Shown piece after piece: positions 1-64,000 of a stretch of 64,000 bases of DNA. Position numbers and translations under genes: made by a program. Origin of the DNA: Streptosporangium sp. NBC_01495 (lineage in GTDB: Bacteria > Actinomycetota > Actinomycetes > Streptosporangiales > Streptosporangiaceae); assembly GCF_036250735.1 (NCBI RefSeq), contig NZ_CP109430.1, positions 9,362,001-9,426,000 of the forward strand, written 5' to 3'. Within the stretch, counting starts at the first letter, position 1. Every line of letters begins with the position of its first letter. The notes below the pieces were generated by a model that was given only the letters and a program-made list of their open reading frames with translations, made no database searches and was not told the DNA's origin.

Positions 1-452
1 TAGCGCTCCAGGGTGGCGTCGTTGTCGACCTCCCCGTCCGGGGTCAGGACGCCGCAGTGGCCGTGGTCGGTGAACTCGTCCAGGCAGGTGTCGGCCATCA
101 CGACCATCGCGTCACCGACGTCGGCGACCAGGTCGGCCACGGCCAGCTGGACGATTCCCTCGGGATCGTCGCCCGCTGAACCCCTGCCGTCCTTCACCGC
201 GGGGATGCCGAACAGGATCAGCCCGCCGATCCCGGCCTCGGCGGCCTCGTGGGCGGCCTTGCGCAGCGAGTCGCGGGTGTGCTGGAACACCCCGGGCATC
301 GAGCCGATCGGATTCGGCTCGGTGATGCCCTCCTTCACGAACATCGGCAGCACGAGCTCCGCCGGGTGCAGCCGGGTCCCGGCCACCATCCGGCGCATCG
401 GTGCCGTACGACGGAGCCTGCGCGGGCGGGCGACAGGGAATTGGGCCGTCAT
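1..452 (-). CDS. hemB: Delta-aminolevulinic acid dehydratase (porphobilinogen synthase), N-terminal part
   Basis: HemB condenses two 5-aminolevulinate molecules to porphobilinogen in cytoplasmic tetrapyrrole synthesis. The window holds the first 150 or so codons; the gene runs off the left edge, so the Schiff-base lysines are not visible. The N-terminus is typical of the family (RPRRLRRT, then [10 protein letters not shown]), followed by the metal-site segment [15 protein letters not shown]. Two of the three cysteines of the classical zinc site are present, and the middle one is Asp. The ATG at 452 is the natural start because the family N-terminus begins there. It is the last visible gene of the rex-hemACD-hemB operon, separated from hemD by about 325 bp of repeat-rich DNA. 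Identity is certain; the metal preference is inference. Confidence 0.95.
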
Positions 453-540
453 TGGTGTCTCCCCCTCTCCCCGGCCGGTAGGGGACTGCGGGCCGGAGGA
501 GCTCGGTTGTGTGTTCCTGGCTCGCCGCTCGGCGCGACGT

Positions 541-707
541 GGTGCCCGATCAGCGCGGCGCCGATCGTGGTGCCCGACCAACGCGACGCGGTGCCGATCG
601 TGATGCCGATCAGCACGGCGCGACGCCGGTCACGATGCCCGATCGGCGCGAGGCGATGCCGATCGTGGTGCCGACCGCGACGCCGACCGCGATGCCGGTC
701 ACGACCC
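541..707. repeat. Irregular 24-33 bp tandem repeats between hemD and hemB
   Basis: About five imperfect copies of a unit starting GCCGATCGTGGTGCC or GCCGGTCACGATGCC, spaced 33, 32, 33, 24 and 24 bp, fill the middle of the 453-778 gap. No gene was convincing here. A leftward frame (610-873) reads a hydrophobic stretch through the repeats, but it overlaps the hemD end and has Arg/Pro/Gly-rich shadow composition. The copies look like replication-slippage products of a short GC-rich motif. Confidence 0.6.
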
Positions 708-778
708 GCGGCGCTCGTCCGGGGCCGTCGAACGCGGCCCGCCCGCCCGTCGTGCGCGGGCGGCGGCCACTTCCAAGG

Positions 779-2359
779 TTACTTCGCGCGGCGCCGGGCT
801 CCCCGCCGGGTCTGCGAGGGCCTGCGGGGGGTGTCCCCCGCCACGACCGCGGCCTGCCTCTGCCTGGCACCATACTCCGCCAGCGCCGCCGCGAGGGCGG
901 AAGCCGAAGGCTTGTCGGCCATGACGTCGACGCGGAGCCCGAACTCCTCGGCGGTCTTCGCGGTCTGCGGACCGATCACGGCGATGACCGTGACGTTGTG
1001 CGGCTTGCCCGCGATGCCCACGAGGTTGCGGACGGTGCTCGACGAGGTGAACAGCACCGCGTCGAACCCGCCGCCCTTGATGGCCTCGCGGGTCGGGGCG
1101 GGCGGCGGCGCGGCGCGGACGGTCCGGTAGGCCGTCACGTCGTCGCACTCCCAGCCGAGCTCGGTCAGCCCGGCCACGAGCGTCTCGGTCGCGATGTCGG
1201 CGCGCGGCAGCAGCACCCGGTTGATCGGGTCGAGCATCGAGTCGTACGGGGGCCACTCGGCGAGCAGGCCCTCCGACGACTGCTCGCCGGACGGCATCAG
1301 GTCGGGCTTGACGCCGAAGCTCACCAGCGCCCGCGCGGTGCTGTCGCCCACGGCCGCGACCTTGAGCCCGGCGAACGCGCGGGCGTCCAGGCCGTACTCC
1401 TCGAACTTCTCGCGCACGGCCTTGACCGCGTTCGCGCTGGTGAAGGCCACCCACTCGTAGCGTCCGGTGACCAGGCCCTTGATCGCGCGGTCCATCTGCT
1501 GCGGGGTGCGCGGCGGCTCGACGGAGATCGTGGGGACCTCCTCGGGCACCGCGCCGTACGAGCGCAGCTGCTCGACCAGGCTGGCCGACTGCTCCTTGGT
1601 CCTGGGCACGAGCACCCGCCAGCCGAACAGCGGCTTGGTCTCGAACCACGACAGCCGGTCACGCATGCCGACGGCCTCGCCGACCACGATCAGCGCGGGC
1701 TCGGTCATCCCCGCGTGCTTGAGATCGGGTGCGAGCCGGCCCAGCGTGGTCACCACGGTGTGCTGCTCGGTCGTGGTGCCCGCGCTGCTGACCGCCACGG
1801 GCGTCGAGTCGGGACGGCCCGCCGCGATCAGCGCCTTGCCGATCGGGACGGCCTCGGCGACGCCGTTGTAGATCACCAGGGTGCCCGCCCCGGTGGCGTA
1901 CGCGGACCAGTCGTCGATCTGGGTCGCGTCCACGACCCGGAACTCGGGCACCGAGACCGCGGCGGGGATCCCCGCGTAGGTGAGCACCGCCGTCGCCGGC
2001 GGCACGCCGGGCACGATCTCGAAGTCCACCTCCGCCTTGGCGCAGACCGCGACCTCCTCGGTGATCGAGGAGAAGAACATCGGGTCGCCCGCGCACAGCC
2101 GTACGACGCCGCTGCCGCCCTTGGCGGCCTTGACGACCTTCAGCGAGACGGCGCCGTCCTCGGCCGCGTCGACGATCTCGACGTCCTCGCGGCAGTGGCG
2201 CAACAGCGGGCCGTACGCCTCCCGGTCGAGAATGACGACGTCCGCCCTGGAGAGCAGGTCGGCGCCGCGCAGCGTGAGCAGACCCTCATCACCGGGACCT
2301 GCGCCGACGAAGGCGACGAACCCGGACGGGCGCTCGAAGGTGGTACTTCCGGAGCTCAA
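779..2359 (-). CDS. hemD: Bifunctional uroporphyrinogen-III C-methyltransferase / uroporphyrinogen-III synthase
   Basis: A fusion of about 526 residues. Residues about 12-260 are a CobA/SUMT domain that makes precorrin-2 with SAM (FVGAGPGDEGLLT, LCAGDPMFFSS, VPGVPPATAVLTYAGIPAA). Residues about 275-510 are the HemD domain that closes and inverts hydroxymethylbilane to uroporphyrinogen III. The gene therefore sits at the branch between heme and siroheme/cobalamin. I chose the TTG at 2359, which overlaps the hemC stop (TTGA) and has AGGGGAG about 8 nt upstream; the open frame reaching back to 2671 only shadows hemC. Such fusions are normal in actinobacteria. It is translationally coupled to hemC. 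Confidence 0.93.
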   Translation of the reverse strand: MSSGSTTFERPSGFVAFVGAGPGDEGLLTLRGADLLSRADVVILDREAYGPLLRHCREDVEIVDAAEDGAVSLKVVKAAKGGSGVVRLCAGDPMFFSSITEEVAVCAKAEVDFEIVPGVPPATAVLTYAGIPAAVSVPEFRVVDATQIDDWSAYATGAGTLVIYNGVAEAVPIGKALIAAGRPDSTPVAVSSAGTTTEQHTVVTTLGRLAPDLKHAGMTEPALIVVGEAVGMRDRLSWFETKPLFGWRVLVPRTKEQSASLVEQLRSYGAVPEEVPTISVEPPRTPQQMDRAIKGLVTGRYEWVAFTSANAVKAVREKFEEYGLDARAFAGLKVAAVGDSTARALVSFGVKPDLMPSGEQSSEGLLAEWPPYDSMLDPINRVLLPRADIATETLVAGLTELGWECDDVTAYRTVRAAPPPAPTREAIKGGGFDAVLFTSSSTVRNLVGIAGKPHNVTVIAVIGPQTAKTAEEFGLRVDVMADKPSASALAAALAEYGARQRQAAVVAGDTPRRPSQTRRGARRRAK

Positions 2360-3276
2360 TGTGCTCGCTCCCCTATCAACGTGCCGGCCCCTTCCGCGAT
2401 CATCTCGGCCGCGAGGTCGCGACCGAGATCCATGGGCGCGGAAGAGCTTCCGGCGGTGGACTTGCGCACCGCGCGCCTGCCGTCGACGGCGACGACGGCG
2501 GCGGTAAGGATCAGGTTGTGCCCGCTCTCGACCGAGTACGCGCCCACCGGGGCGGCGCACCCCGCCTCCAGGGCGTTGAGCACCGCGCGCTCGGCGGTGA
2601 CCGCGGCGCGGGTGCGCGCGTCGTCGAGCACGCTCAGCAGCTCGATGAGGTCGGCCCGGTCGGAGCGGCACTCCACGGCCAGCGCCCCCTGCCCGGGGGC
2701 GGGCAGCATCTCCTCGACCTCGAAGATCTCGGAGATCTCGGCGCCGCGGCCCAGCCGGCCGAGCCCGGCGGCGGCGAGCACCACGCCCTGCAGCTCGCCG
2801 GAGGTCACCTTGCCGATGCGGGTGTCGGCGTTGCCGCGGATGGGCACGTAGTCAAGATCAGGACGGATCATCCGGAGCTGGGCGATCCGGCGCGGGGAGC
2901 CCGTGCCGATCGTCGCGCCGGGCGGCAGGTCGGCCAGCTTGGCGACGCTCACCAGGGCGTCCCTGGGGTCGTCGCGCGGCGGGATCGCCGCGATGACCAC
3001 GCGCGGGTCGGGCGTGGTGGGCAGGTCCTTCAGCGAGTGCACCGCGAAGTCGATCGCGCCCTCGATCAGCTTGTCGCGCAGCGCGCTGACGAAGACCCCG
3101 GTGCCGCCGAGCTGCGTGAGGTCGGCCTTGGTCACGTCGCCGAAGGTGGTGACACCGACCAGCTCGACGGCCGTGCCGGTCAGCTCTGTGAGGCGAGCGG
3201 CGACCAGGCCCGACTGCGTCGTCGCCATGACGCTCCGCCTCGTCCCCAGCCGGAGCGGAGGGGAAACGCTGCTCAC
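2356..3276 (-). CDS. hemC: Hydroxymethylbilane synthase (porphobilinogen deaminase)
   Basis: HemC polymerises four porphobilinogens into hydroxymethylbilane. The 306-residue protein has the usual length. Visible are the N-terminal LRLGTRRSVMATTQSG, the substrate-binding stretch FAVHSLKDLPT, GSPRRIAQL, and the dipyrromethane-cofactor cysteine in LEAGCAAPVGAY (about residue 240). The GTG start overlaps the hemA stop (GTGA), and its own stop overlaps the hemD start, so hemA, hemC and hemD are probably translationally coupled in one mRNA controlled from the rex promoter. Confidence 0.96.
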   Translation of the reverse strand: MSSVSPPLRLGTRRSVMATTQSGLVAARLTELTGTAVELVGVTTFGDVTKADLTQLGGTGVFVSALRDKLIEGAIDFAVHSLKDLPTTPDPRVVIAAIPPRDDPRDALVSVAKLADLPPGATIGTGSPRRIAQLRMIRPDLDYVPIRGNADTRIGKVTSGELQGVVLAAAGLGRLGRGAEISEIFEVEEMLPAPGQGALAVECRSDRADLIELLSVLDDARTRAAVTAERAVLNALEAGCAAPVGAYSVESGHNLILTAAVVAVDGRRAVRKSTAGSSSAPMDLGRDLAAEMIAEGAGTLIGERAH

Positions 3277-4613
3277 AGGCCTGCCTCCTTCTTGCTCGGC
3301 TCGGTGTTCTTACCCGGCTCCGGGTCGATCGTCTCGATGCGCCTCACCGCTTCGGGCACCTTCGGGTCAAGATTGAACAGCTCGCGCAGCGCCTCCGCGT
3401 AATGATCGCCCGCCGGGGACTCCGCCAGCTGCTTGACACGCACGGTGGGCTCGTGGAGCAGCTTGTCGACCACGCGCCTGACGGTCTGGGTGACCTCGTC
3501 CCTGACGCGTCCCTCAAGGTCGGGGACCCGCGCGACGAGCCGCCCGAGCTCCGCCTCGACCACCTGGGCCGCCTTGCTCCGCAGCGCCACCACGGTCGGC
3601 GTGACGCGCGCGGCGCGCTCGGCCGACAGGTAGGCGGTGACCTCCTCGGCGACGATGTCGCGCACGGCGGTGACCGCCTCGGCGCGACCGCCGTCGTCGG
3701 TGTCGGCGTCGGCCTCGCTCTTCTGCATGGTCTCCAGGTCGACCAGCGTCACACCGGGCAGCCGCCGTACGGCGGGGTCGATGTCGTGCGGCAGGGCCAG
3801 GTCCAGCAGGAACGTCTCGCGGGGGGTCACCATGTCGGCCGTGATGACCACGTCGGTGGCGCCGGTGCAGGAGATGACGAGGTCGGCCCCCGCCAGCTCG
3901 GCCACCAGGTCGCCGAATCCGGCGGCCCTGCCGCCGACCGTCTGCGCCAGCCGCACCGCGCGGTCGTGGGTCCGGTTGATCACCACGATGTCGGTGACGC
4001 CCGCCCGCTGCAGGGTCGCGGCCGACAGGGCGCTCATCGAGCCCGCGCCGACCACCAGGGCCCGCTTCCCCTGGAGGGGACCGAGGACACGCTCGGCGAG
4101 GGTGAGCCCCACCCCGACGAGGGAGGCGCCCGCCCGGTCGATGCCGGTCTCGGTGTGGGAGCGCTTGCCCACCCGCAGTGACTGCTGGACGAGCTCGTTG
4201 AGCGTCGGGCCGAGCGTGCCCTCCTTCTGGGCGAGCCTGAGCGCCGAACGCACCTGGCCGAGGATCTGACCCTCTCCCGCGACCATCGAATCGAGACCGG
4301 AGCCGACCGAGAACAGGTGCTCGACGGCGCGGTCCTCGTAGTGCACGTAGAGGTGGGAGGCCAGCTGCTCCATGGGAACGCCGGAGTGGGTGCTGAGCAG
4401 CCGGGAGAGCGAGGTCACCGCGGCGTGGAACCGGTCGACCTCGGCGTAGACCTCGACCCTGTTACACGTCGAAACGATCATGGCCTCGGCGACGTGGACG
4501 TCCTGCTGGACGTCCCGGAGCAGCTTCACCAGCGACTCCCCGGAGACGGAGACCCGTTCCAGCAGGGCCACCGGTGCCGTCCGGTGGCTCAGGCCGACGA
4601 CGAGAACGCTCAT
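3273..4613 (-). CDS. hemA: Glutamyl-tRNA reductase
   Basis: HemA reduces glutamyl-tRNA(Glu) with NADPH to glutamate-1-semialdehyde, the committed step of C5-pathway tetrapyrrole synthesis. The 446 residues are in the family range. The catalytic cysteine lies in IVSTCNRVEVYAEV (about residue 50), followed by HLFSVGSGLDSMVAGEGQILGQV and the NADPH fold at ALVVGAGSMSALSA. A C-terminal extension (about 415-446, rich in Glu, Pro and Lys) follows the dimerisation domain. It lies 67 bp after rex on the same strand, and its stop overlaps the hemC start. Regulation by Rex is inferred from the operator upstream of rex. Confidence 0.97.
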   Translation of the reverse strand: MSVLVVGLSHRTAPVALLERVSVSGESLVKLLRDVQQDVHVAEAMIVSTCNRVEVYAEVDRFHAAVTSLSRLLSTHSGVPMEQLASHLYVHYEDRAVEHLFSVGSGLDSMVAGEGQILGQVRSALRLAQKEGTLGPTLNELVQQSLRVGKRSHTETGIDRAGASLVGVGLTLAERVLGPLQGKRALVVGAGSMSALSAATLQRAGVTDIVVINRTHDRAVRLAQTVGGRAAGFGDLVAELAGADLVISCTGATDVVITADMVTPRETFLLDLALPHDIDPAVRRLPGVTLVDLETMQKSEADADTDDGGRAEAVTAVRDIVAEEVTAYLSAERAARVTPTVVALRSKAAQVVEAELGRLVARVPDLEGRVRDEVTQTVRRVVDKLLHEPTVRVKQLAESPAGDHYAEALRELFNLDPKVPEAVRRIETIDPEPGKNTEPSKKEAGL

Positions 4614-4680
4614 CGGCCCTCCCCCGCCTTCCGGTCACTCCGGGAGACCCCGTGCCCGCCGGCTCGTGCGCCGTGCCTCT

Positions 4681-5388
4681 TCACAGGTCCACCGCCTCGG
4701 GCCACTCCTCGGCCATCGCGGGCCCCCCAGTCATCCGATCCGCCTTGCGTTGCTCGTGGAACGCCAAGATCTGCAGTTCTATCGATAGGTCGACTTTACG
4801 GATATCCACGCCTTCTGGCACAGAAAGGACAACGGGGGCGAAGTTCAGGATGCTGGTGACCCCCACGGCGACGACCCGGTCGGCCACCTGCTGGGCCGCC
4901 ACGGCCGGTGTCGCGAGCACCACGATCGACACTCCCCGCCGTCTTATCACGGCTTCCAGCTCGTCGATGTGCTCCACATTCAATCCCGCTATGTGGTCGC
5001 CCACCACTTCGGGGTCCGCGTCGAGCAGCGCCGCGACCCTGAACCCGCGGGAGACGAACCCACCGTAATTGGCGAGCGCACGCCCGAGGTTACCCACTCC
5101 GACGATGGCGACGGCCCAGTCCTGGGTGAGGCCCAGCTCACGGGAGATCTGGTAGATGAGATATTCGACGTCGTAACCGACCCCGCGGGTCCCGTACGAC
5201 CCCAGGTGGGAGAGATCCTTGCGAAGCTTGGCCGAGTTGACACCCGCCGCGACGGCGAGGTCCTCCGAGCTCACGGTCGCCAGGCCACGCTCGGCCATGC
5301 CGTTCAGCGCTCGCAGATAGAGCGGCAGCCGGGCGACGGTCGCCTCGGGGATGCCGCGTTCGCGGGCTTGGGACAGACGGCGGATCAC
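4681..5388 (-). CDS. rex: Redox-sensing transcriptional repressor Rex
   Basis: Rex senses the NADH/NAD+ ratio. NAD+-bound dimers hold operators of respiratory and heme genes, and NADH releases them. The 235 residues contain an N-terminal winged helix (IPEATVARLPLYLRAL, then GVNSAKLRKDLSHLGSYGTRGVGY, residues about 12-80), a Rossmann fold with VAIVGVGNLGRAL, and the C-terminal domain-swapped helix. The GTG at 5388 is used; the frame stays open further upstream with no ATG or GTG start. Rex-hemACDB order matches Streptomyces, where Rex autoregulates this operon. The operator at 5477-5494 makes the same control very likely here. Confidence 0.96.
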   Translation of the reverse strand: MIRRLSQARERGIPEATVARLPLYLRALNGMAERGLATVSSEDLAVAAGVNSAKLRKDLSHLGSYGTRGVGYDVEYLIYQISRELGLTQDWAVAIVGVGNLGRALANYGGFVSRGFRVAALLDADPEVVGDHIAGLNVEHIDELEAVIRRRGVSIVVLATPAVAAQQVADRVVAVGVTSILNFAPVVLSVPEGVDIRKVDLSIELQILAFHEQRKADRMTGGPAMAEEWPEAVDL

Positions 5389-5476
5389 GTGCCGGAACTC
5401 CAGGGGGACAGGCGGCCGGCGCGGCCCGGACGCGACGGATGACGAGGTGAAACCACTGTCATTCAGGTTAGTCCTT

Positions 5477-5494
5477 TTGTGAACCGATGCACAA
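5477..5494. promoter_or_regulatory. Rex operator (ROP) upstream of rex
   Basis: TTGTGAACCGATGCACAA matches the published ROP consensus TTGTGAA-N4-TTCACAA at 13 of 14 specified positions and lies 89 bp upstream of the rex start. A further half site, TTCACAA, lies next to it at 5503-5509. The match is direct sequence evidence; occupancy by Rex is inferred from the family. Confidence 0.85.
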
Positions 5495-5681
5495 AGTGAG
5501 TGTTCACAATCTTGGCCGCGTCCCCCTCCGGTCCGCCGTCCGCCCCCTCACCAGGCCCTGGACCTGCGCCTTCGTCGGGCGCGGGCACCGTCGTCGCCGG
5601 GCTTTTCCGTCCGAGGGACCGGATCTTCGCCCTCTGTGGCGAGGACCGGCGCGGCGCCGCGATTCGGCTACCGTGGCGGTC

Positions 5682-5930
5682 ATGTCACCGCGAGACCATC
5701 GCATCACCCTGCTCGGCAAACCCGGTTGCCACCTGTGCGACGACGCGCGGGCGGTGATCGAGCGGGTCGCCACGGAGCTCGGCGTCCCGTGGGAGGAACG
5801 CGACATCACGGCCTCCGAGGAGGACCAGGCCCGCTACTGGGAGATGATCCCGGTCACCCTCGTCGACGGGGTGCAGCACGACTTCTGGCGCGTCGACGAG
5901 AGCCGCCTCCGCGCCGCCCTCGGCGCCTGA
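5682..5930 (+). CDS. Glutaredoxin-like thioredoxin-fold protein (glutaredoxin 2 / DUF836 type)
   Basis: A small 82-residue cytoplasmic thiol-disulfide protein. A short beta strand (ITLLGKPGC) leads into the redox motif CHLC (residues about 15-18), followed by the helix DDARAVIERVATELG and a cis-Pro region IPVTLVDG, so it is a single glutaredoxin fold without extra domains. The ATG at 5682 is chosen because the fold starts a few residues later; the frame open back to 5487 has no domain content. It is divergent from rex, and small glutaredoxin-like genes occur near rex-hem loci in other actinobacteria. The partner thiol and target are not evident. Confidence 0.85.
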   Translation: MSPRDHRITLLGKPGCHLCDDARAVIERVATELGVPWEERDITASEEDQARYWEMIPVTLVDGVQHDFWRVDESRLRAALGA

Positions 5931-6045
5931 GCCGGGAAGCTCCTCCCCTACGGCACTCGCGGGCCGTGGCGGGTGACCGGCCGTCACCGTGGGGACGTCG
6001 TCTCCGGCGCGCGGACGGCCACCCACCGGGCCGCCCGCGCCGCGC

Positions 6046-7920
6046 TCACAGCCTGAAGGCCGTCGGGAGCGGCATCACCTTCGCGGCGTTCACGGTGAGT
6101 TCGATCACATTGGTGGCGAGCACCATCACCTGGCGCTCGGTGACGAACCGCTGCGTGTGGGACTGGCGCTGGTGGTCGGTGTAGGCGACCTCGTCACGGT
6201 AGAGCTCGTAGACGATGCGCTGGAGAGGCGCCGACTTCACCGAGTGGCAGGTGTAGACGAGCGTGTCCGGCTCGGAGCGGCGCACCGCCTCGACGGTCTC
6301 CTCCGCGAGCTGGTCGAACCTCTCGCCGGTGCCGTCGAGCAGGGTGAAGACGGTGAGCAGGCCGAAGATGCTCGGCGAGGGACGGTTCGAGCCACCCGGC
6401 AGGTCACCGGCGCCACCCGGCATTCCCGGCCCGCCCTGATACCGGCCACCGGCCGGGGGGGCGGCGCCGAACGCCTGGTCGTAGCCCGGGGAGCCCCCCC
6501 GGTCATAGCCCCGGGAGCCTCCGCGCCCCTGCTCGGAGCCCGGGGAGGGCGCGCCGCCGAAGGCCTGGTCGGCGGGCATGGGCTGGAGACTGCCCGACCT
6601 GCCGGGGCCGGGCACGCCCGGCATGCCGAACTCACCGGTGCCGGGCCCCACGGGCCTGCCGAACTCGCCGGGCCTGCCGAACTCTCCGGCGCCTCCGGGC
6701 CTGCCGAACTCTCCCGTGCCTCCCGGCCTGCCGAACTCGCCGGTGCCCGGCCCCGGCTGCCTGCCGGAACCCGCGGCGCCGTGCCTGCCGAACTCGTGGG
6801 CCGGGATGTTGTACTCGCCGGTCGCGGGGCCCGCGGTCGGCATGCCGAACTGGCCGGTGACCGGTGGCGGCGGCTGCCTGCCGGGATCACCGGCGCGCCT
6901 GCCGGGGTCACCGCCGGGCGGCTGGTCGGCGGACGGCATTCCGTACTCACCCGCCATGAACATCCCCGTGGCGGGGCCGCCGAACCTGTCGTCGCCTGGG
7001 GAGGGTTGCTGCCGCATGCGCGCAGCGTAGTCGACGTCCTGCTCGCCCGCCCGGTACTCGGCCACGAGATCACCGAGGCCGGAGCGGCGGGGTGCCTCCT
7101 CGGCCAGAGCGCGGGCGGGGGGATTCTCCGGGGTCACGCGGCGGCCGGCGACCTGCACGTCACGGGGCTGGTACTCGGGGGGGCGGGGCCGCGGGGGGTT
7201 GTTCTCCCAATCGTCGTCCGCGTCGTCCGTGTCCTCGTCCTCGTCCTCGTAGGGCGCGAGCGGGCGGAGCATGACGTACCAGACCGCGGCGGCGGTGATG
7301 AATAGCAGGAGCGCGGTGAACATCCCGGGCACCGCGAAGCTGACGGCTCCGACAAGGGCGAGGCCGGTGGGGCCGAGCACCAGGAGCGCGTGCATGTTGT
7401 CGGCGTCGTAGTCGTCACCGCCGCGCCAGCGGGCGACCGCGAGCAGCAGCCCGCCCAGCAGCGCGAGCGCGACGATCACGTGGACGGCCGTGAGCAGGTA
7501 GCTCGGGGGCAGGCCCCAGTGGCGGCTGCCCAGCGGGAGGACCTTGGCGAAGTCCTTCTCCAGCAGGACCGGGTCGACCGCCAGGATCACCGTGGCGATG
7601 ACGGTGAGGGCGATCCCCAGGAGCCAGGAGGAGAACCTGGCCGCGCCCTTGCGGGCCAGCAACTGAATGACCCCGACGGCGAGCCACAGGGGCGCCAACA
7701 TGGATCCGGTCAGTTGATAAATACGGAATGTGCCCGCCCCAAAACCGATCAAGTAACCAGTGGCGATTACTCCGAGTGAGACGGAGAGAGACGCCGTCGT
7801 GATACTCCAGGCGATCAGCCAGCCCTTGGGCTCACTACGGAGGCGACTGACGAGAGCACCGGTGGCGATGGCTGCGAGCAATGCACCGGCGAAGGCGATG
7901 ACAGCGACGAGGACTTCCAT
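6046..7920 (-). CDS. Membrane protein with about seven TM helices, Gly/Pro repeats and a C-terminal monooxygenase-like domain
   Basis: About 624 residues and not a named family to me. Residues about 1-235 hold roughly seven hydrophobic helices. An acidic linker (DEDEDTDDADDD) follows, then a long Gly/Pro/Arg-rich cytoplasmic or extracellular tail with repeats of GEFGRPG type (about 330-450). The last 95 residues resemble an antibiotic-biosynthesis-monooxygenase (ABM/YgiN, dimeric alpha-beta barrel) fold: DTLVYTCHSVKSAPLQRIVYELYRDEVAYTDHQ shows the conserved YELYRDE-like strand, cut here to 20 or fewer residues as VYELYRDEVAYTDHQ. I prefer the ATG at 7920, which has GGAG five bases upstream; an ATG at 7944 has only a very close purine run. 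Function unknown. Confidence 0.75.
   Translation of the reverse strand: MEVLVAVIAFAGALLAAIATGALVSRLRSEPKGWLIAWSITTASLSVSLGVIATGYLIGFGAGTFRIYQLTGSMLAPLWLAVGVIQLLARKGAARFSSWLLGIALTVIATVILAVDPVLLEKDFAKVLPLGSRHWGLPPSYLLTAVHVIVALALLGGLLLAVARWRGGDDYDADNMHALLVLGPTGLALVGAVSFAVPGMFTALLLFITAAAVWYVMLRPLAPYEDEDEDTDDADDDWENNPPRPRPPEYQPRDVQVAGRRVTPENPPARALAEEAPRRSGLGDLVAEYRAGEQDVDYAARMRQQPSPGDDRFGGPATGMFMAGEYGMPSADQPPGGDPGRRAGDPGRQPPPPVTGQFGMPTAGPATGEYNIPAHEFGRHGAAGSGRQPGPGTGEFGRPGGTGEFGRPGGAGEFGRPGEFGRPVGPGTGEFGMPGVPGPGRSGSLQPMPADQAFGGAPSPGSEQGRGGSRGYDRGGSPGYDQAFGAAPPAGGRYQGGPGMPGGAGDLPGGSNRPSPSIFGLLTVFTLLDGTGERFDQLAEETVEAVRRSEPDTLVYTCHSVKSAPLQRIVYELYRDEVAYTDHQRQSHTQRFVTERQVMVLATNVIELTVNAAKVMPLPTAFRL
6590..6770 (-). 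repeat. GEFGRPG-coding repeats within the membrane protein
   Basis: Six to seven in-frame copies of a motif translated GEFGRPG, GEFGRPGG or GEFGMPG are encoded leftward, on units of 18-27 bp built on the plus-strand word CTGCCGAACTC. More distant copies (GQFGMPT, GEYNIP, GMFMAGEYGMP) continue to about 6980. The motif is probably a flexible linker. Confidence 0.7.
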
Positions 7921-8024
7921 GGTGTCTCCAATGCTGCCGGACATTACCCCCTAACCGGTAGCCGAACCCTAGGTTGGCTCCCGGAGCCGGTCTGAAACAA
8001 CCGACCCCACACCGTATCCGGCGA

Positions 8025-8037
8025 TTACCCCCAGTCA
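8025..8037. promoter_or_regulatory. Possible BldD-type half-palindrome upstream of bldN
   Basis: TTACCCCCAGTCA keeps the arms TnAC and GTnA of the published BldD consensus and matches 7 of 9 specified bases. It lies about 85 bp before the bldN start. BldD represses bldN in Streptomyces, so the position is sensible, but the two central mismatches make this only a candidate. Confidence 0.3.
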
Positions 8038-8122
8038 CGACGCTTCAAAGTGGATTGTGGAATTACCCGTTGATTTCTAGAGTGATCGAGCACGCCGCAC
8101 CCCCTCCCCTCAGGGATACCGG

Positions 8123-8767
8123 ATGCCTGAAACGTGGCCGCTCGCCGGGCACCTCCCCGCGAAAGCCGGGGTAGCCCAGCCCGTCCGCAGTAGTGACCTC
8201 ACCGTGCGTGAGGATGCCTCCGAAGAACTCCGGAGGCTTGTTTTGCGTGCCAAAACCGGAGACTCGGATGCTTTTGGCACGCTCTATGATCGTTACCTCA
8301 CCCTGGTGTACCGCTACGTCTACTTCCGGGTCGGCTCACACCCGCTGGCCGAGGATCTCACGAGCGAGACCTTTCTCCGCGCGCTCCGCCGGATCACGGA
8401 CTTCACGTGGCAAGGGCGTGATTTCGGGGCCTGGCTCGTGACCATCGCGAGGAACCTGATCACCGATCACTTCAAGTCCGGCAGGTACCGCCTTGAGGTC
8501 ACGACGGCCGAGGTGATCGACACACCGCTCGACGGCCCGCACATCCCGGAGAACGCCGTCGTCACCGCGATGATCAGCGACCGGGTGCTCACCGCCGTCC
8601 GCGACCTCGGCCCCGAGCAGCAGGAATGCGTGGTGCTGCGCTTCCTGCACGGCATGTCACTGGCGGAGACCGCGCTCATCATGGGCAAGAAGAGCGGCGC
8701 CATCAAGGCGCTCCAGTTCCGCGCGATCCGCGCCCTGGCCCGCGCCCTGCCCTCGGACCTCAGCTGA
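8123..8767 (+). CDS. bldN: ECF sigma factor, BldN type
   Basis: A 214-residue extracytoplasmic-function sigma factor. Region 2 (DAFGTLYDRYLTLVYRYVYF, with LAEDLTSETFLRAL) covers residues about 45-110. Region 4 (LGPEQQECVVLRFLHGMSLAE, then GKKSGAIKALQFRAIRAL) covers about 150-210. BldN drives aerial-hypha genes (chaplins, rodlins) in Streptomyces. The identification rests on synteny (rex-hem on one side, HAD/plsC/epimerase on the other) and on the next gene encoding an RsbN-like protein. The ATG at 8123 has AGGG seven bases upstream; a GTG at 8204 is an alternative without a binding site. The N-terminal extension before region 2 is only about 35-40 residues, shorter than the roughly 86-residue pro-sequence described for S. 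coelicolor BldN. Confidence 0.85.
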   Translation: MPETWPLAGHLPAKAGVAQPVRSSDLTVREDASEELRRLVLRAKTGDSDAFGTLYDRYLTLVYRYVYFRVGSHPLAEDLTSETFLRALRRITDFTWQGRDFGAWLVTIARNLITDHFKSGRYRLEVTTAEVIDTPLDGPHIPENAVVTAMISDRVLTAVRDLGPEQQECVVLRFLHGMSLAETALIMGKKSGAIKALQFRAIRALARALPSDLS

Positions 8768-8915
8768 CATCGGCCCGATCGGTGCCGGCCTCGGCCGCCA
8801 CGCCCGGAACGATGTTCCCCATGCCGATGTGGCGCAGCGCGTAACCTGCCGTGCCGAGTCGTCGTTAGGCAAGTGACACCGATGGATCATGAGCTGGGGG
8901 CGGCAGGGAGCGTTC

Positions 8916-9581
8916 ATGGGGAAGTGGCTGCCCGGACTCTCATGGAGGTCGCAGACGCGCATCCAAAACCGGGTGTCACGGCTGGGAGCCCGCATGACGG
9001 CCGGCCCCCGGCCCGAGTTCAACGCCAGGCTCCGTGAGCAGCTCACCCGGCCCCCTTCCGGAGAGGACGTCCCCGAGCGCCCCCCGGTGGGGCCCCGCCA
9101 CTCCCGGCGGAGATCCCGGGTGGGGCTGTTCCCACAGTTGCTCAGCGTCGCCCTGGTGGCCGCGATGGTCGTATCCGGGATGTGGACCTACCGGTCGATG
9201 CCCGGTGACACCTTCTACCCGCTCAAGCGCGCCGCCGAGAGGACGCTGTTCCACCTGAGCAGCGACGACGCCGAGCGGGCCGACCGCTCCTTCGGCTACG
9301 CCGAGACCCGTGCCCTGGAGGTCAAGGAGCTCCTGGGCTCCGGCGAGCGCGAGGAGGTGATCGGGGAGACCCTCCAGGCCATGGAGGACACCACGCGTTC
9401 CGCGGTGACCTCCCTCAGGCAGATACGGCGCCGTGACTCCGCCCGCGCCAAGGAGCTCAAGCGCTTCGTCCAGAAACAGCGCACCCAGATCGCCGGGATG
9501 ATCCCCAAGATGGGCGCCGAGAACCAGCGCAAGGCCCACGTCTACCTCAACTACATCGAGGGCCTGGCCCCACCCGAATAG
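8916..9581 (+). CDS. rsbN: Anti-sigma factor of RsbN type (DUF5667 protein)
   Basis: A 221-residue single-pass membrane protein. A basic cytoplasmic N-terminal part (about 1-75, with RPEFNARLREQLTRPP) would bind the sigma factor. One TM helix (FPQLLSVALVAAMVVSGMW, about 78-96) follows. The extracytoplasmic part begins YRSMPGDTFYPLKRAAERT, the DUF5667 signature, and continues as a long helical region. I chose the ATG at 8916 because AGGGAG lies six bases upstream; the ATG at 8889 has none. It follows bldN by 148 bp on the same strand, the arrangement known for bldN-rsbN, where RsbN holds BldN inactive at the membrane. Confidence 0.8.
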   Translation: MGKWLPGLSWRSQTRIQNRVSRLGARMTAGPRPEFNARLREQLTRPPSGEDVPERPPVGPRHSRRRSRVGLFPQLLSVALVAAMVVSGMWTYRSMPGDTFYPLKRAAERTLFHLSSDDAERADRSFGYAETRALEVKELLGSGEREEVIGETLQAMEDTTRSAVTSLRQIRRRDSARAKELKRFVQKQRTQIAGMIPKMGAENQRKAHVYLNYIEGLAPPE

Positions 9582-9713
9582 CCGCTCCCGGACGAACCCG
9601 GCCTCGCCCTCCCGGACCGCCACGGGCGGGAACCCGGCGACCGTCCCGTCCGCGGCGTCCCTCACCGCGACGCCGAACCCCGGAAACCCGGCCCCGCCGG
9701 GCTCGCGCGACGC

Positions 9714-9730
9714 CGTACGACCGTCGTACG
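9714..9730. promoter_or_regulatory. 17-bp perfect palindrome upstream of the HAD gene
   Basis: CGTACGACCGTCGTACG is an exact 8+1+8 inverted repeat, 75 bp before the HAD hydrolase start. It could be an operator or a short hairpin. GTACGAC-like words are common in this GC-rich DNA, so function is uncertain. Confidence 0.3.
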
Positions 9731-9804
9731 ACGCCAAGACGTCACATCCGGCTAACACGGACGCTACCGATCTCACCCCCCTGTCATGGTTAAGCTGAGG
9801 TGCT

Positions 9805-10704
9805 ATGAGGCGGCTACTACGACGGCGGGACGAAGCGGGAACGGCCGGGCAGGCGACGGTCGGGGAGATCGCGGCCGGGGAGGTCGCGGCCGCGGCCGCC
9901 GTCGCGATGCCGATGGCCGAGCCCGACCCGGTGTCCGCCGCCTTCTTCGACGTCGACAACACCATGATGCGCGGCGCCTCCATCTACCACTTCGCCCGCG
10001 GCCTCGCCTCCCGGGGGCTGTTCACCAGCAGGGATCTGTTCAGGTTCGCGCTCGGCCAGATGGTCTTCCGGATCCGCGGCGACGAGAACCCCGCTCACAT
10101 CGAGGAGGCGAGGGAGACCGCGCTGGCGTTCGTGGCGGGCAACAAGGTCGAGGAGATCGTCCGGCTCGGTGAGGAGATCTACGACGAGGTGATGGCCGAC
10201 CGCATCTGGGCGGGCACCCGCGCCATCGCGCAGGCACACCTCGACGCGGGCCAGCGGGTCTGGTTGGTCACCGCGACCCCGGTGGAGCTGGCCCGCGTGA
10301 TCGCCCAGCGCCTCGGCCTGACCGGCGCGCTCGGCACCGTCGCCGAGACCGAGAACGGCGTCTACACCGGCCGCCTGGTCGGCGACCTGCTCCACGGCCC
10401 CGCCAAGGCGGAGGCCGTCAGGGCCCTGGCCCGCCGGGAGGGCCTCGACCTGTCCCGCTGTTCCGCCTACAGCGACTCGGCCAACGACCTGCCCCTGCTC
10501 TCCCTCGTCGGCCACGCCACCGCGATCAACCCCGACGCCGAGCTGCGCGACTTCGCCCGGCAGAACAGCTGGGACATCAAGGACTTCCGTACGGGACGCA
10601 AGGCGACCATGATCGGCCTGCCCATCGCGGCGGGCGCGGGGGCCGTCGCGGGCGGCATCGCCGCCGCCGTCGCCCTGCGCCGCCACTACCGCTCCGGCCG
10701 CTGA
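9805..10704 (+). CDS. HAD-IB family phosphohydrolase
   Basis: A 299-residue HAD-superfamily phosphatase of the SerB-like IB subfamily. Motif I is [10 protein letters not shown] (nucleophile Asp, about residue 50), motif II is [10 protein letters not shown], and motifs III/IV run from [12 protein letters not shown] to [12 protein letters not shown]. The final 30 residues are hydrophobic ([22 protein letters not shown]) and end in a basic RRHYRSGR, so the protein may be tail-anchored. Related proteins next to plsC genes are often annotated as phosphatases or fused to acyltransferases in actinobacteria. Here it is convergent with plsC and shares a terminator with it. The substrate is unknown; lysophospholipid-type substrates are a guess from context. 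Confidence 0.85.
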
Positions 10705-10749
10705 GACTCCCCGCGCGGTACGCCGCCTCGAGGCTCGGAGGAGTCTCAG
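10701..10749. terminator. Bidirectional hairpin spanning both stop codons of HAD and plsC genes
   Basis: CTGAGACTCC (10701-10710) pairs perfectly with GGAGTCTCAG (10740-10749). The left arm contains the HAD TGA and the right arm contains the plsC stop on the other strand. There is no U-tract, as is usual in this GC range. Confidence 0.6.
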
Positions 10750-11630
10750 AGAAAGGGCGTGAAGGCGTGGCCGCGCCTGAGCCTGAGCTCGTCGAGCTGC
10801 TGCTGGACGACCTCCCTGACCTGGTCGGTGAGGTTGAAGACCAGCATGGGGTCGTCGGCGTCGGCGGGGTCGAGCTCGTCGGTGCGGATCGGCTCGCCGA
10901 AGCCGATCATCCACTTGGACGGGAGCGGCACCAGTCCGAGGAGCCCGAACCAGGGGAACAGCGGCGTGACCGGCAGGTAGGGAAGGCCGAGCGCCCTGGC
11001 CAGGAAGCGCAGGTCACCGATCTTGGGGTAGATCTCCTCCGCGCCCACGATGGCGCAGGGAACGATCGGCACGCCCGCGCGGATGGCGGAGGCGACGAAG
11101 CCGCCCCGGCCGAAGCGCTGCAGCCGGTAGCGGTCGGAGAACGGCTTGCCGACACCCTTGAAACCCTCGGGGAAGACCCCGACGATCTCGCCCTTGCGAA
11201 GCAACCGGTCGGCGTCCTCGCGGCAGGCGAGGGTGTGGCCGGTCTTGCGGGACAGGTGGCCGAGCACCGGGAGCCGGTAGACCAGGTCGGCTCCCAGGAG
11301 GCGGAGCGCGCGACGCTCGGGGTGGTCGTCGTACAGGGCCACCTGGAGCATGAGCCCGTCGAGCGGGAGGGTGCCCGAGTGGTTGGCCACGATCAGGGCC
11401 CCCGAGTCACCGGGCACGTTGCGCATGCCGACGGTCTCGGTGCGGAACCAGTGGCGGTACAGCGGGCGGATCAGCTCCAGCAGCACCCTGTCGGTGAGCT
11501 CCGGGTCGAACCCGAACTCGTCGACCTCGTACTCTCCGGTCACCCGGCGGCGCAGGAAGGCGAGCGCCTCGGCCAGCCGGTGATCGTCGTCCTCCCCGGC
11601 GTCCCCGCTCTCATCCGCCGTCTCGCTCAC
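10746..11630 (-). CDS. Lysophospholipid acyltransferase family protein (PlsC-like)
   Basis: A 294-residue acyltransferase that would transfer an acyl chain to a lyso-lipid acceptor at the membrane. The acyltransferase core begins at LIVANHSGTLPLDGLML; the His-Asp spacing is longer than the classical HX4D, a variant I recall for actinobacterial members. Motif III is GVFPEGFKGVGKP and motif IV is VPIVPCAIVGAEE. The GTG start overlaps the stop of the upstream epimerase gene (GTGA), so both are co-translated, together with bS22 further upstream. The acceptor cannot be read from the sequence. Confidence 0.88.
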   Translation of the reverse strand: MSETADESGDAGEDDDHRLAEALAFLRRRVTGEYEVDEFGFDPELTDRVLLELIRPLYRHWFRTETVGMRNVPGDSGALIVANHSGTLPLDGLMLQVALYDDHPERRALRLLGADLVYRLPVLGHLSRKTGHTLACREDADRLLRKGEIVGVFPEGFKGVGKPFSDRYRLQRFGRGGFVASAIRAGVPIVPCAIVGAEEIYPKIGDLRFLARALGLPYLPVTPLFPWFGLLGLVPLPSKWMIGFGEPIRTDELDPADADDPMLVFNLTDQVREVVQQQLDELRLRRGHAFTPFL

Positions 11631-12652
11631 CCCGTCACCGGCCGGGACACCATGTCCATCAGGGCGGCGGGAAGACCTCCGGCCAGGTCACGTGCGCGGA
11701 CGAAATCCTCGAAGGCCGCCGCGGTGGAGATCTTCGGCTTCCAGCCGAGAGCGGTGGACAGCGCGGTGGTGTCGACCACGCGTCCGTGGCACATCAGACG
11801 GAGTTGCTCGGGGGAGAAACCGACCAGTCCCGCGCCCCGGGCGAGCTCGCCCATGAAGCGGAAGACGGGAGAGGGGACGGGTATCGGGAGCAGGCCCGCC
11901 CTGCGCGCGCACTGCGACAGCAGCAGCACGCCGTCCCCGGCCACGTTGAACGTACCCGGGTGATCTTCCATCGCCATCCGCCGCAGCACCTCGACCGCGT
12001 CGTCCTCGTGGACGAACTGCAGCCGCGGGTCGAACCCGAACACGGTCGGCAGGACGGGCTGGGTGAAGTAACGCGTCAGCGGTGAGTCGACGCCGGGTCC
12101 CATGAAGTTGGCGAACCTGAGCGTCGACACCGCGACATCGCGCCGCCGTCTGGCGAAGCCCCGGACGTAGCCCTCCACCTCGGAGGCGTCCTTGGCGTAG
12201 CCACGGCTCGGAGGCTCTCCCGGCTCGGCGTCCTCGGTGAAGACCGCGGGGTCGTGCGGGGAGGAACCGTAGACGGCGGTGGTCGAGCGCACGACGACAC
12301 GGCGAACCGTCGCGGACCGCTGACAGGCACCGAGCAACTGCATGGTGCCGATGACGTTGTGCTCCTTCATGAGTGCCCGGCCACCGCTCCTGGAAGGAGC
12401 GCTCACCAGACTCATGTGAACGACGGTGTCGATGTCGGCGGCCGCGATCACCTGGGCGATGTCGGGGCTGCGCAGGTCGACGCGGACGAACTCCGTCCGG
12501 CCGAGAGGTACGCCGCCATCACGTGAGAGCGAGGGCGGCGGCACCGTATCCACTCCGATGACCCGGTCGATGTCCGGGTCATCCGCGAGAACGCTCGCCA
12601 CTCGGGCGCCGATGTGGCGCGAGACCCCGGTGACAAGCACGGTGTGGGTCAT
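11627..12652 (-). CDS. NAD-dependent epimerase/dehydratase family protein (extended SDR)
   Basis: 341 residues with an N-terminal Rossmann fold (VLVTGVSRHIGARVASVL; the usual GxxGxxG is changed to GVSRHIG). DTVVHMSLV lies on beta-4, and VVRSTTAVYGSSP replaces the normal YxxxK neighbourhood. The catalytic Lys is in the segment RGYAKDASEVE. The product is probably a nucleotide-sugar or polyol-lipid epimerase, but the substrate is unknown. It starts 20 bp after bS22 and its stop overlaps plsC, forming the operon bS22-epimerase-plsC, an order conserved in many actinobacteria near bldN. Confidence 0.85.
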   Translation of the reverse strand: MTHTVLVTGVSRHIGARVASVLADDPDIDRVIGVDTVPPPSLSRDGGVPLGRTEFVRVDLRSPDIAQVIAAADIDTVVHMSLVSAPSRSGGRALMKEHNVIGTMQLLGACQRSATVRRVVVRSTTAVYGSSPHDPAVFTEDAEPGEPPSRGYAKDASEVEGYVRGFARRRRDVAVSTLRFANFMGPGVDSPLTRYFTQPVLPTVFGFDPRLQFVHEDDAVEVLRRMAMEDHPGTFNVAGDGVLLLSQCARRAGLLPIPVPSPVFRFMGELARGAGLVGFSPEQLRLMCHGRVVDTTALSTALGWKPKISTAAAFEDFVRARDLAGGLPAALMDMVSRPVTG

Positions 12653-12672
12653 CGGCGCCTCGCAGATCCGCG

Positions 12673-12771
12673 CTACTTCTTGTTACGCCGCTGGATGCGG
12701 GTCTTCTTCAGAAGCTTGCGGTGCTTCTTCTTCGCCATGCGCTTACGGCGCTTCTTGATCACAGAGCCCAC
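12673..12771 (-). CDS. 30S ribosomal protein bS22 (AURKAIP1/COX24-domain peptide)
   Basis: A 32-residue, strongly basic peptide: [19 protein letters not shown] followed by [13 protein letters not shown]. It is nearly invariant in actinobacteria and was seen as an extra small-subunit protein in mycobacterial ribosomes. The GTG at 12771 has GGGGG five bases upstream. A longer open frame to 12894 has no conserved content. It is the first gene of the operon with the epimerase and plsC. Confidence 0.93.
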
Positions 12772-13077
12772 GGGACCCCCAGGTAGCTGGTAGCCGAGAT
12801 TGTCGAACCGGTGCGCGAGAGCACACCGGCACAACAGACTACCGGCGATCCACGGTAGATCGCCCCTGGGGGGACCCCGGGCGCATGAACTCACGACGTG
12901 GCGACCACGTCGCTACCCCGATGAGACACGGACCGGCTCTCCAACGGTCATACCGGAAATCGTGCCCCGGTCAGACCGGAAGAAGCAGGACCATGAGCGG
13001 CCCAGCACGCCTGGCTCACCTCACGACCGGATCGTTCCCCCCGGCCGCTCGGCTCGACGCGTCGAGCTCACCCTGTC

Positions 13078-13281
13078 TCAACCTGCCTCGATGTAGGCAT
13101 CCCTGAGATAATCGTGCACCGCCTGCTCCGGCACCCGGAAGGATCGACCGACCCGGATGGCCGGCAGCTCGCCCGAATGCACGAGTCGGTACACAGTCAT
13201 CTTGGACACCCTCATGACAGTGGCCACTTCTGCCACCGTCAGGAACTTCACCTCGCTGAGAGGTCTTTCGCCTGCACCCAT
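13078..13281 (-). CDS. Small excisionase-family (MerR-like) HTH DNA-binding protein
   Basis: 67 residues, nearly all one winged-helix domain: FLTVAEVATVMRVSKMTVYR is the HTH, and LPAIRVGRSFRVPEQAVHDYL forms the wing and last helix. It is a conserved actinobacterial gene next to bS22. I chose the ATG at 13281 (GAGG six bases upstream) over the longer GTG frame from 13329. It resembles BldC in fold, but the sequence is that of the separate small HTH protein found at this locus, so I do not give a symbol. Targets are unknown. Confidence 0.88.
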   Translation of the reverse strand: MGAGERPLSEVKFLTVAEVATVMRVSKMTVYRLVHSGELPAIRVGRSFRVPEQAVHDYLRDAYIEAG

Positions 13282-13603
13282 CGGACGCCTCTTCCGCACG
13301 TGTATCCGGGTTATCCCCACTGGTGCCATTGCTCACGCACGTGTACTGCCGTCAGCGTAAGTCGGGACCCCTGTCACGCAAACCCCCTATTTTCTCAGCC
13401 TTCAGAGTCCCACGTCTGCGAAACGCATGAAATCGCTGGCCAGCAGGTGGATCGTGCCCCTCGCATTGATCTTGGAACGGACCAACTGTCTCCCATTAGA
13501 GTCGCCCACAATCACCAAAAAGTTGGCAAACGGTCGGCGAGGTAGGTGGAATGCAGGCGCGAAATGCCCGTATAGGGATGACCTAATTTGCGCATCCCCC
13601 GCC
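13282..13603. other. Gene-free 322-bp stretch, AT-richer than its surroundings
   Basis: This stretch carries the promoter region of the HTH gene and the tail side of the next leftward gene. Short frames on both strands use AT-rich codons; the leftward frame at 13418-13534 ends in FADVGL. None has a ribosome site plus family resemblance, so I call no gene. Confidence 0.5.
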
Positions 13604-14677
13604 TCAGAGGGCCCGCATGACCCTCTCGACCAGGTGGTGCGTCAGCGGTTCGTAATACCGTGGTAGCACGTTGTCATCAAGTGGGACGGTGACCGCGATC
13701 TTGCCCTCCGCCTCCCCGACGAAGAGGGCCGGGTCGTTGCTGTCGGCGAACCCGACCGTGAGGATGCCCGCCTCGCCCGCCGCCCCGGCCCAGCCGTGGT
13801 CGGCGATCACCAGATCGGGACGGTCCGCGTCCAGCTCGGCGATCATGGCGCGCATCGGGGCGGGGTCGTGGGTGTGCACGAAGGCGCCCTTGTCGTCGAG
13901 CATCGCGACGTCGTCCATGTAGCGGATCTTGCGCCTGCGGCCGAACCCGCTGCCCCAGTACGACCAGCCCTCGGCCGGTGACATCAGGGTCACGCCGCGT
14001 GCCCTGAGCATCCGGCCCAGGGCCATGTGGACGGTGAGCAGGCCGGTGGGGTGCCCGGTGGCGATCAGGATCCTGGGGCTCTCCCCCCGGAGCACGCCGG
14101 CGATCGTGTCGCCCATCTTCTCGGCCGCCTCGATCGTACGGTCGGGGTCGATGGTGTCCTGCCCCTCCCGGTGCCCGGGGTCGGCCACGACCCCGGCGGA
14201 CTTGGCCATCAGCTCCAGCACGTCCCGGTAGGACCAGGCGCCGTCCATCGTCAGCCCGAACATGTAGTGCGGATCACGGTTGGACAGCGACCGGTAGTGG
14301 TCCAGGTTGTTCTCCCGGCTGGTCGCCACGTCACCGGCGATCCGGGTACGGACCAGGTGCTCGCGAAGCTCGGCGCGAGTCATCGGCGACGCCTCGCGCC
14401 GCGGCTCGGGTACCGGAGTCCGGTGACTTCCCTCGTCACTCATCCGCTCGCCCACCGCCGAACGCGACGCCTCGCGTCGCGGCTCAGGTGCTGGAATCCG
14501 GTGACTTCCCTCGTCACTCATCCGCTCACCCACCGCCGAACGCGGCGCTTCGCGTCGCGGCTCGGGTGCTGGAATCCGGTGACTTCCCTCGTCACTCATC
14601 CGCTCGCCCACCGCCGAACGCGACGCCTCGCGTCGCGGCTCGGGTGCTGGAATCCGGTGACTTCCCTCGTCACTCAT
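13604..14677 (-). CDS. Phosphatase-like conserved actinobacterial protein with a repeated N-terminus
   Basis: The conserved part (about 259 residues) starts around MTRAELREHLVRTRIAGDVA at 14383 and contains TMDGAWSYRDVLELMAKSAG, ILIATGHPTGLL and LVIADHGWAGAAGEAGILTV. The family is usually annotated as a phosphatase, but I see no classical catalytic motif that proves it. In front lies an in-frame tandem repeat of 26 residues, MSDEGSHRIPAPEPRREAS plus RSAVGER, in three full copies and one partial. Each copy supplies a new ATG (14677, 14599, 14521, 14443). The outermost ATG has GAGGA eight bases upstream; the others have only GTGGGCGAG. True translation could begin at 14677 or 14443. Confidence 0.7.
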   Translation of the reverse strand: MSDEGSHRIPAPEPRREASRSAVGERMSDEGSHRIPAPEPRREAPRSAVGERMSDEGSHRIPAPEPRREASRSAVGERMSDEGSHRTPVPEPRREASPMTRAELREHLVRTRIAGDVATSRENNLDHYRSLSNRDPHYMFGLTMDGAWSYRDVLELMAKSAGVVADPGHREGQDTIDPDRTIEAAEKMGDTIAGVLRGESPRILIATGHPTGLLTVHMALGRMLRARGVTLMSPAEGWSYWGSGFGRRRKIRYMDDVAMLDDKGAFVHTHDPAPMRAMIAELDADRPDLVIADHGWAGAAGEAGILTVGFADSNDPALFVGEAEGKIAVTVPLDDNVLPRYYEPLTHHLVERVMRAL

Positions 14678-14690
14678 CCGCTCGTTCCTC
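14384..14690. repeat. 78-bp tandem repeat array, about 3.8 copies, in frame
   Basis: The period is exactly 78 bp (26 codons). ATG codons of successive copies lie at 14443, 14521, 14599 and 14677 on the minus strand. Copies differ at only a few bases, and the innermost one is truncated at the conserved protein. Because 78 is a multiple of three, copy-number change would not break the frame. Confidence 0.93.
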
Positions 14691-14693
14691 GCT

Positions 14694-14812
14694 ACTTCGT
14701 TCCTCAGTCCAGTTCACCGGCGCACCCTCGCGGGCTACTTCGTTCCTCGGTCCGGTTCACCGGCGCACCCTCACGAGCCACTTCGTTCCCCGGTCCGGTT
14801 CACCGGCGGACC
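14694..14812. repeat. 43-bp tandem repeat, about 2.8 copies
   Basis: ACTTCGTTCCTC followed by GTCCGGTTCACCGGCGCACC recurs at 14694, 14737 and 14780. The array fills the space between the 78-bp array and the acuC stop, so acuC's 3' side and the next gene's 5' side are both repeat-bounded. Confidence 0.85.
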
Positions 14813-14817
14813 ATGGG

Positions 14818-15981
14818 TCACGGAAGGGGATCAAGCCCGTGGAAGGGGAAGACGGCGTTCCTCGTCGCCATGATGGCCCGGTCGATCGGATCTGCTGGGT
14901 CATAACCAGCGGAGAAATCGCGAAATTCCGGATCTCGGCCATCAGTCAGCGTCAACGGCGCCGTCTGGTCGGTCCGTTCCTTGACGAACGTGCGCCACGC
15001 GTCGGGAGTGGCGGTCCGGGGATCGAGAGGGTGGCCCGCCACCTCCGCGATCAGGTGGGTCCACGCCCGGGGCACGACCTGCACCAGCTCGTACCCTCCG
15101 CCGCCGGTCACGACCCACCGCCCGCCCGCGGTCTCGTGGGCCAGCTCGTGCAGCGCCGCGTACGCGGCCCGCTGGCCGTCCACGCTGAGCATCAGGTTGG
15201 CCAGCGGGTCGAGGGCGTGGCTGTCGCAACCGTGCTGGGTGACCAGGATGTCGGGGGCGAACTCCCGCAGCAGCGGCGGGACCACCGCGTGGAAGGCCCT
15301 GAGCCAGCCACTGTCGCCGCATCCGGCGGGCAGGGCCACATTGACCGCGGTGCCCTCCGCGCCGCGCTCCTCGGGAAACCCCGTGCCGGGAAAGAGGGTG
15401 CGGGGACTCTCGTGCAGGCTGATGGTGAGAACCCTGGGGTCGTCGTAGAACAGCGCCTGCACGCCGTCGCCGTGGTGCACGTCCACGTCCACGTAGGCGA
15501 CCCTGGACGCGCCCTGGGCCAGCAGCCACGCGATCGCCGCGGCCGGGTCGTTGTAGACGCAGAACCCGCTCGCCGCGGCGGCCATCGCGTGGTGCAGGCC
15601 GCCCGCGATGTTGACCGCGTGCTCGGCCTCGCCGCTCCACACCGCGCGGGCCGCGGCCAGGCTCGCGCCGGTGATCAGCGCGGACGCCTCGTGGACCCCG
15701 GCGAAGGCGGGATTGTCCGTGGTGCCGAGCCCGTAGGCCACATCGGGCCGCCCGGTGGCGGAGACCCGCCTCACGGCCTCGATGTAGTCGCGCTCGTGGA
15801 CGAGCGCCAGCTCGTCGTCGGTGGCGGGCGCGCAGCCACCCATCTCCACCCGATCCAGCACGCCGAGCTCCCGGGCCAGCGCCATGGTCAGCTCGACCCG
15901 CACGGGCGCGAGCGGGTGCCCCGGGCCGAAGTCGTACGAGGTGAGCGCATCGTCCCAGACAACCCGCACGGACCGGCTCAT
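14818..15981 (-). CDS. acuC: Acetoin utilization protein AcuC (class I histone-deacetylase-like)
   Basis: 387 residues of the arginase/deacetylase fold, a zinc-dependent deacetylase. In Bacillus AcuC deacetylates acetyl-CoA synthetase. Visible are DFGPGHPLAPVRVELTMAL at the N-terminus, NIAGGLHHAMAAAASGFCVYN (catalytic His pair), YVDVDVHHGDGVQALFYDD (zinc-binding Asp/His) and LVTQHGCDSHALDPL (zinc Asp). The ATG at 15981 has AGGGAG about five bases upstream; the frame open to 16017 lacks one. It lies upstream of the repeat arrays and the phosphatase-like gene on the same strand. The substrate in this organism is inferred. Confidence 0.92.
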   Translation of the reverse strand: MSRSVRVVWDDALTSYDFGPGHPLAPVRVELTMALARELGVLDRVEMGGCAPATDDELALVHERDYIEAVRRVSATGRPDVAYGLGTTDNPAFAGVHEASALITGASLAAARAVWSGEAEHAVNIAGGLHHAMAAAASGFCVYNDPAAAIAWLLAQGASRVAYVDVDVHHGDGVQALFYDDPRVLTISLHESPRTLFPGTGFPEERGAEGTAVNVALPAGCGDSGWLRAFHAVVPPLLREFAPDILVTQHGCDSHALDPLANLMLSVDGQRAAYAALHELAHETAGGRWVVTGGGGYELVQVVPRAWTHLIAEVAGHPLDPRTATPDAWRTFVKERTDQTAPLTLTDGRDPEFRDFSAGYDPADPIDRAIMATRNAVFPFHGLDPLP

Positions 15982-16262
15982 GCGCACTCCCTGTCTGGTC
16001 GCGACGCCGCGCGTCACGGCCCGATCTTCCTGCTCCCGGCTCGACGTTACCGCACGTGTACGGAATGGCGTTTACGCAGCCGTCTCGGAGGAGGGACCCG
16101 TTTTGTCCGAGCGAAATATCTTGGTTCACTGCTGTCAGCGGGCCGGTTCGGCAGGCCACGCCGGACGCCCGGACACCCCGGGATCGCCGTGTCCCCGGCG
16201 CGGACGTCAGGCGGAGGAGACCCGGCGCAGCCCCCTGACGGCGGGGACCAGCAGGGGTGGGC

Positions 16263-17057
16263 TCAGCCCTCGGCGAGCTGGCGTCCCCGGTCCCTGGCGG
16301 CCTCGATGGCGGCCAGGAAGGCGGCACGGACGCTGTGCCGCTCCAACTCGGCGATGGCCGCGATGGTCGTACCGCCCGGCGAGGTGACCGCCTCGCGGAG
16401 GATCACCGGGTGCTCCCCCGAGTCACGGAGCATGATCGCCGCCCCGACGATCGACTGGGTGATCATGTCGAGGGCGGTGGCGCGGGGCATGCCGAGCAGG
16501 ATGCCGGCGTCGACCATGGCCTCGACCAGGTAGAAGAAGTAGGCGGGACCGCTGCCAGACAGGGCCGTGGCCGCGTCCTGCTGCGACTCGGGGATGCGCA
16601 GCACCTTGCCGACCGGGCTGAACAGGTCCTCGGCTCGCTTGAGGTGCTCCTCGGAGGCGTGCGCGCCCGCCGAGATCACGCTCATCGCCTCGTCGACCAG
16701 CACCGGCGTGTTGGACATGACCCGGACCACCGGGATCTCGGCACCGAGCCGCGACTCGACGAACGAGGTCGTGATCCCCGCCGCCGCCGAGACCACCAGG
16801 CGGTCGGCCGGGATGTGCCCCGCGATCTCGGCGAGCAGGGCCCCCATGTCCTGCGGCTTGACCGCGAGGATGATCGTGTCCGCGTCCTTGGCCGCCTCGG
16901 CGTTGGAGGCCACCCGCACGCCGTACCGCTCCGCGAGGGCCTGGCCCCGCTCGGCGCGCCGCGCCGTCGCGATCACGTCGCCCGGCTTGAACCCGGCCCT
17001 GAGCAGCCCGGACAGCAGGGCCTCCCCCATCTTGCCGGTTCCAAGAATCGCGATCAT
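16263..17057 (-). CDS. proC: Pyrroline-5-carboxylate reductase
   Basis: 264 residues, family length. It reduces 1-pyrroline-5-carboxylate to proline with NAD(P)H. The N-terminal Rossmann motif is IAILGTGKMGEALLSGLLRAG. AVKPQDMGALLAEIA, VVSAAAGITTSF, RVMSNTPVLVDEAMSVIS and the C-terminal signature TALSGSGPAYFFYLVEAMVD with SPGGTTIAAI are all clear. It stands alone, with 280 bp to acuC. No regulator site was recognised. Confidence 0.97.
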   Translation of the reverse strand: MIAILGTGKMGEALLSGLLRAGFKPGDVIATARRAERGQALAERYGVRVASNAEAAKDADTIILAVKPQDMGALLAEIAGHIPADRLVVSAAAGITTSFVESRLGAEIPVVRVMSNTPVLVDEAMSVISAGAHASEEHLKRAEDLFSPVGKVLRIPESQQDAATALSGSGPAYFFYLVEAMVDAGILLGMPRATALDMITQSIVGAAIMLRDSGEHPVILREAVTSPGGTTIAAIAELERHSVRAAFLAAIEAARDRGRQLAEG

Positions 17058-17259
17058 GTGAGCACCTCGAAATAGTGGATCGGAACTCCCCGCAGCCTAT
17101 CGGCCCCGCCACCGGAGGGAATCATCCCGGCCACCGGCGGGAATCATTCCGCGTAACCGCCACCGGTGACGTGTGGCCACCCATCTCGACGATCGTGGTG
17201 ATGTGATGTCGGAGCGTCCTGAACCTCTCCCGGCCCCGATCCGTCTTAGGGGTATGCGT

Positions 17260-17745
17260 ATGATCGCGACCTCTATCCTGGCCGGAAGCCTTCTGCTGGC
17301 ACCGGGCTGCGGCACCGAACCCAGCGCCACGATCGCCGCCTCTCCCTCGCGACCGATGAGTCAGGCCACCTCCATCCCCGGCAGCCCCTCCGCGCCGGCG
17401 GGCCACAGCGTGGCTCCCCGGGAGGAGCCCACGAGCGGTGCTCCCAAACCGACGAAACCCGAGGGCCACACCGACAACCCCCGCAAGGTCAGGTGGCTGA
17501 AGGCCAAGCCGTCCCAGGACGGCCGGAGCCTGCGGATCACCTGGTGGTCCGGAGTGGAGCCGTGCAACGTGCTCGACCGGGTCACCGTGCGCGAGACCTC
17601 CAAGCGGGTGACCGTCACCCTCTGGGAGGGTCCGAGCAGCAAGGCCCAGAACGTCGCCTGCATCGAGATCGCCATCCAGAAGGTGACGACCGTCAAGCTC
17701 AAGAAGCCCCTCGGCTCCCGCAAGGTGGTCGACGGCGCCCGCTGA
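17260..17745 (+). CDS. Putative secreted lipoprotein
   Basis: 161 residues of unknown family. MIATSILAGSLLLAPGCGTE is a short lipoprotein signal peptide with the putative lipid-attachment Cys at about residue 17 (APGC, slightly off consensus). A Ser/Pro/Thr-rich linker (to about 75) and a compact C-terminal domain follow (KVRWLKAKPSQDGRSLRITW, CNVLDRVTVRETSKRVTVTL, NVACIEIAIQKVTTVKLKKP) with two further Cys that could pair. The ATG at 17260 has AGGGG seven bases upstream; the ATG at 17254 is too close to it. It stands alone before the dnaK operon. Confidence 0.75.
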   Translation: MIATSILAGSLLLAPGCGTEPSATIAASPSRPMSQATSIPGSPSAPAGHSVAPREEPTSGAPKPTKPEGHTDNPRKVRWLKAKPSQDGRSLRITWWSGVEPCNVLDRVTVRETSKRVTVTLWEGPSSKAQNVACIEIAIQKVTTVKLKKPLGSRKVVDGAR

Positions 17746-18028
17746 CGCGGCCCCTCGCAACGAAGACGCCATAGACGGCGAAGACACCGGAGACGGCGGA
17801 AGACGCCATGCCGGAGTACGCCCCTCGCGGGCGGCGGTGGCCGAGCCACCCTTCTTCGGGGCGAACCTCGTCCCGGGGGAAGGGCCGGGCGTCGCACGAG
17901 TCCCATGGGCGGTGATCTGACGGCTCCGGTCACCGCCCGGGAACATTCGCGCTCGTTCCCTCGTCAGAGGGGATGGCGGGCACCATTTTGCCTCCCCGTA
18001 AACCGGGAATGCCGCCGCGCGGCCGAAG

Positions 18029-18049
18029 GTTGAGCCCAGTAGACTCAAG
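18029..18049. promoter_or_regulatory. HAIR element 1 (HspR operator) upstream of dnaK
   Basis: The arms GTTGAGC and ACTCAAG with a 7-bp spacer match the HAIR consensus CTTGAGT-N7-ACTCAAG at 12 of 14 positions. It lies just upstream of the -35 box of the dnaK promoter. Confidence 0.88.
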
Positions 18050-18053
18050 TCGT

Positions 18054-18082
18054 TTGACAAACGTCACACGAGGTTCCACTAT
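18054..18082 (+). promoter_or_regulatory. dnaK promoter (-35 TTGACA, -10 CACTAT)
   Basis: TTGACA at 18054-18059 and CACTAT at 18077-18082 are separated by 17 bp. The two HAIR sites bracket it, which fits repression by HspR. Confidence 0.65.
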
Positions 18083-18100
18083 GAGTCTCATCGACTCAAC
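18080..18100. promoter_or_regulatory. HAIR element 2 (HspR operator) over the dnaK start region
   Basis: TATGAGT-N7-ACTCAAC matches the HAIR consensus at 11 of 14 positions. It overlaps the -10 and the probable transcription start, the classical place for a repressor site. Confidence 0.75.
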
Positions 18101-18121
18101 TTTGACTACAAGGACGTACTC

Positions 18122-19999
<1,878 letters not shown>

Positions 20000-20027
20000 C
20001 GGTCGGAAAGCCGAGGGGAGCACCAGC

Positions 20028-20645
20028 GTGAGCACGCGCGAGAACGGTTCCGAGGAGGAGCCGGTGATCCGCGACAACCGGAAGATAGACCCGGAGACGG
20101 GGCAGGTACGCGAGGCGAAGCCGGCCGAGACCACGGGCCAGAACGACAAGGAGCAGGCGTCCGACAGGCCGCCGTCCTCCCTGGCGTCCGACCTGGCCTC
20201 GATCGAGCTGGCCACCCAGCTCGCCGAGCGCACCGCGGACCTGCAGCGCCTTCAGGCCGAGTATTCCAACTATCGCAAGCGGGTCGAGCGGGACCGCGTG
20301 GCGGTCAAGGAGCAGGCGGTGGCCGGCGTGCTGGCCGAGCTGCTGCCGGTCCTCGACGACATCGGCCGGGCCCGCGACCACGGGGAGCTGACCGGCGGTT
20401 TCGCCAAGGTGAGCGAGTCGCTGGAGGCGGCCACCGGGAAGCTGGGGCTGAGCACCTTCGGCACCAAGGGTGAGCCGTTCGACCCGACGGTGCACGAGGC
20501 TCTGATGCACAGCTACTCCCCCGACGTCACGGAGCCGACCTGCGTGGAGATCCTGCAGCCCGGTTACCGGATCGGCGAGCGAGTGCTCCGCCCCGCGCGC
20601 GTCGCGGTCGCGGAGCCAGAAGAGCCCGCCGCGGACGACAACTGA
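20028..20645 (+). CDS. grpE: Nucleotide exchange factor GrpE
   Basis: 205 residues. It releases ADP from DnaK. An acidic, disordered N-terminus (about 1-60) precedes the long dimerisation helix (LAERTADLQRLQAEYSNYRK) and the beta-wing domain with PFDPTVHEALMHSYSPDV and ILQPGYRIGERVLRPARVAV. The GTG at 20028 has GGGGAG about eight bases upstream and lies 28 bp after dnaK; the earlier frame to 19890 overlaps dnaK and is rejected. Confidence 0.96.
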   Translation: MSTRENGSEEEPVIRDNRKIDPETGQVREAKPAETTGQNDKEQASDRPPSSLASDLASIELATQLAERTADLQRLQAEYSNYRKRVERDRVAVKEQAVAGVLAELLPVLDDIGRARDHGELTGGFAKVSESLEAATGKLGLSTFGTKGEPFDPTVHEALMHSYSPDVTEPTCVEILQPGYRIGERVLRPARVAVAEPEEPAADDN

Positions 20646-20679
20646 CACCCCCACATCTGATCTCTGAGAAGGAACGTAG

Positions 20680-21879
20680 ATGAGCACCAAGGACTACCTG
20701 GAGAAGGACTACTACGCCGTCCTTGGTGTGCCCAAGACCGCTACGGCCGACGAGATCAAGAAGGCGTACCGGAAGCTGGCCAGGCAGTATCACCCGGACG
20801 CCAACCCCGGCAGCTCGACGGCCTCCGAGAGCACCGCCAAGTTCAAGGAGGTCTCGGAGGCGTACGACATCCTTTCCGACACCAAGCGCCGCAAGGAGTA
20901 CGACGAGGCGCGGACGCTGTTCGGATCGGGCCTCGGCGGCTACGCCGGGGGCGGGGGGGCTCCGCGCTCGGGCGGTTTCCCGTTCGACCTGGGGGACCTG
21001 TTCGGGGGGACCGGCCAGCAGCAGCAGAGCGGCACCGGAGAGCGCATCGGCGACATCTTCGGCGGGCTCTTCAACCGGGGCGGCGCGAGCCGCCCCGGGG
21101 GGACCGCGACCAGGGCGCGGCGCGGCCAGGACATCGAGTCCGAGGTCTCGCTCTCCTTCTCCGAGGCGGTGGAGGGCACCACGGTGTCGCTCCGCCTGAC
21201 CAGTTCCTCCGCGTGCAACGGATGCGGAGGCACCGGCGCCAAGGCCGGAACCACCCCGCGGGTCTGCCCGACCTGCGAGGGCACCGGGGCGGCCAGCCGC
21301 AACCTCGGCAACTTCGCCTTCTCCGAGCCGTGCCGCGACTGCAAGGGCCGCGGCCTGCTGGTGGACGACCCGTGCCCGGTGTGCGACGGGAGCGGGCGGG
21401 GCAAGAGCACCCGCACGATCCAGGCCCGCATCCCGGCGGGGGTCGGCGACAACCAGCGCATCAAGCTCAAGGCCAAGGGCGCGCCCGGCGAGAACGGCGG
21501 TCCCGCCGGTGACCTCTACGTCCAGATCCACGTCAAGCCGCACCCCGTGTTCGGCAGGACGGGAGAGAACCTGACGGTCACCGTCCCGGTGACCTTCACC
21601 GAGGCCGCGCTGGGCGCCGAGATCAAGGTGCCGATCCTGAAGGGGCTGCCGGTCACGCTGCGCATCCCCGAGGGCACCCCGAACGGCCGCACCTTCCGGG
21701 TGCGCGGCAGGGGCGTGGCGCGCAAGGACGGCACCAAGGGCGACCTGCTCGCCACGATCGAGGTCCTGGTGCCGCAGCAACTGGAGGACAAGGCGAGGGG
21801 CGCCCTTGAGGAGTTCCGCGACGCCACCTCGGGTGGTGACCCGCGGGCGGACCTGATCGAACAGGCCAGAAGCGAGTAG
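20680..21879 (+). CDS. dnaJ: Co-chaperone DnaJ (Hsp40, type I)
   Basis: 399 residues. The J domain is at about 5-75 with the HPD motif in [12 protein letters not shown], then a Gly-rich region (about 85-150). Four zinc repeats follow, [24 protein letters not shown] and CPVCDGSG (about 183-245), and the C-terminal substrate-binding domain. It stimulates DnaK ATPase and delivers substrates. AAGGAA lies upstream of the ATG. It lies 34 bp after grpE and ends 2 bp before hspR. Confidence 0.98.
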
Positions 21880-21881
21880 CC

Positions 21882-22229
21882 ATGGAAGCCAACTACTTCG
21901 ATCTGTCGGACGACACACCCGTCTACGTGATCTCGGTGGCCGCCCAGCTGTCGGGTCTGCATCCGCAGACCCTGCGCCAGTACGACCGTCTCGGCCTGGT
22001 CAGTCCGGGCCGTACGGCGGGACGCGGACGCCTGTACTCCACCCGCGACATCGTGATGCTCCGCGAGGTCCAGCGGCTCTCCCAGGAGGAGGGCATCAAC
22101 CTCGCGGGCATCAAGCGAATCCTGGTCCTCGAGACGGAGGCCCTGCGCCTGCGTGACGAGAACCACCGCCTGCGCGCGGAGATGAACATGATCCGCGCGC
22201 TCATCCAGTACCAGCTGCCCCCCGCCTGA
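21882..22229 (+). CDS. hspR: Heat-shock repressor HspR (MerR family)
   Basis: 115 residues. The MerR winged helix is VYVISVAAQLSGLHPQTLRQ, then YDRLGLVSPGRTAGRGRLYS, followed by the helix that reads the operator and a short coiled coil (LETEALRLRDENHRLRAEMN). HspR binds HAIR elements, with DnaK as co-repressor in Streptomyces. Both known partners are here: dnaK in the same operon, and two HAIR sites at its promoter. The start is 2 bp after dnaJ. Confidence 0.97.
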   Translation: MEANYFDLSDDTPVYVISVAAQLSGLHPQTLRQYDRLGLVSPGRTAGRGRLYSTRDIVMLREVQRLSQEEGINLAGIKRILVLETEALRLRDENHRLRAEMNMIRALIQYQLPPA

Positions 22230-22362
22230 GACTCCGTCCCGCGCCTTGGGGACGCACCTGTGACCGGGCCCGTGAGAACGCGTCGGCGCACAGGGCTCCG
22301 TGAGGACGCGCCGGGCCGGCGTCGCCATCGAACACAGCACTTTCGAGTGAGGCCTGACAAGC

Positions 22363-24945
<2,583 letters not shown>

Positions 24946-25065
24946 CCGCGACCGGACGTGGCCCGGTAATGGCTTGACCACCATTGAGCTAAGCGCGCCC
25001 CTGAACGAGACCCCCCTGTTACGTTCGGTTTTCGTCGGATTACCTAACGCAACAGGGGGATGCGC

Positions 25066-26730
25066 ATGTCGAACTCATCACGGAACATCCGGGGAGTCCT
25101 CGCGGCGGCGGTGCTCACGGTCGGCGCCGGCCTGACGATGGCCTCTCCGGCTTCGGCGCAGGTCGTGCCCTGCCAGGAGCCGGGCACAACGGCGGGGGTG
25201 CTGGGGGCGCCGGGAGCGGTGGAGCCCGAGTGCGAGGAGACCGGCGCCGTCGGGACCGCCGCGACCCCCGAGGGGGCACAGACCGCGAGCGGCGTCGTGA
25301 CGCCGCTGATCACGGACGACGCCGTGACGCTGCCGGCCGCGAGCACCGGTGAGGCGCAGACGGCGGCGGGCGGCACGGAGCTGCCCGCGACGGAGACGCC
25401 CGCGACGGTGAGCAGCGTGGAGACGCCCGCAGCGGTGAGCAGCGTGGAGACGCCCGCAGCGGTGAGCAGCGTGGAAACGCCCGCGACGCCGACGACGACG
25501 AGCGGCGCGGAGACGATGCCCGCGATGCCCGCGACGATGAGTGGCGCGGAGACGCCGGTGCTCGCGGCCGGTGCCGGGGCACCGGTGGCCGCGACCGTCG
25601 GTGAGACGTCCGTGACCGCGGACCGGCTCGCACGCGTCACCGGCCTGCCCGAGCTCTCCCTCTCCCAGCCCTCCGCCGTGGTCAGCTTCGCCGACGCCGG
25701 GGGCGTCGCCGCGGGCACCGGCTTCCACACCCTGCCCTTCGGGCTGTCAAGTCTTCCCGGTCACGAGTGGACGAACTCGTGGGTGAGTGTCATGGCCGAG
25801 GCACCGGACCTGCCCGGCCTGCCGGGCACGCCTGGCGCTCCCGGCGACGGCATCAGCTGGCTGCGGGCCCCGGCACCCCCGGCGCCCAGCGAGCTCATCG
25901 AGGCACCGGCCGCACCGGATGTGGCGGTCGCGCCGATCGCAGCGGATGCACCGGTCACGCCGGCCGCGCCGATCGCAGCAGTCGCGGCGGATGCGCCGGT
26001 CACGCCGGTCACGGCGGATGCACCGGTCGCGGCGGATGCACCGGTCACGGCGGTCACGCCGGTCACGGCGGTCGCACCGGTCACGCCAGATGCATCGGTC
26101 ACGCTGGCCGCGCCGGTCGCAGCGGATGCGGCGGTCGCGCCGATCGCAGCGGATGCACCGGTCACGCCGGCCGCGCCGATCGCAGCGGATGCGCCGGTCG
26201 CAGCAGTCGCGGCGGATGTGCCGGTCACGCCGGTCACGGCGGATGCACCCGTCGCGGCGGTCACGCCGGTCGCACCGGTCACGCCAGATGCACCGGTCAC
26301 GCTGGCCGCGCCGATCGCAGCGGATGCGCCGGTCGCACCGGTCGCGGCGGTCACGCCGGTCGCACTGGCCGCGCCAGCCACGCTGGCCACGCTGGCCAAC
26401 GAGCCCGCATCCCCGATGTCGGCCCCCACCCCGACGGACGCCGTCACCGAGAACCTGCCGACGGCCGACATGCCCGCCGCCAGTGCGCCCTCCCCCGACA
26501 TGCCCGCGGTGGAGCCGCCGGCCGCCGTAAACCCGGAGCCCCCCGCGCTGCCGGACGCTCCCGCGGCCGGCGAGGCCACGACGGAGAGCACCACGAGCGA
26601 GGCCACGACGAGCGAGGCCACGACGGAAGGCACCACGGGCGGCACCACTGCGGAGGGCACCGCGGCGGTTCCCGCCCTTCCCGCCCTTCCCTCGCTGGAG
26701 GGGACGCTCCCGGCCCTCGACGCGAAGTAA
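25066..26730 (+). CDS. Secreted Ala/Pro/Thr/Val-rich low-complexity protein
   Basis: About 554 residues, no recognised domain. A Sec signal peptide (basic N-terminus, AAAVLTVGAGLTMASPASAQ, cut after ASA) is followed by two Cys (VPCQEPG and EPECEET) that could form a disulfide. Tandem VETPA-type repeats, a short unique stretch (GFHTLPFGLSSLPGHEWTNS) and about 160 residues of APVT/AADAPV repeats follow, then a Thr/Glu-rich tail. No LPXTG sorting signal is visible. The ATG at 25066 has AGGGGG six bases upstream; the ATG at 25060 overlaps that site. It may be a flexible cell-surface or wall-associated protein; function is unknown. Confidence 0.75.
   Translation: MSNSSRNIRGVLAAAVLTVGAGLTMASPASAQVVPCQEPGTTAGVLGAPGAVEPECEETGAVGTAATPEGAQTASGVVTPLITDDAVTLPAASTGEAQTAAGGTELPATETPATVSSVETPAAVSSVETPAAVSSVETPATPTTTSGAETMPAMPATMSGAETPVLAAGAGAPVAATVGETSVTADRLARVTGLPELSLSQPSAVVSFADAGGVAAGTGFHTLPFGLSSLPGHEWTNSWVSVMAEAPDLPGLPGTPGAPGDGISWLRAPAPPAPSELIEAPAAPDVAVAPIAADAPVTPAAPIAAVAADAPVTPVTADAPVAADAPVTAVTPVTAVAPVTPDASVTLAAPVAADAAVAPIAADAPVTPAAPIAADAPVAAVAADVPVTPVTADAPVAAVTPVAPVTPDAPVTLAAPIAADAPVAPVAAVTPVALAAPATLATLANEPASPMSAPTPTDAVTENLPTADMPAASAPSPDMPAVEPPAAVNPEPPALPDAPAAGEATTESTTSEATTSEATTEGTTGGTTAEGTAAVPALPALPSLEGTLPALDAK
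25408..25488 (+). repeat. Three 27-bp repeats in the secreted protein gene
   Basis: GTGAGCAGCGTGGAGACGCC plus CGCAGCG recurs at 25408, 25435 and 25462, coding VSSVETPAA. Confidence 0.9.
25919..26396 (+). repeat. Degenerate 15-18 bp repeats coding (A)ADAPVTPV
   Basis: About thirty imperfect copies of words such as GCGGATGCACCGGTCACG, with higher-order duplication: VAPIAADAPVTPAAPIAA occurs twice, starting near 25926 and 26135. All changes keep the reading frame. Confidence 0.85.
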
Positions 26731-26872
26731 GCGCGAAGTAGGAGGCGGTGAATCGGCCACCGGTCCGCGGACCGGTACGGATCCACCGCCAAACCGTAGC
26801 GGGGGAGGGTCGTGCCTCACGGGGCACGGCCCTCCCCTGCCGCGTGTCAGGTCGGCGGGGCCGGGGGAGTCG

Positions 26873-27412
26873 TCAGTGCGAGGCGTCCAGGAGGGCGTCG
26901 AGCTCGTCCTCGGGGAGGCCGAGGTCGACGCGGATCCGGTAGCGGGTTCTGAGCAGGGCGATGTGCTCGCCGCTGCCCTCCACCGCCCGGTGCGCCCCCT
27001 CGGTGGCCCACTGATGGGCCTCTCCCAGGTCGCCGTAGGCGACGAGGGTCTCGGCGACCGTGAGGGCGGTGGCCGCGGTGACGTCACCGACGGCGCGGAT
27101 CGCCGCGATCACCTCCCTCGCCTCGTCCGGCCGTTCGAGCTCGAAGAGGGTGTCGGCGATCCCTGCCCGAGGATCGACGCTCACCTCGCCGCCGTCGTCC
27201 ATCGCCCGCTGGAAGCAGTCGAAGGCCCGGGCCGGCTGTCCGGCCTGCCGCCACTCCTCGGCGGCGAGCACGAGGATCGCCGCCCGTGATATGTCGCCGG
27301 ACGCGTACGCCTCGACCAGGGCTTCGAGTCGTCGGGCCAGGTCTTCGTGATCGTCGGCCAGAAGTGCCTGCTCAAGCAATCGATCAAGTTGCTCACGTGT
27401 CACATGCGCCAC
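26873..27412 (-). CDS. TPR-like helical protein
   Basis: 179 residues, almost entirely alpha-helical repeats (RRLEALVEAYASGDISRAAI, AFDCFQRAMDDGGEVSVDPR, IADTLFELERPDEAREVIAA, ETLVAYGDLGEAHQWATEGA). This suggests a tetratricopeptide-like scaffold, cytoplasmic with no signal. The GTG at 27412 is preceded by TACTCT and a 6-bp gap, an arrangement typical of leaderless transcripts. A second in-frame GTG lies at 27403. The open frame reaching 28006 is a GC shadow. The partner is unknown. Confidence 0.7.
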   Translation of the reverse strand: MAHVTREQLDRLLEQALLADDHEDLARRLEALVEAYASGDISRAAILVLAAEEWRQAGQPARAFDCFQRAMDDGGEVSVDPRAGIADTLFELERPDEAREVIAAIRAVGDVTAATALTVAETLVAYGDLGEAHQWATEGAHRAVEGSGEHIALLRTRYRIRVDLGLPEDELDALLDASH

Positions 27413-27575
27413 ATCGCGAGAGTACCGAGCGACGCTCGACCGCGTACGGCCAACGGCAGGTATTGGCCACGTTACCTTAGGCAAACGAACGACTACGCTG
27501 CGCGTTTTTCCCCAGCAAAACGGGCATATGAGCAACGAGTCCTGCCAGAGGAGAGTGTCACGGGGAGGAGCCGCG

Positions 27576-28292
27576 ATGGGCATGTCCAAGCAGACATCGT
27601 TCACGTTGATGCTCCTCCTGGCCTTCTCGGTGATCGTTCCGGGGTCCGCCGGATACCTGTCGGTCAAGATGGAGGAGCTCGGGCAGGCCCACCGGGAGCT
27701 GGTCACCCTGGAGAACCGGATCCGTGACGAGAGGCTCGCCGCCCGGATCAAGAAAGTCGAACGAACCCGCCGGGACCGGCGGCTCCAGCCGGTCATCGCG
27801 TCCGACGGCGAGCCCTGCGATCCCCCCGGAAGGTCCCGCGACGAGCCGGGGACGCGGTCGTCCGGGCCCGCGGCGGTCGTGCCGGTGCCGGTGGCGGACG
27901 CGGGACGGCCGCACGAGAAGCGGCTGCGCGCGCGGAGACACGTCGTCCAGAGACACGTCCCGCAGGCACAGAACGCCCGGGAACGGGACGCGCGCGCACC
28001 GGACACGCGGGGGCCGGGAACGCCGTGGCAGGACGTACGGGAGCCCGCGGAGCAGAGACTGACGGCGCAGGGGCGCCCCGGGGCCGGGATGACCGGCGAG
28101 GCCGCTCCCCTGGAGCGGTGGTCCCAGCTCGAACGCCGGGGCAGGCGGCATCAGGAGGGGGAGGCACGGGAGGAGCACGCGTCCACCGCGCCGGACGCGG
28201 TCGGCGTCGAGAGCCCGCCGGAGGGCACCGGCGCGTCCCCCGGCGAGGGTTCCCCTCCCGGCCCCTCTCAGACCGGGACGCGGGCAAACTGA
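27576..28292 (+). CDS. Single-pass membrane protein with a charged, Arg/Pro-rich tail
   Basis: 238 residues, no known family. SFTLMLLLAFSVIVPGSAGY (about 8-27) is a signal anchor, followed by a short predicted coiled coil (KMEELGQAHRELVTLENRIR) and a long disordered tail rich in Arg, Pro, Glu and Gly. The ATG at 27576 has GGGGAGGAG five bases upstream; the frame open to 27528 is rejected. The last codons (PSQTGTRAN) lie inside a 45-bp repeat array that continues to the convergent tetR gene. The coding assignment rests on the ribosome site and TM; the tail is less certain. Confidence 0.65.
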   Translation: MGMSKQTSFTLMLLLAFSVIVPGSAGYLSVKMEELGQAHRELVTLENRIRDERLAARIKKVERTRRDRRLQPVIASDGEPCDPPGRSRDEPGTRSSGPAAVVPVPVADAGRPHEKRLRARRHVVQRHVPQAQNARERDARAPDTRGPGTPWQDVREPAEQRLTAQGRPGAGMTGEAAPLERWSQLERRGRRHQEGEAREEHASTAPDAVGVESPPEGTGASPGEGSPPGPSQTGTRAN

Positions 28293-28530
28293 CGGCTCGG
28301 CTCCCGGGCCCCTCAGACCGAGACTCGGGTGAACTGACGGTTCAGCCCTCGGGCCCCTCAAGTCAAGACACGGACGAACCGACGGCTCGGCTCCCGGCTC
28401 CTCTCGGACCGGGACGCGGGCGAACCGACGGCTCGGCTCCCGGCCTCCTCAGACCGAGACTCGGGCGAACCGACGGCTCGATCCTCGAACGCCTCAGGCC
28501 GAGACGCGGGCGAACTGACGGTTCAGGTAG
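28262..28530. repeat. 45-bp tandem array, six copies, joining two convergent 3' ends
   Basis: The core GGGCGAAC(T/C)GACGG recurs at 28291, 28336, 28381, 28427, 28472 and 28517 (periods 45, 45, 46, 45, 45). The rightmost copy is the last codons and stop of tetR; the leftmost contains the stop of the membrane-protein gene. Each unit also has short CTCGG and CCGAG arms that could form hairpins. Confidence 0.93.
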
Positions 28531-29165
28531 CCGCGGATGAGGCGCTTGGCCTCGGCCACGATCTCCGGGGCACCGTTCGGATCGCGTCGGAAGGCCAGCT
28601 TGAGCACGGCGTCCCCGGCCTCCACCGCGACGAGGATCGCCAGGTCGAACTCCTCGCTGTCGGCCAGCCCGTACTCCTCCAGGAGAAGGCCGCGCAACCG
28701 TCCGGCGATCACCGTGTTGTTGTCGGACCCGGCGTCGAGCAGGTTGAGGTCGACCACGTCGCCGAAGTGCAGGGACCGGAAACCCGGGACGGTCCTGTGC
28801 ATCTCCACGTACTCGTCGATGATCGCGTCGACCGCGTCCCACCAGCCCTTGTAGTCCTCCGACAGGAAGCGCCGGCCGATCCGGGAGACGAACCCCTCCA
28901 CGTGGCGCCGGGTCACCGCCTGGGTGAGGGCCCGCTTGTCGGGGAAGAACTGGTAGACCGAACCGATCGCGACCCCCGCGCGTTCGGCGATCCTCGTGGT
29001 GGAGAGCGCGTCGTAGCCGATCTCGTCCAGCAGGTCGGCACACGCGTCGAGCATCCGCTCGACACGTCGCGCGCTCCGTCGTTGGGTGGGTTGACGCCGC
29101 AGTGGAGCCTCTCCGGGCTCCTCGCAGGACATGGTGGACACCACACCATCTTGCCCCTCTGACAC
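28494..29165 (-). CDS. TetR family transcriptional regulator
   Basis: 223 residues. The N-terminal HTH is RRVERMLDACADLLDEIGYD, ALSTTRIAERAGVAIGSVYQ and FFPDKRALTQAVTRRH (about 30-85). The C-terminal ligand domain has FGDVVDLNLLDAGSDNNTVI and ILVAVEAGDAVLKLAFRRD. The start is either GTG 29165 or ATG 29132; neither has a good ribosome site. Its last eight codons and stop form one unit of the 45-bp array. It has no evident divergent target, and the ligand is unknown. Confidence 0.88.
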   Translation of the reverse strand: MSEGQDGVVSTMSCEEPGEAPLRRQPTQRRSARRVERMLDACADLLDEIGYDALSTTRIAERAGVAIGSVYQFFPDKRALTQAVTRRHVEGFVSRIGRRFLSEDYKGWWDAVDAIIDEYVEMHRTVPGFRSLHFGDVVDLNLLDAGSDNNTVIAGRLRGLLLEEYGLADSEEFDLAILVAVEAGDAVLKLAFRRDPNGAPEIVAEAKRLIRGYLNRQFARVSA

Positions 29166-29410
29166 GCCGGGGTCAGTGCTTATTCGTCAATCGCGAGATT
29201 TCTCCACCCCCGGTGAGCCGGACGAACCCGGCGCGGCGACGCGTGAGCGCCGGGGAGGTCCGCGAGAGCGTGTGGCCGATCCCGCCCTCCGCGTTCACGG
29301 CGACGACGGGCGGGGTCACGGTGACGGCGCGGACGATGCCGGCCCGCCGCGTCACGGCCCCCTGTCGCACGGGGTGTCCGGAACGTCTTCCGTCGCCGCT
29401 CCGGCCGGGA

Positions 29411-30529
29411 CTACCCGGACCGGCCGGGCCTGGCGGTCAGGCCGGTGCAGTCGCGCAGTGCCTTCCAGCCCGCGATGGCCTGCTGCCGCCCGGTCCCGGT
29501 GATCGGGACCGGCACCCCGCCCTGGATGGTGGCCGGGGTCCACTGGTCCTTGAGCACCTTGCGGCCGTTGATCGTCAGGGTGAGCACGCCGGTCCTGCCG
29601 GTGTCCGGACCCCAGTTGTAGAAGACGAAGTTGCCCAGGCCGTAGCTGACGTAGCTGTTCTTCAGGTATCCGGCGCCGAGCAGGATGTGCGCGTGTCCGC
29701 CGACGACGACGTCCGCCCCGGCCGCGACCAGTCTGGGCGCCAGGCCGCGCTGTGCCTCGTTGGGGCACTTCTGCAACTCGGTGCCCCAGTGCAGGTGGAC
29801 GATCACGGTGTCGGAGTTCTTGCGCGCCCTGCGCACCTCCTGGATCAGCCGTTCCTCGTCCTTGGCCGAGGCGAGGCCGCCCTGGTCGCCGGAGGCCGTC
29901 CACGCCTGGACGAACTCCGCGTCCAGCACCTGGGTCGCGCCGATGATGGCGACGCGGTTGCCGTTCACGGTCGTCCGCCACGGCTTGTACGCCTCGGCCT
30001 CGTTCCTGCCCACGCCCACGACGGGGAACTTGGATCGTTTGATGGCGGCGAGGGAGTCCTTCAGCCCGCTCTGCATGTAGTCCATACCGTGGTTGTTCGC
30101 CAGGGAGGCGATGTCCACCCCGGACGCCTTCAGCGCGGTGAGCGCCGCCGCCGGGGCGCGGAAGGTGAACTGCTTGCCGGGAGCGGGGGTGCCGCCGGTG
30201 GTGATCGCGGTCTCCAGATTGACCATCGCCAGGTCAGAGCGCTTGAGCACCTTGGCGATCGGGCCGAGCGCGGTCTTCGGATCGGCGTTCAGCCGGGTTC
30301 GCAACACGCCCTCGAAGTGCACGTCCCCGCCGAAGGAGATGGTGTACGGTCTGCGCTCGGGCGTGGGGGTGAGGGTGGGGGTGGCCTCGGCCTGTTCGGT
30401 GGGCTTCTCCACGACGTCGGGGGACGGTTCCGGGGCGGCCGACTCGGCTGCCGAGCAGGCCGCGAGAAGCACGGCTGAGGCGGCGGCCGTGGCGGCCAGG
30501 GCGAGGCGGCGAGCTGTGTACGTGTCCAT
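29411..30529 (-). CDS. CapA family lipoprotein (metallophosphoesterase-like)
   Basis: About 372 residues. LALAATAAASAVLLAACSAA is a lipoprotein signal with lipobox LAAC, then an acidic/Pro linker. The CapA/PgsA fold includes ISFGGDVHFEGVLRTRL, VNLETAITTGGTP, VDIASLANNHGMDYMQSGL, VIVHLHWGTELQKCPNEAQR and VVVGGHAHILLGAGYLKNSY (a metal-type His cluster). In Bacillus CapA is part of poly-gamma-glutamate export; no capB or capC neighbour exists here, so the role is open. I prefer ATG 30529, though GTG 30553 is possible. It is divergent from catR. Confidence 0.85.
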   Translation of the reverse strand: MDTYTARRLALAATAAASAVLLAACSAAESAAPEPSPDVVEKPTEQAEATPTLTPTPERRPYTISFGGDVHFEGVLRTRLNADPKTALGPIAKVLKRSDLAMVNLETAITTGGTPAPGKQFTFRAPAAALTALKASGVDIASLANNHGMDYMQSGLKDSLAAIKRSKFPVVGVGRNEAEAYKPWRTTVNGNRVAIIGATQVLDAEFVQAWTASGDQGGLASAKDEERLIQEVRRARKNSDTVIVHLHWGTELQKCPNEAQRGLAPRLVAAGADVVVGGHAHILLGAGYLKNSYVSYGLGNFVFYNWGPDTGRTGVLTLTINGRKVLKDQWTPATIQGGVPVPITGTGRQQAIAGWKALRDCTGLTARPGRSG

Positions 30530-30618
30530 CGGTATTCGAGGATGCCACTTCACCCATCGCCTGTGTCAGAACTCGCCCTACCAGATTTGTTTCCCCAAAA
30601 CTGGAGTTGCTCACTAAC

Positions 30619-30653
30619 TTGAATGATTCCGGTTTGGGTCGTACGGTGTGGTC
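30619..30653 (+). promoter_or_regulatory. catR promoter, leaderless, with overlapping short palindrome
   Basis: -35 TTGAAT (30619-30624), 17-bp spacer, -10 TACGGT (30642-30647), then six bases to the ATG at 30654, the geometry of a leaderless mRNA. GAATGATTC (30621-30629) is a palindrome over the -35 box and a candidate CatR/Fur operator. The promoter fit is direct; operator function is inference. Confidence 0.6.
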
Positions 30654-31073
30654 ATGGAGGACGAGGACCGGCTGCGACAGGCGGGCCTGCGGGTGACCGC
30701 GGCCCGGCTGGCGATCATGCGGACCGTGCGGGAGGGCGACCACCTCGACGTGGACGCCGTCTATCACGGCGTGCGGGGCCGGGTCGGCCAGGTCTCCCTG
30801 CAGGCCGTCTACGACTCCCTGCACGCGCTGCACAGGGTCGGGCTCCTCCGGCGGATAGAACCCGCGGGCAGTCCCGCCCGGTACGAGACGCGAATCAATG
30901 ACAACCATCACCATCTCGTCTGCCGCCGATGCGGGAAGGTCACCGACGTGGACTGCGCCGTCGGCCACGCCCCCTGTCTCGACCCGGTCTCCGACGCCGG
31001 ATACCTGGTCGACGAGGCGGATGTGATTTTTTGGGGCGTGTGCCCCGGCTGTCGTTCCGAAGACACTCGATGA
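30654..31073 (+). CDS. catR: Fur family regulator, CatR/FurA-type peroxide sensor
   Basis: 139 residues. The winged helix is LRQAGLRVTAARLAIMRTVR plus GQVSLQAVYDSLHALHRVGL. The metal domain has NHHHLVCRRCGKVTDVDC and a second CPGC pair near the C-terminus, so both Cys pairs of the structural zinc site are present. In Streptomyces, CatR represses the catalase gene and is inactivated by peroxide. The same order is seen here, with katA 24 bp downstream. The ATG at 30654 fits the leaderless promoter; the GTG at 30648 is the alternative. Confidence 0.9.
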   Translation: MEDEDRLRQAGLRVTAARLAIMRTVREGDHLDVDAVYHGVRGRVGQVSLQAVYDSLHALHRVGLLRRIEPAGSPARYETRINDNHHHLVCRRCGKVTDVDCAVGHAPCLDPVSDAGYLVDEADVIFWGVCPGCRSEDTR

Positions 31074-31097
31074 AGAGAACACCCGGAGGAACCTCTT

Positions 31098-32552
31098 ATG
31101 AGCACCAGGCCCATCACCACCACCGATGCGGGAATCCCCGCGCCGAGTGACGAGCATTCCCAGTCGGTGGGCCCGAACGGGCCCCTGCTGCTGCAGGATC
31201 ACTACCTGATCCAGAAGATGGCCCACTTCAACCGGGAGCGCGTGCCCGAGCGAGTGGTCCACGCCAAGGGTGGAGGCGCGCACGGCATCCTCCAGATCAC
31301 CGAGGATGTCAGCCAGTTCACCAAGGCGGGCCTGTTCGCCAAGGGCAAGGAGACCCCGCTCTTCATCCGCTTCTCCTCGGTCGCCGGTGAGCTCGGCAGC
31401 CCCGACACCCAGCGTGACCCGCGCGGCTTCGCGCTGAAGTTCTACACCGAGGAGGGCAACTACGACCTCGTCGGCAACAACACGCCCATCTTCTTCATCC
31501 GCGACCCGCAGAAGTTCTCCGACTTCATCCACAGCCAGAAGCGCCGCGCCGACACCAACCTGCGCGACCACGACATGCAGTGGGACTTCTGGACGCTCTC
31601 GCCGGAGAGCGCCCACCAGGTGACGTTCCTGATGACCGACCGCGGCACCCCGGCGTCCTGGCGCCACATGCACGGCTTCGGCTCGCACACCTTCCTGTGG
31701 TACAACGCCGGCGGCGAGAAGTTCTGGGTCAAGTACCACTTCAGGACCGACCAGGGCATCAAGAACTTCACCGACGCCGAGGCCGGCGCGGTCATCGCGC
31801 AGGACGCCGACTTCCACATCCGCGACCTGCACACCGCGATCGCGAGCGGGAACCACCCGTCCTGGACGGTGAACGTCCAGATCATGCCGTTCGAGGCCGC
31901 CGCCGACTACCGGTTCAATCCGTTCGACCTGACCAAGGTGTGGCCGCACGCCGACTACCCCGAGATCACGATCGGCAGGTTCGTCCTGAACCGCAACCCG
32001 GCCAACTACTTCGCCGAGGTCGAGCAGTCGAGCTTCGAGCCGGCGAACCTGGTGCCGGGCATCGGCCCGTCCCCGGACAAGATGCTCCAGGGCCGGCTGT
32101 TCTCCTACCCGGACGCCCACCGCTACCGCATCGGCGTCAACTACCAGCAGCTGCCGATCAACGCGCCGAAGGCTCCCGTCCACAGCTACAACAAGGACGG
32201 CCACATGCGCTTCAACAACCCGGGCGACCCGGTCTACGCCCCCAACACCGTCGGCGGCCCCGCGGCCGACCCGGCGCTGTACGCGGGCGAGCACTACCAG
32301 GTGACCGGTGAGATCATCCGCTCCGCCTACACCCTGCACCGCGAGGACGACGACTTCGTCCAGCCCCGCGCCCTGTGGGAGAACGTCCTGTCCGAGACCG
32401 ACCGCTCCCACCTGGTGAGCAACGTCGTCGGCCACGCCTCCGCCCCGGAGGTCACCGCCGAGACGAAGAAGCGCGTCGTCGAGTACTGGACGAACGTCCA
32501 CAAGGACCTCGGCCAGGGCGTCGCCCAGGGCCTCGGCGTCACCGCCGATTAG
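31098..32552 (+). CDS. katA: Monofunctional heme catalase (small subunit clade)
   Basis: 484 residues, standard for a clade 3 catalase. It splits hydrogen peroxide. The distal His is in ERVVHAKGGGAHG (about residue 54). The catalytic Asn lies in YDLVGNNTPIFFIRDPQKFS, and the proximal heme Tyr in RLFSYPDAHRYRIG. AGGAAC lies upstream of the ATG. It is co-transcribed with catR and ends before a hairpin at 32569-32606. Heme for it is made by the hem operon at the left of the window. Confidence 0.98.
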   Translation: MSTRPITTTDAGIPAPSDEHSQSVGPNGPLLLQDHYLIQKMAHFNRERVPERVVHAKGGGAHGILQITEDVSQFTKAGLFAKGKETPLFIRFSSVAGELGSPDTQRDPRGFALKFYTEEGNYDLVGNNTPIFFIRDPQKFSDFIHSQKRRADTNLRDHDMQWDFWTLSPESAHQVTFLMTDRGTPASWRHMHGFGSHTFLWYNAGGEKFWVKYHFRTDQGIKNFTDAEAGAVIAQDADFHIRDLHTAIASGNHPSWTVNVQIMPFEAAADYRFNPFDLTKVWPHADYPEITIGRFVLNRNPANYFAEVEQSSFEPANLVPGIGPSPDKMLQGRLFSYPDAHRYRIGVNYQQLPINAPKAPVHSYNKDGHMRFNNPGDPVYAPNTVGGPAADPALYAGEHYQVTGEIIRSAYTLHREDDDFVQPRALWENVLSETDRSHLVSNVVGHASAPEVTAETKKRVVEYWTNVHKDLGQGVAQGLGVTAD

Positions 32553-32568
32553 TCACGGTGTTTCTCCT

Positions 32569-32606
32569 CGTACGGCTCGTTTCTCCCCGGAGATGCGGGC
32601 CGTACG
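32569..32606 (+). terminator. Hairpin after katA
   Basis: CGTACGGC (32569-32576) pairs with GCCGTACG (32599-32606) across a 22-base loop, 17 bases after the katA stop. There is no U-tract; a plausible terminator. Confidence 0.45.
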
Positions 32607-32760
32607 GCTGTTCCAGGGCCTTCCCCTGCTTTTCAAAGGTGTTGTCCTGGCCGTCCAGGGCTTTTCCCTGCCTTCAAGGGCCGCCCCGGCTGCCCCCGGA
32701 GACACGGAAGGGGGCTGTCCCGTCGTTGGGCAAGCCCCCGGATCCTGGAAGGACGGCCAC

Positions 32761-32967
32761 TCAGAGATCGAAGTCTCCGCCCTTCACCGCCGCGACGAAC
32801 GCGATCCACCCGTGCCCGCCGAAGACCAGCACCGGCCCGGTCCTGTCCTTGCTGTCCCTGACCGCGAATCCCCGCCCGGGCAGGCGAGCCACCTCGACGC
32901 AGTTACCGCTCGCGGCACTGAGCCGGCTCTTTCGCCACAACGCCACAGACAGGTCCATGTCAGACAC
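32761..32967 (-). CDS. DUF397 domain protein
   Basis: 68 residues forming one DUF397 domain: ALWRKSRLSAASGNCVEVA, GFAVRDSKDRTGPVLVFGGH and IAFVAAVKGGDFDL are the three conserved blocks. The GTG at 32967 is preceded by AAGGTGG. In actinomycetes DUF397 proteins pair with XRE regulators of the DUF5753 type, as in the whiJ-like loci thought to govern development. This copy lies two genes from such a regulator and is a paralogue of the next gene. Confidence 0.88.
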   Translation of the reverse strand: MSDMDLSVALWRKSRLSAASGNCVEVARLPGRGFAVRDSKDRTGPVLVFGGHGWIAFVAAVKGGDFDL

Positions 32968-33216
32968 ATCGCCACCTTTCTCCCACAAGACACCACGAGG
33001 CACTTTAAGGATGAAGGTGCAATCGGGAACTTACAAGACATTAAAGAGTGACCATCGCACCCGGCACGAAGGCTGCCGCGGCGCCTCGATGTGCGATGAT
33101 TCCCCGAGGCCGTCGGCGGGCCGTCAATCCATCCGGCGGTCGAGGAATCAGAGATTCACGTTAATCCCAGTGGGCGGCTCCCGTGCTCCTCAGTGAGCGC
33201 CGGGGGCCGCTTCCGC

Positions 33217-33426
33217 TTACAGGTCGAACTCTCCGTCCCTGACGCCCTCGACAAAGGCCTTCCACTCGCCCGGAGTGAAGGAGAGGACGGGACCGGACCG
33301 ATCCTTGCTGTCGCGGACCCCCACGTGTCCGCCACCCAGCGACGCCACCTCGACACAGTTGCCGTTGGTGCCGCTTCGCGCGCTCTTCTTCCAGATCACA
33401 TCGTTGTGATTATTCGCGTTCATCAT
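33217..33426 (-). CDS. DUF397 domain protein
   Basis: 69 residues. DVIWKKSARSGTNGNCVEVA, HVGVRDSKDRSGPVLSFTPG and WKAFVEGVRDGEFDL are the DUF397 blocks. Two adjacent ATGs (33426, 33423) follow GGAAAG. It starts 46 bp after the XRE gene on the same strand, so the two probably share an mRNA and act as a regulator/partner pair. The second DUF397 gene downstream looks like a duplicate. Confidence 0.9.
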   Translation of the reverse strand: MMNANNHNDVIWKKSARSGTNGNCVEVASLGGGHVGVRDSKDRSGPVLSFTPGEWKAFVEGVRDGEFDL

Positions 33427-33472
33427 TCTTTCCGAAAATGACAAAATAACGGCAACTGAAATCCCGATGCCG

Positions 33473-34333
33473 CTACCTGTTCCAGTAGTCGATTGTTTGT
33501 TTGATCAGCTCCTGCGATGCCACCTCGTCGAGCGCACACTCCATAAGGTGGCCGAATGCCAGCTCGTAGCCGTAGACCATTTCCGCCTCCTCTACGAATC
33601 TTCCCCCGAAGAGGGATTCCATGTAGACGACGTCCGGGAAATCGGGAAAGGCCAGGTGCAGGAACGCACCCGTGGACACGGGCGGCGGAACGGCCTGGGG
33701 AAGAATTCGCATTTCCACGTGCTCCAACCTCGAGACCTCGATCAGGTGCACGAACTGGTCCCGCATGACGCGGGCGTCACCGTACTGGTTCCTCAGCACG
33801 GACTCGTGGAACACGCTCATGAAGGTCAGCGGATCGGAACTGTGCAGCAGGGTGCGCTGCCGTGCCATCCGTATCTCGACTCGGTCCCGGAGCCAGCTCG
33901 GCGGAACCTGGCTGGCATGCTGGTTCGCCTGAGCGACGGACCGGACGTAATCCTCTGTCTGGAGAAGGCCGGGGACGATCTGGGGTTCCCAGTTTCGCAC
34001 CACCGTGGCCTCCGCCTCCATCCCGATAAGCGTGATGTAGTCATCGGGAACGGAGCTTCGATACTTCTCCCACCACCCCTTCTGGGCGGCGTCGTGCCGT
34101 AGCGCGACCAGGATCGCCTGAAGGGGTTCGTCAACCTCGTAAAGCTCGATGAGCGCCTCGACGTCGGCCTCCTTGGCCAGCGTCCTGGCGGTCTCGATGC
34201 GGCTGACCTTGGCCGTCGACCACTCCAGGCGGCTGGACACCTCGTCGCCGGTCATGTTCAGGCTCTCGCGAAGCCTGCGTAACTCCAGACCCAGCCGACG
34301 TCGACGGAGCGCTGGACTGCCGCGCTGCGGCAT
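33473..34333 (-). CDS. XRE family regulator with C-terminal DUF5753
   Basis: 286 residues. The HTH is LGLELRRLRESLNMTGDEVS plus WSTAKVSRIETARTLAKEAD (about 12-60). The C-terminal DUF5753 half contains YITLIGMEAEATVVRNWEPQ, IVPGLLQTEDYVRSVAQ and RMARQRTLL. The ATG at 34333 has GAGGAGG five bases upstream (the GTG at 34336 is too close). Together with the DUF397 gene behind it this is a WhiJ-type module. In Streptomyces WhiJ represses development and the DUF397 partner relieves it; that role here is inference. Confidence 0.92.
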   Translation of the reverse strand: MPQRGSPALRRRRLGLELRRLRESLNMTGDEVSSRLEWSTAKVSRIETARTLAKEADVEALIELYEVDEPLQAILVALRHDAAQKGWWEKYRSSVPDDYITLIGMEAEATVVRNWEPQIVPGLLQTEDYVRSVAQANQHASQVPPSWLRDRVEIRMARQRTLLHSSDPLTFMSVFHESVLRNQYGDARVMRDQFVHLIEVSRLEHVEMRILPQAVPPPVSTGAFLHLAFPDFPDVVYMESLFGGRFVEEAEMVYGYELAFGHLMECALDEVASQELIKQTIDYWNR

Positions 34334-34336
34334 CAC

Positions 34337-34801
34337 GACCTCCTCACCATGACGGGCGGGCGGGTGTCACGGCCTCAACAGGAACCTGACGAATGGTAGT
34401 GCAAATTACACGGATGATTGCAGTGCATCTGTGAAAGTTTATTGCTTTTTTCCTTACGGCAAGTCTTGCAGCCAAATCTATGCTGAGCGACTATCAGAAC
34501 AGGAAGGTTCCCGAAAGGTCGAGGGAGTCACCGGCGATCATCCGGAGGGCGTCTTCGAGGACCTTCGTGAGCCGCGCGGCGTGGGACGGACGCGCGGCCG
34601 TTCGGCAACGGCGCCGTCTCTGACGGAACGGAGTTGACGCGGGGAGGCCAGCAGGGGGAGCACGGGAGTCGGCCGGCGACGGCCCAGAGTCGCACGCATC
34701 ACAAGAGGGCGCCCTGATCGGGCGCAAAAAAACACCGGGCCGGCGGCCACCGACCCGGTTGGCACAAGAACTCCGCGTCAAAGCCACGAAGGGAGTCTCC
34801 T
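34337..34801. other. Gene-free 465-bp divergent region with AT-rich core
   Basis: This is the upstream region of the XRE gene (left) and of the 34802 gene (right). 34390-34500 is clearly AT-richer than the flanks and should hold the promoters. Two hairpins lie at 34708-34724 and 34733-34758 with A7 between them. Frames at 34431-34637 (+) and 34494-34787 (-) have no family resemblance and no ribosome site, so I leave them uncalled. Confidence 0.55.
34725..34758 (-). terminator. Strong leftward intrinsic terminator with U7, without an assigned gene
   Basis: On the minus strand ACCGGGTCGG pairs with CCGGCCCGGT around a 6-base loop (10 bp, one G-U), followed by G and seven T. It would end a leftward transcript, but the next gene to the right (34802) runs rightward. 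Either a short leftward RNA starts between 34760 and about 34900, or the element blocks antisense reading. Confidence 0.65.
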
Positions 34802-35062
34802 ATGTCCTTCCACCGTACCAACAGAACCCACGGAATCAAGACCTTCATCCTCGATCTGATCTATGTGAGCGACCGAGAGCTCTGCATGGACCAGGACGAG
34901 TGGGCCCACCGGCTCGGCTGGACCGTGACCAGGACCGGTTTCGGGGCCAGGCACTACCGCGAGCCCCGGTTCGACCTCCTCAAGGCCGAGCGGACCGCCG
35001 CTCCCGCCCTCGCCCTGGCACCCGTCCACGACAAGGGGGTGGGCGGCGATGTCGCGGCGTAA
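34802..35062 (+). CDS. Small protein of unknown function, paired with the next gene
   Basis: 86 residues, soluble, with GIKTFILDLIYVSDRELCMD and WAHRLGWTVTRTGFGARHYR followed by an Ala/Pro tail. AAGGGAG lies six bases upstream of the ATG. It overlaps the next gene by 14 bp, so they are co-translated. I know similar small genes only from the transfer regions of actinobacterial integrative elements; this resemblance is by eye. Confidence 0.6.
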   Translation: MSFHRTNRTHGIKTFILDLIYVSDRELCMDQDEWAHRLGWTVTRTGFGARHYREPRFDLLKAERTAAPALALAPVHDKGVGGDVAA

Positions 35063-35720
35063 CCCCCGCGGCGACCGCCACGGCCGCTTCGGCGGCAGGC
35101 CCCCCAGCCGGGCGGGTCTCCTCGTCCGGCTGTGGCGCTGGCGGACGGAGGTCATCCTGCTCGCCACCGCCTCGCTCCTCACGGTCACCGTGGTCCTCTC
35201 GCTCGGGGAGGGCGACTGGTGGCCGTTTCTCGTCGCGGTCTGCGCCGTCGGCGTCCCCGCAGCCTCCGGCTTCGGGAGAAGCTGGGTGATCGCACACGTG
35301 TGGTGCCTGGTCTCCCGGCACCGCATCCAGAGGGCGTGCGCGGAGACCGGGATACACACCCGTTCCGGCCGGTTGCCGCTGATCCTGTGGATCACCCCCT
35401 CCGCCGCCGGGGAGAAGGCGCTCGTCCTCGCCAGGGCCGGAACCTGCGCCGAGGACTTCGACGCCTTCTCCGCCGAGATCGCGGCGGCGTGCTACGCCCG
35501 CGACGCCGTGGTCTCCCGGCACGGCAGGTGGGCGAACCTGCTGACCGTCGAGATCGTCCGGGGGGACGAGGTTCCCGGCCCCCCGGTGGGTCTCGACCGG
35601 CTCTACGCGCGGGCCGACTGGGTGAACCTGCGGGCGGAGCAGGAACCGGATGTCCGCCTCGCCACCATCCCGCCCCCGGGACCGGACGAGTTCCCCGGCC
35701 CGCGTCAACGGGCCGCGTGA
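35049..35720 (+). CDS. Membrane protein resembling the N-terminal part of FtsK/TraB-like transfer proteins of actinobacterial elements
   Basis: 223 residues. Two TM helices (TEVILLATASLLTVTVVLSL, WWPFLVAVCAVGVPAASGF, about 35-85) precede a soluble domain with RHRIQRACAETGIHTRSGRL, PLILWITPSAAGEKALVLAR and CAEDFDAFSAEIAAACYARD. The HRIQRAC/RSGRLP/VGE pattern is what I recall from proteins encoded beside rep and traB genes in AICEs, but the ATPase domain is missing. The stop (TGA, 35718-35720) and last codons form the first unit of a 31-bp repeat array. No integrase or att site is visible. Confidence 0.6.
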   Translation: MSRRNPRGDRHGRFGGRPPSRAGLLVRLWRWRTEVILLATASLLTVTVVLSLGEGDWWPFLVAVCAVGVPAASGFGRSWVIAHVWCLVSRHRIQRACAETGIHTRSGRLPLILWITPSAAGEKALVLARAGTCAEDFDAFSAEIAAACYARDAVVSRHGRWANLLTVEIVRGDEVPGPPVGLDRLYARADWVNLRAEQEPDVRLATIPPPGPDEFPGPRQRAA

Positions 35721-35804
35721 GCTCCCCCGCCGGCGCCGACGGGCCAGGTGAGCTCCCCCGCCGGTGCCAACGGGCCGCGTGAGTTCCCCGGCCCGCGTCA
35801 ACGG
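35688..35804. repeat. 31-bp tandem array built from the 3' end of the preceding gene
   Basis: GAGTTCCCCGGCCCGCGTCA plus ACGGGCCGCGT starts at 35688, 35719, 35750 and 35781 (exactly 31 bp). The first unit is the final codons (EFPGPRQRAA) and each unit restores a TGA. The array leads directly into the terminator hairpin. Confidence 0.95.
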
Positions 35805-35836
35805 GAAGCCCCGGAGTTCGTACTCCGGGGCTTCCC
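35803..35836 (+). terminator. 14-bp perfect hairpin terminator
   Basis: GGGAAGCCCCGGAG-type arm (35803-35816) pairs without mismatch with 35823-35836 around the loop TTCGTA. It follows the 31-bp array and precedes the oxidoreductase gene. Confidence 0.85.
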
Positions 35837-35890
35837 CCCGTCCGGGGCCGGCGGCCATGATGAGTTCACTCACCGAACCCAGGAGTGCCG

Positions 35891-38071
35891 ATGAGAACAG
35901 CTCACAGGACCTGTCCTCTCTGCGAGGCCGTCTGCGGCCTCCGGCTCACCCTCGACGACGCCGGGCACGTCACCTCGGTCAAGGGCGACCGGGACGACCC
36001 CTTCTCCAAGGGGTTCATCTGCCCCAAGGGCGCGAGCCTGGGCCGCCTCGACGAGGACCCGAGCCGGCTGGGCGTACCGATGATCCGGACGGGCGGCGAG
36101 TGGCGCGAGGCGTCCTGGGACGAGGCGTTCCGCACGGTCGAGGAGGGCCTCGGGGGCGTGATCGACGCCCACGGCCGCCGGTCGCTCGCCGTCTACCTCG
36201 GCAATCCGAACGCCCACTCCATGGCCGGCGCCCTCTACGGCAGGCCGCTGATCCGCGCCCTCGGCACCCGCAACGTCTTCTCCGCGAGCACCGCGGACCA
36301 GATGCCCAAGCACGTCTCCTGTGGCCTGATGCTCGGCGACCCGCTGGCCATCGCGGTGCCCGACCTGGACCGCACCGACTACCTGCTGATGCTCGGCGCC
36401 AACCCGCTGGAGTCCAACGGCTCGCTCTGCACCGCCCCCGACTTCCCCGGCCGCCTCAAGGCGCTGCGCGGGCGCGGCGGCAAGCTCGTGGTCGTCGACC
36501 CGCGCCGCACCCGAACCGCCGCCCTCGCCGACGAGCACCTGTTCGTACGCCCCGGCATGGACGCCTACCTGCTGTTCGGCATCGTCCACACCCTCCTCGC
36601 CGAGGACCTCGCCTCGGTCGGCGCCGGCATCGACGGCGTCGGGGTCAACGGGCTGGACGAGGTCAGGCGGCTGGCACGGGACTTCGCCCCCGAGGCGGTG
36701 GCCCCGATGTGCGGGGTGCCCGCCGGGGAGATCGTCCGGCTGGCGCGCGAGCTGGCCGCGGCTCCGACCGCCGCCGTCTACGCCCGCATCGGCACCTGCA
36801 CCGCGGAGTTCGGCACCGTCGCGCAGTGGCTGGTCGACGTCGTCAACGTCCTGACCGGCAACTTCGACCGTCCCGGCGGGGTCATGTTCGCGAAGCCCGC
36901 CGTGGAGAACGGCCGCCGGAGCAGGCCGTACGCCACGGGACGCTGGCACAGCCGCGTCCGGGGGCTGCCGGAGGCGAACGGCGAGTTCCCGGTGGCCACC
37001 CTCGCCGACGAGATCGAGACGCCGGGTGAGGGGCAGGTCAGGGGGCTGGTCGTGGTGGCCGGCAACCCGGTGCTGTCGGCGCCGGGCGGACCCCGGCTGG
37101 ACCGGGCCTTCCGCGACCTGGAGTTCATGGTCTGCGTGGACCCGTACCTGAACGAGACCACCCGGCACGCGAACGTCATCCTGCCGCCGCCGCGGGTGAC
37201 GCAGTCACCGCACTACGACCTGACACTGCTGTCCTTGGCGGTCCGCAACTACGCGAGGTTCTCCCCGCCGGTCCTGCCGCTGGAGCCGGGGCGCCCGTCG
37301 GAGGCCGAGATCATGGCCCGGCTGGCGATGATCGCCTCGGGACAGGGCGCGGACGCCGATCCCGCCCTGCTCGACGAGCTGATCCTCGACCAGATGCTCC
37401 GCGGGGCCGTCGAGACGCCCGGCTCCCCGGTGGAGGGCGCGGACCCGGCCGAGCTGCGCGCCTCCCTGGACGGCGGCAGCGGAGCGGAGACGCGACTGGA
37501 CGCCATGCTCAGGCTCGGCCCGTATGGGCTCTCCTTGGCCACCCTCCTGGCGAACCCGCACGGCATCGACCTGGGCGCGCTGGAGCCCCGGCTGGCGGAG
37601 ATCGTCCGTACGGCCTCGGGACGGGTGGAGCTGGCCCCGCCGCAGCTGGTCGAGGACGCCGAGCGGCTGCGCGGGCGGCTGGCCGTCCCGCCCGCGGAGA
37701 TCGTGCTGATCGGACGGCGCCACCTGCGCTCCAACAACAGCTGGCTGCACAACGTGGGACCGCTGGTCGGCGGGACCAACCGGTGCACCCTGCAGATCAA
37801 TCCGGACGACGTGAGCAGGCTCGGGCTGGGCGAGCACGCCGTGGTGCGCTCGGCCGCCGGCGAGCTGGTCGTACCGCTGGAGCCGACCGACACGATCATG
37901 CCGGGGGTGGTGAGCCTGCCCCACGGGTGGGGACACGCCGGCACCTCGCAACCGGTGGCCGCCAGGCACCCGGGGATCAACGCGAACACGCTGACGGACG
38001 ATTCCGTCGTGGACGTACCCTCGGGAAACGCCGTGTTCAACGGGGTTCCCGTCACACTCGGCCGGGTGTGA
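35891..38071 (+). CDS. Molybdopterin-dependent oxidoreductase with N-terminal [4Fe-4S] cluster
   Basis: 726 residues of the DMSO-reductase superfamily. The N-terminal cluster ligands are CPLCEAVC plus a fourth Cys in FICPKGASLG. Molybdopterin-binding blocks include LAVYLGNPNAHSMAGALYGR, DYLLMLGANPLESNGS and VVVDPRRTRTAAL, and the C-terminal MGD-binding domain has RRHLRSNNSWLHNVGPLVGG and SLPHGWGHAG. It resembles assimilatory or formate-dehydrogenase-like single-subunit enzymes. No electron-transfer or membrane subunit is adjacent, so donor and substrate are unknown; the Cys in HVSCGLMLG is a possible Mo ligand. AGGAG lies five bases before the ATG. Confidence 0.85.
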   Translation: MRTAHRTCPLCEAVCGLRLTLDDAGHVTSVKGDRDDPFSKGFICPKGASLGRLDEDPSRLGVPMIRTGGEWREASWDEAFRTVEEGLGGVIDAHGRRSLAVYLGNPNAHSMAGALYGRPLIRALGTRNVFSASTADQMPKHVSCGLMLGDPLAIAVPDLDRTDYLLMLGANPLESNGSLCTAPDFPGRLKALRGRGGKLVVVDPRRTRTAALADEHLFVRPGMDAYLLFGIVHTLLAEDLASVGAGIDGVGVNGLDEVRRLARDFAPEAVAPMCGVPAGEIVRLARELAAAPTAAVYARIGTCTAEFGTVAQWLVDVVNVLTGNFDRPGGVMFAKPAVENGRRSRPYATGRWHSRVRGLPEANGEFPVATLADEIETPGEGQVRGLVVVAGNPVLSAPGGPRLDRAFRDLEFMVCVDPYLNETTRHANVILPPPRVTQSPHYDLTLLSLAVRNYARFSPPVLPLEPGRPSEAEIMARLAMIASGQGADADPALLDELILDQMLRGAVETPGSPVEGADPAELRASLDGGSGAETRLDAMLRLGPYGLSLATLLANPHGIDLGALEPRLAEIVRTASGRVELAPPQLVEDAERLRGRLAVPPAEIVLIGRRHLRSNNSWLHNVGPLVGGTNRCTLQINPDDVSRLGLGEHAVVRSAAGELVVPLEPTDTIMPGVVSLPHGWGHAGTSQPVAARHPGINANTLTDDSVVDVPSGNAVFNGVPVTLGRV

Positions 38072-38108
38072 TCCCATGATCGCTCGGAAAAGCGGGATCG
38101 ACGCGCAT

Positions 38109-38121
38109 TAGGCTTGCGCGC
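38109..38121 (+). promoter_or_regulatory. Leaderless -10 box before the HD-domain gene
   Basis: TAGGCT (38109-38114) is followed by seven bases and then the GTG start, the spacing of leaderless actinobacterial mRNAs. There is no ribosome site, which agrees. No clear -35 was seen. Confidence 0.4.
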
Positions 38122-38727
38122 GTGACCACCCCTCCAGCACAGGACCGTCTGCACGCTCAGCTCACCTTCGCCATGGAGATCGACAAGCTCAGACGCATCG
38201 TCCGCCGCAACACCCTCATGGACGGGTCGCGGCGCGAGAACGACGCCGAGCACTCCTGGTACGTGGGCATGCTGGCGATGGTCTTGGCCGAGCACGCACC
38301 ACCGGGCACCGACCTCGACAGGGTCGTCGCGATGCTGCTCGTCCACGACATCGTCGAGATCGACGCGGGAGACACGTTCATCTACGACGCCTCGGCCGTC
38401 GAGGCCCAGCTGGGCATCGAGCGCAAGGCCGCCGACCGGATCTTCGGACTGCTCCCCTGTGACCAGGCCGCGCGGTTGCGCGAGCTCTGGGACGAGTTCG
38501 AGGAACGCAGGACACCGGAGGCCAGGTTCGCCAAGGCCCTCGACCGGATCGCGCCCATCATGGCGAACCATCACAACGAGGGCGGCACCTGGTCGCTGTA
38601 CAAGGTGACGGCCGAGCAGGTGCTGGAGAAGGTGAAGATCATCGAGGAGGGGTCGGCGACACTGGGCGCCTACGCCACCGAAATCATCGCTCTCTCCGTC
38701 AGCCGAGGGCATTTGGCGCGTGCATAA
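38122..38727 (+). CDS. HD-domain phosphohydrolase (YfbR-like, 5'-deoxynucleotidase type)
   Basis: 201 residues. The metal site is ENDAEHSWYVGMLAMVL (His), LLVHDIVEIDAGDTFIYD (HD pair) and a distal Asp in AKALDRIAPIMANHHNEG. Close relatives dephosphorylate deoxyribonucleoside 5'-monophosphates. It lies 50 bp after the oxidoreductase but appears to have its own leaderless promoter. The start GTG 38122 is the only one that keeps the conserved LTFAMEIDKLRRIVR region intact. Confidence 0.88.
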   Translation: MTTPPAQDRLHAQLTFAMEIDKLRRIVRRNTLMDGSRRENDAEHSWYVGMLAMVLAEHAPPGTDLDRVVAMLLVHDIVEIDAGDTFIYDASAVEAQLGIERKAADRIFGLLPCDQAARLRELWDEFEERRTPEARFAKALDRIAPIMANHHNEGGTWSLYKVTAEQVLEKVKIIEEGSATLGAYATEIIALSVSRGHLARA

Positions 38728-38749
38728 CGCCGTTCTCGGGTAGGTCCCT

Positions 38750-39682
38750 ATGGTCGAGAAGGGGGCGATGGTGAAGGAAACCGTCAAAACAGGGCGCCGG
38801 ACCTTCAGACGTCTGGTGCCCGGGGTCGAGCTCACCGATCGGATCGAGCGCTCACCCAGGGCCGACAGACCGATCCGCGTGCTCGCCAAGGCCGTGCGCC
38901 GGCGGATCGGTCCCGGACCACTGCGTGACCTGCTCCACGGGGTGCCGATCGGCAAACCGCTCCATCCACCGCTCGCCAACCTCAGCCTGGGTCTCTGGGC
39001 GGCGACGGCCGTGCTCGACGTGACCCGCGCCGATCCGCGGGCGTCGCGGGTGCTGGTCGCCGGCGGTCTTCTCACCGCGATGCCCGCAATGGCGGCGGGC
39101 GTCACCGACTGGTCCGCGCTCCACCGCGAGCAGCAGCGGGTGGGGTTCGTGCACGCGATCGCCAACCTGACCGCCCTCGGGTTCTACGCCGGCTCGCTGG
39201 TGTTCCGGATGGCCGGGCGCGACCGGACCGGACGGGTGCTGTCGTTCGCCGGGCTGGGTGCCGCGAGCGTGGGCGGCTACCTCGGCGGCCACCTGGCCTA
39301 CCGGCAGGCAGCCGGGGCCAACCACGCCGAGTCCGTCGCCCATCTGGTCCCGCTGGGCTGGCACGACCTGTGCGAGATCGGCGACCTGCCGGACGGGCGC
39401 CCGGTGACGAGGCGGCTCGGCTACATCGACCTGTTCGTGCTGCGCGTCGGCGCCGGTGTCACGGTGCTCGCCGACCAGTGCGCCCACCTGGCGGGCCCGC
39501 TGCACCAGGGGCGTCTGATCTCGGAGGAGGGGACCGCCTGCGTGGTCTGCCCGTGGCACGGGAGCACCTTCAGGCTCTCCGACGGAGCCGTCGTGCACGG
39601 CCCGGCCACCGCGCCCCAGCCGTCCTTCGAGACCCGGGTCCGCCGCGACGGGGTGCTCCAGGTCCGTCCCGCGCAGACATGA
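38750..39682 (+). CDS. Rieske [2Fe-2S] protein with N-terminal DUF2231 membrane domain
   Basis: 310 residues. Residues about 60-195 form a four-helix DUF2231 region (PLHPPLANLSLGLWAATAVL, VGFVHAIANLTALGFYAGSL, LGAASVGGYLGGHLAYRQA). The C-terminal Rieske domain has CAHLAGPL and CPWHGSTF, giving both Cys-His ligand pairs. It is probably a membrane-attached electron carrier of unknown partner. ATG 38750 is used; ATG 38768 is possible. The last codons (VRPAQT and stop) are repeated downstream twice in a 68-73 bp array containing terminators. Confidence 0.9.
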   Translation: MVEKGAMVKETVKTGRRTFRRLVPGVELTDRIERSPRADRPIRVLAKAVRRRIGPGPLRDLLHGVPIGKPLHPPLANLSLGLWAATAVLDVTRADPRASRVLVAGGLLTAMPAMAAGVTDWSALHREQQRVGFVHAIANLTALGFYAGSLVFRMAGRDRTGRVLSFAGLGAASVGGYLGGHLAYRQAAGANHAESVAHLVPLGWHDLCEIGDLPDGRPVTRRLGYIDLFVLRVGAGVTVLADQCAHLAGPLHQGRLISEEGTACVVCPWHGSTFRLSDGAVVHGPATAPQPSFETRVRRDGVLQVRPAQT

Positions 39683-39686
39683 CCGT

Positions 39687-39712
39687 ACCCCGCGGGGATC
39701 TCCCTGCGGGGT
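39687..39712 (+). terminator. Hairpin terminator of the Rieske gene
   Basis: ACCCCGC (39687-39693) pairs with GCGGGGT (39706-39712), and inner GGGGA/TCCCT bases extend the stem. It begins 5 bases after the stop. Confidence 0.65.
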
Positions 39713-39771
39713 GAGCCGCGAGTGGGCCGTGCCCGTCCGTCCCGCGCGGACATGACGCAGACGTGACTGAG

Positions 39772-39795
39772 CCCCGCGGGGACCTCCCCGCGGGG
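39772..39795. terminator. Second copy of the hairpin, perfect 10-bp stem
   Basis: CCCCGCGGGG, loop ACCT, CCCCGCGGGG. It is palindromic, so it could stop reading from both strands, including the leftward gene at 39899. Confidence 0.7.
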
Positions 39796-39898
39796 TGAGC
39801 CGTGTCCGTCCGGTCCGGCGCGGCTCCTGCGCCCCGCCCAGGCGTGACGGGTATGTCCCACCCAGGCGTGACGAGAACCGGCCCGCCGCCGGCTCGGC

Positions 39899-40126
39899 CT
39901 ACGCCGGCTTGCCGTCGGCGGGGTGTTCGACCAGGGCGAGAATACGGCTGGACATGAAGCGGGCGGTGCGCACGGCCGTTCCGCTCCGGGTGACCTCGCT
40001 CACCTCGACAACGCCGCCTCGGGCGTTGGCCACCTCAACCCGGCGCCCCGCTCTGGTGGCGCTGACCTCGTAGGTACGGGAACTGTCTCCTGCGTCGATG
40101 ACAACCTCGACTTTGTCACCTTTCAT
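39899..40126 (-). CDS. Small conserved protein of unknown function
   Basis: 75 residues, mostly beta (MKGDKVEVVIDAGDSSRTYE, RRVEVANARGGVVEVSEVTR, SGTAVRTARFMSSRILALVE), soluble, no signal. The coding look is good: normal codon bias, unlike shadow frames. The ATG at 40126 is close behind AGG and may be read from a leaderless mRNA (TACCTA seven bases upstream). It stands alone, convergent with the Rieske gene. Role unknown. Confidence 0.65.
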   Translation of the reverse strand: MKGDKVEVVIDAGDSSRTYEVSATRAGRRVEVANARGGVVEVSEVTRSGTAVRTARFMSSRILALVEHPADGKPA

Positions 40127-40156
40127 ACCTGTATAGGTACCCGGTAGCGGGCAGGT

Positions 40157-40912
40157 TCACCCGTACACCAGTTTGACTATCGCCACTATTCCGATGCAGA
40201 CGATGAACCAGCGCAGCACCGGGGCGGGCAGTCTCCTGCCGACCTTCGCGCCGAGGAAACCGCCGATCGCGGCGCCCAGCGCCACCATCAGGACCGCCAG
40301 CCAGTCGACCTCCGCGACCACGACGAACAGCAGCGCGGCGGCCGCGTTGACCAGCAGCGCGAGCACGTTCTTGGTCGCGTTGATCCGCTGCAGGCCGTCG
40401 TCGAGGAAGCTGCCCATCAGCCCGATGAGCAGCACGCCCTGGGCCGCGCCGAAGTAGCCGCCGTAGATGCCGCACACGAGGACACCGGCCCAGAGCCAGG
40501 GGCCACCGTGCGGGTGGGGGTGCTCCCGCCGGGCGCTCAGCCATCTGTTGAGCCTCGGCTGGATCACCACCAGCACGCACGCCACGCCGATCAGGACGGG
40601 CACGACGATGTCGAACGTCTCCGAGGGGAGGTAGAGCAGGAGCACCCCGCCGACCACCGCGCCGACCACCGCGGGAACCGCCAGCCTGACCAGCCTCCGG
40701 CGCTGCCCCCTCAGCTCCGCCCGGTAGCCGAGCGCGCCGGTCAGCGACCCGGGGACCAGGCCGATGGTGTTGGAGACGTTGGCGACGACCGGTGGCATGC
40801 CCAGCGCGACCATCGTCGGGAACGTGATCAGAGACCCGGAACCGACGACGGCGTTGATGCCCCCGGCCCCGATGCCGGCCACGAAGATCGCGGCCGCCTC
40901 CCACGGTGTCAT
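40157..40912 (-). CDS. TauE/SafE family sulfite/organosulfur exporter
   Basis: 251 residues, about eight TM helices. Typical features are GAGGINAVVGSGSLITFPTM near the N-terminus, GSLTGALGYRAELRGQRRRL in the loop, and the second repeat GIYGGYFGAAQGVLLIGLMG. The family exports small sulfur anions such as sulfite or sulfoacetate; the substrate here is not known. The ATG at 40912 has GAGGGGA six bases upstream; the longer frame to 40945 lacks one. It stands alone on the minus strand. Confidence 0.9.
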   Translation of the reverse strand: MTPWEAAAIFVAGIGAGGINAVVGSGSLITFPTMVALGMPPVVANVSNTIGLVPGSLTGALGYRAELRGQRRRLVRLAVPAVVGAVVGGVLLLYLPSETFDIVVPVLIGVACVLVVIQPRLNRWLSARREHPHPHGGPWLWAGVLVCGIYGGYFGAAQGVLLIGLMGSFLDDGLQRINATKNVLALLVNAAAALLFVVVAEVDWLAVLMVALGAAIGGFLGAKVGRRLPAPVLRWFIVCIGIVAIVKLVYG

Positions 40913-40989
40913 GCGTTTCCCCTCACTGGTAAGGCTCGCGCCCATGACAGGTGCACGGCACTCACCGGATGCTAGGAGGAGATCGAGGG

Positions 40990-42180
40990 TTATCCGGTCG
41001 CGGGGGTGTCCTTAACGGGAGTGTCCTTGGCCGGGGATCCCTCCTTGAGCGGGGATTCCTTTCCGACCGAGGGCCCGTCCTTGACCGAGGGAGGCGAGGG
41101 GTCTGAGTACCCGTCCTTGTCCAAGGGGGCCGAGAAGTCCAAGGAGTCCAAGGGCCCGTCCTTGCCCAAAAGGTCCGAGGACCCGTCGCCCAAAAGGTCT
41201 GAGAAGTCCAAGGGGTCCGAGGGCTCGTCCTTGCCCAAAGGGCCCAAGAGGTCAGGAGGGTCCAAGAGGTCCGGGGGCCCGTCCTTGTCCGGGAGAAGGT
41301 CCGTGAGGCGTTCGAGGACCCGCCTCAGGTCCGGCGGGACGATCCACAGCTTGCCGGCGTCCCCCTTGGCGAGCTCGGGGAGTGCCCGCAGGCATTCGCG
41401 GGCGAGAGGCTCCAGGTCGGGCCCGCCCTCGCGGACGGCGCGGAGGAGCATGACGATCGCGTCGGCCTCCCCCCTGGCCCGCGTCGCCCTGGCCTCGGCG
41501 TCGGCCCGCGCCCTGAGCACGGTGGCCTCCGCCTCGCCGCGGGCCGCCAGCACGGCGGCCTGCCTCCGGCCCTCGGCGGCGAGGACGGCCGCCTGTTTCT
41601 CCCCCTCGGCCGCGAGCAGCGCGGCCCGCCTGTCGCGGTCGGCGCGGGCGTGCCTCTCCATCGACTCCTGGACGGAGACGGGCGGGTCGATCGCCTTCAG
41701 CTCGACCCGGCCGACGCGAAGACCCCACGCGCCCGTGGCGTCGTCGAGCGCCTGGCGCAGCTCGGCGCCGATCTCCTCGCGGGAGGCCAGCACGCGGTCC
41801 ACGTCCATCCCGCCGACCACGTCGCGCAGCGTGGTCGCGGTGAGCTGCTCGACGGCGACCAGGAAGTTGGCGATCTCGTAGGTCGCCGCGCGGGCATCGG
41901 CCACCTCGAAGGAGACGGCCGTGTCGACGGAGACGACGAGGTTGTCGGAGGTGACGACCGCCTGCGGTGGAAAGGCGACGACCTGCTCGCGAAGGTCGAC
42001 CATGTCCTTGATCCGGTCGATGAACGGCACCACGAGGTTCAGCCCGGGACCGAGCGTCCTGTGGTAGCGCCCGAACCGCTCCACGACGCCCGCCGTGGCC
42101 TGCGGCACGACGCGAACCGTCCGGTGGACGGCGAACGCCGCCACGGCCACGACGACGAGTGCGGCGACAAGCGCTTCCAT
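40990..42180 (-). CDS. SPFH/Band 7 (stomatin-like) membrane protein with a charged tail
   Basis: 396 residues. An N-terminal anchor (LVAALVVVAVAAFAVHR) is followed by the band 7 domain (VPQATAGVVERFGRYHRTLG, GLNLVVPFIDRIKDMVDLRE, TTLRDVVGGMDVDRVLASRE, about 25-180) and an Ala/Glu/Arg coiled coil (to about 270). An unusual tail (about 290-396) is made of DLLG/LDFSDLL/KDGP-type repeats rich in Asp, Pro, Leu and Ser. Stomatin-like proteins scaffold membrane microdomains. They often neighbour an NfeD gene, which is absent here. The tail is probably disordered. Confidence 0.88.
   Translation of the reverse strand: MEALVAALVVVAVAAFAVHRTVRVVPQATAGVVERFGRYHRTLGPGLNLVVPFIDRIKDMVDLREQVVAFPPQAVVTSDNLVVSVDTAVSFEVADARAATYEIANFLVAVEQLTATTLRDVVGGMDVDRVLASREEIGAELRQALDDATGAWGLRVGRVELKAIDPPVSVQESMERHARADRDRRAALLAAEGEKQAAVLAAEGRRQAAVLAARGEAEATVLRARADAEARATRARGEADAIVMLLRAVREGGPDLEPLARECLRALPELAKGDAGKLWIVPPDLRRVLERLTDLLPDKDGPPDLLDPPDLLGPLGKDEPSDPLDFSDLLGDGSSDLLGKDGPLDSLDFSAPLDKDGYSDPSPPSVKDGPSVGKESPLKEGSPAKDTPVKDTPATG
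41010..41285 (-). repeat. Degenerate repeats in the SPFH tail
   Basis: Words such as GTCCTTGCCCAAAAGGTCC and AAGTCCAAGGGGTCCGAGG recur with irregular periods. The frame is always kept and encodes alternating Asp-Leu-Leu-Gly and Lys-Asp-Gly-Pro. Confidence 0.65.
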
Positions 42181-42294
42181 GAACCATCCCGGGCGGTCGA
42201 GTCACGTGGAACTCTTGACCCGGCAGGATATTTGCTTTTCCCTTCACCGGCCTTTGAACGACCGAAACAGTCTTGGAAGCGGCCCGGGGCCGTC

Positions 42295-43089
42295 TCAGAG
42301 CTGGTGCGCCCGCGCGTACCAGCGGCCGTCGCGCCCCCGATCCAGGGTGAGCGGGACGCTGAAGGTGCGCGACAGGTTCTCCGCGGTCATCACCTGGTCG
42401 ATCGGCCCCTGAGCCACCACCGAACCGTGCCGGAGCAGCAGCGCGTGGGTGAACCCGCTGGGCACCTCCTCCACGTGGTGGGTGACCAGCACCATGGTCG
42501 GCGCCTTCGGGTCGTGCGCGAACATCGCCAGGCGGCGGACCAGGTCCTCGCGCCCGCCCAGATCCAGGCCCGCGGCGGGCTCGTCCAGCAGCAGCAGCTC
42601 CGGGTTGGGCATGAGCGCGCGGGCGATCTGGACCCGCTTGCGCTCCCCCTCGGACAGCGTGTTGAACCGGCGCCGGATCAGGTGGGCGCAGCCGAACTGG
42701 TCGATCAGCTCGACGGCGCGCGTGACGTCGTGGGAGTCGTACTCCTCCGTCCAGCGGCCGAGGATCGCGTACGAGGCGGTGAGCACCAGGTCGATGACCT
42801 TCTCCTCCGCCGGCACCTTCTCCGCCAGCGCGGCGCTCGCGAGCCCGATGCGGGGCCGCAGTTCGAAGACGTCACTCTGGCCGAGCCGCTCGCCCAGGAT
42901 CTCGACGATGCCCTCGGTGGGGAACAGCATCGCCCCGACCACCTGCAGCAGCGTCGTCTTCCCCGCGCCGTTGGGACCGATGACGACCCACCGCTCGTCC
43001 TCGTGAACGGTCCAGTCGATCTCCCGCAGCAGGGCCGCTCCGTCCCTGCGGACGGTGACGTCCTGTAGCCGAAGCACCTGACCGCCCAT
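42295..43089 (-). CDS. ABC transporter ATP-binding protein
   Basis: 264 residues with Walker A GPNGAGKTTLLQV, Q-loop region, signature LSEGERKRVQIARAL, Walker B LLLLDEPAAGLDLGG and switch His VLVTHHVEEVPSGF. It belongs to the ABC group with a short DxxDFGLR-free C-terminus, similar to ModF/PhnC-like orphan ATPases in actinobacteria. No permease is adjacent, so the transport partner is elsewhere or it has a non-transport role. The ATG at 43089 overlaps no other gene. Confidence 0.92.
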   Translation of the reverse strand: MGGQVLRLQDVTVRRDGAALLREIDWTVHEDERWVVIGPNGAGKTTLLQVVGAMLFPTEGIVEILGERLGQSDVFELRPRIGLASAALAEKVPAEEKVIDLVLTASYAILGRWTEEYDSHDVTRAVELIDQFGCAHLIRRRFNTLSEGERKRVQIARALMPNPELLLLDEPAAGLDLGGREDLVRRLAMFAHDPKAPTMVLVTHHVEEVPSGFTHALLLRHGSVVAQGPIDQVMTAENLSRTFSVPLTLDRGRDGRWYARAHQL

Positions 43090-43155
43090 CCCTTACGCCT
43101 CCTTGTGAATCGCTGGAACAAAACCTATTGCAGGACAAGCGCATATCGTGGATCG

Positions 43156-43875
43156 GTGCACCCTGATTCACCGATCTCGGCCACCCTGGTCTGCTGGGGC
43201 AACGCCTGGCTCGCCGGACAGGTCGGCCTCGACGAGGCCGCCGACCGCGTGGAACGGCAGGCAGGCCCCCAACTCGTCGCCGGTGAGACCGGCGACCTCC
43301 CCCTCCGCGGGTTCCTCGCCGACCTGCGGATCGAGGGCATGAAGTCGCTGCGACTGGCCCTCCCCGTCGCTGGCGACCCACTCGGGCTCACCGGACCGCC
43401 CCCCTTCAACTCCGCGGCCATCGAGGCCGGGCAGGCGGCGACAGCCGTGCTTCCCGACAGATGCCTCGGCCTGATCCCGGTAAACGACCGCCGCGGGTCA
43501 TCGTACGCCGGGGTTCGCTGGACCGTGCTGGAGGCCCGTACCGCGGCCCCCGACCTGCCGTCCCTCGCCGAGGCCGAGCACGAGCTGACCCGCGCGATGC
43601 GCGTGGCCACCGACGCCCTGCTCGGAGTGGAGGGCCCGGCCCAGGGTCACCGGCGGCTGGAGATCGTGGACGACGGCCTGGCCCCCGGCTATCCCGCCAG
43701 GGCCCACCGGGTCGCCGCCCTGGCCGCCCGCCTCGCCGCGGTGCTCCGCGTCGCCGACGACCGCGGCCTCACCTCGGGCCAGATCGCCGTACGCGGTGAG
43801 GCCATGCGCGAGCTCGACCGCGCGGTACGCCGGGCCCGGGTGGTCGCCCACCACGCCATCACCGAGCTGGTCTGA
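43156..43875 (+). CDS. Conserved actinobacterial protein of unknown function
   Basis: 239 residues, soluble. MHPDSPISATLVCWGNAWLA and VGLDEAADRVERQAGPQLVA open a conserved region, and the C-terminal half is long helices (AEHELTRAMRVATDALLGVE, RVAALAARLAAVLRVADDRG). No catalytic motif was recognised. The GTG at 43156 is six bases after TATCGT, suggesting a leaderless mRNA, so the frame open to 43105 is not used. It is divergent from the ABC ATPase gene. Confidence 0.8.
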   Translation: MHPDSPISATLVCWGNAWLAGQVGLDEAADRVERQAGPQLVAGETGDLPLRGFLADLRIEGMKSLRLALPVAGDPLGLTGPPPFNSAAIEAGQAATAVLPDRCLGLIPVNDRRGSSYAGVRWTVLEARTAAPDLPSLAEAEHELTRAMRVATDALLGVEGPAQGHRRLEIVDDGLAPGYPARAHRVAALAARLAAVLRVADDRGLTSGQIAVRGEAMRELDRAVRRARVVAHHAITELV

Positions 43876-43899
43876 CGGCTCGGGGCCCGGGAGGCGGGC

Positions 43900-46617
43900 T
43901 TACTGAACGGAGGTGAGCCTCCAGAGCTTGACGGCGCGGTCCTTGCCCGCCGAGACGGCCAGCGTACGGTCGCCGACGGTCATGACGCCCACCGCGTAGA
44001 CCCCGCCCTTGTGGGCTTTGACCGGCTTGCCGAGGGGCCTGCCCTCGGCCGGGTCCCAGAGCCGGACGGTCCCGTCCGTACTGCCCGACACCAGCACGGT
44101 GCGGCCGTCGACCTTGCCGAACGCCAGGGAGTAGACGTTGCCGCCGTGGCCCCCGAGCGGTTTGCCGATGGTCTTGGACGTCTTCGGGTCCCAGATCCTG
44201 ATCTTCTTGTCCTTGCCGCCCGAGGCGATCACGGCGCGGTCGCCCAGCTTGCCGAAGGCCACCGAGAAGACCGGTCCGCTGTGCCCCTTGTAGGCCTTGC
44301 CGTACCGCTTCCTGGTGACGAGGTCCCAGACGCCCAGCGTCTCGTCGGCGCTGGCGGACACGACGACGGACCGCTTGCCGATCTTGCCGAAGGCGAGCCA
44401 GTTGATGTCGTTGCGGTGCGCGGAGATGGTTTTGAGCAGCCTGCGGCTCTTCAGGTTCCAGAAGTAGAGCGTGCCGTCGCCGTCGCCGGTGACGGCGACC
44501 GGTGAGCCGTTCACGGTGCCGGCCGCGGCGGCGAAGACCGCGATGGGGTGGTAGCCCAGGGCCTTGCTCTTGCGGGACTTCAGGCTCCACAGGCGGACGG
44601 AGTGGTCGTAGCCGCCGGTCACCGCGTACGGCTTTCCACCGAAGGTGACGGTGGCGACCGCGTAGACCTCGCCCCGGTGGCCGCGGAGCCGGTGGAGCCT
44701 CTTGTGCTTGGCCGGGTCCCAGAGCCCGAGCGAACCGTCCTGGCTGCCCGAGAGCAGCGTGGACCTCTTCCCGATCTTGATGCCGGCGAGAGACTGGACG
44801 GCCTTGGTGTGCCCCTTGAGCGTCTTGCCGTCCTGGCCGTCGAAGACCACCGTCGTGGCCGGCGGGGTGGGCGGCTCGGGCGGCCCCGAGGTCGGGGCGG
44901 CCGTGAGGCTCGCCGTAGGGGCGGGAGTCAGGACTTGCGTGGCGGGTGTGGGGGCCTGCGTGACCTGCGCGGAGGGAGTCTGGGAGACGGGCGACGCCGG
45001 GGACGGTGTGGAGGGAGCAGGGGGTGGCGGCTTCCGCGCGCCGTCACCGGCCAGGGCGCTCCGCGTGACCGGGGGGTCGTCAGGGGTCGCGAGATCGTCC
45101 CGCATGTTCGGCACCGCGATCAGCGCGGCGGCGGCCAGGGTCAGGGCTCCCGAGAGCACCCCGGTCACGAGGATGGCACGCCTGCGCCGCTTGCCGCGCT
45201 CGCCGGGCGCGGCGGGGGGCGCGTCGCCGAAGAGGTCGGGGCGCTGTGGTGGCGGCGGGGGGTAGGCCCCCTCGGGCGGCGCGGGAGGTGGAGCGGGCTG
45301 CCGGCCCACGGGCGTCAGGTTGCCGGGGTAGCGCGCGGGCCCGGCGGGGGAGGCGAAGGGGTTGGGCGCGGGCGATGGACCGCCCGGGGCACCGGGGCGC
45401 TTCCGGGAGGCACCGGGAGCCGCACCGGGCCCACCGCGCGGGGTGCCATCGGGACGGCCATCAGGGCGGCCATCGGGAGCGTCCGCCCGGCCGCCCGGGG
45501 TACGGCCGGGGGCGGCACCGGGCCTCCCGCCCTCCTGGTCCTCCCCCGACGGCCGCACCCACAGCGTCTCGGGGGCGGGCGCCCGCTCGTCGGCGCGCGG
45601 CGGGGACGCGGGCGGCACGGCGCCCCCGGACGGCGACGTGGGCCCGGACGGGGTGGCGGAGGTGGACGGGGCGACGGACGTGGGCACGGGAGGAACGGCC
45701 GCCCCGGACGGGGTCACGGGCGCGGGCGGGATCGCCGGCGGAGTGCCGGACCCGGACGGGGTGCCGGACGGGACGGCGGGTGTCGCGGGCACGACGGGAA
45801 CCTCGTCGGACTGGGTCTCCAGGAGCGAGAACAGCACCTCCGAGGCACTGGGCCTTTCCTCGGCGTGTTTGCTGAGGCAGGAGGCGACGATCGGCCGCAG
45901 GGTGTCGGGGAGCGCGGACAGGTCCGGAGTCTCGTTCATCACCCGGTAGATGACCGCGGGCACGCTGTCCTGGCCGAACGCGGGCCGCCCGGTCGCGGCG
46001 AACGTCATCGTCAGACCCCAGCTGAACATGTCGGACGAGGGCTCGACGCGATGCCCCGAGACCTGTTCCGGCGACATGTAGGCGGGGGTGCCGACCACCC
46101 CGCTCGTCACGGTCATCGCCGAGTCCAGGGCCCTGGCGATGCCGAAGTCGATCACCCGGGGTCCGTCGGGGCCGAGCAGCACGTTGCTGGGCTTGAAATC
46201 GCGGTGCACGATGCCCGCCCGGTGGATGGCGGCCAGCGCGGTCACGGTGCCGACCGCGAGCCGGTGGAGCACGTTGCCGCTCCGTGGCCCCTCGGACTGC
46301 ACGACCCGCTGCAGGGACACGCCCTCGACCAGCTCGCTCACGATGTAGGGGCGATCGCCGTCCATGTGGGCGCCCAGCACCTGGGCGGTGCAGAACGGCG
46401 CCACCCGGCGGGCGGCGGAGACCTCGCGGAGGAACCGGTCGCCGTCCATGCCGGTGTCGCTCAGCCGGGGATGGAGCAGCTTGATCGCGACCATCACCCC
46501 GTTGGGGCCCCGGCCCGCGTAGACCACCCCCTGCGCTCCCTCGCCCAGGCGACCGAGCAACCGGTAGTCGCCCAGTGACTCGGGGTCCTCCCTGCGCAGC
46601 GGGTTCGTGTCCGGCAC
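43900..46617 (-). CDS. Serine/threonine protein kinase with extracellular seven-bladed WD40 propeller
   Basis: 905 residues. The kinase domain is at about 15-275: LGRLGEGAQGVVYAGR, catalytic Lys in VMVAIKLLHP, VHRDFKPSNVLLG, VIDFGIARAL, GTPAYMSPEQVSGHRVEPSS. A long Pro/Gly/Ser-rich juxtamembrane stretch (about 280-490) precedes one TM helix (AILVTGVLSGALTLAAAALI). Seven WD repeats follow, ending GLWD, RLWS, YFWN, GVWD, RIWD, RLWD and KLWR. It is a plausible receptor kinase; the ligand is unknown. The GTG at 46617 has GGGGAGG five bases upstream, whereas the ATG at 46707 does not. Confidence 0.93.
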   Translation of the reverse strand: MPDTNPLRREDPESLGDYRLLGRLGEGAQGVVYAGRGPNGVMVAIKLLHPRLSDTGMDGDRFLREVSAARRVAPFCTAQVLGAHMDGDRPYIVSELVEGVSLQRVVQSEGPRSGNVLHRLAVGTVTALAAIHRAGIVHRDFKPSNVLLGPDGPRVIDFGIARALDSAMTVTSGVVGTPAYMSPEQVSGHRVEPSSDMFSWGLTMTFAATGRPAFGQDSVPAVIYRVMNETPDLSALPDTLRPIVASCLSKHAEERPSASEVLFSLLETQSDEVPVVPATPAVPSGTPSGSGTPPAIPPAPVTPSGAAVPPVPTSVAPSTSATPSGPTSPSGGAVPPASPPRADERAPAPETLWVRPSGEDQEGGRPGAAPGRTPGGRADAPDGRPDGRPDGTPRGGPGAAPGASRKRPGAPGGPSPAPNPFASPAGPARYPGNLTPVGRQPAPPPAPPEGAYPPPPPQRPDLFGDAPPAAPGERGKRRRRAILVTGVLSGALTLAAAALIAVPNMRDDLATPDDPPVTRSALAGDGARKPPPPAPSTPSPASPVSQTPSAQVTQAPTPATQVLTPAPTASLTAAPTSGPPEPPTPPATTVVFDGQDGKTLKGHTKAVQSLAGIKIGKRSTLLSGSQDGSLGLWDPAKHKRLHRLRGHRGEVYAVATVTFGGKPYAVTGGYDHSVRLWSLKSRKSKALGYHPIAVFAAAAGTVNGSPVAVTGDGDGTLYFWNLKSRRLLKTISAHRNDINWLAFGKIGKRSVVVSASADETLGVWDLVTRKRYGKAYKGHSGPVFSVAFGKLGDRAVIASGGKDKKIRIWDPKTSKTIGKPLGGHGGNVYSLAFGKVDGRTVLVSGSTDGTVRLWDPAEGRPLGKPVKAHKGGVYAVGVMTVGDRTLAVSAGKDRAVKLWRLTSVQ

Positions 46618-46788
46618 GTGAGCCTCCCCGTTGTCCAGCCGTGAGGTGCTGGTATCCCCGAGTAACCAAAGATACGCAAACAAGTAATGTTCAGGTAGAT
46701 CATTCACTCTTCCGGCGTGTCCTGCTTACGTCATAATTCATGAAACAAATGGTGACTACGATCACCCCTAGCTCGTGCGGAGACGCCC

Positions 46789-47514
46789 ATGCGCCGAAGC
46801 TTCGGCACGCTTCTAGGTCTCAGCCTCATCACTCCGCTCGCGATTGTCCCCACCGCCTCGGCCGCCGCCACGAACGCGCCGTCCCTGGCTCCCTCCGGAG
46901 TCCCGCCCGCGTCCGCGGCGGGCGTTCTGGCCGCGGCCCCGTCCGGGGTACGGCAGGACAAGCCGTGGTCTGCGTTCAAGGTCACGGTGAAGGCCCCGAA
47001 ACGAGTCAGGAACGGCCGCGAGTTCATGTACGAGGTCAAGGTCACCAACCGGGGACCTGTCAAGGCCGACTACTACTACGTCGGCGGGACCGTGCTGCCA
47101 AAAGGCATTAACGACACCGTTTACTACAAAGGCCCCAAAGGCACTGACTGCGACTTCTACGACGACGGCTTCTGGTGCGTGACGCCGTGGATCCTTGAGA
47201 AGGGTGAGTCGGACACGGTACGCATCTGGGTCAAGCTCAACAAGCGGACCAAGGGCACCGCGGTCGCCAAGCTCGGTGCCGACAGCTGGAACGTCCCGAC
47301 CGGGGGCGGGGACCTCGGCCGCTCGGAATGGGAGCGGCTGGCCTTCCCCCACTGGTACTACCTCAAGACGGTCAAAACCAAGATCGTCCATCCCACGCCG
47401 CCCAAACCCAAGCCCAAGGGCGGAGGGGGCGGTTACAACCCGCCACCACCGCCACCCCCGCCGCCCCCACCCCCGCCGCCGCCGGACCGGCGCGAGGAGA
47501 AGAAGGACACCTGA
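46789..47514 (+). CDS. Secreted protein with DUF11-like domain and C-terminal polyproline (paralogue 1)
   Basis: 241 residues. A Sec signal (LLGLSLITPLAIVPTASA) and a Ser/Pro linker precede one DUF11-like beta domain (about 65-205). Conserved blocks are VTVKAPKRVRNGREFMYEVK, VTNRGPVKADYYYVGGTVLP, the Cys pair in GTDCDFYDDGFWC, a GTAVAKLGADSWNVPTGG block and a WYYLKTVKTKI ending. It then has a Gly run and about 15 consecutive Pro before a charged end. The genes at 51511 and 52326 share the same blocks. It may be a cell-wall exposed protein; function is unknown. It is divergent from the receptor kinase gene. Confidence 0.8.
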   Translation: MRRSFGTLLGLSLITPLAIVPTASAAATNAPSLAPSGVPPASAAGVLAAAPSGVRQDKPWSAFKVTVKAPKRVRNGREFMYEVKVTNRGPVKADYYYVGGTVLPKGINDTVYYKGPKGTDCDFYDDGFWCVTPWILEKGESDTVRIWVKLNKRTKGTAVAKLGADSWNVPTGGGDLGRSEWERLAFPHWYYLKTVKTKIVHPTPPKPKPKGGGGGYNPPPPPPPPPPPPPPPDRREEKKDT

Positions 47515-47551
47515 CGCCGTAGAGGTCCCGGCCTCCAACCGGGCACCACCG

Positions 47552-48202
47552 TCAGGCCAGGCCGTTCCGCACCGCGTAGAGAGCGGCCTGGGTCCTGTCC
47601 TGCACGCCCAGCTTCATCAGCACGTTGGAGACGTGGGTCTTCACCGTCTTCTCCGCCACCGCGAGCTGCCTGGCGATCTCCCGGTTGGAGCGGCCCGACG
47701 CGATCAGCGCGAGCACCTCGTGCTCCCGATCGGTCAGCGGCGCCACCTGCCTGCCCTCGTGCCCGCCCTCCCGCGCGGCCTGGACGGGCCCGGGACCGGA
47801 CAGCATCGCCTCGGCGGCCTCGGGAGCGAGCAGCACCTGGCCGCCGTACACCGCCCGGATCGCCTGCACGAGCGCGGCCGGTTCGACGTCCTTGTAGAGG
47901 AAACCCGCCGCGCCCGCCCGCATCGCCGGGGCCACGTCGCCCCTGTCGCTCACCGAGGTCAGCACGAGCACCCTCGGCGACAGCCCCCGTTCTCCCAGCA
48001 GGAGCAGCGCGCCGAGCCCGTCGAGGACCGGCATCCTCAGGTCGAGCAGCAGCACGTCAGGGGCGAGAGACTCCACCAGGGCGACCGCCGCGGCGCCGTC
48101 GGCGGCCTCGCCGACCACGTCGAGGTCCTCCTGCAGGTCCAGGAAGGTACGAAGGCCCTGCCTGACGACCGGATGGTCGTCGGCGATCAGGACGCGGATC
48201 AC
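47552..48202 (-). CDS. Response regulator, NarL/LuxR type
   Basis: 216 residues. The receiver has IADDHPVVRQGLRTFLDLQ (acidic pocket), the phosphorylated Asp in VLLLDLRMPVLDGL, and Lys in FLYKDVEP. The LuxR HTH is LTDREHEVLALIASGRSNRE plus AVAEKTVKTHVSNVLMKLG. The GTG at 48202 has GGAGG seven bases upstream; the longer frame to 48376 only reads repeated DNA. The sensor kinase gene lies immediately upstream on the same strand, separated by the repeat region. Confidence 0.95.
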   Translation of the reverse strand: MIRVLIADDHPVVRQGLRTFLDLQEDLDVVGEAADGAAAVALVESLAPDVLLLDLRMPVLDGLGALLLLGERGLSPRVLVLTSVSDRGDVAPAMRAGAAGFLYKDVEPAALVQAIRAVYGGQVLLAPEAAEAMLSGPGPVQAAREGGHEGRQVAPLTDREHEVLALIASGRSNREIARQLAVAEKTVKTHVSNVLMKLGVQDRTQAALYAVRNGLA

Positions 48203-48210
48203 CCGGTCAC

Positions 48211-48390
48211 CTCCGTCGGGATCGCGGACAGCGGATCGCACGGCCCCTCCGTCGGGATCGCGGACAGCGGACAGCGGATCGCACGGCCCCTCCGGACCAC
48301 GGGTCACAGGGTCGTCCCCCTTCACGCCCCCGATCACACGGGCACCTCGGTCATCTCCCTCCGGACCGCCGATCACACGGGCACCTCCAT
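48211..48390. repeat. Direct repeats between kinase and regulator genes
   Basis: CTCCGTCGGGATCGCGGACA plus GCGGATCGCACGGCCC occurs at 48211 and 48247. CGATCACACGGGCACCTC occurs at 48331 and 48370 (39 bp apart), and the right copy is the coding 3' end and stop of the kinase. The left copy is therefore a duplicated gene end. Confidence 0.85.
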
Positions 48391-49503
48391 CCGGACGAGC
48401 GTGCCCCTCCCGGGCTCCGACCTCACCCGCATGTTCCCGCCGACGGCCTCCGCCCTGTCGCCCATCGAGGCGATGCCCAGCCCCCGCCCCGCCGCGTCGG
48501 TCACGTCGAACCCGGCCCCGTCGTCGCTCACCTCAAGGAACACGCGCCCGCCCGCGCAGCCCAGCCGCACCTCGACGGCACGCGCCGCCGAGTGCCTGGA
48601 GGCGTTGTGCAGTGCCTCCTGGGCCACCCGCAGGACGGCCACCTCGATCGCGGGTTCGAGCTCGCACACCGGGGACTCCTCGAACGAGAACGAGGCCGGG
48701 TGGAGCCGGTCCAGCAGGCGGACGTGCTTGCGGAGCGTCTCGGCCAGGCCGTGCCGGTCGAGCTCGGCCGGGCGGAGCTCCACGATCACCGCGCGCAACT
48801 CGGCCAGTGCCTCTCCGGCCAGCCGCTCCACCCGGTCGAGCTCCCGCAGCGCCCGCGCGGGATCGGCCACGACCAGCGACGCGGCGGCCTGCGCGGTGAG
48901 GCGCAGCGAGAACAGCTTCTGGGTCACCGCGTCGTGCAGCTCCCTGGCCATCCGGGTGCGCTCCTCCACCAGCGTGAGCTCCCGGCCCCGCTCGTACAGG
49001 CGGGCGTTGGTGAGGGCGATCGCGGCGTGCGCGGCGAACATGGTGAGCAGCCGCTGGTCGGCCTCGGTGAAACCGCCGGGGGCCCGCTTGTTGGACAGGA
49101 AGATGATGCCGAGCACCTCGTCCCCGTCGAGGATCGGCACCCCGAGGAAGTCCTTGAGCACCGGATGGGCGCGCGGCCAGTGTTCGAACCTGGGGTCCCT
49201 GCGGATGTCGGGCAGCCGGACCGGCGCGCCCTCGCGCAACATGGCGCCGAGCATGCCGTGCTGGCGGGGCATGGGCCCGATCTCGTCCCACTGCTCGTCG
49301 GAGATGCCCTCGGCGACGAACTCGGCGAACGCCCCCTGGTCGTCGGGCACCCCCAGCGCGGCGTAGCGGGCGTCCAGCAACCGCCGCGCCGACCGCACGA
49401 TGACCTGGAGCACCTCACGGACCGACAGGTGCCTGGTCACCGCGAGGACGGCCGAGCTCACCGCGTGCAGCACGGCGTCCCGGTCCTCGCTCTCTGAGCT
49501 CAC
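48373..49503 (-). CDS. Sensor histidine kinase, GAF plus HisKA_3
   Basis: 376 residues, soluble. A GAF domain (about 20-170, GVPILDGDEVLGIIFLSNK, FAAHAAIALTNARLYERG) is followed by HisKA_3 with the phosphorylated His in RMARELHDAVTQKLFSLRL and the HATPase_c domain with N box AQEALHNASRHSAARAVEV and G box LEVSDDGAGFD. No TM segment is present, so the signal is cytoplasmic (small molecule, redox or gas). Its partner is the response regulator directly downstream. It starts at GTG 49503. Confidence 0.95.
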   Translation of the reverse strand: MSSESEDRDAVLHAVSSAVLAVTRHLSVREVLQVIVRSARRLLDARYAALGVPDDQGAFAEFVAEGISDEQWDEIGPMPRQHGMLGAMLREGAPVRLPDIRRDPRFEHWPRAHPVLKDFLGVPILDGDEVLGIIFLSNKRAPGGFTEADQRLLTMFAAHAAIALTNARLYERGRELTLVEERTRMARELHDAVTQKLFSLRLTAQAAASLVVADPARALRELDRVERLAGEALAELRAVIVELRPAELDRHGLAETLRKHVRLLDRLHPASFSFEESPVCELEPAIEVAVLRVAQEALHNASRHSAARAVEVRLGCAGGRVFLEVSDDGAGFDVTDAAGRGLGIASMGDRAEAVGGNMRVRSEPGRGTLVRMEVPV

Positions 49504-49626
49504 GAACCGACTCTAGGCGGCGGCGGACACCCGCCGCGTACGCCATCGGTCCTAGGCCCATCAGCCCACCCCGGGCCCGGTCCGGCGGCCGATGTGCGGC
49601 GGGGGCGCGGCTCCTAGCGTCGAGGC

Positions 49627-50292
49627 ATGACGAAGACCGCACTCATCACCGGCGCCTCCCGTGGCCTCGGCCTGGCACTGGCCCGCTCCCTCGCCGCCGA
49701 CGGCTGGCGGCTCATCCTCACCGCGCGGGGCGAGGACGCGCTGCGATCCGCCGCGGACGAGCTCGGCGCCCTCGCCCTGGCCGGAGACGTCGCCGACCCC
49801 GCTCACCGGGACCGGCTGGCGGGGGCCGTACGGGAACACGGCGGGCTGGACCTGCTGGTCAACAACGCGTCGGGGCTGGGCGCGGTCCCGCTGCCGCCGC
49901 TGGCCGGATACCCGGTCGACACGCTTGAGGAGCTTTTCCGGGCCAACGTGCTGGCCCCGCTGGCACTGATCCAGGCGAACCTGCGCTGGCTCAGGGAGCG
50001 GCGCGGCGCGATCGTGAACATCTCCTCCGACGCGGCGGTGGAGGCGTACGAGGGCTGGGGCGGGTACGGCGCGACCAAGGCGGCCCTGGAGCAGCTCTCC
50101 CACGTGCTGGCCGTCGAGGAGCCCGACGTCGCGATCTGGTGGGTTGATCCGGGCGAGATGTCCACCGCCATGCTCGCCGACGCGGTCGGTGCCGGGGAGG
50201 CGGCGGAGGCCCCGGGCCCGGAGACCGTCGTGCCCACCCTGCGGCGGCTGATCGCCGACCGTCCGGACAGCGGCCGGGTGAGGCACGGATGA
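49627..50292 (+). CDS. Short-chain dehydrogenase/reductase
   Basis: 221 residues, classical SDR. The cofactor motif is ALITGASRGLGLALARSLA, followed by LLVNNASG. The catalytic Ser is in NISSDAAVEAY and YxxxK is in GGYGATKAALEQL; the product is NAD(P)H-dependent. The substrate is unknown. It is 61 bp upstream of the queA-like gene on the same strand and probably shares its transcript, an SDR/QueA pairing I recall from other actinobacteria. Confidence 0.9.
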   Translation: MTKTALITGASRGLGLALARSLAADGWRLILTARGEDALRSAADELGALALAGDVADPAHRDRLAGAVREHGGLDLLVNNASGLGAVPLPPLAGYPVDTLEELFRANVLAPLALIQANLRWLRERRGAIVNISSDAAVEAYEGWGGYGATKAALEQLSHVLAVEEPDVAIWWVDPGEMSTAMLADAVGAGEAAEAPGPETVVPTLRRLIADRPDSGRVRHG

Positions 50293-50353
50293 ACGTACGG
50301 GTCATCGAGCGAGGAGAGCGTATGAGAACCGTACGGGCGTGCGGGGAGGGGAG

Positions 50354-51418
50354 ATGAGCACGCCCGCGGCGGACGCCATGGCCGCGGACTTCGTGCTCCC
50401 GCGCGAGCTGGAGGCGCACGAACCTCCGGAGGCCCGGGGGCTGGCCCGTGACGGGGTGCGCCTGCTGGTCTCCGACCGGGGCACCGGAGAGGTCGGCCAC
50501 CACACGTTCGCCGAGCTTCCCGGCCTGTTGGGCCCCGGCGACCTGCTGGTGGTCAACAACTCCGGCACGCTTCCCGCCGCCGTCCGGCTGGACCGGCTCG
50601 CGGTGCACTTCTCCACCGAGCGCGAGGACGGGACCTGGCTGGTCGAGCTCCGCCGGCGCCGGGAGTGGGCGGGCTCTCCCGGAGGCCCCGAGGGCGCGGA
50701 GCCGGCCGGTGGGCCCTACCGGGGCGGCGCGGACGGGGAGTGGCTGCCGCTGCCGGGCGGGGCGACGCTGCGGCTGCTGGGGCGCGAGACGCCACGCCTG
50801 TGGCGGGCGAGCCTGGACCGCGAGGTCACGGGCTACCTCCGCCGGTACGGCGTGCCGATCCGCTACTCGTACGTGGACAGGGACTGGCCGCTGGCCGACT
50901 ACCAGACCGTGTTCGGGGTGCGGCCGGGCAGCGCGGAGATGCCCAGCGCGGGGCGGCCGTTCACCACCGGGCTGGTGACCTCCCTGGTGTCGCGCGGGGT
51001 CGGGATCGCGCCGATCACCCTGCACACCGGGGTGGCGTCCCCGGAGAAGGACGAGCCGCCGTATCCGGAGCGGTTCGAGGTGCCCGAGGCCACCGCGCGG
51101 CAGGTGGAGCTCGTGCGCGAGTCCGGCGGCCGGGTGATCGCGGTCGGCACGACCGTGGTCAGGGCGCTGGAGACGGCCGCGCTGGCCACCGGCCGGGTCC
51201 GGGCCGCGGACGGCTGGACCTCGCACATCGTGACCCCCGAGGTCGGGGTGCGGGCGGTGAACGGCCTGCTCACCGGGCTGCACGAGCCGCGCTCCAGCCA
51301 CCTGCTGATGCTGTCGGCGATCGCCGGCCGCGACCTGCTCTCGCGGTCGTACGCGGAGGCGCTCGGAGAGGGCTATCTCTGGCACGAATTCGGCGACGTC
51401 CACCTGATCACCGGTTAG
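50354..51418 (+). CDS. S-adenosylmethionine:tRNA ribosyltransferase-isomerase (QueA) family protein
   Basis: 354 residues, near normal QueA length. Family blocks include AADFVLPRELEAHEPPEARG, FAELPGLLGPGDLLVVNNSG, TGLVTSLVSRGVGIAPITLH, VVRALETAALATGRV and NGLLTGLHEPRSSHLLMLSA. QueA installs epoxyqueuosine on tRNA using SAM. No other queuosine gene is nearby, so in this context it could act on a different substrate. The ATG at 50354 has GGGGAGG just upstream. A non-canonical role is inference. Confidence 0.85.
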   Translation: MSTPAADAMAADFVLPRELEAHEPPEARGLARDGVRLLVSDRGTGEVGHHTFAELPGLLGPGDLLVVNNSGTLPAAVRLDRLAVHFSTEREDGTWLVELRRRREWAGSPGGPEGAEPAGGPYRGGADGEWLPLPGGATLRLLGRETPRLWRASLDREVTGYLRRYGVPIRYSYVDRDWPLADYQTVFGVRPGSAEMPSAGRPFTTGLVTSLVSRGVGIAPITLHTGVASPEKDEPPYPERFEVPEATARQVELVRESGGRVIAVGTTVVRALETAALATGRVRAADGWTSHIVTPEVGVRAVNGLLTGLHEPRSSHLLMLSAIAGRDLLSRSYAEALGEGYLWHEFGDVHLITG

Positions 51419-51510
51419 CCGGCCAGTCAGTCACAAGGGTTTTCCAAGTCGGGCCTCGCATGCTGATCGGTGTTCGACGGAGATTGACGAAATCCGACTG
51501 GAGTAAAGAA

Positions 51511-52050
51511 ATGCGCCGGCACCTGACCGCCTTCGCCGCCATCGCCCTGGCGGGAGGCATGCTGCTCACCCCCGGGACCGCGAACGCGGCGGCTCCCCGG
51601 ATCACCGCCCCGCAGGGGGCCGCGAACCAGCCGCTCGCGCCGTTGAGGACGACCGTCTTCTATCCGCGCAGGGCCTGGGCGGGTGACTCGTACGTCTACA
51701 CGCTCAAGATCAAGAACGTCGGCAGGTGGTACACCGACATCGCCTACGTCGGCGGACACCTTCCCTCGCAGGTCTCCAGGATCCGCATCACGGGCAAGCC
51801 CCCCGGCTCGTACTGCGAGGTCTCGGGGCGCGAGGTGGGCTGCCTGCTCGACACCCTGAACCCCGGCAGGACGGCCACCCTCAAGGTCAGGGTCTGGCTG
51901 AAGAACGGCGCCCGGGGCACCGCGACCGCCAATTTCGGTTCGGTCTCGATCGACGTCCCCGCAGGCGGGCTGGAAACCCTCGACATCCACGGCATCGACA
52001 TCGGCACCGACGTCAAGTACGTGCGGGTGAAGACCCAGGTCCTCCGCTAG
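51511..52050 (+). CDS. Secreted DUF11-like protein (paralogue 2)
   Basis: 179 residues. A Sec signal (FAAIALAGGMLLTPGTANA, cut after NAA) is followed by one beta domain with YTLKIKNVGRWYTDIAYVGG, HLPSQVSRIRI, the Cys pair in SYCEVSGREVGC, TATLKVRVWLKNGARGTATA, SIDVPAGG and VKYVRVKTQVLR. It lacks the polyproline tail of paralogue 1. GGAG lies seven bases before the ATG. It is the most divergent of the three. Function unknown. Confidence 0.78.
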   Translation: MRRHLTAFAAIALAGGMLLTPGTANAAAPRITAPQGAANQPLAPLRTTVFYPRRAWAGDSYVYTLKIKNVGRWYTDIAYVGGHLPSQVSRIRITGKPPGSYCEVSGREVGCLLDTLNPGRTATLKVRVWLKNGARGTATANFGSVSIDVPAGGLETLDIHGIDIGTDVKYVRVKTQVLR

Positions 52051-52325
52051 CCGCACATTTCGCACGCGACCTTCTGACCAGGGGCGATTACCGAAGGCCA
52101 GAGAAAATGGCGCGCCCGGAAACGCTCCTGGCGGTAACGACGCGGTCGCGCGGGACGGGCCCGCGCGGAACCTTGTGCCGTCCGGTACGACGCCACATCG
52201 AACGGCTCCATTCAAATCATGCAACGAAATATAATTTCTCTTTACATCTATGTATGTGATAAAACGCTGCGGACTTTATGGGACGTTCCACACGTCCCCC
52301 TGACTCTTCAGCTGGGAGACGTTTG

Positions 52326-52877
52326 ATGCGCCACCCGATCTCCAAGATCATCGCTCTTGCTCTGGTCACCCCGCTGGCCGGCGGCATGTTCCTCGCCGCC
52401 CCCGCGTCGGCCGCTTCGGCGCAGGCACCGGCGGCGGCCGTGAAGGCGGAGCCGTACTCCACCTTCGCGGTCACCGTCTCCGCGCCGAAGAAGGTCAAGG
52501 CGAACGGGAAGATCACCTACAAGATCAAGGCCGTTAACAAAGGCCCTTACGAGGCCGACCTCCTCTACTTTGGCGGCCAGCTGCCCAAGGGCTCGAAGCT
52601 CACCGCGGTCGGCGGTCCCAAGGGCACCGAATGTGACAGCTACGAGGACGGGTTCTGGTGCTGGGTCCCCCACATCGTGAAAGTCGGTGACTACGAGACC
52701 ATGGCGATCACGGTGAAGCTCGGCAAGAAGTCGGGACGGACCGCCGAGGCCGTCCTCGGCGTCGACAGCTACGACGTCCCGACCGGCGCCGACACCCTCT
52801 CCAGGGACGAACTGGAGCGCATGGGCCTCAAGCACTGGTATTTCGTGAAGAAGGTCAAGACCCAGATCGCGCGCTGA
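52326..52877 (+). CDS. Secreted DUF11-like protein (paralogue 3)
   Basis: 183 residues. A Sec signal (ALALVTPLAGGMFLAAPASA) and the beta domain with FAVTVSAPKKVKANGKITYK, AVNKGPYEADLLYFGGQLPK, the Cys pair in GTECDSYEDGFWC, LGVDSYDVPTG and WYFVKKVKTQIAR are present. By eye it is closer to paralogue 1 than to 2, sharing SYEDGFWC versus FYDDGFWC. GGGAG lies seven bases before the ATG; the upstream region is AT-rich. It ends before a good terminator. Function unknown; probably exported to the wall or medium. Confidence 0.8.
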   Translation: MRHPISKIIALALVTPLAGGMFLAAPASAASAQAPAAAVKAEPYSTFAVTVSAPKKVKANGKITYKIKAVNKGPYEADLLYFGGQLPKGSKLTAVGGPKGTECDSYEDGFWCWVPHIVKVGDYETMAITVKLGKKSGRTAEAVLGVDSYDVPTGADTLSRDELERMGLKHWYFVKKVKTQIAR

Positions 52878-52890
52878 CCCCGCCCTTCAA

Positions 52891-52921
52891 GAGGCCCCGT
52901 CCTGCCGCAGGCCGGGGCCTC
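52891..52921 (+). terminator. Terminator after the third secreted gene
   Basis: GAGGCCCCG pairs with CGGGGCCTC, with an inner CCTG/CAGG stem around CCG, followed by a CTCCCTTTT stretch. Confidence 0.85.
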
Positions 52922-52935
52922 CTCCCTTTTCCGGA

Positions 52936-53036
52936 CCCCTTCGCGCTCCGGCCCCCTTCGCGTTCCGGGACCTTTCACGTTCCGGGACCTTTCGTGCCCC
53001 TGAACTTTTCGTGCCCCTGAACTTTTCGCTCGGGAA
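52936..53036. repeat. 17-bp tandem repeats, six copies
   Basis: The word TTCG(C/T)G(C/T)TCCGGGACC-like, degenerating to TTCGTGCCCCTGAACTT, starts at 52940, 52957, 52974, 52991, 53008 and 53025, always 17 bp apart. It lies just after the terminator and before the next promoter region. Confidence 0.9.
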
Positions 53037-53248
53037 CGTCACCCGCGCCGACGCGTTTCCCGCCCCCGTCGGGGGCCGACGCGTCGTCCTCGCGTCCCCG
53101 CGTTCGGCTCGGCATCCGGATTCCGATCCGCCGGGAGACCGTCGTTCGCGGACCCGGTCCCCCGCAACGGTGCGGGCAACCTCATATACACCGCGCCCGC
53201 GAACCAGGCAGGATCTCCCCATGGCGAGTTCAGGACGGTGCGCGATCC

Positions 53249-53929
53249 ATGGCTGATCTGAGAGTCGTCCTGGCCGAGGACCACTACCTGGTGCGCGAGG
53301 GCACCCGCAGGCTCCTGGAGACCTCCGGCGAGATCGAGGTGGTGGCCGCCGTGGGCACCGCGGACGAGCTGCTCGACGCCGCCAGGCGGCTGCGTCCCGG
53401 CGTGGTGGTGACCGACATCCGGATGCCGGGCTCGGCCGATCTCGTCCGCCCGGGGATGGAGGGCATCGACGCGGCACACCTCATCCGCGCCGCCTCACGG
53501 GACATCGGGGTCGTGGTGCTCTCCCAGTTCTCTGACGCGATGTTCGCCCTAGACCTGTTCAGGGACGGCACCGAGGGTCGCGCGTACCTGCTCAAGGACC
53601 GGGTCGGTGACATCGACGAGCTGCTCGGCGCGATCAGGTCGGTGGCCGGGGGCGGCTCGGTGATCGACCCCAAGGTGGTGGAGGGCCTGCTGGCCAAGCG
53701 CGGGGTACGCGGCAGTCCCCCGCCCGCGGAGCTGACGCCCAGGGAGCTGGACGTGCTCAGGGAGATGGCGCACGGCCTGTCCAACGGGGGCATCGCCCGC
53801 GCCCTGCACCTGTCGGTCTCCGCGATCGAGAAGCACGTCAACTCGATCTTCATGAAGCTGGCCCTGGAGAACAGCCCCGACACCCACCGCCGGGTGGCGG
53901 CCGTCATCACCTATCTGGGCTCGGCCTAG
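53249..53929 (+). CDS. Orphan response regulator, NarL/LuxR type
   Basis: 226 residues. The receiver has LAEDHYLVREGTRRLLETSG, the phospho-acceptor Asp in VVVTDIRMPG and Lys in YLLKDRVG. An extra loop of about 10 residues (SADLVRPGMEG) sits after the acceptor. The LuxR HTH is LTPRELDVLREMAHGLSNGG plus SVSAIEKHVNSIFMKLAL. No kinase gene is adjacent. The ATG at 53249 lacks a strong ribosome site. Confidence 0.9.
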   Translation: MADLRVVLAEDHYLVREGTRRLLETSGEIEVVAAVGTADELLDAARRLRPGVVVTDIRMPGSADLVRPGMEGIDAAHLIRAASRDIGVVVLSQFSDAMFALDLFRDGTEGRAYLLKDRVGDIDELLGAIRSVAGGGSVIDPKVVEGLLAKRGVRGSPPPAELTPRELDVLREMAHGLSNGGIARALHLSVSAIEKHVNSIFMKLALENSPDTHRRVAAVITYLGSA

Positions 53930-54004
53930 CCAGGGCCGGGGCGCTCCGGGCTCGGCTCAGCCGGAACGCGGGACCGGCGCGGAAGCGGTTCGGTCGCCAT
54001 ATGC

Positions 54005-54106
54005 CGCCGTGATCACCGGTACTCGCCGTGATCACCGGTACTCGCCGTGATCACCGGTACTCGCCGTGATCACCGGTACTCGCCGTGAGCGCCGGTACTC
54101 GCCGGT
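54005..54106. repeat. 19-bp tandem array, five copies
   Basis: GCCGTGATCACCGGTACTC repeats with exact 19-bp period (gatc words at 54011, 54030, 54049, 54068, then 54087 degenerate). It lies midway between the response regulator and olsA-like genes. Each unit contains TGATCA and CCGGT/ACCGG arms. Confidence 0.95.
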
Positions 54107-54128
54107 GGAGACCGGCCCGCCGCTCGGT

Positions 54129-54998
54129 TCAGGCGGCGACGGGGAGTCCGTGCGCGGTTCCGGCGACCAGCACCGAGGCGACGGACGACTCGGCCGCCCA
54201 GGCCAGTTCCCTGCGGTCGCGGCCCCGCACGGCGGGCAGCATCGTCACCTCCACCGTCAGCCGCCGGACGGCCACCACTCGGCGGATCGAGGCCCACAGA
54301 AGGTCGTCACCGACATAGGCGGGACCGCTGGCCAGGACGTCCTCCCCTTCCAGATACCTGATCGCCACCGGCCTGACCGGGGCCCCGGCGTCCAGGGCCG
54401 CCTGGAACACGGCGGGCCTGAAGGAACCCATCCCGCGCCCGCACCAGGTCGTCCCCTCGGGGAAGGCCGCCACCGGATGGCCGTCGGCGAGCGCCGCGGC
54501 CACACCGCCGACGGCCTCCGGCAGCGCGAAGAGCCGCTCCCTGTCGATGAACAGCGCGCCCGCGCCCGCCGCCAGCAGGCCGATCACCGGCCACGCCCGG
54601 ACCTCGTGCTTGGCGAGCACGCGGCACGGCAGGACCGCCGCCATGACGAGCGGATCCAGCCACGACACGTGGTTGGCCACGGCCAGCGGAGCGGCCCCGG
54701 ACGGCCCGTCGATGACCGGATAGGGCCCGGAGCCCGAGCCGGCCATGAACGCGAACCCCTGCCGCACCTCGACCCGTACGCCGACGGCCCGCAGCACCAG
54801 CCGGGACCAGGCGCTCGTCAGCCGGATCCTGCCCGTCGTACCGAGCCCGCGGGCCGCGAGCGCGAGCGCCACCCCGGCCAGGACGACCAGTACGGCCGCC
54901 ACCAGCCGCAGCGCCCTGCGCGGCCCGGCGGCCCTCGATCCCGGCGGGAACAGGCAGGTGGCGGGCGTGCACGGCGCCACCGGCACCCACGGGTTCAC
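54129..54998 (-). CDS. olsA: Lysophospholipid/lyso-ornithine-lipid acyltransferase (OlsA type)
   Basis: 289 residues. One N-terminal TM helix (LVAAVLVVLAGVALALAARG) is followed by the acyltransferase domain with VANHVSWLDPLVMAAV (HX4D), AGALFIDRERLFALPE and VAAFPEGTTWCGRGMGSFRP. The GTG at 54998 has GGGAG seven bases upstream and overlaps the stop of the upstream N-acyltransferase gene (GTGA), so the two are translated together. OlsB-OlsA is the two-step route to ornithine lipid; the assignment rests on this pairing. Confidence 0.8.
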   Translation of the reverse strand: MNPWVPVAPCTPATCLFPPGSRAAGPRRALRLVAAVLVVLAGVALALAARGLGTTGRIRLTSAWSRLVLRAVGVRVEVRQGFAFMAGSGSGPYPVIDGPSGAAPLAVANHVSWLDPLVMAAVLPCRVLAKHEVRAWPVIGLLAAGAGALFIDRERLFALPEAVGGVAAALADGHPVAAFPEGTTWCGRGMGSFRPAVFQAALDAGAPVRPVAIRYLEGEDVLASGPAYVGDDLLWASIRRVVAVRRLTVEVTMLPAVRGRDRRELAWAAESSVASVLVAGTAHGLPVAA

Positions 54999-55840
54999 GA
55001 GGTGGCTCCCAGGAAGTAGCGCAGGTAGCGGGGGTCGGCCTCGGCCATCGAGAGCAGAACGAAGAAGTCGGCCGTACCGAAGTCGAGGTCGTGGGCGGGC
55101 GGGCCGCACACCCAGGCGCCCAGCCGCACGTACCCGCGCAGCAGCGGCGGCAGCGGCGCCCGTCCCGGCCTCGTGGCGGCCGTACGCTCCGAGGCGTCCT
55201 CCCGCTGCGGCGGCACGGCCCCGGGCCCGACCGGGGGTGCCGGAACGAGCCCGGAGCCGGCCGAGGGGGCCGGATCGTCTCTCCGGCGCGGAGAGCCGGA
55301 GGCCGGACCCTCTCGCCAGGGGCGGTGCGGCGTGACGCGGTAGCCCGGCGGGGAGAGCGGCACCCGCTCCATGATCCCGGCGGCCTCGGCCACCGGCACC
55401 GAGCAGCACCCGGCCAGCCAGCCGTACCCCCCGGCCACCATGTAGCGGGCGATTCCCGCCCACATCAGCCCGAGCACCGCACCGCCCCGGTGGCTAGGGT
55501 GCACGCAGGCCCTGCCGGCCTCGACCATGTTCCCCCGGATACCGGCCAGCGCGCCGAGGTCGAACTCGGAGTCGGAGTAGAGGCGATCGGCCCGGCGGGG
55601 GCCGAGCAGCCGGTAGGTGCCGACGACCTCACCCGTGTCGTCGCACCTCACCAGAAGGTGGTCGCAGTAGGCGTCGAGCGGATCGACGTCCAGGCCGGTG
55701 ATGGGACTGTCCAGCCGGGCGCCCATCTCCTCGGAGAAGACGCGGTGGCGCAGGCGCTGGGCCTCACGCATCTCGACGGCGGTAGCGGCCAGCCCGACGC
55801 TGTAGCGGGCGAGGCGCGGCTCCATGGGAAGGGTCGTCAT
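54995..55840 (-). CDS. olsB: GNAT N-acyltransferase of the OlsB type (L-ornithine N-acyltransferase)
   Basis: About 281 residues. The GNAT core has LRHRVFSEEMGARL, DPLDAYCDHLLVRCDDTGEV, VVGTYRLLGPRRADR and AGRACVHPSHRGGAVLGLMW, then YGWLAGCCSVPV. The family forms the first step of ornithine-lipid synthesis, N-acylating ornithine from acyl-ACP. Unusual is a Pro/Arg/Ala-rich insert of about 55 residues between HRPWREGP and LLRGYVRLGAWVCG, longer than I expect. The start is uncertain (ATG 55840 or later). Confidence 0.78.
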   Translation of the reverse strand: MTTLPMEPRLARYSVGLAATAVEMREAQRLRHRVFSEEMGARLDSPITGLDVDPLDAYCDHLLVRCDDTGEVVGTYRLLGPRRADRLYSDSEFDLGALAGIRGNMVEAGRACVHPSHRGGAVLGLMWAGIARYMVAGGYGWLAGCCSVPVAEAAGIMERVPLSPPGYRVTPHRPWREGPASGSPRRRDDPAPSAGSGLVPAPPVGPGAVPPQREDASERTAATRPGRAPLPPLLRGYVRLGAWVCGPPAHDLDFGTADFFVLLSMAEADPRYLRYFLGATS

Positions 55841-55955
55841 GAGTTCATGAAGACAGTCGCAGGTGACACGGGACCGGAGGGCCCCGCGAACTCCAGGCGT
55901 CCGGATGATGAACCGCATTCACGGTCGAATCCGGAGCCAAGTACCGTAGGAACCG

Positions 55956-57179
55956 ATGAACCAGCGCACGCTTCTGATCACGTTGAACGGCCCCGACCGA
56001 CCGGGCGTGACCTCACGCCTCTTCTCGGTCCTGGCCGGCTTTCCCGTCATCGTCGCCGACGTGGAGCAGGTCGTCATCCGCGGCCGGCTCACCCTCGGCG
56101 TCCTCGTCTCGTACGCGGGCGACACGCCGACCGGCACCGGCGGCACCCTCGGTGCCCTCTGGACCGCCGTCGAGCGGACCGCGGAGGATCTCGGACTGCA
56201 GGTGGAGCTGTCCACCGGCTCCGACCCGAAGGAGAAGCGGCGCAGGGGGCGGCTCGACGTCACCGTGCTCGGCTCGCCGCTGCAGCCCGCCGCCATGGCG
56301 GGCATCGCGGGGCGGATCGCCGCGGCCGGTGCCAACATCGACCGGATCGAGCGCCTGTCCAGCTACCCGGTGACCTGCATCGAGCTGTCCCTCTCCGGCG
56401 CCGACCCCGACACCCTCAGGGCGGAGCTCGCCGTCGAGGCGCACATCCAGCAGGTCGACGTGGCTGTGCAGCGGACCGGCCTGCACCGCAGGGCCAAGCG
56501 CCTGATCGTGATGGACGTCGACTCGACGCTCATCCAGGCCGAGGTGATCGAGTTGCTGGCGGCGCACGCCGGCTGCCTGGAGGAGGTCGCCAGGGTCACC
56601 GAGGAGGCGATGCGCGGCGAGCTCGACTTCGCCGAGTCGCTGCGCCGCCGGGTCGCGCTGCTCGAGGGTCTCTCGGAGGAGGTCTTCGAGAAGGTGCGCG
56701 AGGAGCTCGTGCTGACTCCCGGCGCCCGGACGCTGGTACGGACGCTCAAGCGGCTCGACTACCGGTTCGCCATCGTCAGCGGCGGGTTCACGCAGCTCAC
56801 CGACGCCCTCGTGGAGGACCTCGGGATCGACTACTCCGCGGCCAACACCCTGGAGGTCGTCGACGGCGTGCTGACCGGGCGGGTCGTCGGCGAGATCGTC
56901 GACCGGCCGGGCAAGGCACGGGCGCTGGAGCGCTTCGCCCGCGAGGCGGGGATCCCGATCAGCCAGACCGTGGCCATCGGCGACGGCGCCAACGACCTCG
57001 ACATGATCGCGGCGGCCGGTCTCGGCATCGCGTTCAACGCCAAGCCGGTGGTCCGCCGCGCCGCCGACACCGCGGTCAACGTGCCCTACCTCGACTCAAT
57101 CCTCTACCTGCTCGGCATCCCCCGCGCCGAGGTGGAGGACGCCGACGCCGAGGACGGTGTCACCCCCGCCGACCGTTGA
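55956..57179 (+). CDS. serB: Phosphoserine phosphatase
   Basis: 407 residues, last step of serine synthesis. Tandem ACT domains occupy about 1-175 (LLITLNGPDRPGVTSRLFSV; LDVTVLGSPLQPAAMAGIAG). The HAD domain has LIVMDVDSTLIQAEVIELLA, FAIVSGGFTQLTDAL and TVAIGDGANDLDMIAAAGLG. The long ACT-containing form is usual in actinobacteria. It is divergent from olsB and followed by repeat arrays at 57185-57445. Confidence 0.97.
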   Translation: MNQRTLLITLNGPDRPGVTSRLFSVLAGFPVIVADVEQVVIRGRLTLGVLVSYAGDTPTGTGGTLGALWTAVERTAEDLGLQVELSTGSDPKEKRRRGRLDVTVLGSPLQPAAMAGIAGRIAAAGANIDRIERLSSYPVTCIELSLSGADPDTLRAELAVEAHIQQVDVAVQRTGLHRRAKRLIVMDVDSTLIQAEVIELLAAHAGCLEEVARVTEEAMRGELDFAESLRRRVALLEGLSEEVFEKVREELVLTPGARTLVRTLKRLDYRFAIVSGGFTQLTDALVEDLGIDYSAANTLEVVDGVLTGRVVGEIVDRPGKARALERFAREAGIPISQTVAIGDGANDLDMIAAAGLGIAFNAKPVVRRAADTAVNVPYLDSILYLLGIPRAEVEDADAEDGVTPADR

Positions 57180-57184
57180 CCGAA

Positions 57185-57360
57185 CCGGGCCCGCGGACGA
57201 TCACGGCCACCGGCTTCGGACCGGGCTCACAGCCGGTCACGGCCACCGATTCCATCCCGGGCCTGCGGACGATCACCGCTACCGGCTTCGAACCGGGCCC
57301 ACAGCCGATCACGGCCACCGCCTCCGTCCCGGGCCCGTGGGCGGTCGCGGCCACCTGCTC
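57185..57360. repeat. 36-bp tandem repeats, about five copies
   Basis: CCGGGCCCGCGGACGATCAC plus GGCCACCGGCTTCGGA and variants repeat with a 36-bp period from just after the serB stop. Copies are degenerate (first to fifth differ at several positions). Confidence 0.85.
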
Positions 57361-57376
57361 CTCGGGGCGGTGAGCT

Positions 57377-57445
57377 ACCGGCTCCTTTGAACCACCGGCT
57401 CCTCAGAGCTAACCGGCTCCTCAGGGCTACCGGCTCCTCGGGGTG
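57377..57445. repeat. 17-18 bp repeats overlapping the FUSC gene stop
   Basis: ACCGGCTCCTCAGGGCT-like words start at 57377, 57394, 57412 and 57429. The last copy encodes the final codons and TAG of the leftward FUSC gene, so this array again begins at a gene end. Confidence 0.85.
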
Positions 57446-59538
57446 GTGAGGGAGGCCAGCCGTACGGCCTCGGCACCGAGACCCCGCAGGGCGGGCTGCG
57501 CGGCGGCGGCGTGCCTGATGCGCCGGCGCAGACCGGTCATCCTGTCGGCCGCGTCCTCGTGCAGATCGGCCAGCTCGGCGAGCTCGTCCAGGCGGCGGGC
57601 GGCCAGCGCGTCCACGTGCGCGCCGACCTCGTCGAGCACGGCGTCGAGATCGTCGGGCGGCACTCCGGCCCTCTCCGTCCTGACCGCCTCGGCGACCTTC
57701 TCCAGCCGGTCGGCGACGAGGTCGAGGACCGTCACCGTGGGCCCCGCCCCCTCCTCGGGCGGCGGCACCGCCAGCAGCGCGAGCGCGTTGTCCCGCAGCC
57801 TCCTGGCCGCCGTCAGCGCCTCCCTGAGCCGACGCGGCGCGCTGCCGCCCGGTTCCTTGTCCAGCAGGTCCAGGGAGTCGGCGAGCCGCCCCGCGGCGTC
57901 GGCCGCGGCGAAGCCCCGGGGGCCCACCTCGGCGAGGTCCCGGTCGATCAGCGACCGCACCAGGGCGGCGTGGCTGTCGAGCATCTCCGCGATCCCGGTG
58001 GTCAGCCGGGTCCGGTGTCCCCTCGGCCACAGCAGCCGGGCGAAGAGCAGCGCCAGCGCGCCGCCCGCGACCGTGAGTCCCACCCTGGCCGCCGCCGCGC
58101 CCCAGTCAAGCGGCAGGGAGAAGTCGGACAGCGTCAGCGAGAGCGGTGTGGAGAAGATCGCCCAGTATCCGTAGCCGGACCCGCGCAGCGCGAAGCCCAG
58201 CGCCGCGCAGACGGAGATGAAGAGCGTCAGGTACAGGTGACCCGGCGCGACCGCCAGCACCACCGCGGCGGCCACCGCGCCCACGGCCGTGCCCAGCACC
58301 CGCAGCAGCACCCGCTCCACCGTGTCGCGGTAGGCGGGGCGGAGGCTGACCGCCACGGTCACCACGAACCACTTCGCGTAGTGCTCGTGGATCAGCACCA
58401 TCAGCGTCATGGCCGTGACCACCGCCAGCCCCACCCGGACCGGGTGGTGACCGGCCGAGACCGCCGGCCTGCGGGGCCGTACGAACCTCGGCAGGCGGGG
58501 GCCCACCTCGACGCCCCCGGCGGCCTGCCGCGCCACCGAGCGCACCGCCATCGCGATCCGGTCCACACCCCCGCGGATCTGCCCCAGCAGCACGGCCGCG
58601 GGCAGCGGTGCCTCGCCCGCGCGGGCGGTTCCGCGGATCTCGTCCACCCGGTCGGCGAACCGCCCGATGGCGGCCAGCGCCTCCGGGAGCTCCGACGAAC
58701 CGCCGAGCAGCGCAGCCTCCCGCAGCGCGCGGGCCAGCGCCCCGACCGCCTCGTCCAGTTCCCGGTCCCACTCCGTCTCGACGCCCGTCTCCACGACCGC
58801 CGCGCGCAGTACGCGCAGCGCGATCGTCTGCTGGAAGACACGGGTCAGCGTGGCCGGCAGCCGCTCCGGCGACCGGTCGTCCTCCACGGAGATCCGGTAG
58901 AGGCAGAGCGCCCTGTCCAGGTCCTTCAGCGCGGTGACGGCCCGCCGGCGCAGCGGCTCCCAGCTCTCGTCCGCGAGCGGTGCCCTTCCCCCGGCCGCCA
59001 GGAGGTCGGCCAGCGCCGTACCGGCCTCCGCCACGGCCCTGCGGAGCGGCCGGAGCCGCCGTACCGGCCAGACCGCCACGACCAGCAGCACGGCCAGCAG
59101 GCCGCCGGCGGCCGTGGTCCCCATGTGGAGCGGCGCGCTCATGCCGGGAAGCGCGAAGTACGTCAGGGTCACGGAGAGCACCGCGGGGATGCCCAACGCC
59201 GGCCAGTAGACACCCGCCGCCGCGACCAGGCCGACCACCACCACGACGACCGGCCAGGGGCCGGGCCGGATGAGCGCGCCGAGACCGACGCCGCACGTGA
59301 CCGTGGTCGTGGTGACGAGCAATCTGCGGACGCGGTCGCCGTACGGCTGTCCCGGGGCGTCGCCGAAGAGCGTGAGATAGCCGCCCAGGGCCACCGAGGC
59401 GCCCCCCTGGAGGCGACCGAGGAGGACGCCGGCCATCAGGGGGAGGCAGATGGCCAGCGCGCACAGCAGGCCGTAGCCCCAGGCCGGACGACCGGAGAGC
59501 CGGAAGTCGGCGCGCAGCGCGCCGATGAGCCCCCGCAT
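57427..59538 (-). CDS. FUSC-family membrane transporter (aromatic-acid exporter type)
   Basis: 703 residues. The N-terminal membrane half (WGYGLLCALAICLPLMAGVL, LGGYLTLFGDAPGQPYGDRV, LLVVAVWPVRRLRPL) and a second TM set at about 400-530 (PVRVGLAVVTAMTLMVLIHE, HYAKWFVVTVAVSLRPAYRD, TVERVLLRVLGTAVGAVAAA) have helical cytoplasmic domains between and after them. The HYAKWFVVTV... RPAYRDT block is the FUSC signature. ATG 59538 follows GGGGTGG; the frame to 59700 is a shadow extension. It likely exports organic anions; the substrate is unknown. Confidence 0.88.
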   Translation of the reverse strand: MRGLIGALRADFRLSGRPAWGYGLLCALAICLPLMAGVLLGRLQGGASVALGGYLTLFGDAPGQPYGDRVRRLLVTTTTVTCGVGLGALIRPGPWPVVVVVVGLVAAAGVYWPALGIPAVLSVTLTYFALPGMSAPLHMGTTAAGGLLAVLLVVAVWPVRRLRPLRRAVAEAGTALADLLAAGGRAPLADESWEPLRRRAVTALKDLDRALCLYRISVEDDRSPERLPATLTRVFQQTIALRVLRAAVVETGVETEWDRELDEAVGALARALREAALLGGSSELPEALAAIGRFADRVDEIRGTARAGEAPLPAAVLLGQIRGGVDRIAMAVRSVARQAAGGVEVGPRLPRFVRPRRPAVSAGHHPVRVGLAVVTAMTLMVLIHEHYAKWFVVTVAVSLRPAYRDTVERVLLRVLGTAVGAVAAAVVLAVAPGHLYLTLFISVCAALGFALRGSGYGYWAIFSTPLSLTLSDFSLPLDWGAAAARVGLTVAGGALALLFARLLWPRGHRTRLTTGIAEMLDSHAALVRSLIDRDLAEVGPRGFAAADAAGRLADSLDLLDKEPGGSAPRRLREALTAARRLRDNALALLAVPPPEEGAGPTVTVLDLVADRLEKVAEAVRTERAGVPPDDLDAVLDEVGAHVDALAARRLDELAELADLHEDAADRMTGLRRRIRHAAAAQPALRGLGAEAVRLASLTTPRSR

Positions 59539-59590
59539 GCCACCCCCGATCGCGCCCCTCGCGCCTCCCCTCCCGGAAGCGCGCCGGGTC

Positions 59591-60064
59591 TCAGTGCTTC
59601 TTGGGGTTCCAGTGGGCGATCCCGCGACCGGCGTCGAGCCCGGCCCACCCGCCGTCGACCTCGATGACGGCGAACGCGCCGGGCGGGAACCCGGCGTCAC
59701 CGTCGACGTCGGTGAGCTGCCTGACCAGCTCGTGGACCCCGGGATTGTGGCCGACCAGGACCAGCGTGCGCACCTCGGGGTCGCTCCGCCGGATCAGCGT
59801 GAGCAACTCGTCGGAGTAGGCCTCGTATATGGCCGGTTCGATCAGGATCTCCGCATCGGGGAGTGCCAGGTCGGCAGTCTGCCTGGTGCGTACCGACGGC
59901 GAGCAGAGCACCAGGTCGGGGGTGAGGCCCATGCCGGCGAGGGCCGCGCCGACCTTGAGCGCGTCGCGCTCGCCGACATCGGTGAGGGGACGCTCACGGT
60001 CGGCGAGACCGGAGGTGTGAACCGCCTTGGCGTGGCGCAGGATGACGAGTGTGCGCGCCGTCAT
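59591..60064 (-). CDS. sixA: SixA-type histidine phosphatase
   Basis: 157 residues. The phosphatase RHG-like motif is LVILRHAKAVHTSGLADRER; the conserved LCSPSVRTRQTADLA and LVGHNPGVHELVRQL complete the site. Such proteins dephosphorylate phosphohistidine (in E. coli, SixA acts on phosphotransfer domains). The ATG at 60064 overlaps the stop of a tiny membrane-protein gene just upstream (ATGA). Distal stop at 59591. Confidence 0.9.
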   Translation of the reverse strand: MTARTLVILRHAKAVHTSGLADRERPLTDVGERDALKVGAALAGMGLTPDLVLCSPSVRTRQTADLALPDAEILIEPAIYEAYSDELLTLIRRSDPEVRTLVLVGHNPGVHELVRQLTDVDGDAGFPPGAFAVIEVDGGWAGLDAGRGIAHWNPKKH

Positions 60065-60165
60065 CGCGACGCCCACATGGCCAGACCCACGATCACCGCG
60101 AACACCGCGGCCATCGCCAGCAGGATGAGGACGAGTGTCTTGCCTCCGGAGGGCTGCTGTTCCAT
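60061..60165 (-). CDS. 34-residue single-pass membrane peptide overlapping sixA
   Basis: The peptide MEQQPSGGKTLVLILLAMAA then VFAVIVGLAMWASR has a polar start and one TM segment (about 10-30). Its TGA overlaps the sixA ATG (ATGA), so the two are translated together. The ribosome site is weak (GGGAAA). The gene is too short for routine calling. It may tether or modulate the phosphatase at the membrane; this is inference from overlap only. Confidence 0.65.
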   Translation of the reverse strand: MEQQPSGGKTLVLILLAMAAVFAVIVGLAMWASR

Positions 60166-60245
60166 ACCGGCCAGTTTCCCACCGGGGTGGTCCGCACACG
60201 CCGAAGGGGTGCACGCGGCCCGTGCACCCCTTCGTCAAACGTTGC

Positions 60246-62576
60246 TCAGCTGGAGACCTGCTCCGGCTCCCGGTCGGGGTTGACCTCCTCCGTCGGGGCG
60301 ATGCTCGCCGAACGACGCTTGGAGACGACGACCGCGGCGACGACGACACCCACCGCCAGCACCGTGATGCCGATGCGGAGCACGGGGTTGTCGGCGTAGG
60401 TCACCACGGCCGGGGCGATCAGCAGCGCCACGAGGTTCATCACCTTGAGGAGCGGGTTGATCGCCGGTCCGGCGGTGTCCTTGAACGGGTCACCGACGGT
60501 GTCACCGATGATGGTGGCCTCGTGGGCCGGCGAGCCCTTCCCGCCGTGATGGCCGTCCTCGACCAGCTTCTTGGCGTTGTCCCAGGCACCACCGGAGTTG
60601 GCCAGGAACACCGCCATGAGCGTGCCGCACGCGATGGCACCGGCCAGGAACGCGCCGAGCGGGGCGTACCCGAGGGCGAAACCGACGGCGATCGGGGTCA
60701 GCACGGCCAGCAGGCCGGGCGTGGCCAGCTCCCGCAGCGAGTCGCGGGTGCAGATGTCGACGACCCTGCCGTAGTCGGGCAGCTCCGTCCCCGCCATGAT
60801 GCCCGGCTTGGTGCGGAACTGCTCGCGTACCTCGAAGACCACCCGCCCGGCCGCGCGGCCGACCGCCATGATCGCCAGGCCGGAGAACATGAACACCACC
60901 GCGGCGCCGATGATCAGACCGACCAGCACGTTCGGGGAGTCGACGCTCAGGCTGAACGCGCTGAACGAGCCCAGCGCCTCCTTCACACTCGCCGTCGCGC
61001 CCGTCAGCTCGGTCTCGACCGCCGTACGGAACGCGCCGAACAGCGCGGTCGCGGCGAGCACGGCGGTGGCGATCGCGATGCCCTTGGTGATCGCCTTGGT
61101 GGTGTTGCCGACGGCGTCCAGCGAGGTGAGGACCTGGGCTCCCTCGCCCTCGACGTCGCCGGACATCTCGGCGATGCCCTGGGCGTTGTCGGAGACCGGG
61201 CCGAAGGTGTCCATCGACACGATCACGCCGACCGTGGTCAGCAGGCCGGTGCCCGCCAGCGCCACGGCGAAGAGCGCGATCGTGACGTTGCCGAAGCCCA
61301 GCAGGAAGGCTCCGTAGACGGCGGCTCCGATGATCAGCGCGGAGTAGACCGCCGACTCCAGGCCGACGCTGATGCCGGACAGGATGACCGTGGCGGGACC
61401 CGTACGGGAGCTCTCGCCGATGTCCCGCACCGGACGGCGGTTCGTCTCGGTGAAGTAGCCGGTGAGGATCTGGATGGCACTCGCCAGCACCAGGCCGATG
61501 AGCACCGCCCCGATCGCGATCAGGCGCGGGTCCGAGGTGACCGCGGCGATCTCCGGGCTCACACCGGTCAGCCCGGAGAAGCTGGCCGGCAGGTAGAGGT
61601 AGGCCGCGACGGCGACGAGGATCGCCGAGATGGCCGCCGAGATGAAGAAGCCCCGGTTGATCGCGGCCATCGCGTTGCGGTCGCCGGCACGCGGAGCGGT
61701 GACGAAGATGCCGATGATCGCCGTGATCACACCGATCATGGGCACGATCAGCGGGAACACCAGTCCCTCGACGCCGAAGGCCACCTTGCCCAGGATCAGG
61801 CTGGCGACGAGCATGACCGCGTAGGACTCGAACAGGTCGGCGGCCATGCCCGCGCAGTCGCCCACGTTGTCGCCGACGTTGTCGGCGATGGTGGCGGCGT
61901 TGCGCGGGTCGTCCTCGGGAATGCCCTGCTCGACCTTGCCGACCAGGTCGGCGCCGACATCGGCGGCCTTGGTGAAGATGCCTCCGCCGACTCGCATGAA
62001 CATGGCGAGCAGCGCGGCGCCGAAGCCGAAGCCCTCCAGCACGGCCGGGGCGTCGCCCCCGTAGGTGATCACCACCACGGCCGCGCCGAGGAGGCCGAGG
62101 CCAACGGTGATCATTCCGGCCACGCCGCCGGTGCGGAAGGCGATCCGCATGGCGACCTTCTCACCGGCCGTGCGGGCCGCGGCGGCGACGCGGACGTTGC
62201 CTCGGACCGCCAGCCACATGCCGATGAATCCGGTGAGCGCGGAGAACAGCGCGCCGACGACGAAGAACGCCGATCTGCCGATCCTCACGCTGGTCGTCTC
62301 GGCCGGGAGAAGATACAGCAGGAACGGGATCAGAATGACGAACAACGCGAGCGTCCGGAACTGCCGCGTAAGATACGCGGAAGCCCCTTCCTGGACGGCT
62401 CTCGCGATGTTCTGCATGCGTTCGGTGCCTTGATCGGCGGCCAGCACCTCCCGCACCAACGTGCTGGCGACGGCGAGTGCGAGCAGGGCGACGGCGGCGA
62501 CCACGATCACGATGGTGGAGTGGTAACCACTCAGGGATACCGCTGGCTCTGCAGCGGCGAGATGGAGCACAGACAT
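60246..62576 (-). CDS. hppA: Membrane-bound proton-pumping pyrophosphatase (K+-independent type)
   Basis: 776 residues, about 16 TM helices. It couples hydrolysis of pyrophosphate to H+ export. The active-site loops include GGGIFTKAADVGADLVGKVE and VGDNVGDCAGMAADLFESYA and, in the C-terminal half, GDTVGDPFKDTAGPAINPLL. The segment GNTTKAITKG has Lys where K+-dependent pumps have Ala, so the enzyme should not need potassium. It lies downstream of bldG and the anti-sigma gene as in Streptomyces, separated by 750 bp of repeat-rich DNA. Confidence 0.97.
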   Translation of the reverse strand: MSVLHLAAAEPAVSLSGYHSTIVIVVAAVALLALAVASTLVREVLAADQGTERMQNIARAVQEGASAYLTRQFRTLALFVILIPFLLYLLPAETTSVRIGRSAFFVVGALFSALTGFIGMWLAVRGNVRVAAAARTAGEKVAMRIAFRTGGVAGMITVGLGLLGAAVVVITYGGDAPAVLEGFGFGAALLAMFMRVGGGIFTKAADVGADLVGKVEQGIPEDDPRNAATIADNVGDNVGDCAGMAADLFESYAVMLVASLILGKVAFGVEGLVFPLIVPMIGVITAIIGIFVTAPRAGDRNAMAAINRGFFISAAISAILVAVAAYLYLPASFSGLTGVSPEIAAVTSDPRLIAIGAVLIGLVLASAIQILTGYFTETNRRPVRDIGESSRTGPATVILSGISVGLESAVYSALIIGAAVYGAFLLGFGNVTIALFAVALAGTGLLTTVGVIVSMDTFGPVSDNAQGIAEMSGDVEGEGAQVLTSLDAVGNTTKAITKGIAIATAVLAATALFGAFRTAVETELTGATASVKEALGSFSAFSLSVDSPNVLVGLIIGAAVVFMFSGLAIMAVGRAAGRVVFEVREQFRTKPGIMAGTELPDYGRVVDICTRDSLRELATPGLLAVLTPIAVGFALGYAPLGAFLAGAIACGTLMAVFLANSGGAWDNAKKLVEDGHHGGKGSPAHEATIIGDTVGDPFKDTAGPAINPLLKVMNLVALLIAPAVVTYADNPVLRIGITVLAVGVVVAAVVVSKRRSASIAPTEEVNPDREPEQVSS

Positions 62577-63005
62577 CCGACTCTCCTTGGCAAGACGGGA
62601 ACACGTCCTGCCCGGAGTGCGCTGCGGTGAGTGTTAGGCGGCTGGAGCGGCGCACATCCGGGATGGTTGGCAGTGCCGCTTCCAGTTGCAGACCCCCACG
62701 GAGTGCGGCTCGCGTGCGGGCCGCTCCGAAGGATAAACCTTGGCCGGTTCCGGGAGTCTACGCAGCGACGACGCGGATATGAAGTCTCTGCCCAGGTCCA
62801 ATTGACGGCACGACCGGTGCCTCTCGGCGCCCGACCTGCTTATGAGGTCATTTCACCCGTCACACCTGTCCCTCGACCCCTGTTTCTCCCCAGTTTCAGG
62901 CAAGAAACATCCAAATTAAGTTTTGACCGAAATTGAGATCCCCTCGGGGAACGACCGGGCGCGCCACGGAAGATCATCCGGCTGACGGCCACCCCTCCGA
63001 ACGCG

Positions 63006-63311
63006 TCCACGTGAACGCCATCGGCGCCCCTTCGACCGGACGACGACCAGCCCTCCCCGACCGAACCGCAGACGGCCCTCCGGCCAGGCGACAGGCTGTC
63101 CTCCCGGCGAACAACCGGGCATGTCCATGTGGACGTCACAGGCGTCCGGTCAGGCGGCCGTTCGCCCTCCCCAACCGCACCGGCGCCCCTCCCACCGGGC
63201 GACGCCCGTCCTCCCCGCTTCCCGACGAACAACCGGGCATGTCCGCGTGACTCACCGGCCGCGTACCCTCCCCAACGAACAGCCGGGCGCGTCCACATGG
63301 ACACGCCCGGC
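63006..63311. repeat. About 118-bp direct repeats with palindromes
   Basis: GTCCACGTGAAC (63006), GTCCATGTGGAC (63123), GTCCGCGTGACTC (63241) and GTCCACATGGAC (63291) begin similar units (spacing 117, 118, 50); GAACAACCGGGCATGTCC precedes two of them. The last palindrome is the core of the operon's terminator, and the others look like decayed copies. Confidence 0.75.
63282..63311 (-). terminator. Terminator of the bldG operon
   Basis: GCCGGGCG and GTCCA pair with TGGAC and CGCCCGGC (13 bp, one internal mismatch, loop CA), 18 bp after the stop of the downstream gene (63329). No U-tract. Confidence 0.7.
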
Positions 63312-63328
63312 CGCCGAAGTCTTCTTTG

Positions 63329-63781
63329 TCAGACCGGAGACATTCCGTTCGTCGCCGCCGGCCAGCTCATGCGAATGCACATGCCCTTCTGGCTCGGGTA
63401 GACCTGAACGTCGTCGGCCAGCCCCGCGATGACCGCGATGCCGAAACCGGCCATCAGGTCATCGGGAAGCTGCCCGAACGGATCGTCGAACCCCAGAAGG
63501 GCGCGATCATGCTCCAGCTCGTCACTATCGCTGGGGGCGGAGTCGGTGACTGTCACCTCGAAACGCCCCAAGTCATCACGTAGCTCGATCCGGATCGGCT
63601 CCCCCGGACAGTGGAGGCGATGTGCCTCCACGGCCCGTGAGCATGCCTCACCGACAGCGAGCCTTACCTCGTCCAGCAGCGACTCCTGCACGCCGGTGCG
63701 CCTGGCGATGGCCGTGGCGACCAGGCGTGCCGTCCGCACATGCGCGGGGAGAGCGCTGAACGTCAGCTCGACGGTAGCCAC
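63329..63781 (-). CDS. Anti-sigma factor-like ATP-binding protein (SpoIIAB/RsbW fold), BldG partner
   Basis: 150 residues of the GHKL ATPase fold. LDEVRLAVGEACSRAVEAHR is the N-box region (Asn replaced by Ser in EACSRAVEA), with the G-box segment ELRDDLGRFEVTVTDSAPSD and the end MAGFGIAVIAGLADDVQVYP. In Streptomyces the gene next to bldG encodes such a kinase, which phosphorylates and binds BldG. Here its start is 2 bp after bldG. The changed N box makes catalytic ability uncertain. Confidence 0.88.
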   Translation of the reverse strand: MATVELTFSALPAHVRTARLVATAIARRTGVQESLLDEVRLAVGEACSRAVEAHRLHCPGEPIRIELRDDLGRFEVTVTDSAPSDSDELEHDRALLGFDDPFGQLPDDLMAGFGIAVIAGLADDVQVYPSQKGMCIRMSWPAATNGMSPV

Positions 63782-63783
63782 GA

Positions 63784-64000
63784 CTACTTGTCTCGACCGT
63801 GAGCTTCCTTGGCCTCGTCGACCGAGGCGTAGATCCCGAAGACCTTTGTCAGTCCGGTGATCCGGAAAATCTTCAAGATGCGCTCCTGGGTGCAGACAAG
63901 CTCCAGTGAGCCATCGTGCGCCCTAACTCGCTTGAGCCCGCCGACCAGGACACCAAGGCCCGTGGAGTCAAGGAAGTCGACCTTCTCCATGTTGACGAGC
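63784..64000 (-). CDS. bldG: Anti-sigma factor antagonist BldG (STAS domain), C-terminal part
   Basis: The window holds 71 codons of a STAS-domain protein; the N-terminus lies beyond 64000. The phosphorylatable Ser segment is [20 protein letters not shown], followed by [20 protein letters not shown], the family end. BldG is required for development in Streptomyces; phosphorylation of the Ser controls its binding to anti-sigma factors. The neighbours (ATPase partner, then hppA) are those seen around bldG elsewhere. It completes a window that also has bldN/rsbN at the other end. Confidence 0.93.

Follow-up and report, generated by a model that had tools for sequence, protein, structure and literature searches.

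The DUF11 domain (Pfam PF01345) has been solved structurally and was renamed CLIPPER in 2025; in the part of that paper covered here it is described as typically a surface stalk domain, occurring mostly in long adhesins (PMC12617251). Three genes, called A, B and C below, encode proteins that can be set beside such stalks. They lie in a window of 64,000 nucleotides from contig NZ_CP109430.1 of Streptosporangium sp. NBC_01495, in whose coordinates positions are given. With Actinomycetota fibrillar adhesins bearing DUF11 stalks the three proteins share predicted export and a DUF11 domain, but they lack the length (they have 179–241 aa), the repeats, the adhesive domain and the anchor. The likeness to the CLIPPER domain 9IFR consists of sequence scores above or about at the cut-off of Pfam and, for the models of B and C, the same kind of beta sandwich. 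A, B and C differ from it in having one domain per protein without a stalk, in the loss of the isopeptide positions and in a cysteine pair with eight residues between, whereas CTTC is the motif given for 9IFR in the part of its description covered here.

PASTA-type bacterial receptor Ser/Thr kinases are membrane kinases with an outward sensor, and to our knowledge the outside signal is known for very few bacterial Ser/Thr kinases. The kinase encoded beside A resembles the PASTA type as a predicted membrane kinase with an outward sensor; here, however, the sensor would be a WD40 propeller, with a protein as its proposed ligand in place of cell-wall fragments. By domain make-up it can be likened to PkwA of Thermomonospora curvata, which has the same two parts, a Ser/Thr kinase and WD40. 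A term search of the main text on PkwA gave no occurrence of membrane, extracellular or ligand (PMC6113231), and the literature search, which covered few subscription papers, listed no recognisable ligand of a WD40 kinase.

Genes of the locus

The kinase most likely starts with the GTG at 46619, which lies behind a good ribosome-binding site; this leaves 169 bp between the kinase gene and A. The features of the locus are as follows.

43900..46619, minus strand: predicted transmembrane Ser/Thr kinase whose C-terminal part is a WD40 propeller (Pkinase and WD40 Pfam matches; ORF readable to 46707)
46620..46788, no strand: divergent intergenic region of 169 bp between kinase and A, with stretches conserved among A-type relatives
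46789..47514, plus strand: gene A, predicted exported CLIPPER/DUF11 protein of 241 aa with Pro-rich tail and RREEKKDT end
46960..47391, plus strand: CLIPPER/DUF11 domain of A (Pfam match 70–161, alignment with C)
47149–47151 and 47176–47178, plus strand: Cys121 and Cys130 of A
47392..47511, plus strand: Pro-rich tail of A, the last eight codons (RREEKKDT) at 47488–47511
47552..48376, minus strand: NarL/LuxR-type response regulator, conserved locus gene (Pfam, synteny)
48373..49503, minus strand: GAF-HisKA_3 histidine kinase, conserved locus gene (Pfam, synteny)
49627..50292, plus strand: short-chain dehydrogenase, conserved locus gene (Pfam, synteny)
50339..51418, plus strand: QueA-like tRNA ribosyltransferase-isomerase, conserved locus gene (Pfam Queuosine_synth, synteny)
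51511..52050, plus strand: gene B, predicted exported single-domain CLIPPER/DUF11 protein of 179 aa, without the Trp pair
51814–51816 and 51841–51843, plus strand: Cys102 and Cys111 of B
52326..52877, plus strand: gene C, predicted exported single-domain CLIPPER/DUF11 protein of 183 aa, with Trp111 and Trp171
52632–52634 and 52659–52661, plus strand: Cys103 and Cys112 of C
53249..53929, plus strand: orphan NarL-type response regulator (Pfam), of which only some loci have a copy, with 89% identity or more

The initial annotation had described three secreted paralogues with a shared cysteine pair, and the three open reading frames were found where it placed them. Sec-type signal sequences are recognised by eye in all three, and export is likely on this basis. 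Inspection by eye revealed no LPXTG motif, lipobox or C-terminal hydrophobic segment in A, B or C, and the most hydrophobic windows of each protein fall within its signal sequence. The GG-x-LP block is present in each protein, with one additional residue in A, as are two cysteines with eight residues between, a VPxG block and a Val-Lys-Thr stretch. Three further blocks had been ascribed to the whole set and hold for two proteins each: GTxCxxYxDGFWC and D(S/I)xxVPxG describe A and C, B reading GSYCEVSGREVGC and SIDVPAG at these places, and the VKT(K/Q)(I/V) ending is terminal in B and C, while in A it closes only the domain and is followed by the Pro-rich tail and RREEKKDT. Paralogy itself is borne out by BLASTP, which aligns the proteins across the folded part and not over low complexity alone (A and C 50% over 142 positions, E 2e-46; A and B 28% over 173, E 3e-14; B and C 29% over 188, E 3e-14). 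The genome also encodes, at a separate place, a fourth and more distant paralogue (G000:C1:3305902-3306336, E 1.4e-20).

As to the neighbours pointed out at the outset, the receptor kinase next to A proved the most informative part, and fewer relatives keep the orphan regulator that follows C than keep the histidine kinase/regulator pair lying between A and B. RNA elements were also considered. An inverted repeat over the ribosome-binding site in the B leader (pairing in 94.3% of cells across 14 sequences) was rejected, with 52 of 500 shuffles matching it on every measure. Mean folding z values of the leaders against shuffles were -0.22 for A (13 sequences), -0.51 for B (13) and -0.87 for the C class (38, including a few B-like rows), and between 46600 and 53400 Rfam gave three matches, all below the gathering score.

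Family and fold of A, B and C

No named family had been recognised in the initial annotation. This does not hold for the domain, which is DUF11/CLIPPER; it stands for the single-domain Cys-pair subfamily and for the tail/kinase arrangement of A, for neither of which a name was found in a literature that included few subscription papers. The suggested DUF11-like beta sandwich is upheld by Pfam scores and predicted models. Against the curated PF01345 cut-off of 24.6 bits, hmmscan gave 25.7 for A, 29.1 for C and, just below, 24.5 for B, which scored 25 and thus above the cut-off in a genome scan. No further Pfam family was above its cut-off in A, B or C. Comparison of the family profile with DUF11 repeats from the same genome yielded a probability of 93.8% (E 1.7e-7). 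A search of solved structures by sequence alone gave as best match phage spike proteins (E 0.029), which we took as chance.

AlphaFold2 models of B (pLDDT 87.3, pTM 0.80) and C (89.2, 0.81), the two proteins modelled, have the same beta sandwich, of the CnaA-like Ig type. The top Foldseek match of both is 9IFR (E 5.7e-7 for B, 6.3e-7 for C). In VIA-align, 9IFR ranks first for B (Z 13.0, rmsd 2.8, 120 residues aligned), whereas for C it shares tenth place (Z 12.3, rmsd 3.6, 119 residues).

The Lys/Asn/Asp triad that marks the isopeptide-bond subset of CLIPPER domains is not conserved in the 42-row family alignment. Lys occurs in 9 of 42 rows at its column (19 and 14 in the columns two away on either side); the Asp column holds Gly in 38 rows, Ala in 3, Val in 1 and Asp in none; and across columns 138–144, where Asn is expected, at most one of 42 rows has it, this position being at the edge of the profile alignment. 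The cysteine pair, in turn, is invariant (42/42). Judged from these alignments, A, B and C are a single-domain CLIPPER subfamily in which the isopeptide residues are lost and the cysteine pair is kept. A disulfide across one beta hairpin would close these domains, replacing the isopeptide bond of stalk-type CLIPPER domains. Among A and C rows Trp111 is found in 29 of 35 and Trp171 in 30 of 35, and the pair is found in none of the seven B rows. Mean domain net charge is +10.5 for A, +10.8 for B and +8.4 for C.

Strong matches came from Streptosporangiaceae only and lie mostly at one conserved locus. When 296 genomes of the class were searched with the 42-row profile, all matches above 60 bits among those listed fell within this family, and the best listed match outside it reached 59.3 bits within a 5235-aa ORF. 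Of 200 genomes searched in the order, 118 have a match, and a single one of these falls outside the family (E 7.2e-6); the outside genomes among the 200 are listed in part. A sporangium coat was considered as a role and set aside; the named genera with members include Microbispora and Nonomuraea, which are not known to form typical sporangia.

The WD40 kinase and its co-occurrence with A

The kinase combines a Pkinase (2e-40) and a WD40 match (8.4e-38) and thus has both parts of the PkwA-like architecture. All 29 kinases listed, among which two pairs come from the same genome, have a hydrophobic segment after the kinase domain, its best 19-residue mean ranging from 1.96 to 2.86 by hydropathy only. 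The stretch from kinase domain to membrane segment varies from 64 to 634 residues, and the predicted outer part has 362–405 residues in all. From this predicted topology the WD40 propeller is probably outside the cell.

Sixty-three loci were informative: kinase orthologue and A occur together in 27, both are missing in 36, and neither is found alone. This count recognised A by its tail and is partly circular, but a count by position, made without the tail, repeats it: gene 43105 and the regulator enclose a family gene in 26/26 loci with the kinase and in 0/34 without. One locus (L115) was left out of count and tree, as its contig stops short of gene 43105. A tree was built from three other proteins of the locus (53 loci, of which 20 have the pair and 33 lack it); on it the A/kinase pair changes nine times, and 8/8 independent pairs agree (p 0.0078); a 54-locus tree gives the same result. 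Genomes of these bacteria contain dozens of Ser/Thr kinases (45–69 kinase-domain matches per genome in 11 genomes). In ten genomes without the pair, the matches listed have at most 63% identity to the kinase, against at least 74% for orthologues, and three loci (L078, L117, L118) have a distant kinase (43–46%) and lack A.

Since A and the kinase are divergent neighbours, a single deletion or transfer can remove both. B and C served as a control: they are 275 bp apart here, yet they separate among loci, with both present in 23 of 65, B only in 8 and C only in 34. On the tree B changes eight times and C six times; four independent pairs differ in C, and B changes the same way in none of them. 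The control makes the joint-deletion account weaker without disposing of it, and draws on few independent pairs. That A is kept or lost together with the kinase suggests that it works with the kinase outside the cell.

The Pro-rich tail of A ends in a conserved (E/R)KK(D/G)T-like motif. We considered the tail as a sortase, lipoprotein or general sorting signal and rejected this; the EKKDT-stop coding pattern has a single occurrence in the 11.1 Mb genome. Docking of the KK end by charge was likewise discarded: every orthologue of the kinase has a basic outer part (net +3 to +46) and the A domain is basic as well, so that plain charge attraction to the KK end is unsupported.

Possible roles of the three proteins

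We tentatively favour, with somewhat less than even confidence, the explanation that A is an extracellular partner, perhaps a ligand, of the divergent kinase and that B and C are tail-less relatives. All three would be single-domain CLIPPER beta sandwiches acting outside the membrane. The domain of A would sit in the envelope, its Pro-rich tail with the conserved end would reach the outer WD40 propeller, and A would set kinase activity as a ligand or bound regulator; B and C would be envelope relatives sharing the surroundings but not the kinase link. Propellers of the WD40 type have many binding partners, however, and something other than A could serve as the ligand. The narrower version, in which A is a dedicated protein ligand whose Pro-rich arm presents a conserved C-terminal peptide from the envelope-held, disulfide-closed domain to the propeller, seems to us rather doubtful. 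We know of no such ligand-sensor arrangement elsewhere.

A serious but less probable competitor is that the three serve only as envelope structure, as basic single-domain proteins of the wall or surface that attach to wall polymers or polysaccharide without any signalling. A and C would do this by means of their conserved Trp pair, and A and the kinase would form a cassette merely through their common promoter region. The basic domains, a Trp pair present in most A/C rows and missing from B, and the typical place of DUF11 in surface stalks all agree with it. So does divergence: for Planobispora, A, B and C stand at 59–68% and the histidine kinase, response regulator and short-chain dehydrogenase at 84–87%, although the acyltransferase and acetyltransferase of the locus stand at 65–67%, so that A, B and C are no faster than these. 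A purely structural role, however, predicts neither that kinase and A stay together over nine changes while B and C separate nor that A has a conserved C-terminal end.

The same comparative evidence, together with the divergent arrangement around the 169-bp common region, would also fit A as a client of the kinase or as its negative regulator; the kinase might, for instance, control the expression of A, or A might be a cap that envelope stress releases. We regard this as unlikely, and activation, inhibition and expression control look alike in the comparative data. A role as secreted effectors directed at competitors or phages, or as decoys of these, is highly improbable: the proteins are small, exported by prediction and variable in sequence and copy number, but no PADLOC defence model matches A, B or C at E 0.01, the kinase's hits to PADLOC kinase models are general kinase-domain matches, and the top structural matches examined contain no known catalytic fold. 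Least probable of all are relics of a larger fibrillar adhesin, as stalk leftovers or fibre subunits, for although DUF11 occurs mostly in adhesin stalks in the covered part of PMC12617251 and 18 DUF11 matches fall in one 3954-aa ORF of the same genome, the genes are complete and short in dozens of genomes, each with a signal sequence of its own and a conserved start, and lack repeats, adhesive domain and anchor.

Returning to A as partner of the kinase, what is new is its tail and motif and its divergence from a kinase with a predicted outward WD40 propeller, the two being tied by their distribution. Linked by repeated joint gain or loss, one membrane kinase and one secreted protein give a pair that is concrete to test, and A, B and C show a CLIPPER subfamily that has lost the isopeptide bond, retained an invariant cysteine pair and left the stalk for single-domain secreted proteins.

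The three probably exported proteins and their domain

The source genome comprises 11.1 Mb on two contigs, and judged by this locus Streptosporangium species are the closest named relatives of the window. Three genes were compared:

Genes of the DUF11 subfamily in the window
46789-47514, gene A, 241 residues, Sec-type signal sequence
51511-52050, gene B, 179 residues, Sec-type signal sequence
52326-52877, gene C, 183 residues, Sec-type signal sequence

Pairwise sequence comparison gave 50% over 142 positions for A and C and 28–29% for B with either of them. Judged by these values A, B and C are true paralogues, which bears out the initial annotation. A fourth, more distant paralogue lies at a separate chromosome site (L033 6903-7415, in G000:C1:3299000-3314000). 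It is B-like and lacks the Trp pair described below, and similar stand-alone copies recur within the genus.

Pfam DUF11 matches A with 25.7 and C with 29.1 bits, above the cut-off of 24.6 bits, while B lies at the cut-off with 24.5 bits. A profile comparison of the subfamily with DUF11 repeats of the source genome gave a probability of 93.8%. One ORF of 3954 aa (L106, G000:C1:8813800-8824000), likely a long surface protein, holds 18 of the 30 DUF11 matches in the source genome; by eye, some of its repeats carry Lys, Asp and Asn near the isopeptide-triad places. AlphaFold2 models of B and C, based on 38 and 41 aligned sequences, reached a mean pLDDT of 87 and 89 with much the same strand order, and Foldseek placed 9IFR first for both. 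This structure shows the CLIPPER domain of an adhesin from Acinetobacter, and its authors renamed DUF11 CLIPPER (PMC12617251). By VIA-align, 9IFR takes the top place for B (Z 13.0); for C it comes tenth (Z 12.3, best row 13.3). Since integrin and pilin beta sandwiches are level with 9IFR, the fold alone is not specific. Taken with the Pfam scores and the profile comparison, the Foldseek result agrees with the DUF11-like domain proposed initially. The domain is an already known family, so the remark that no named family fits does not hold for it; the remark stands for the subfamily. No description of the subfamily, or of the link between A and a WD40 kinase, was found in the literature searched, and as far as these searches reach both are undescribed.

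Marks and distribution of the subfamily

Both Cys of the pair noted initially are invariant among 42 aligned members, spaced by 8 residues in 40 and by 9 in two. In the models of B and C they sit on two adjacent strands of a single hairpin, as a predicted disulfide needs. PMC12617251 describes an isopeptide bond between Lys715 and Asn806 of 9IFR, with Asp748, states that such a bond is not universal in DUF11, and gives disulfides in 29.7% of isopeptide-bonded CLIPPER domains. In the subfamily the Lys column holds Lys in 9/42 members and the Asp column Gly in 38/42 and Asp in none. Two conserved Trp mark the A and C types (29/35 and 30/35 rows) and are absent from B types (0/7). A quick tree of 116 domains, flagged with a long-branch warning, divides 31 B-type rows from those of A and C; for the A rows the best tree takes two changes, of which supported branches force no more than one.

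A profile built from the three proteins found matches in 16/16 genomes of the genus and 65/150 of the family, the weak ones possibly plain DUF11. With a 42-row profile and 296 genomes of the class, all matches above 60 bits among those listed fall inside the family. Named members (20 loci) come from Streptosporangium, Planobispora, Planomonospora, Sphaerisporangium, Microbispora, Thermocatellispora, Nonomuraea and Acrocarpospora.

Gene order, divergence and leaders

The typical arrangement runs ABC ATPase, gene 43105, kinase, A, response regulator, histidine kinase, dehydrogenase (SDR), QueA, B, C, (orphan regulator), acyltransferase, acetyltransferase and SerB, with gene losses in places among relatives. 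Two close relatives (L061, L062) have lost SDR and QueA from the locus and retain A, B, C and the kinase; L062 has also lost the histidine kinase and regulator. Nonomuraea soli carries two tail-bearing A genes in tandem beside the kinase (L091 9926-11295). Compared with Planobispora, identities are 68% for A, 65% for B and 59% for C against 84–87% for histidine kinase, regulator and SDR; acyltransferase, acetyltransferase and QueA reach 67%, 65% and 72%. By these identities A, B and C diverge faster than the former three and at a rate close to that of the acyltransferase and acetyltransferase.

The B leader (window 51430-51511) is strongly conserved and contains an inverted repeat, its 3' half over the ribosome-binding site, with a compensatory change in one relative (L051); in the covariation control, 52 of 500 shuffles scored equally well on all measures. 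In the C leader (window 52250-52325) a conserved promoter-like stretch, GTGATAAAACGCTGCGGACTTT, is followed by a variable GC-rich hairpin; its folding z-scores are no more than mildly low across the class.

Co-occurrence of A with the WD40 kinase

Of the 71 loci that we examined, 65 were retained, and 63 of these extend as far as gene 43105. Taking at least 74% identity in the kinase domain as orthology and recognising A by its tail, both genes are present in 27 loci and both absent in 36. Counted by place, independently of the tail, a gene of this protein family occupies the interval between gene 43105 and the regulator in 26/26 loci with the kinase and 0/34 without; of the three remaining loci, which lack the regulator, L062 has kinase and A and L077 and L116 have neither. 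In L096, outside the counted set, a tail-bearing A accompanies a kinase (70% for the best piece). In loci lacking the pair, gene 43105 adjoins the regulator, at a distance of about 160 bp in L063, for example. Among the matches listed for ten genomes that lack the pair, no kinase exceeds 63% identity, and three loci with a distant kinase (43–46%) have no A there. A tree built from the histidine kinase, SerB and regulator of 53 loci, 20 carrying the pair and 33 lacking it, requires 9 changes of the pair, and independent pairs agree in 8/8 cases (p 0.0078); a 54-locus version gave the same result. The tandem genes B and C, 275 bp from each other, served as the control and do come apart: 23 loci have both, 8 only B and 34 only C. 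On the 53-locus tree B changes 8 and C 6 times, and B changed the same way in 0/4 independent pairs differing in C. The co-occurrence is support, not proof, because adjacency still permits joint loss in single events.

In the kinase, the catalytic domain is followed by a linker of 64 to 634 residues and then by a hydrophobic segment; the remaining 362–405 residues carry the WD40 repeats. A ends in a Pro-rich stretch followed by (E/R)KK(D/G)T or close variants, including NKKKDT, NSKKDT, NRRKST and EKKDI (27 of 28 A-type proteins were readable to the end); EKKDT plus stop occurs once in the source genome. Simple charge attraction between the two is disfavoured, since the domain of A is net basic and so is the predicted outer part of the kinase; alternatively, both could touch an anionic wall polymer. 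That A acts as a ligand of the kinase through its tail seems rather unlikely; that A acts extracellularly together with the kinase is a plausible, if tentative, reading.
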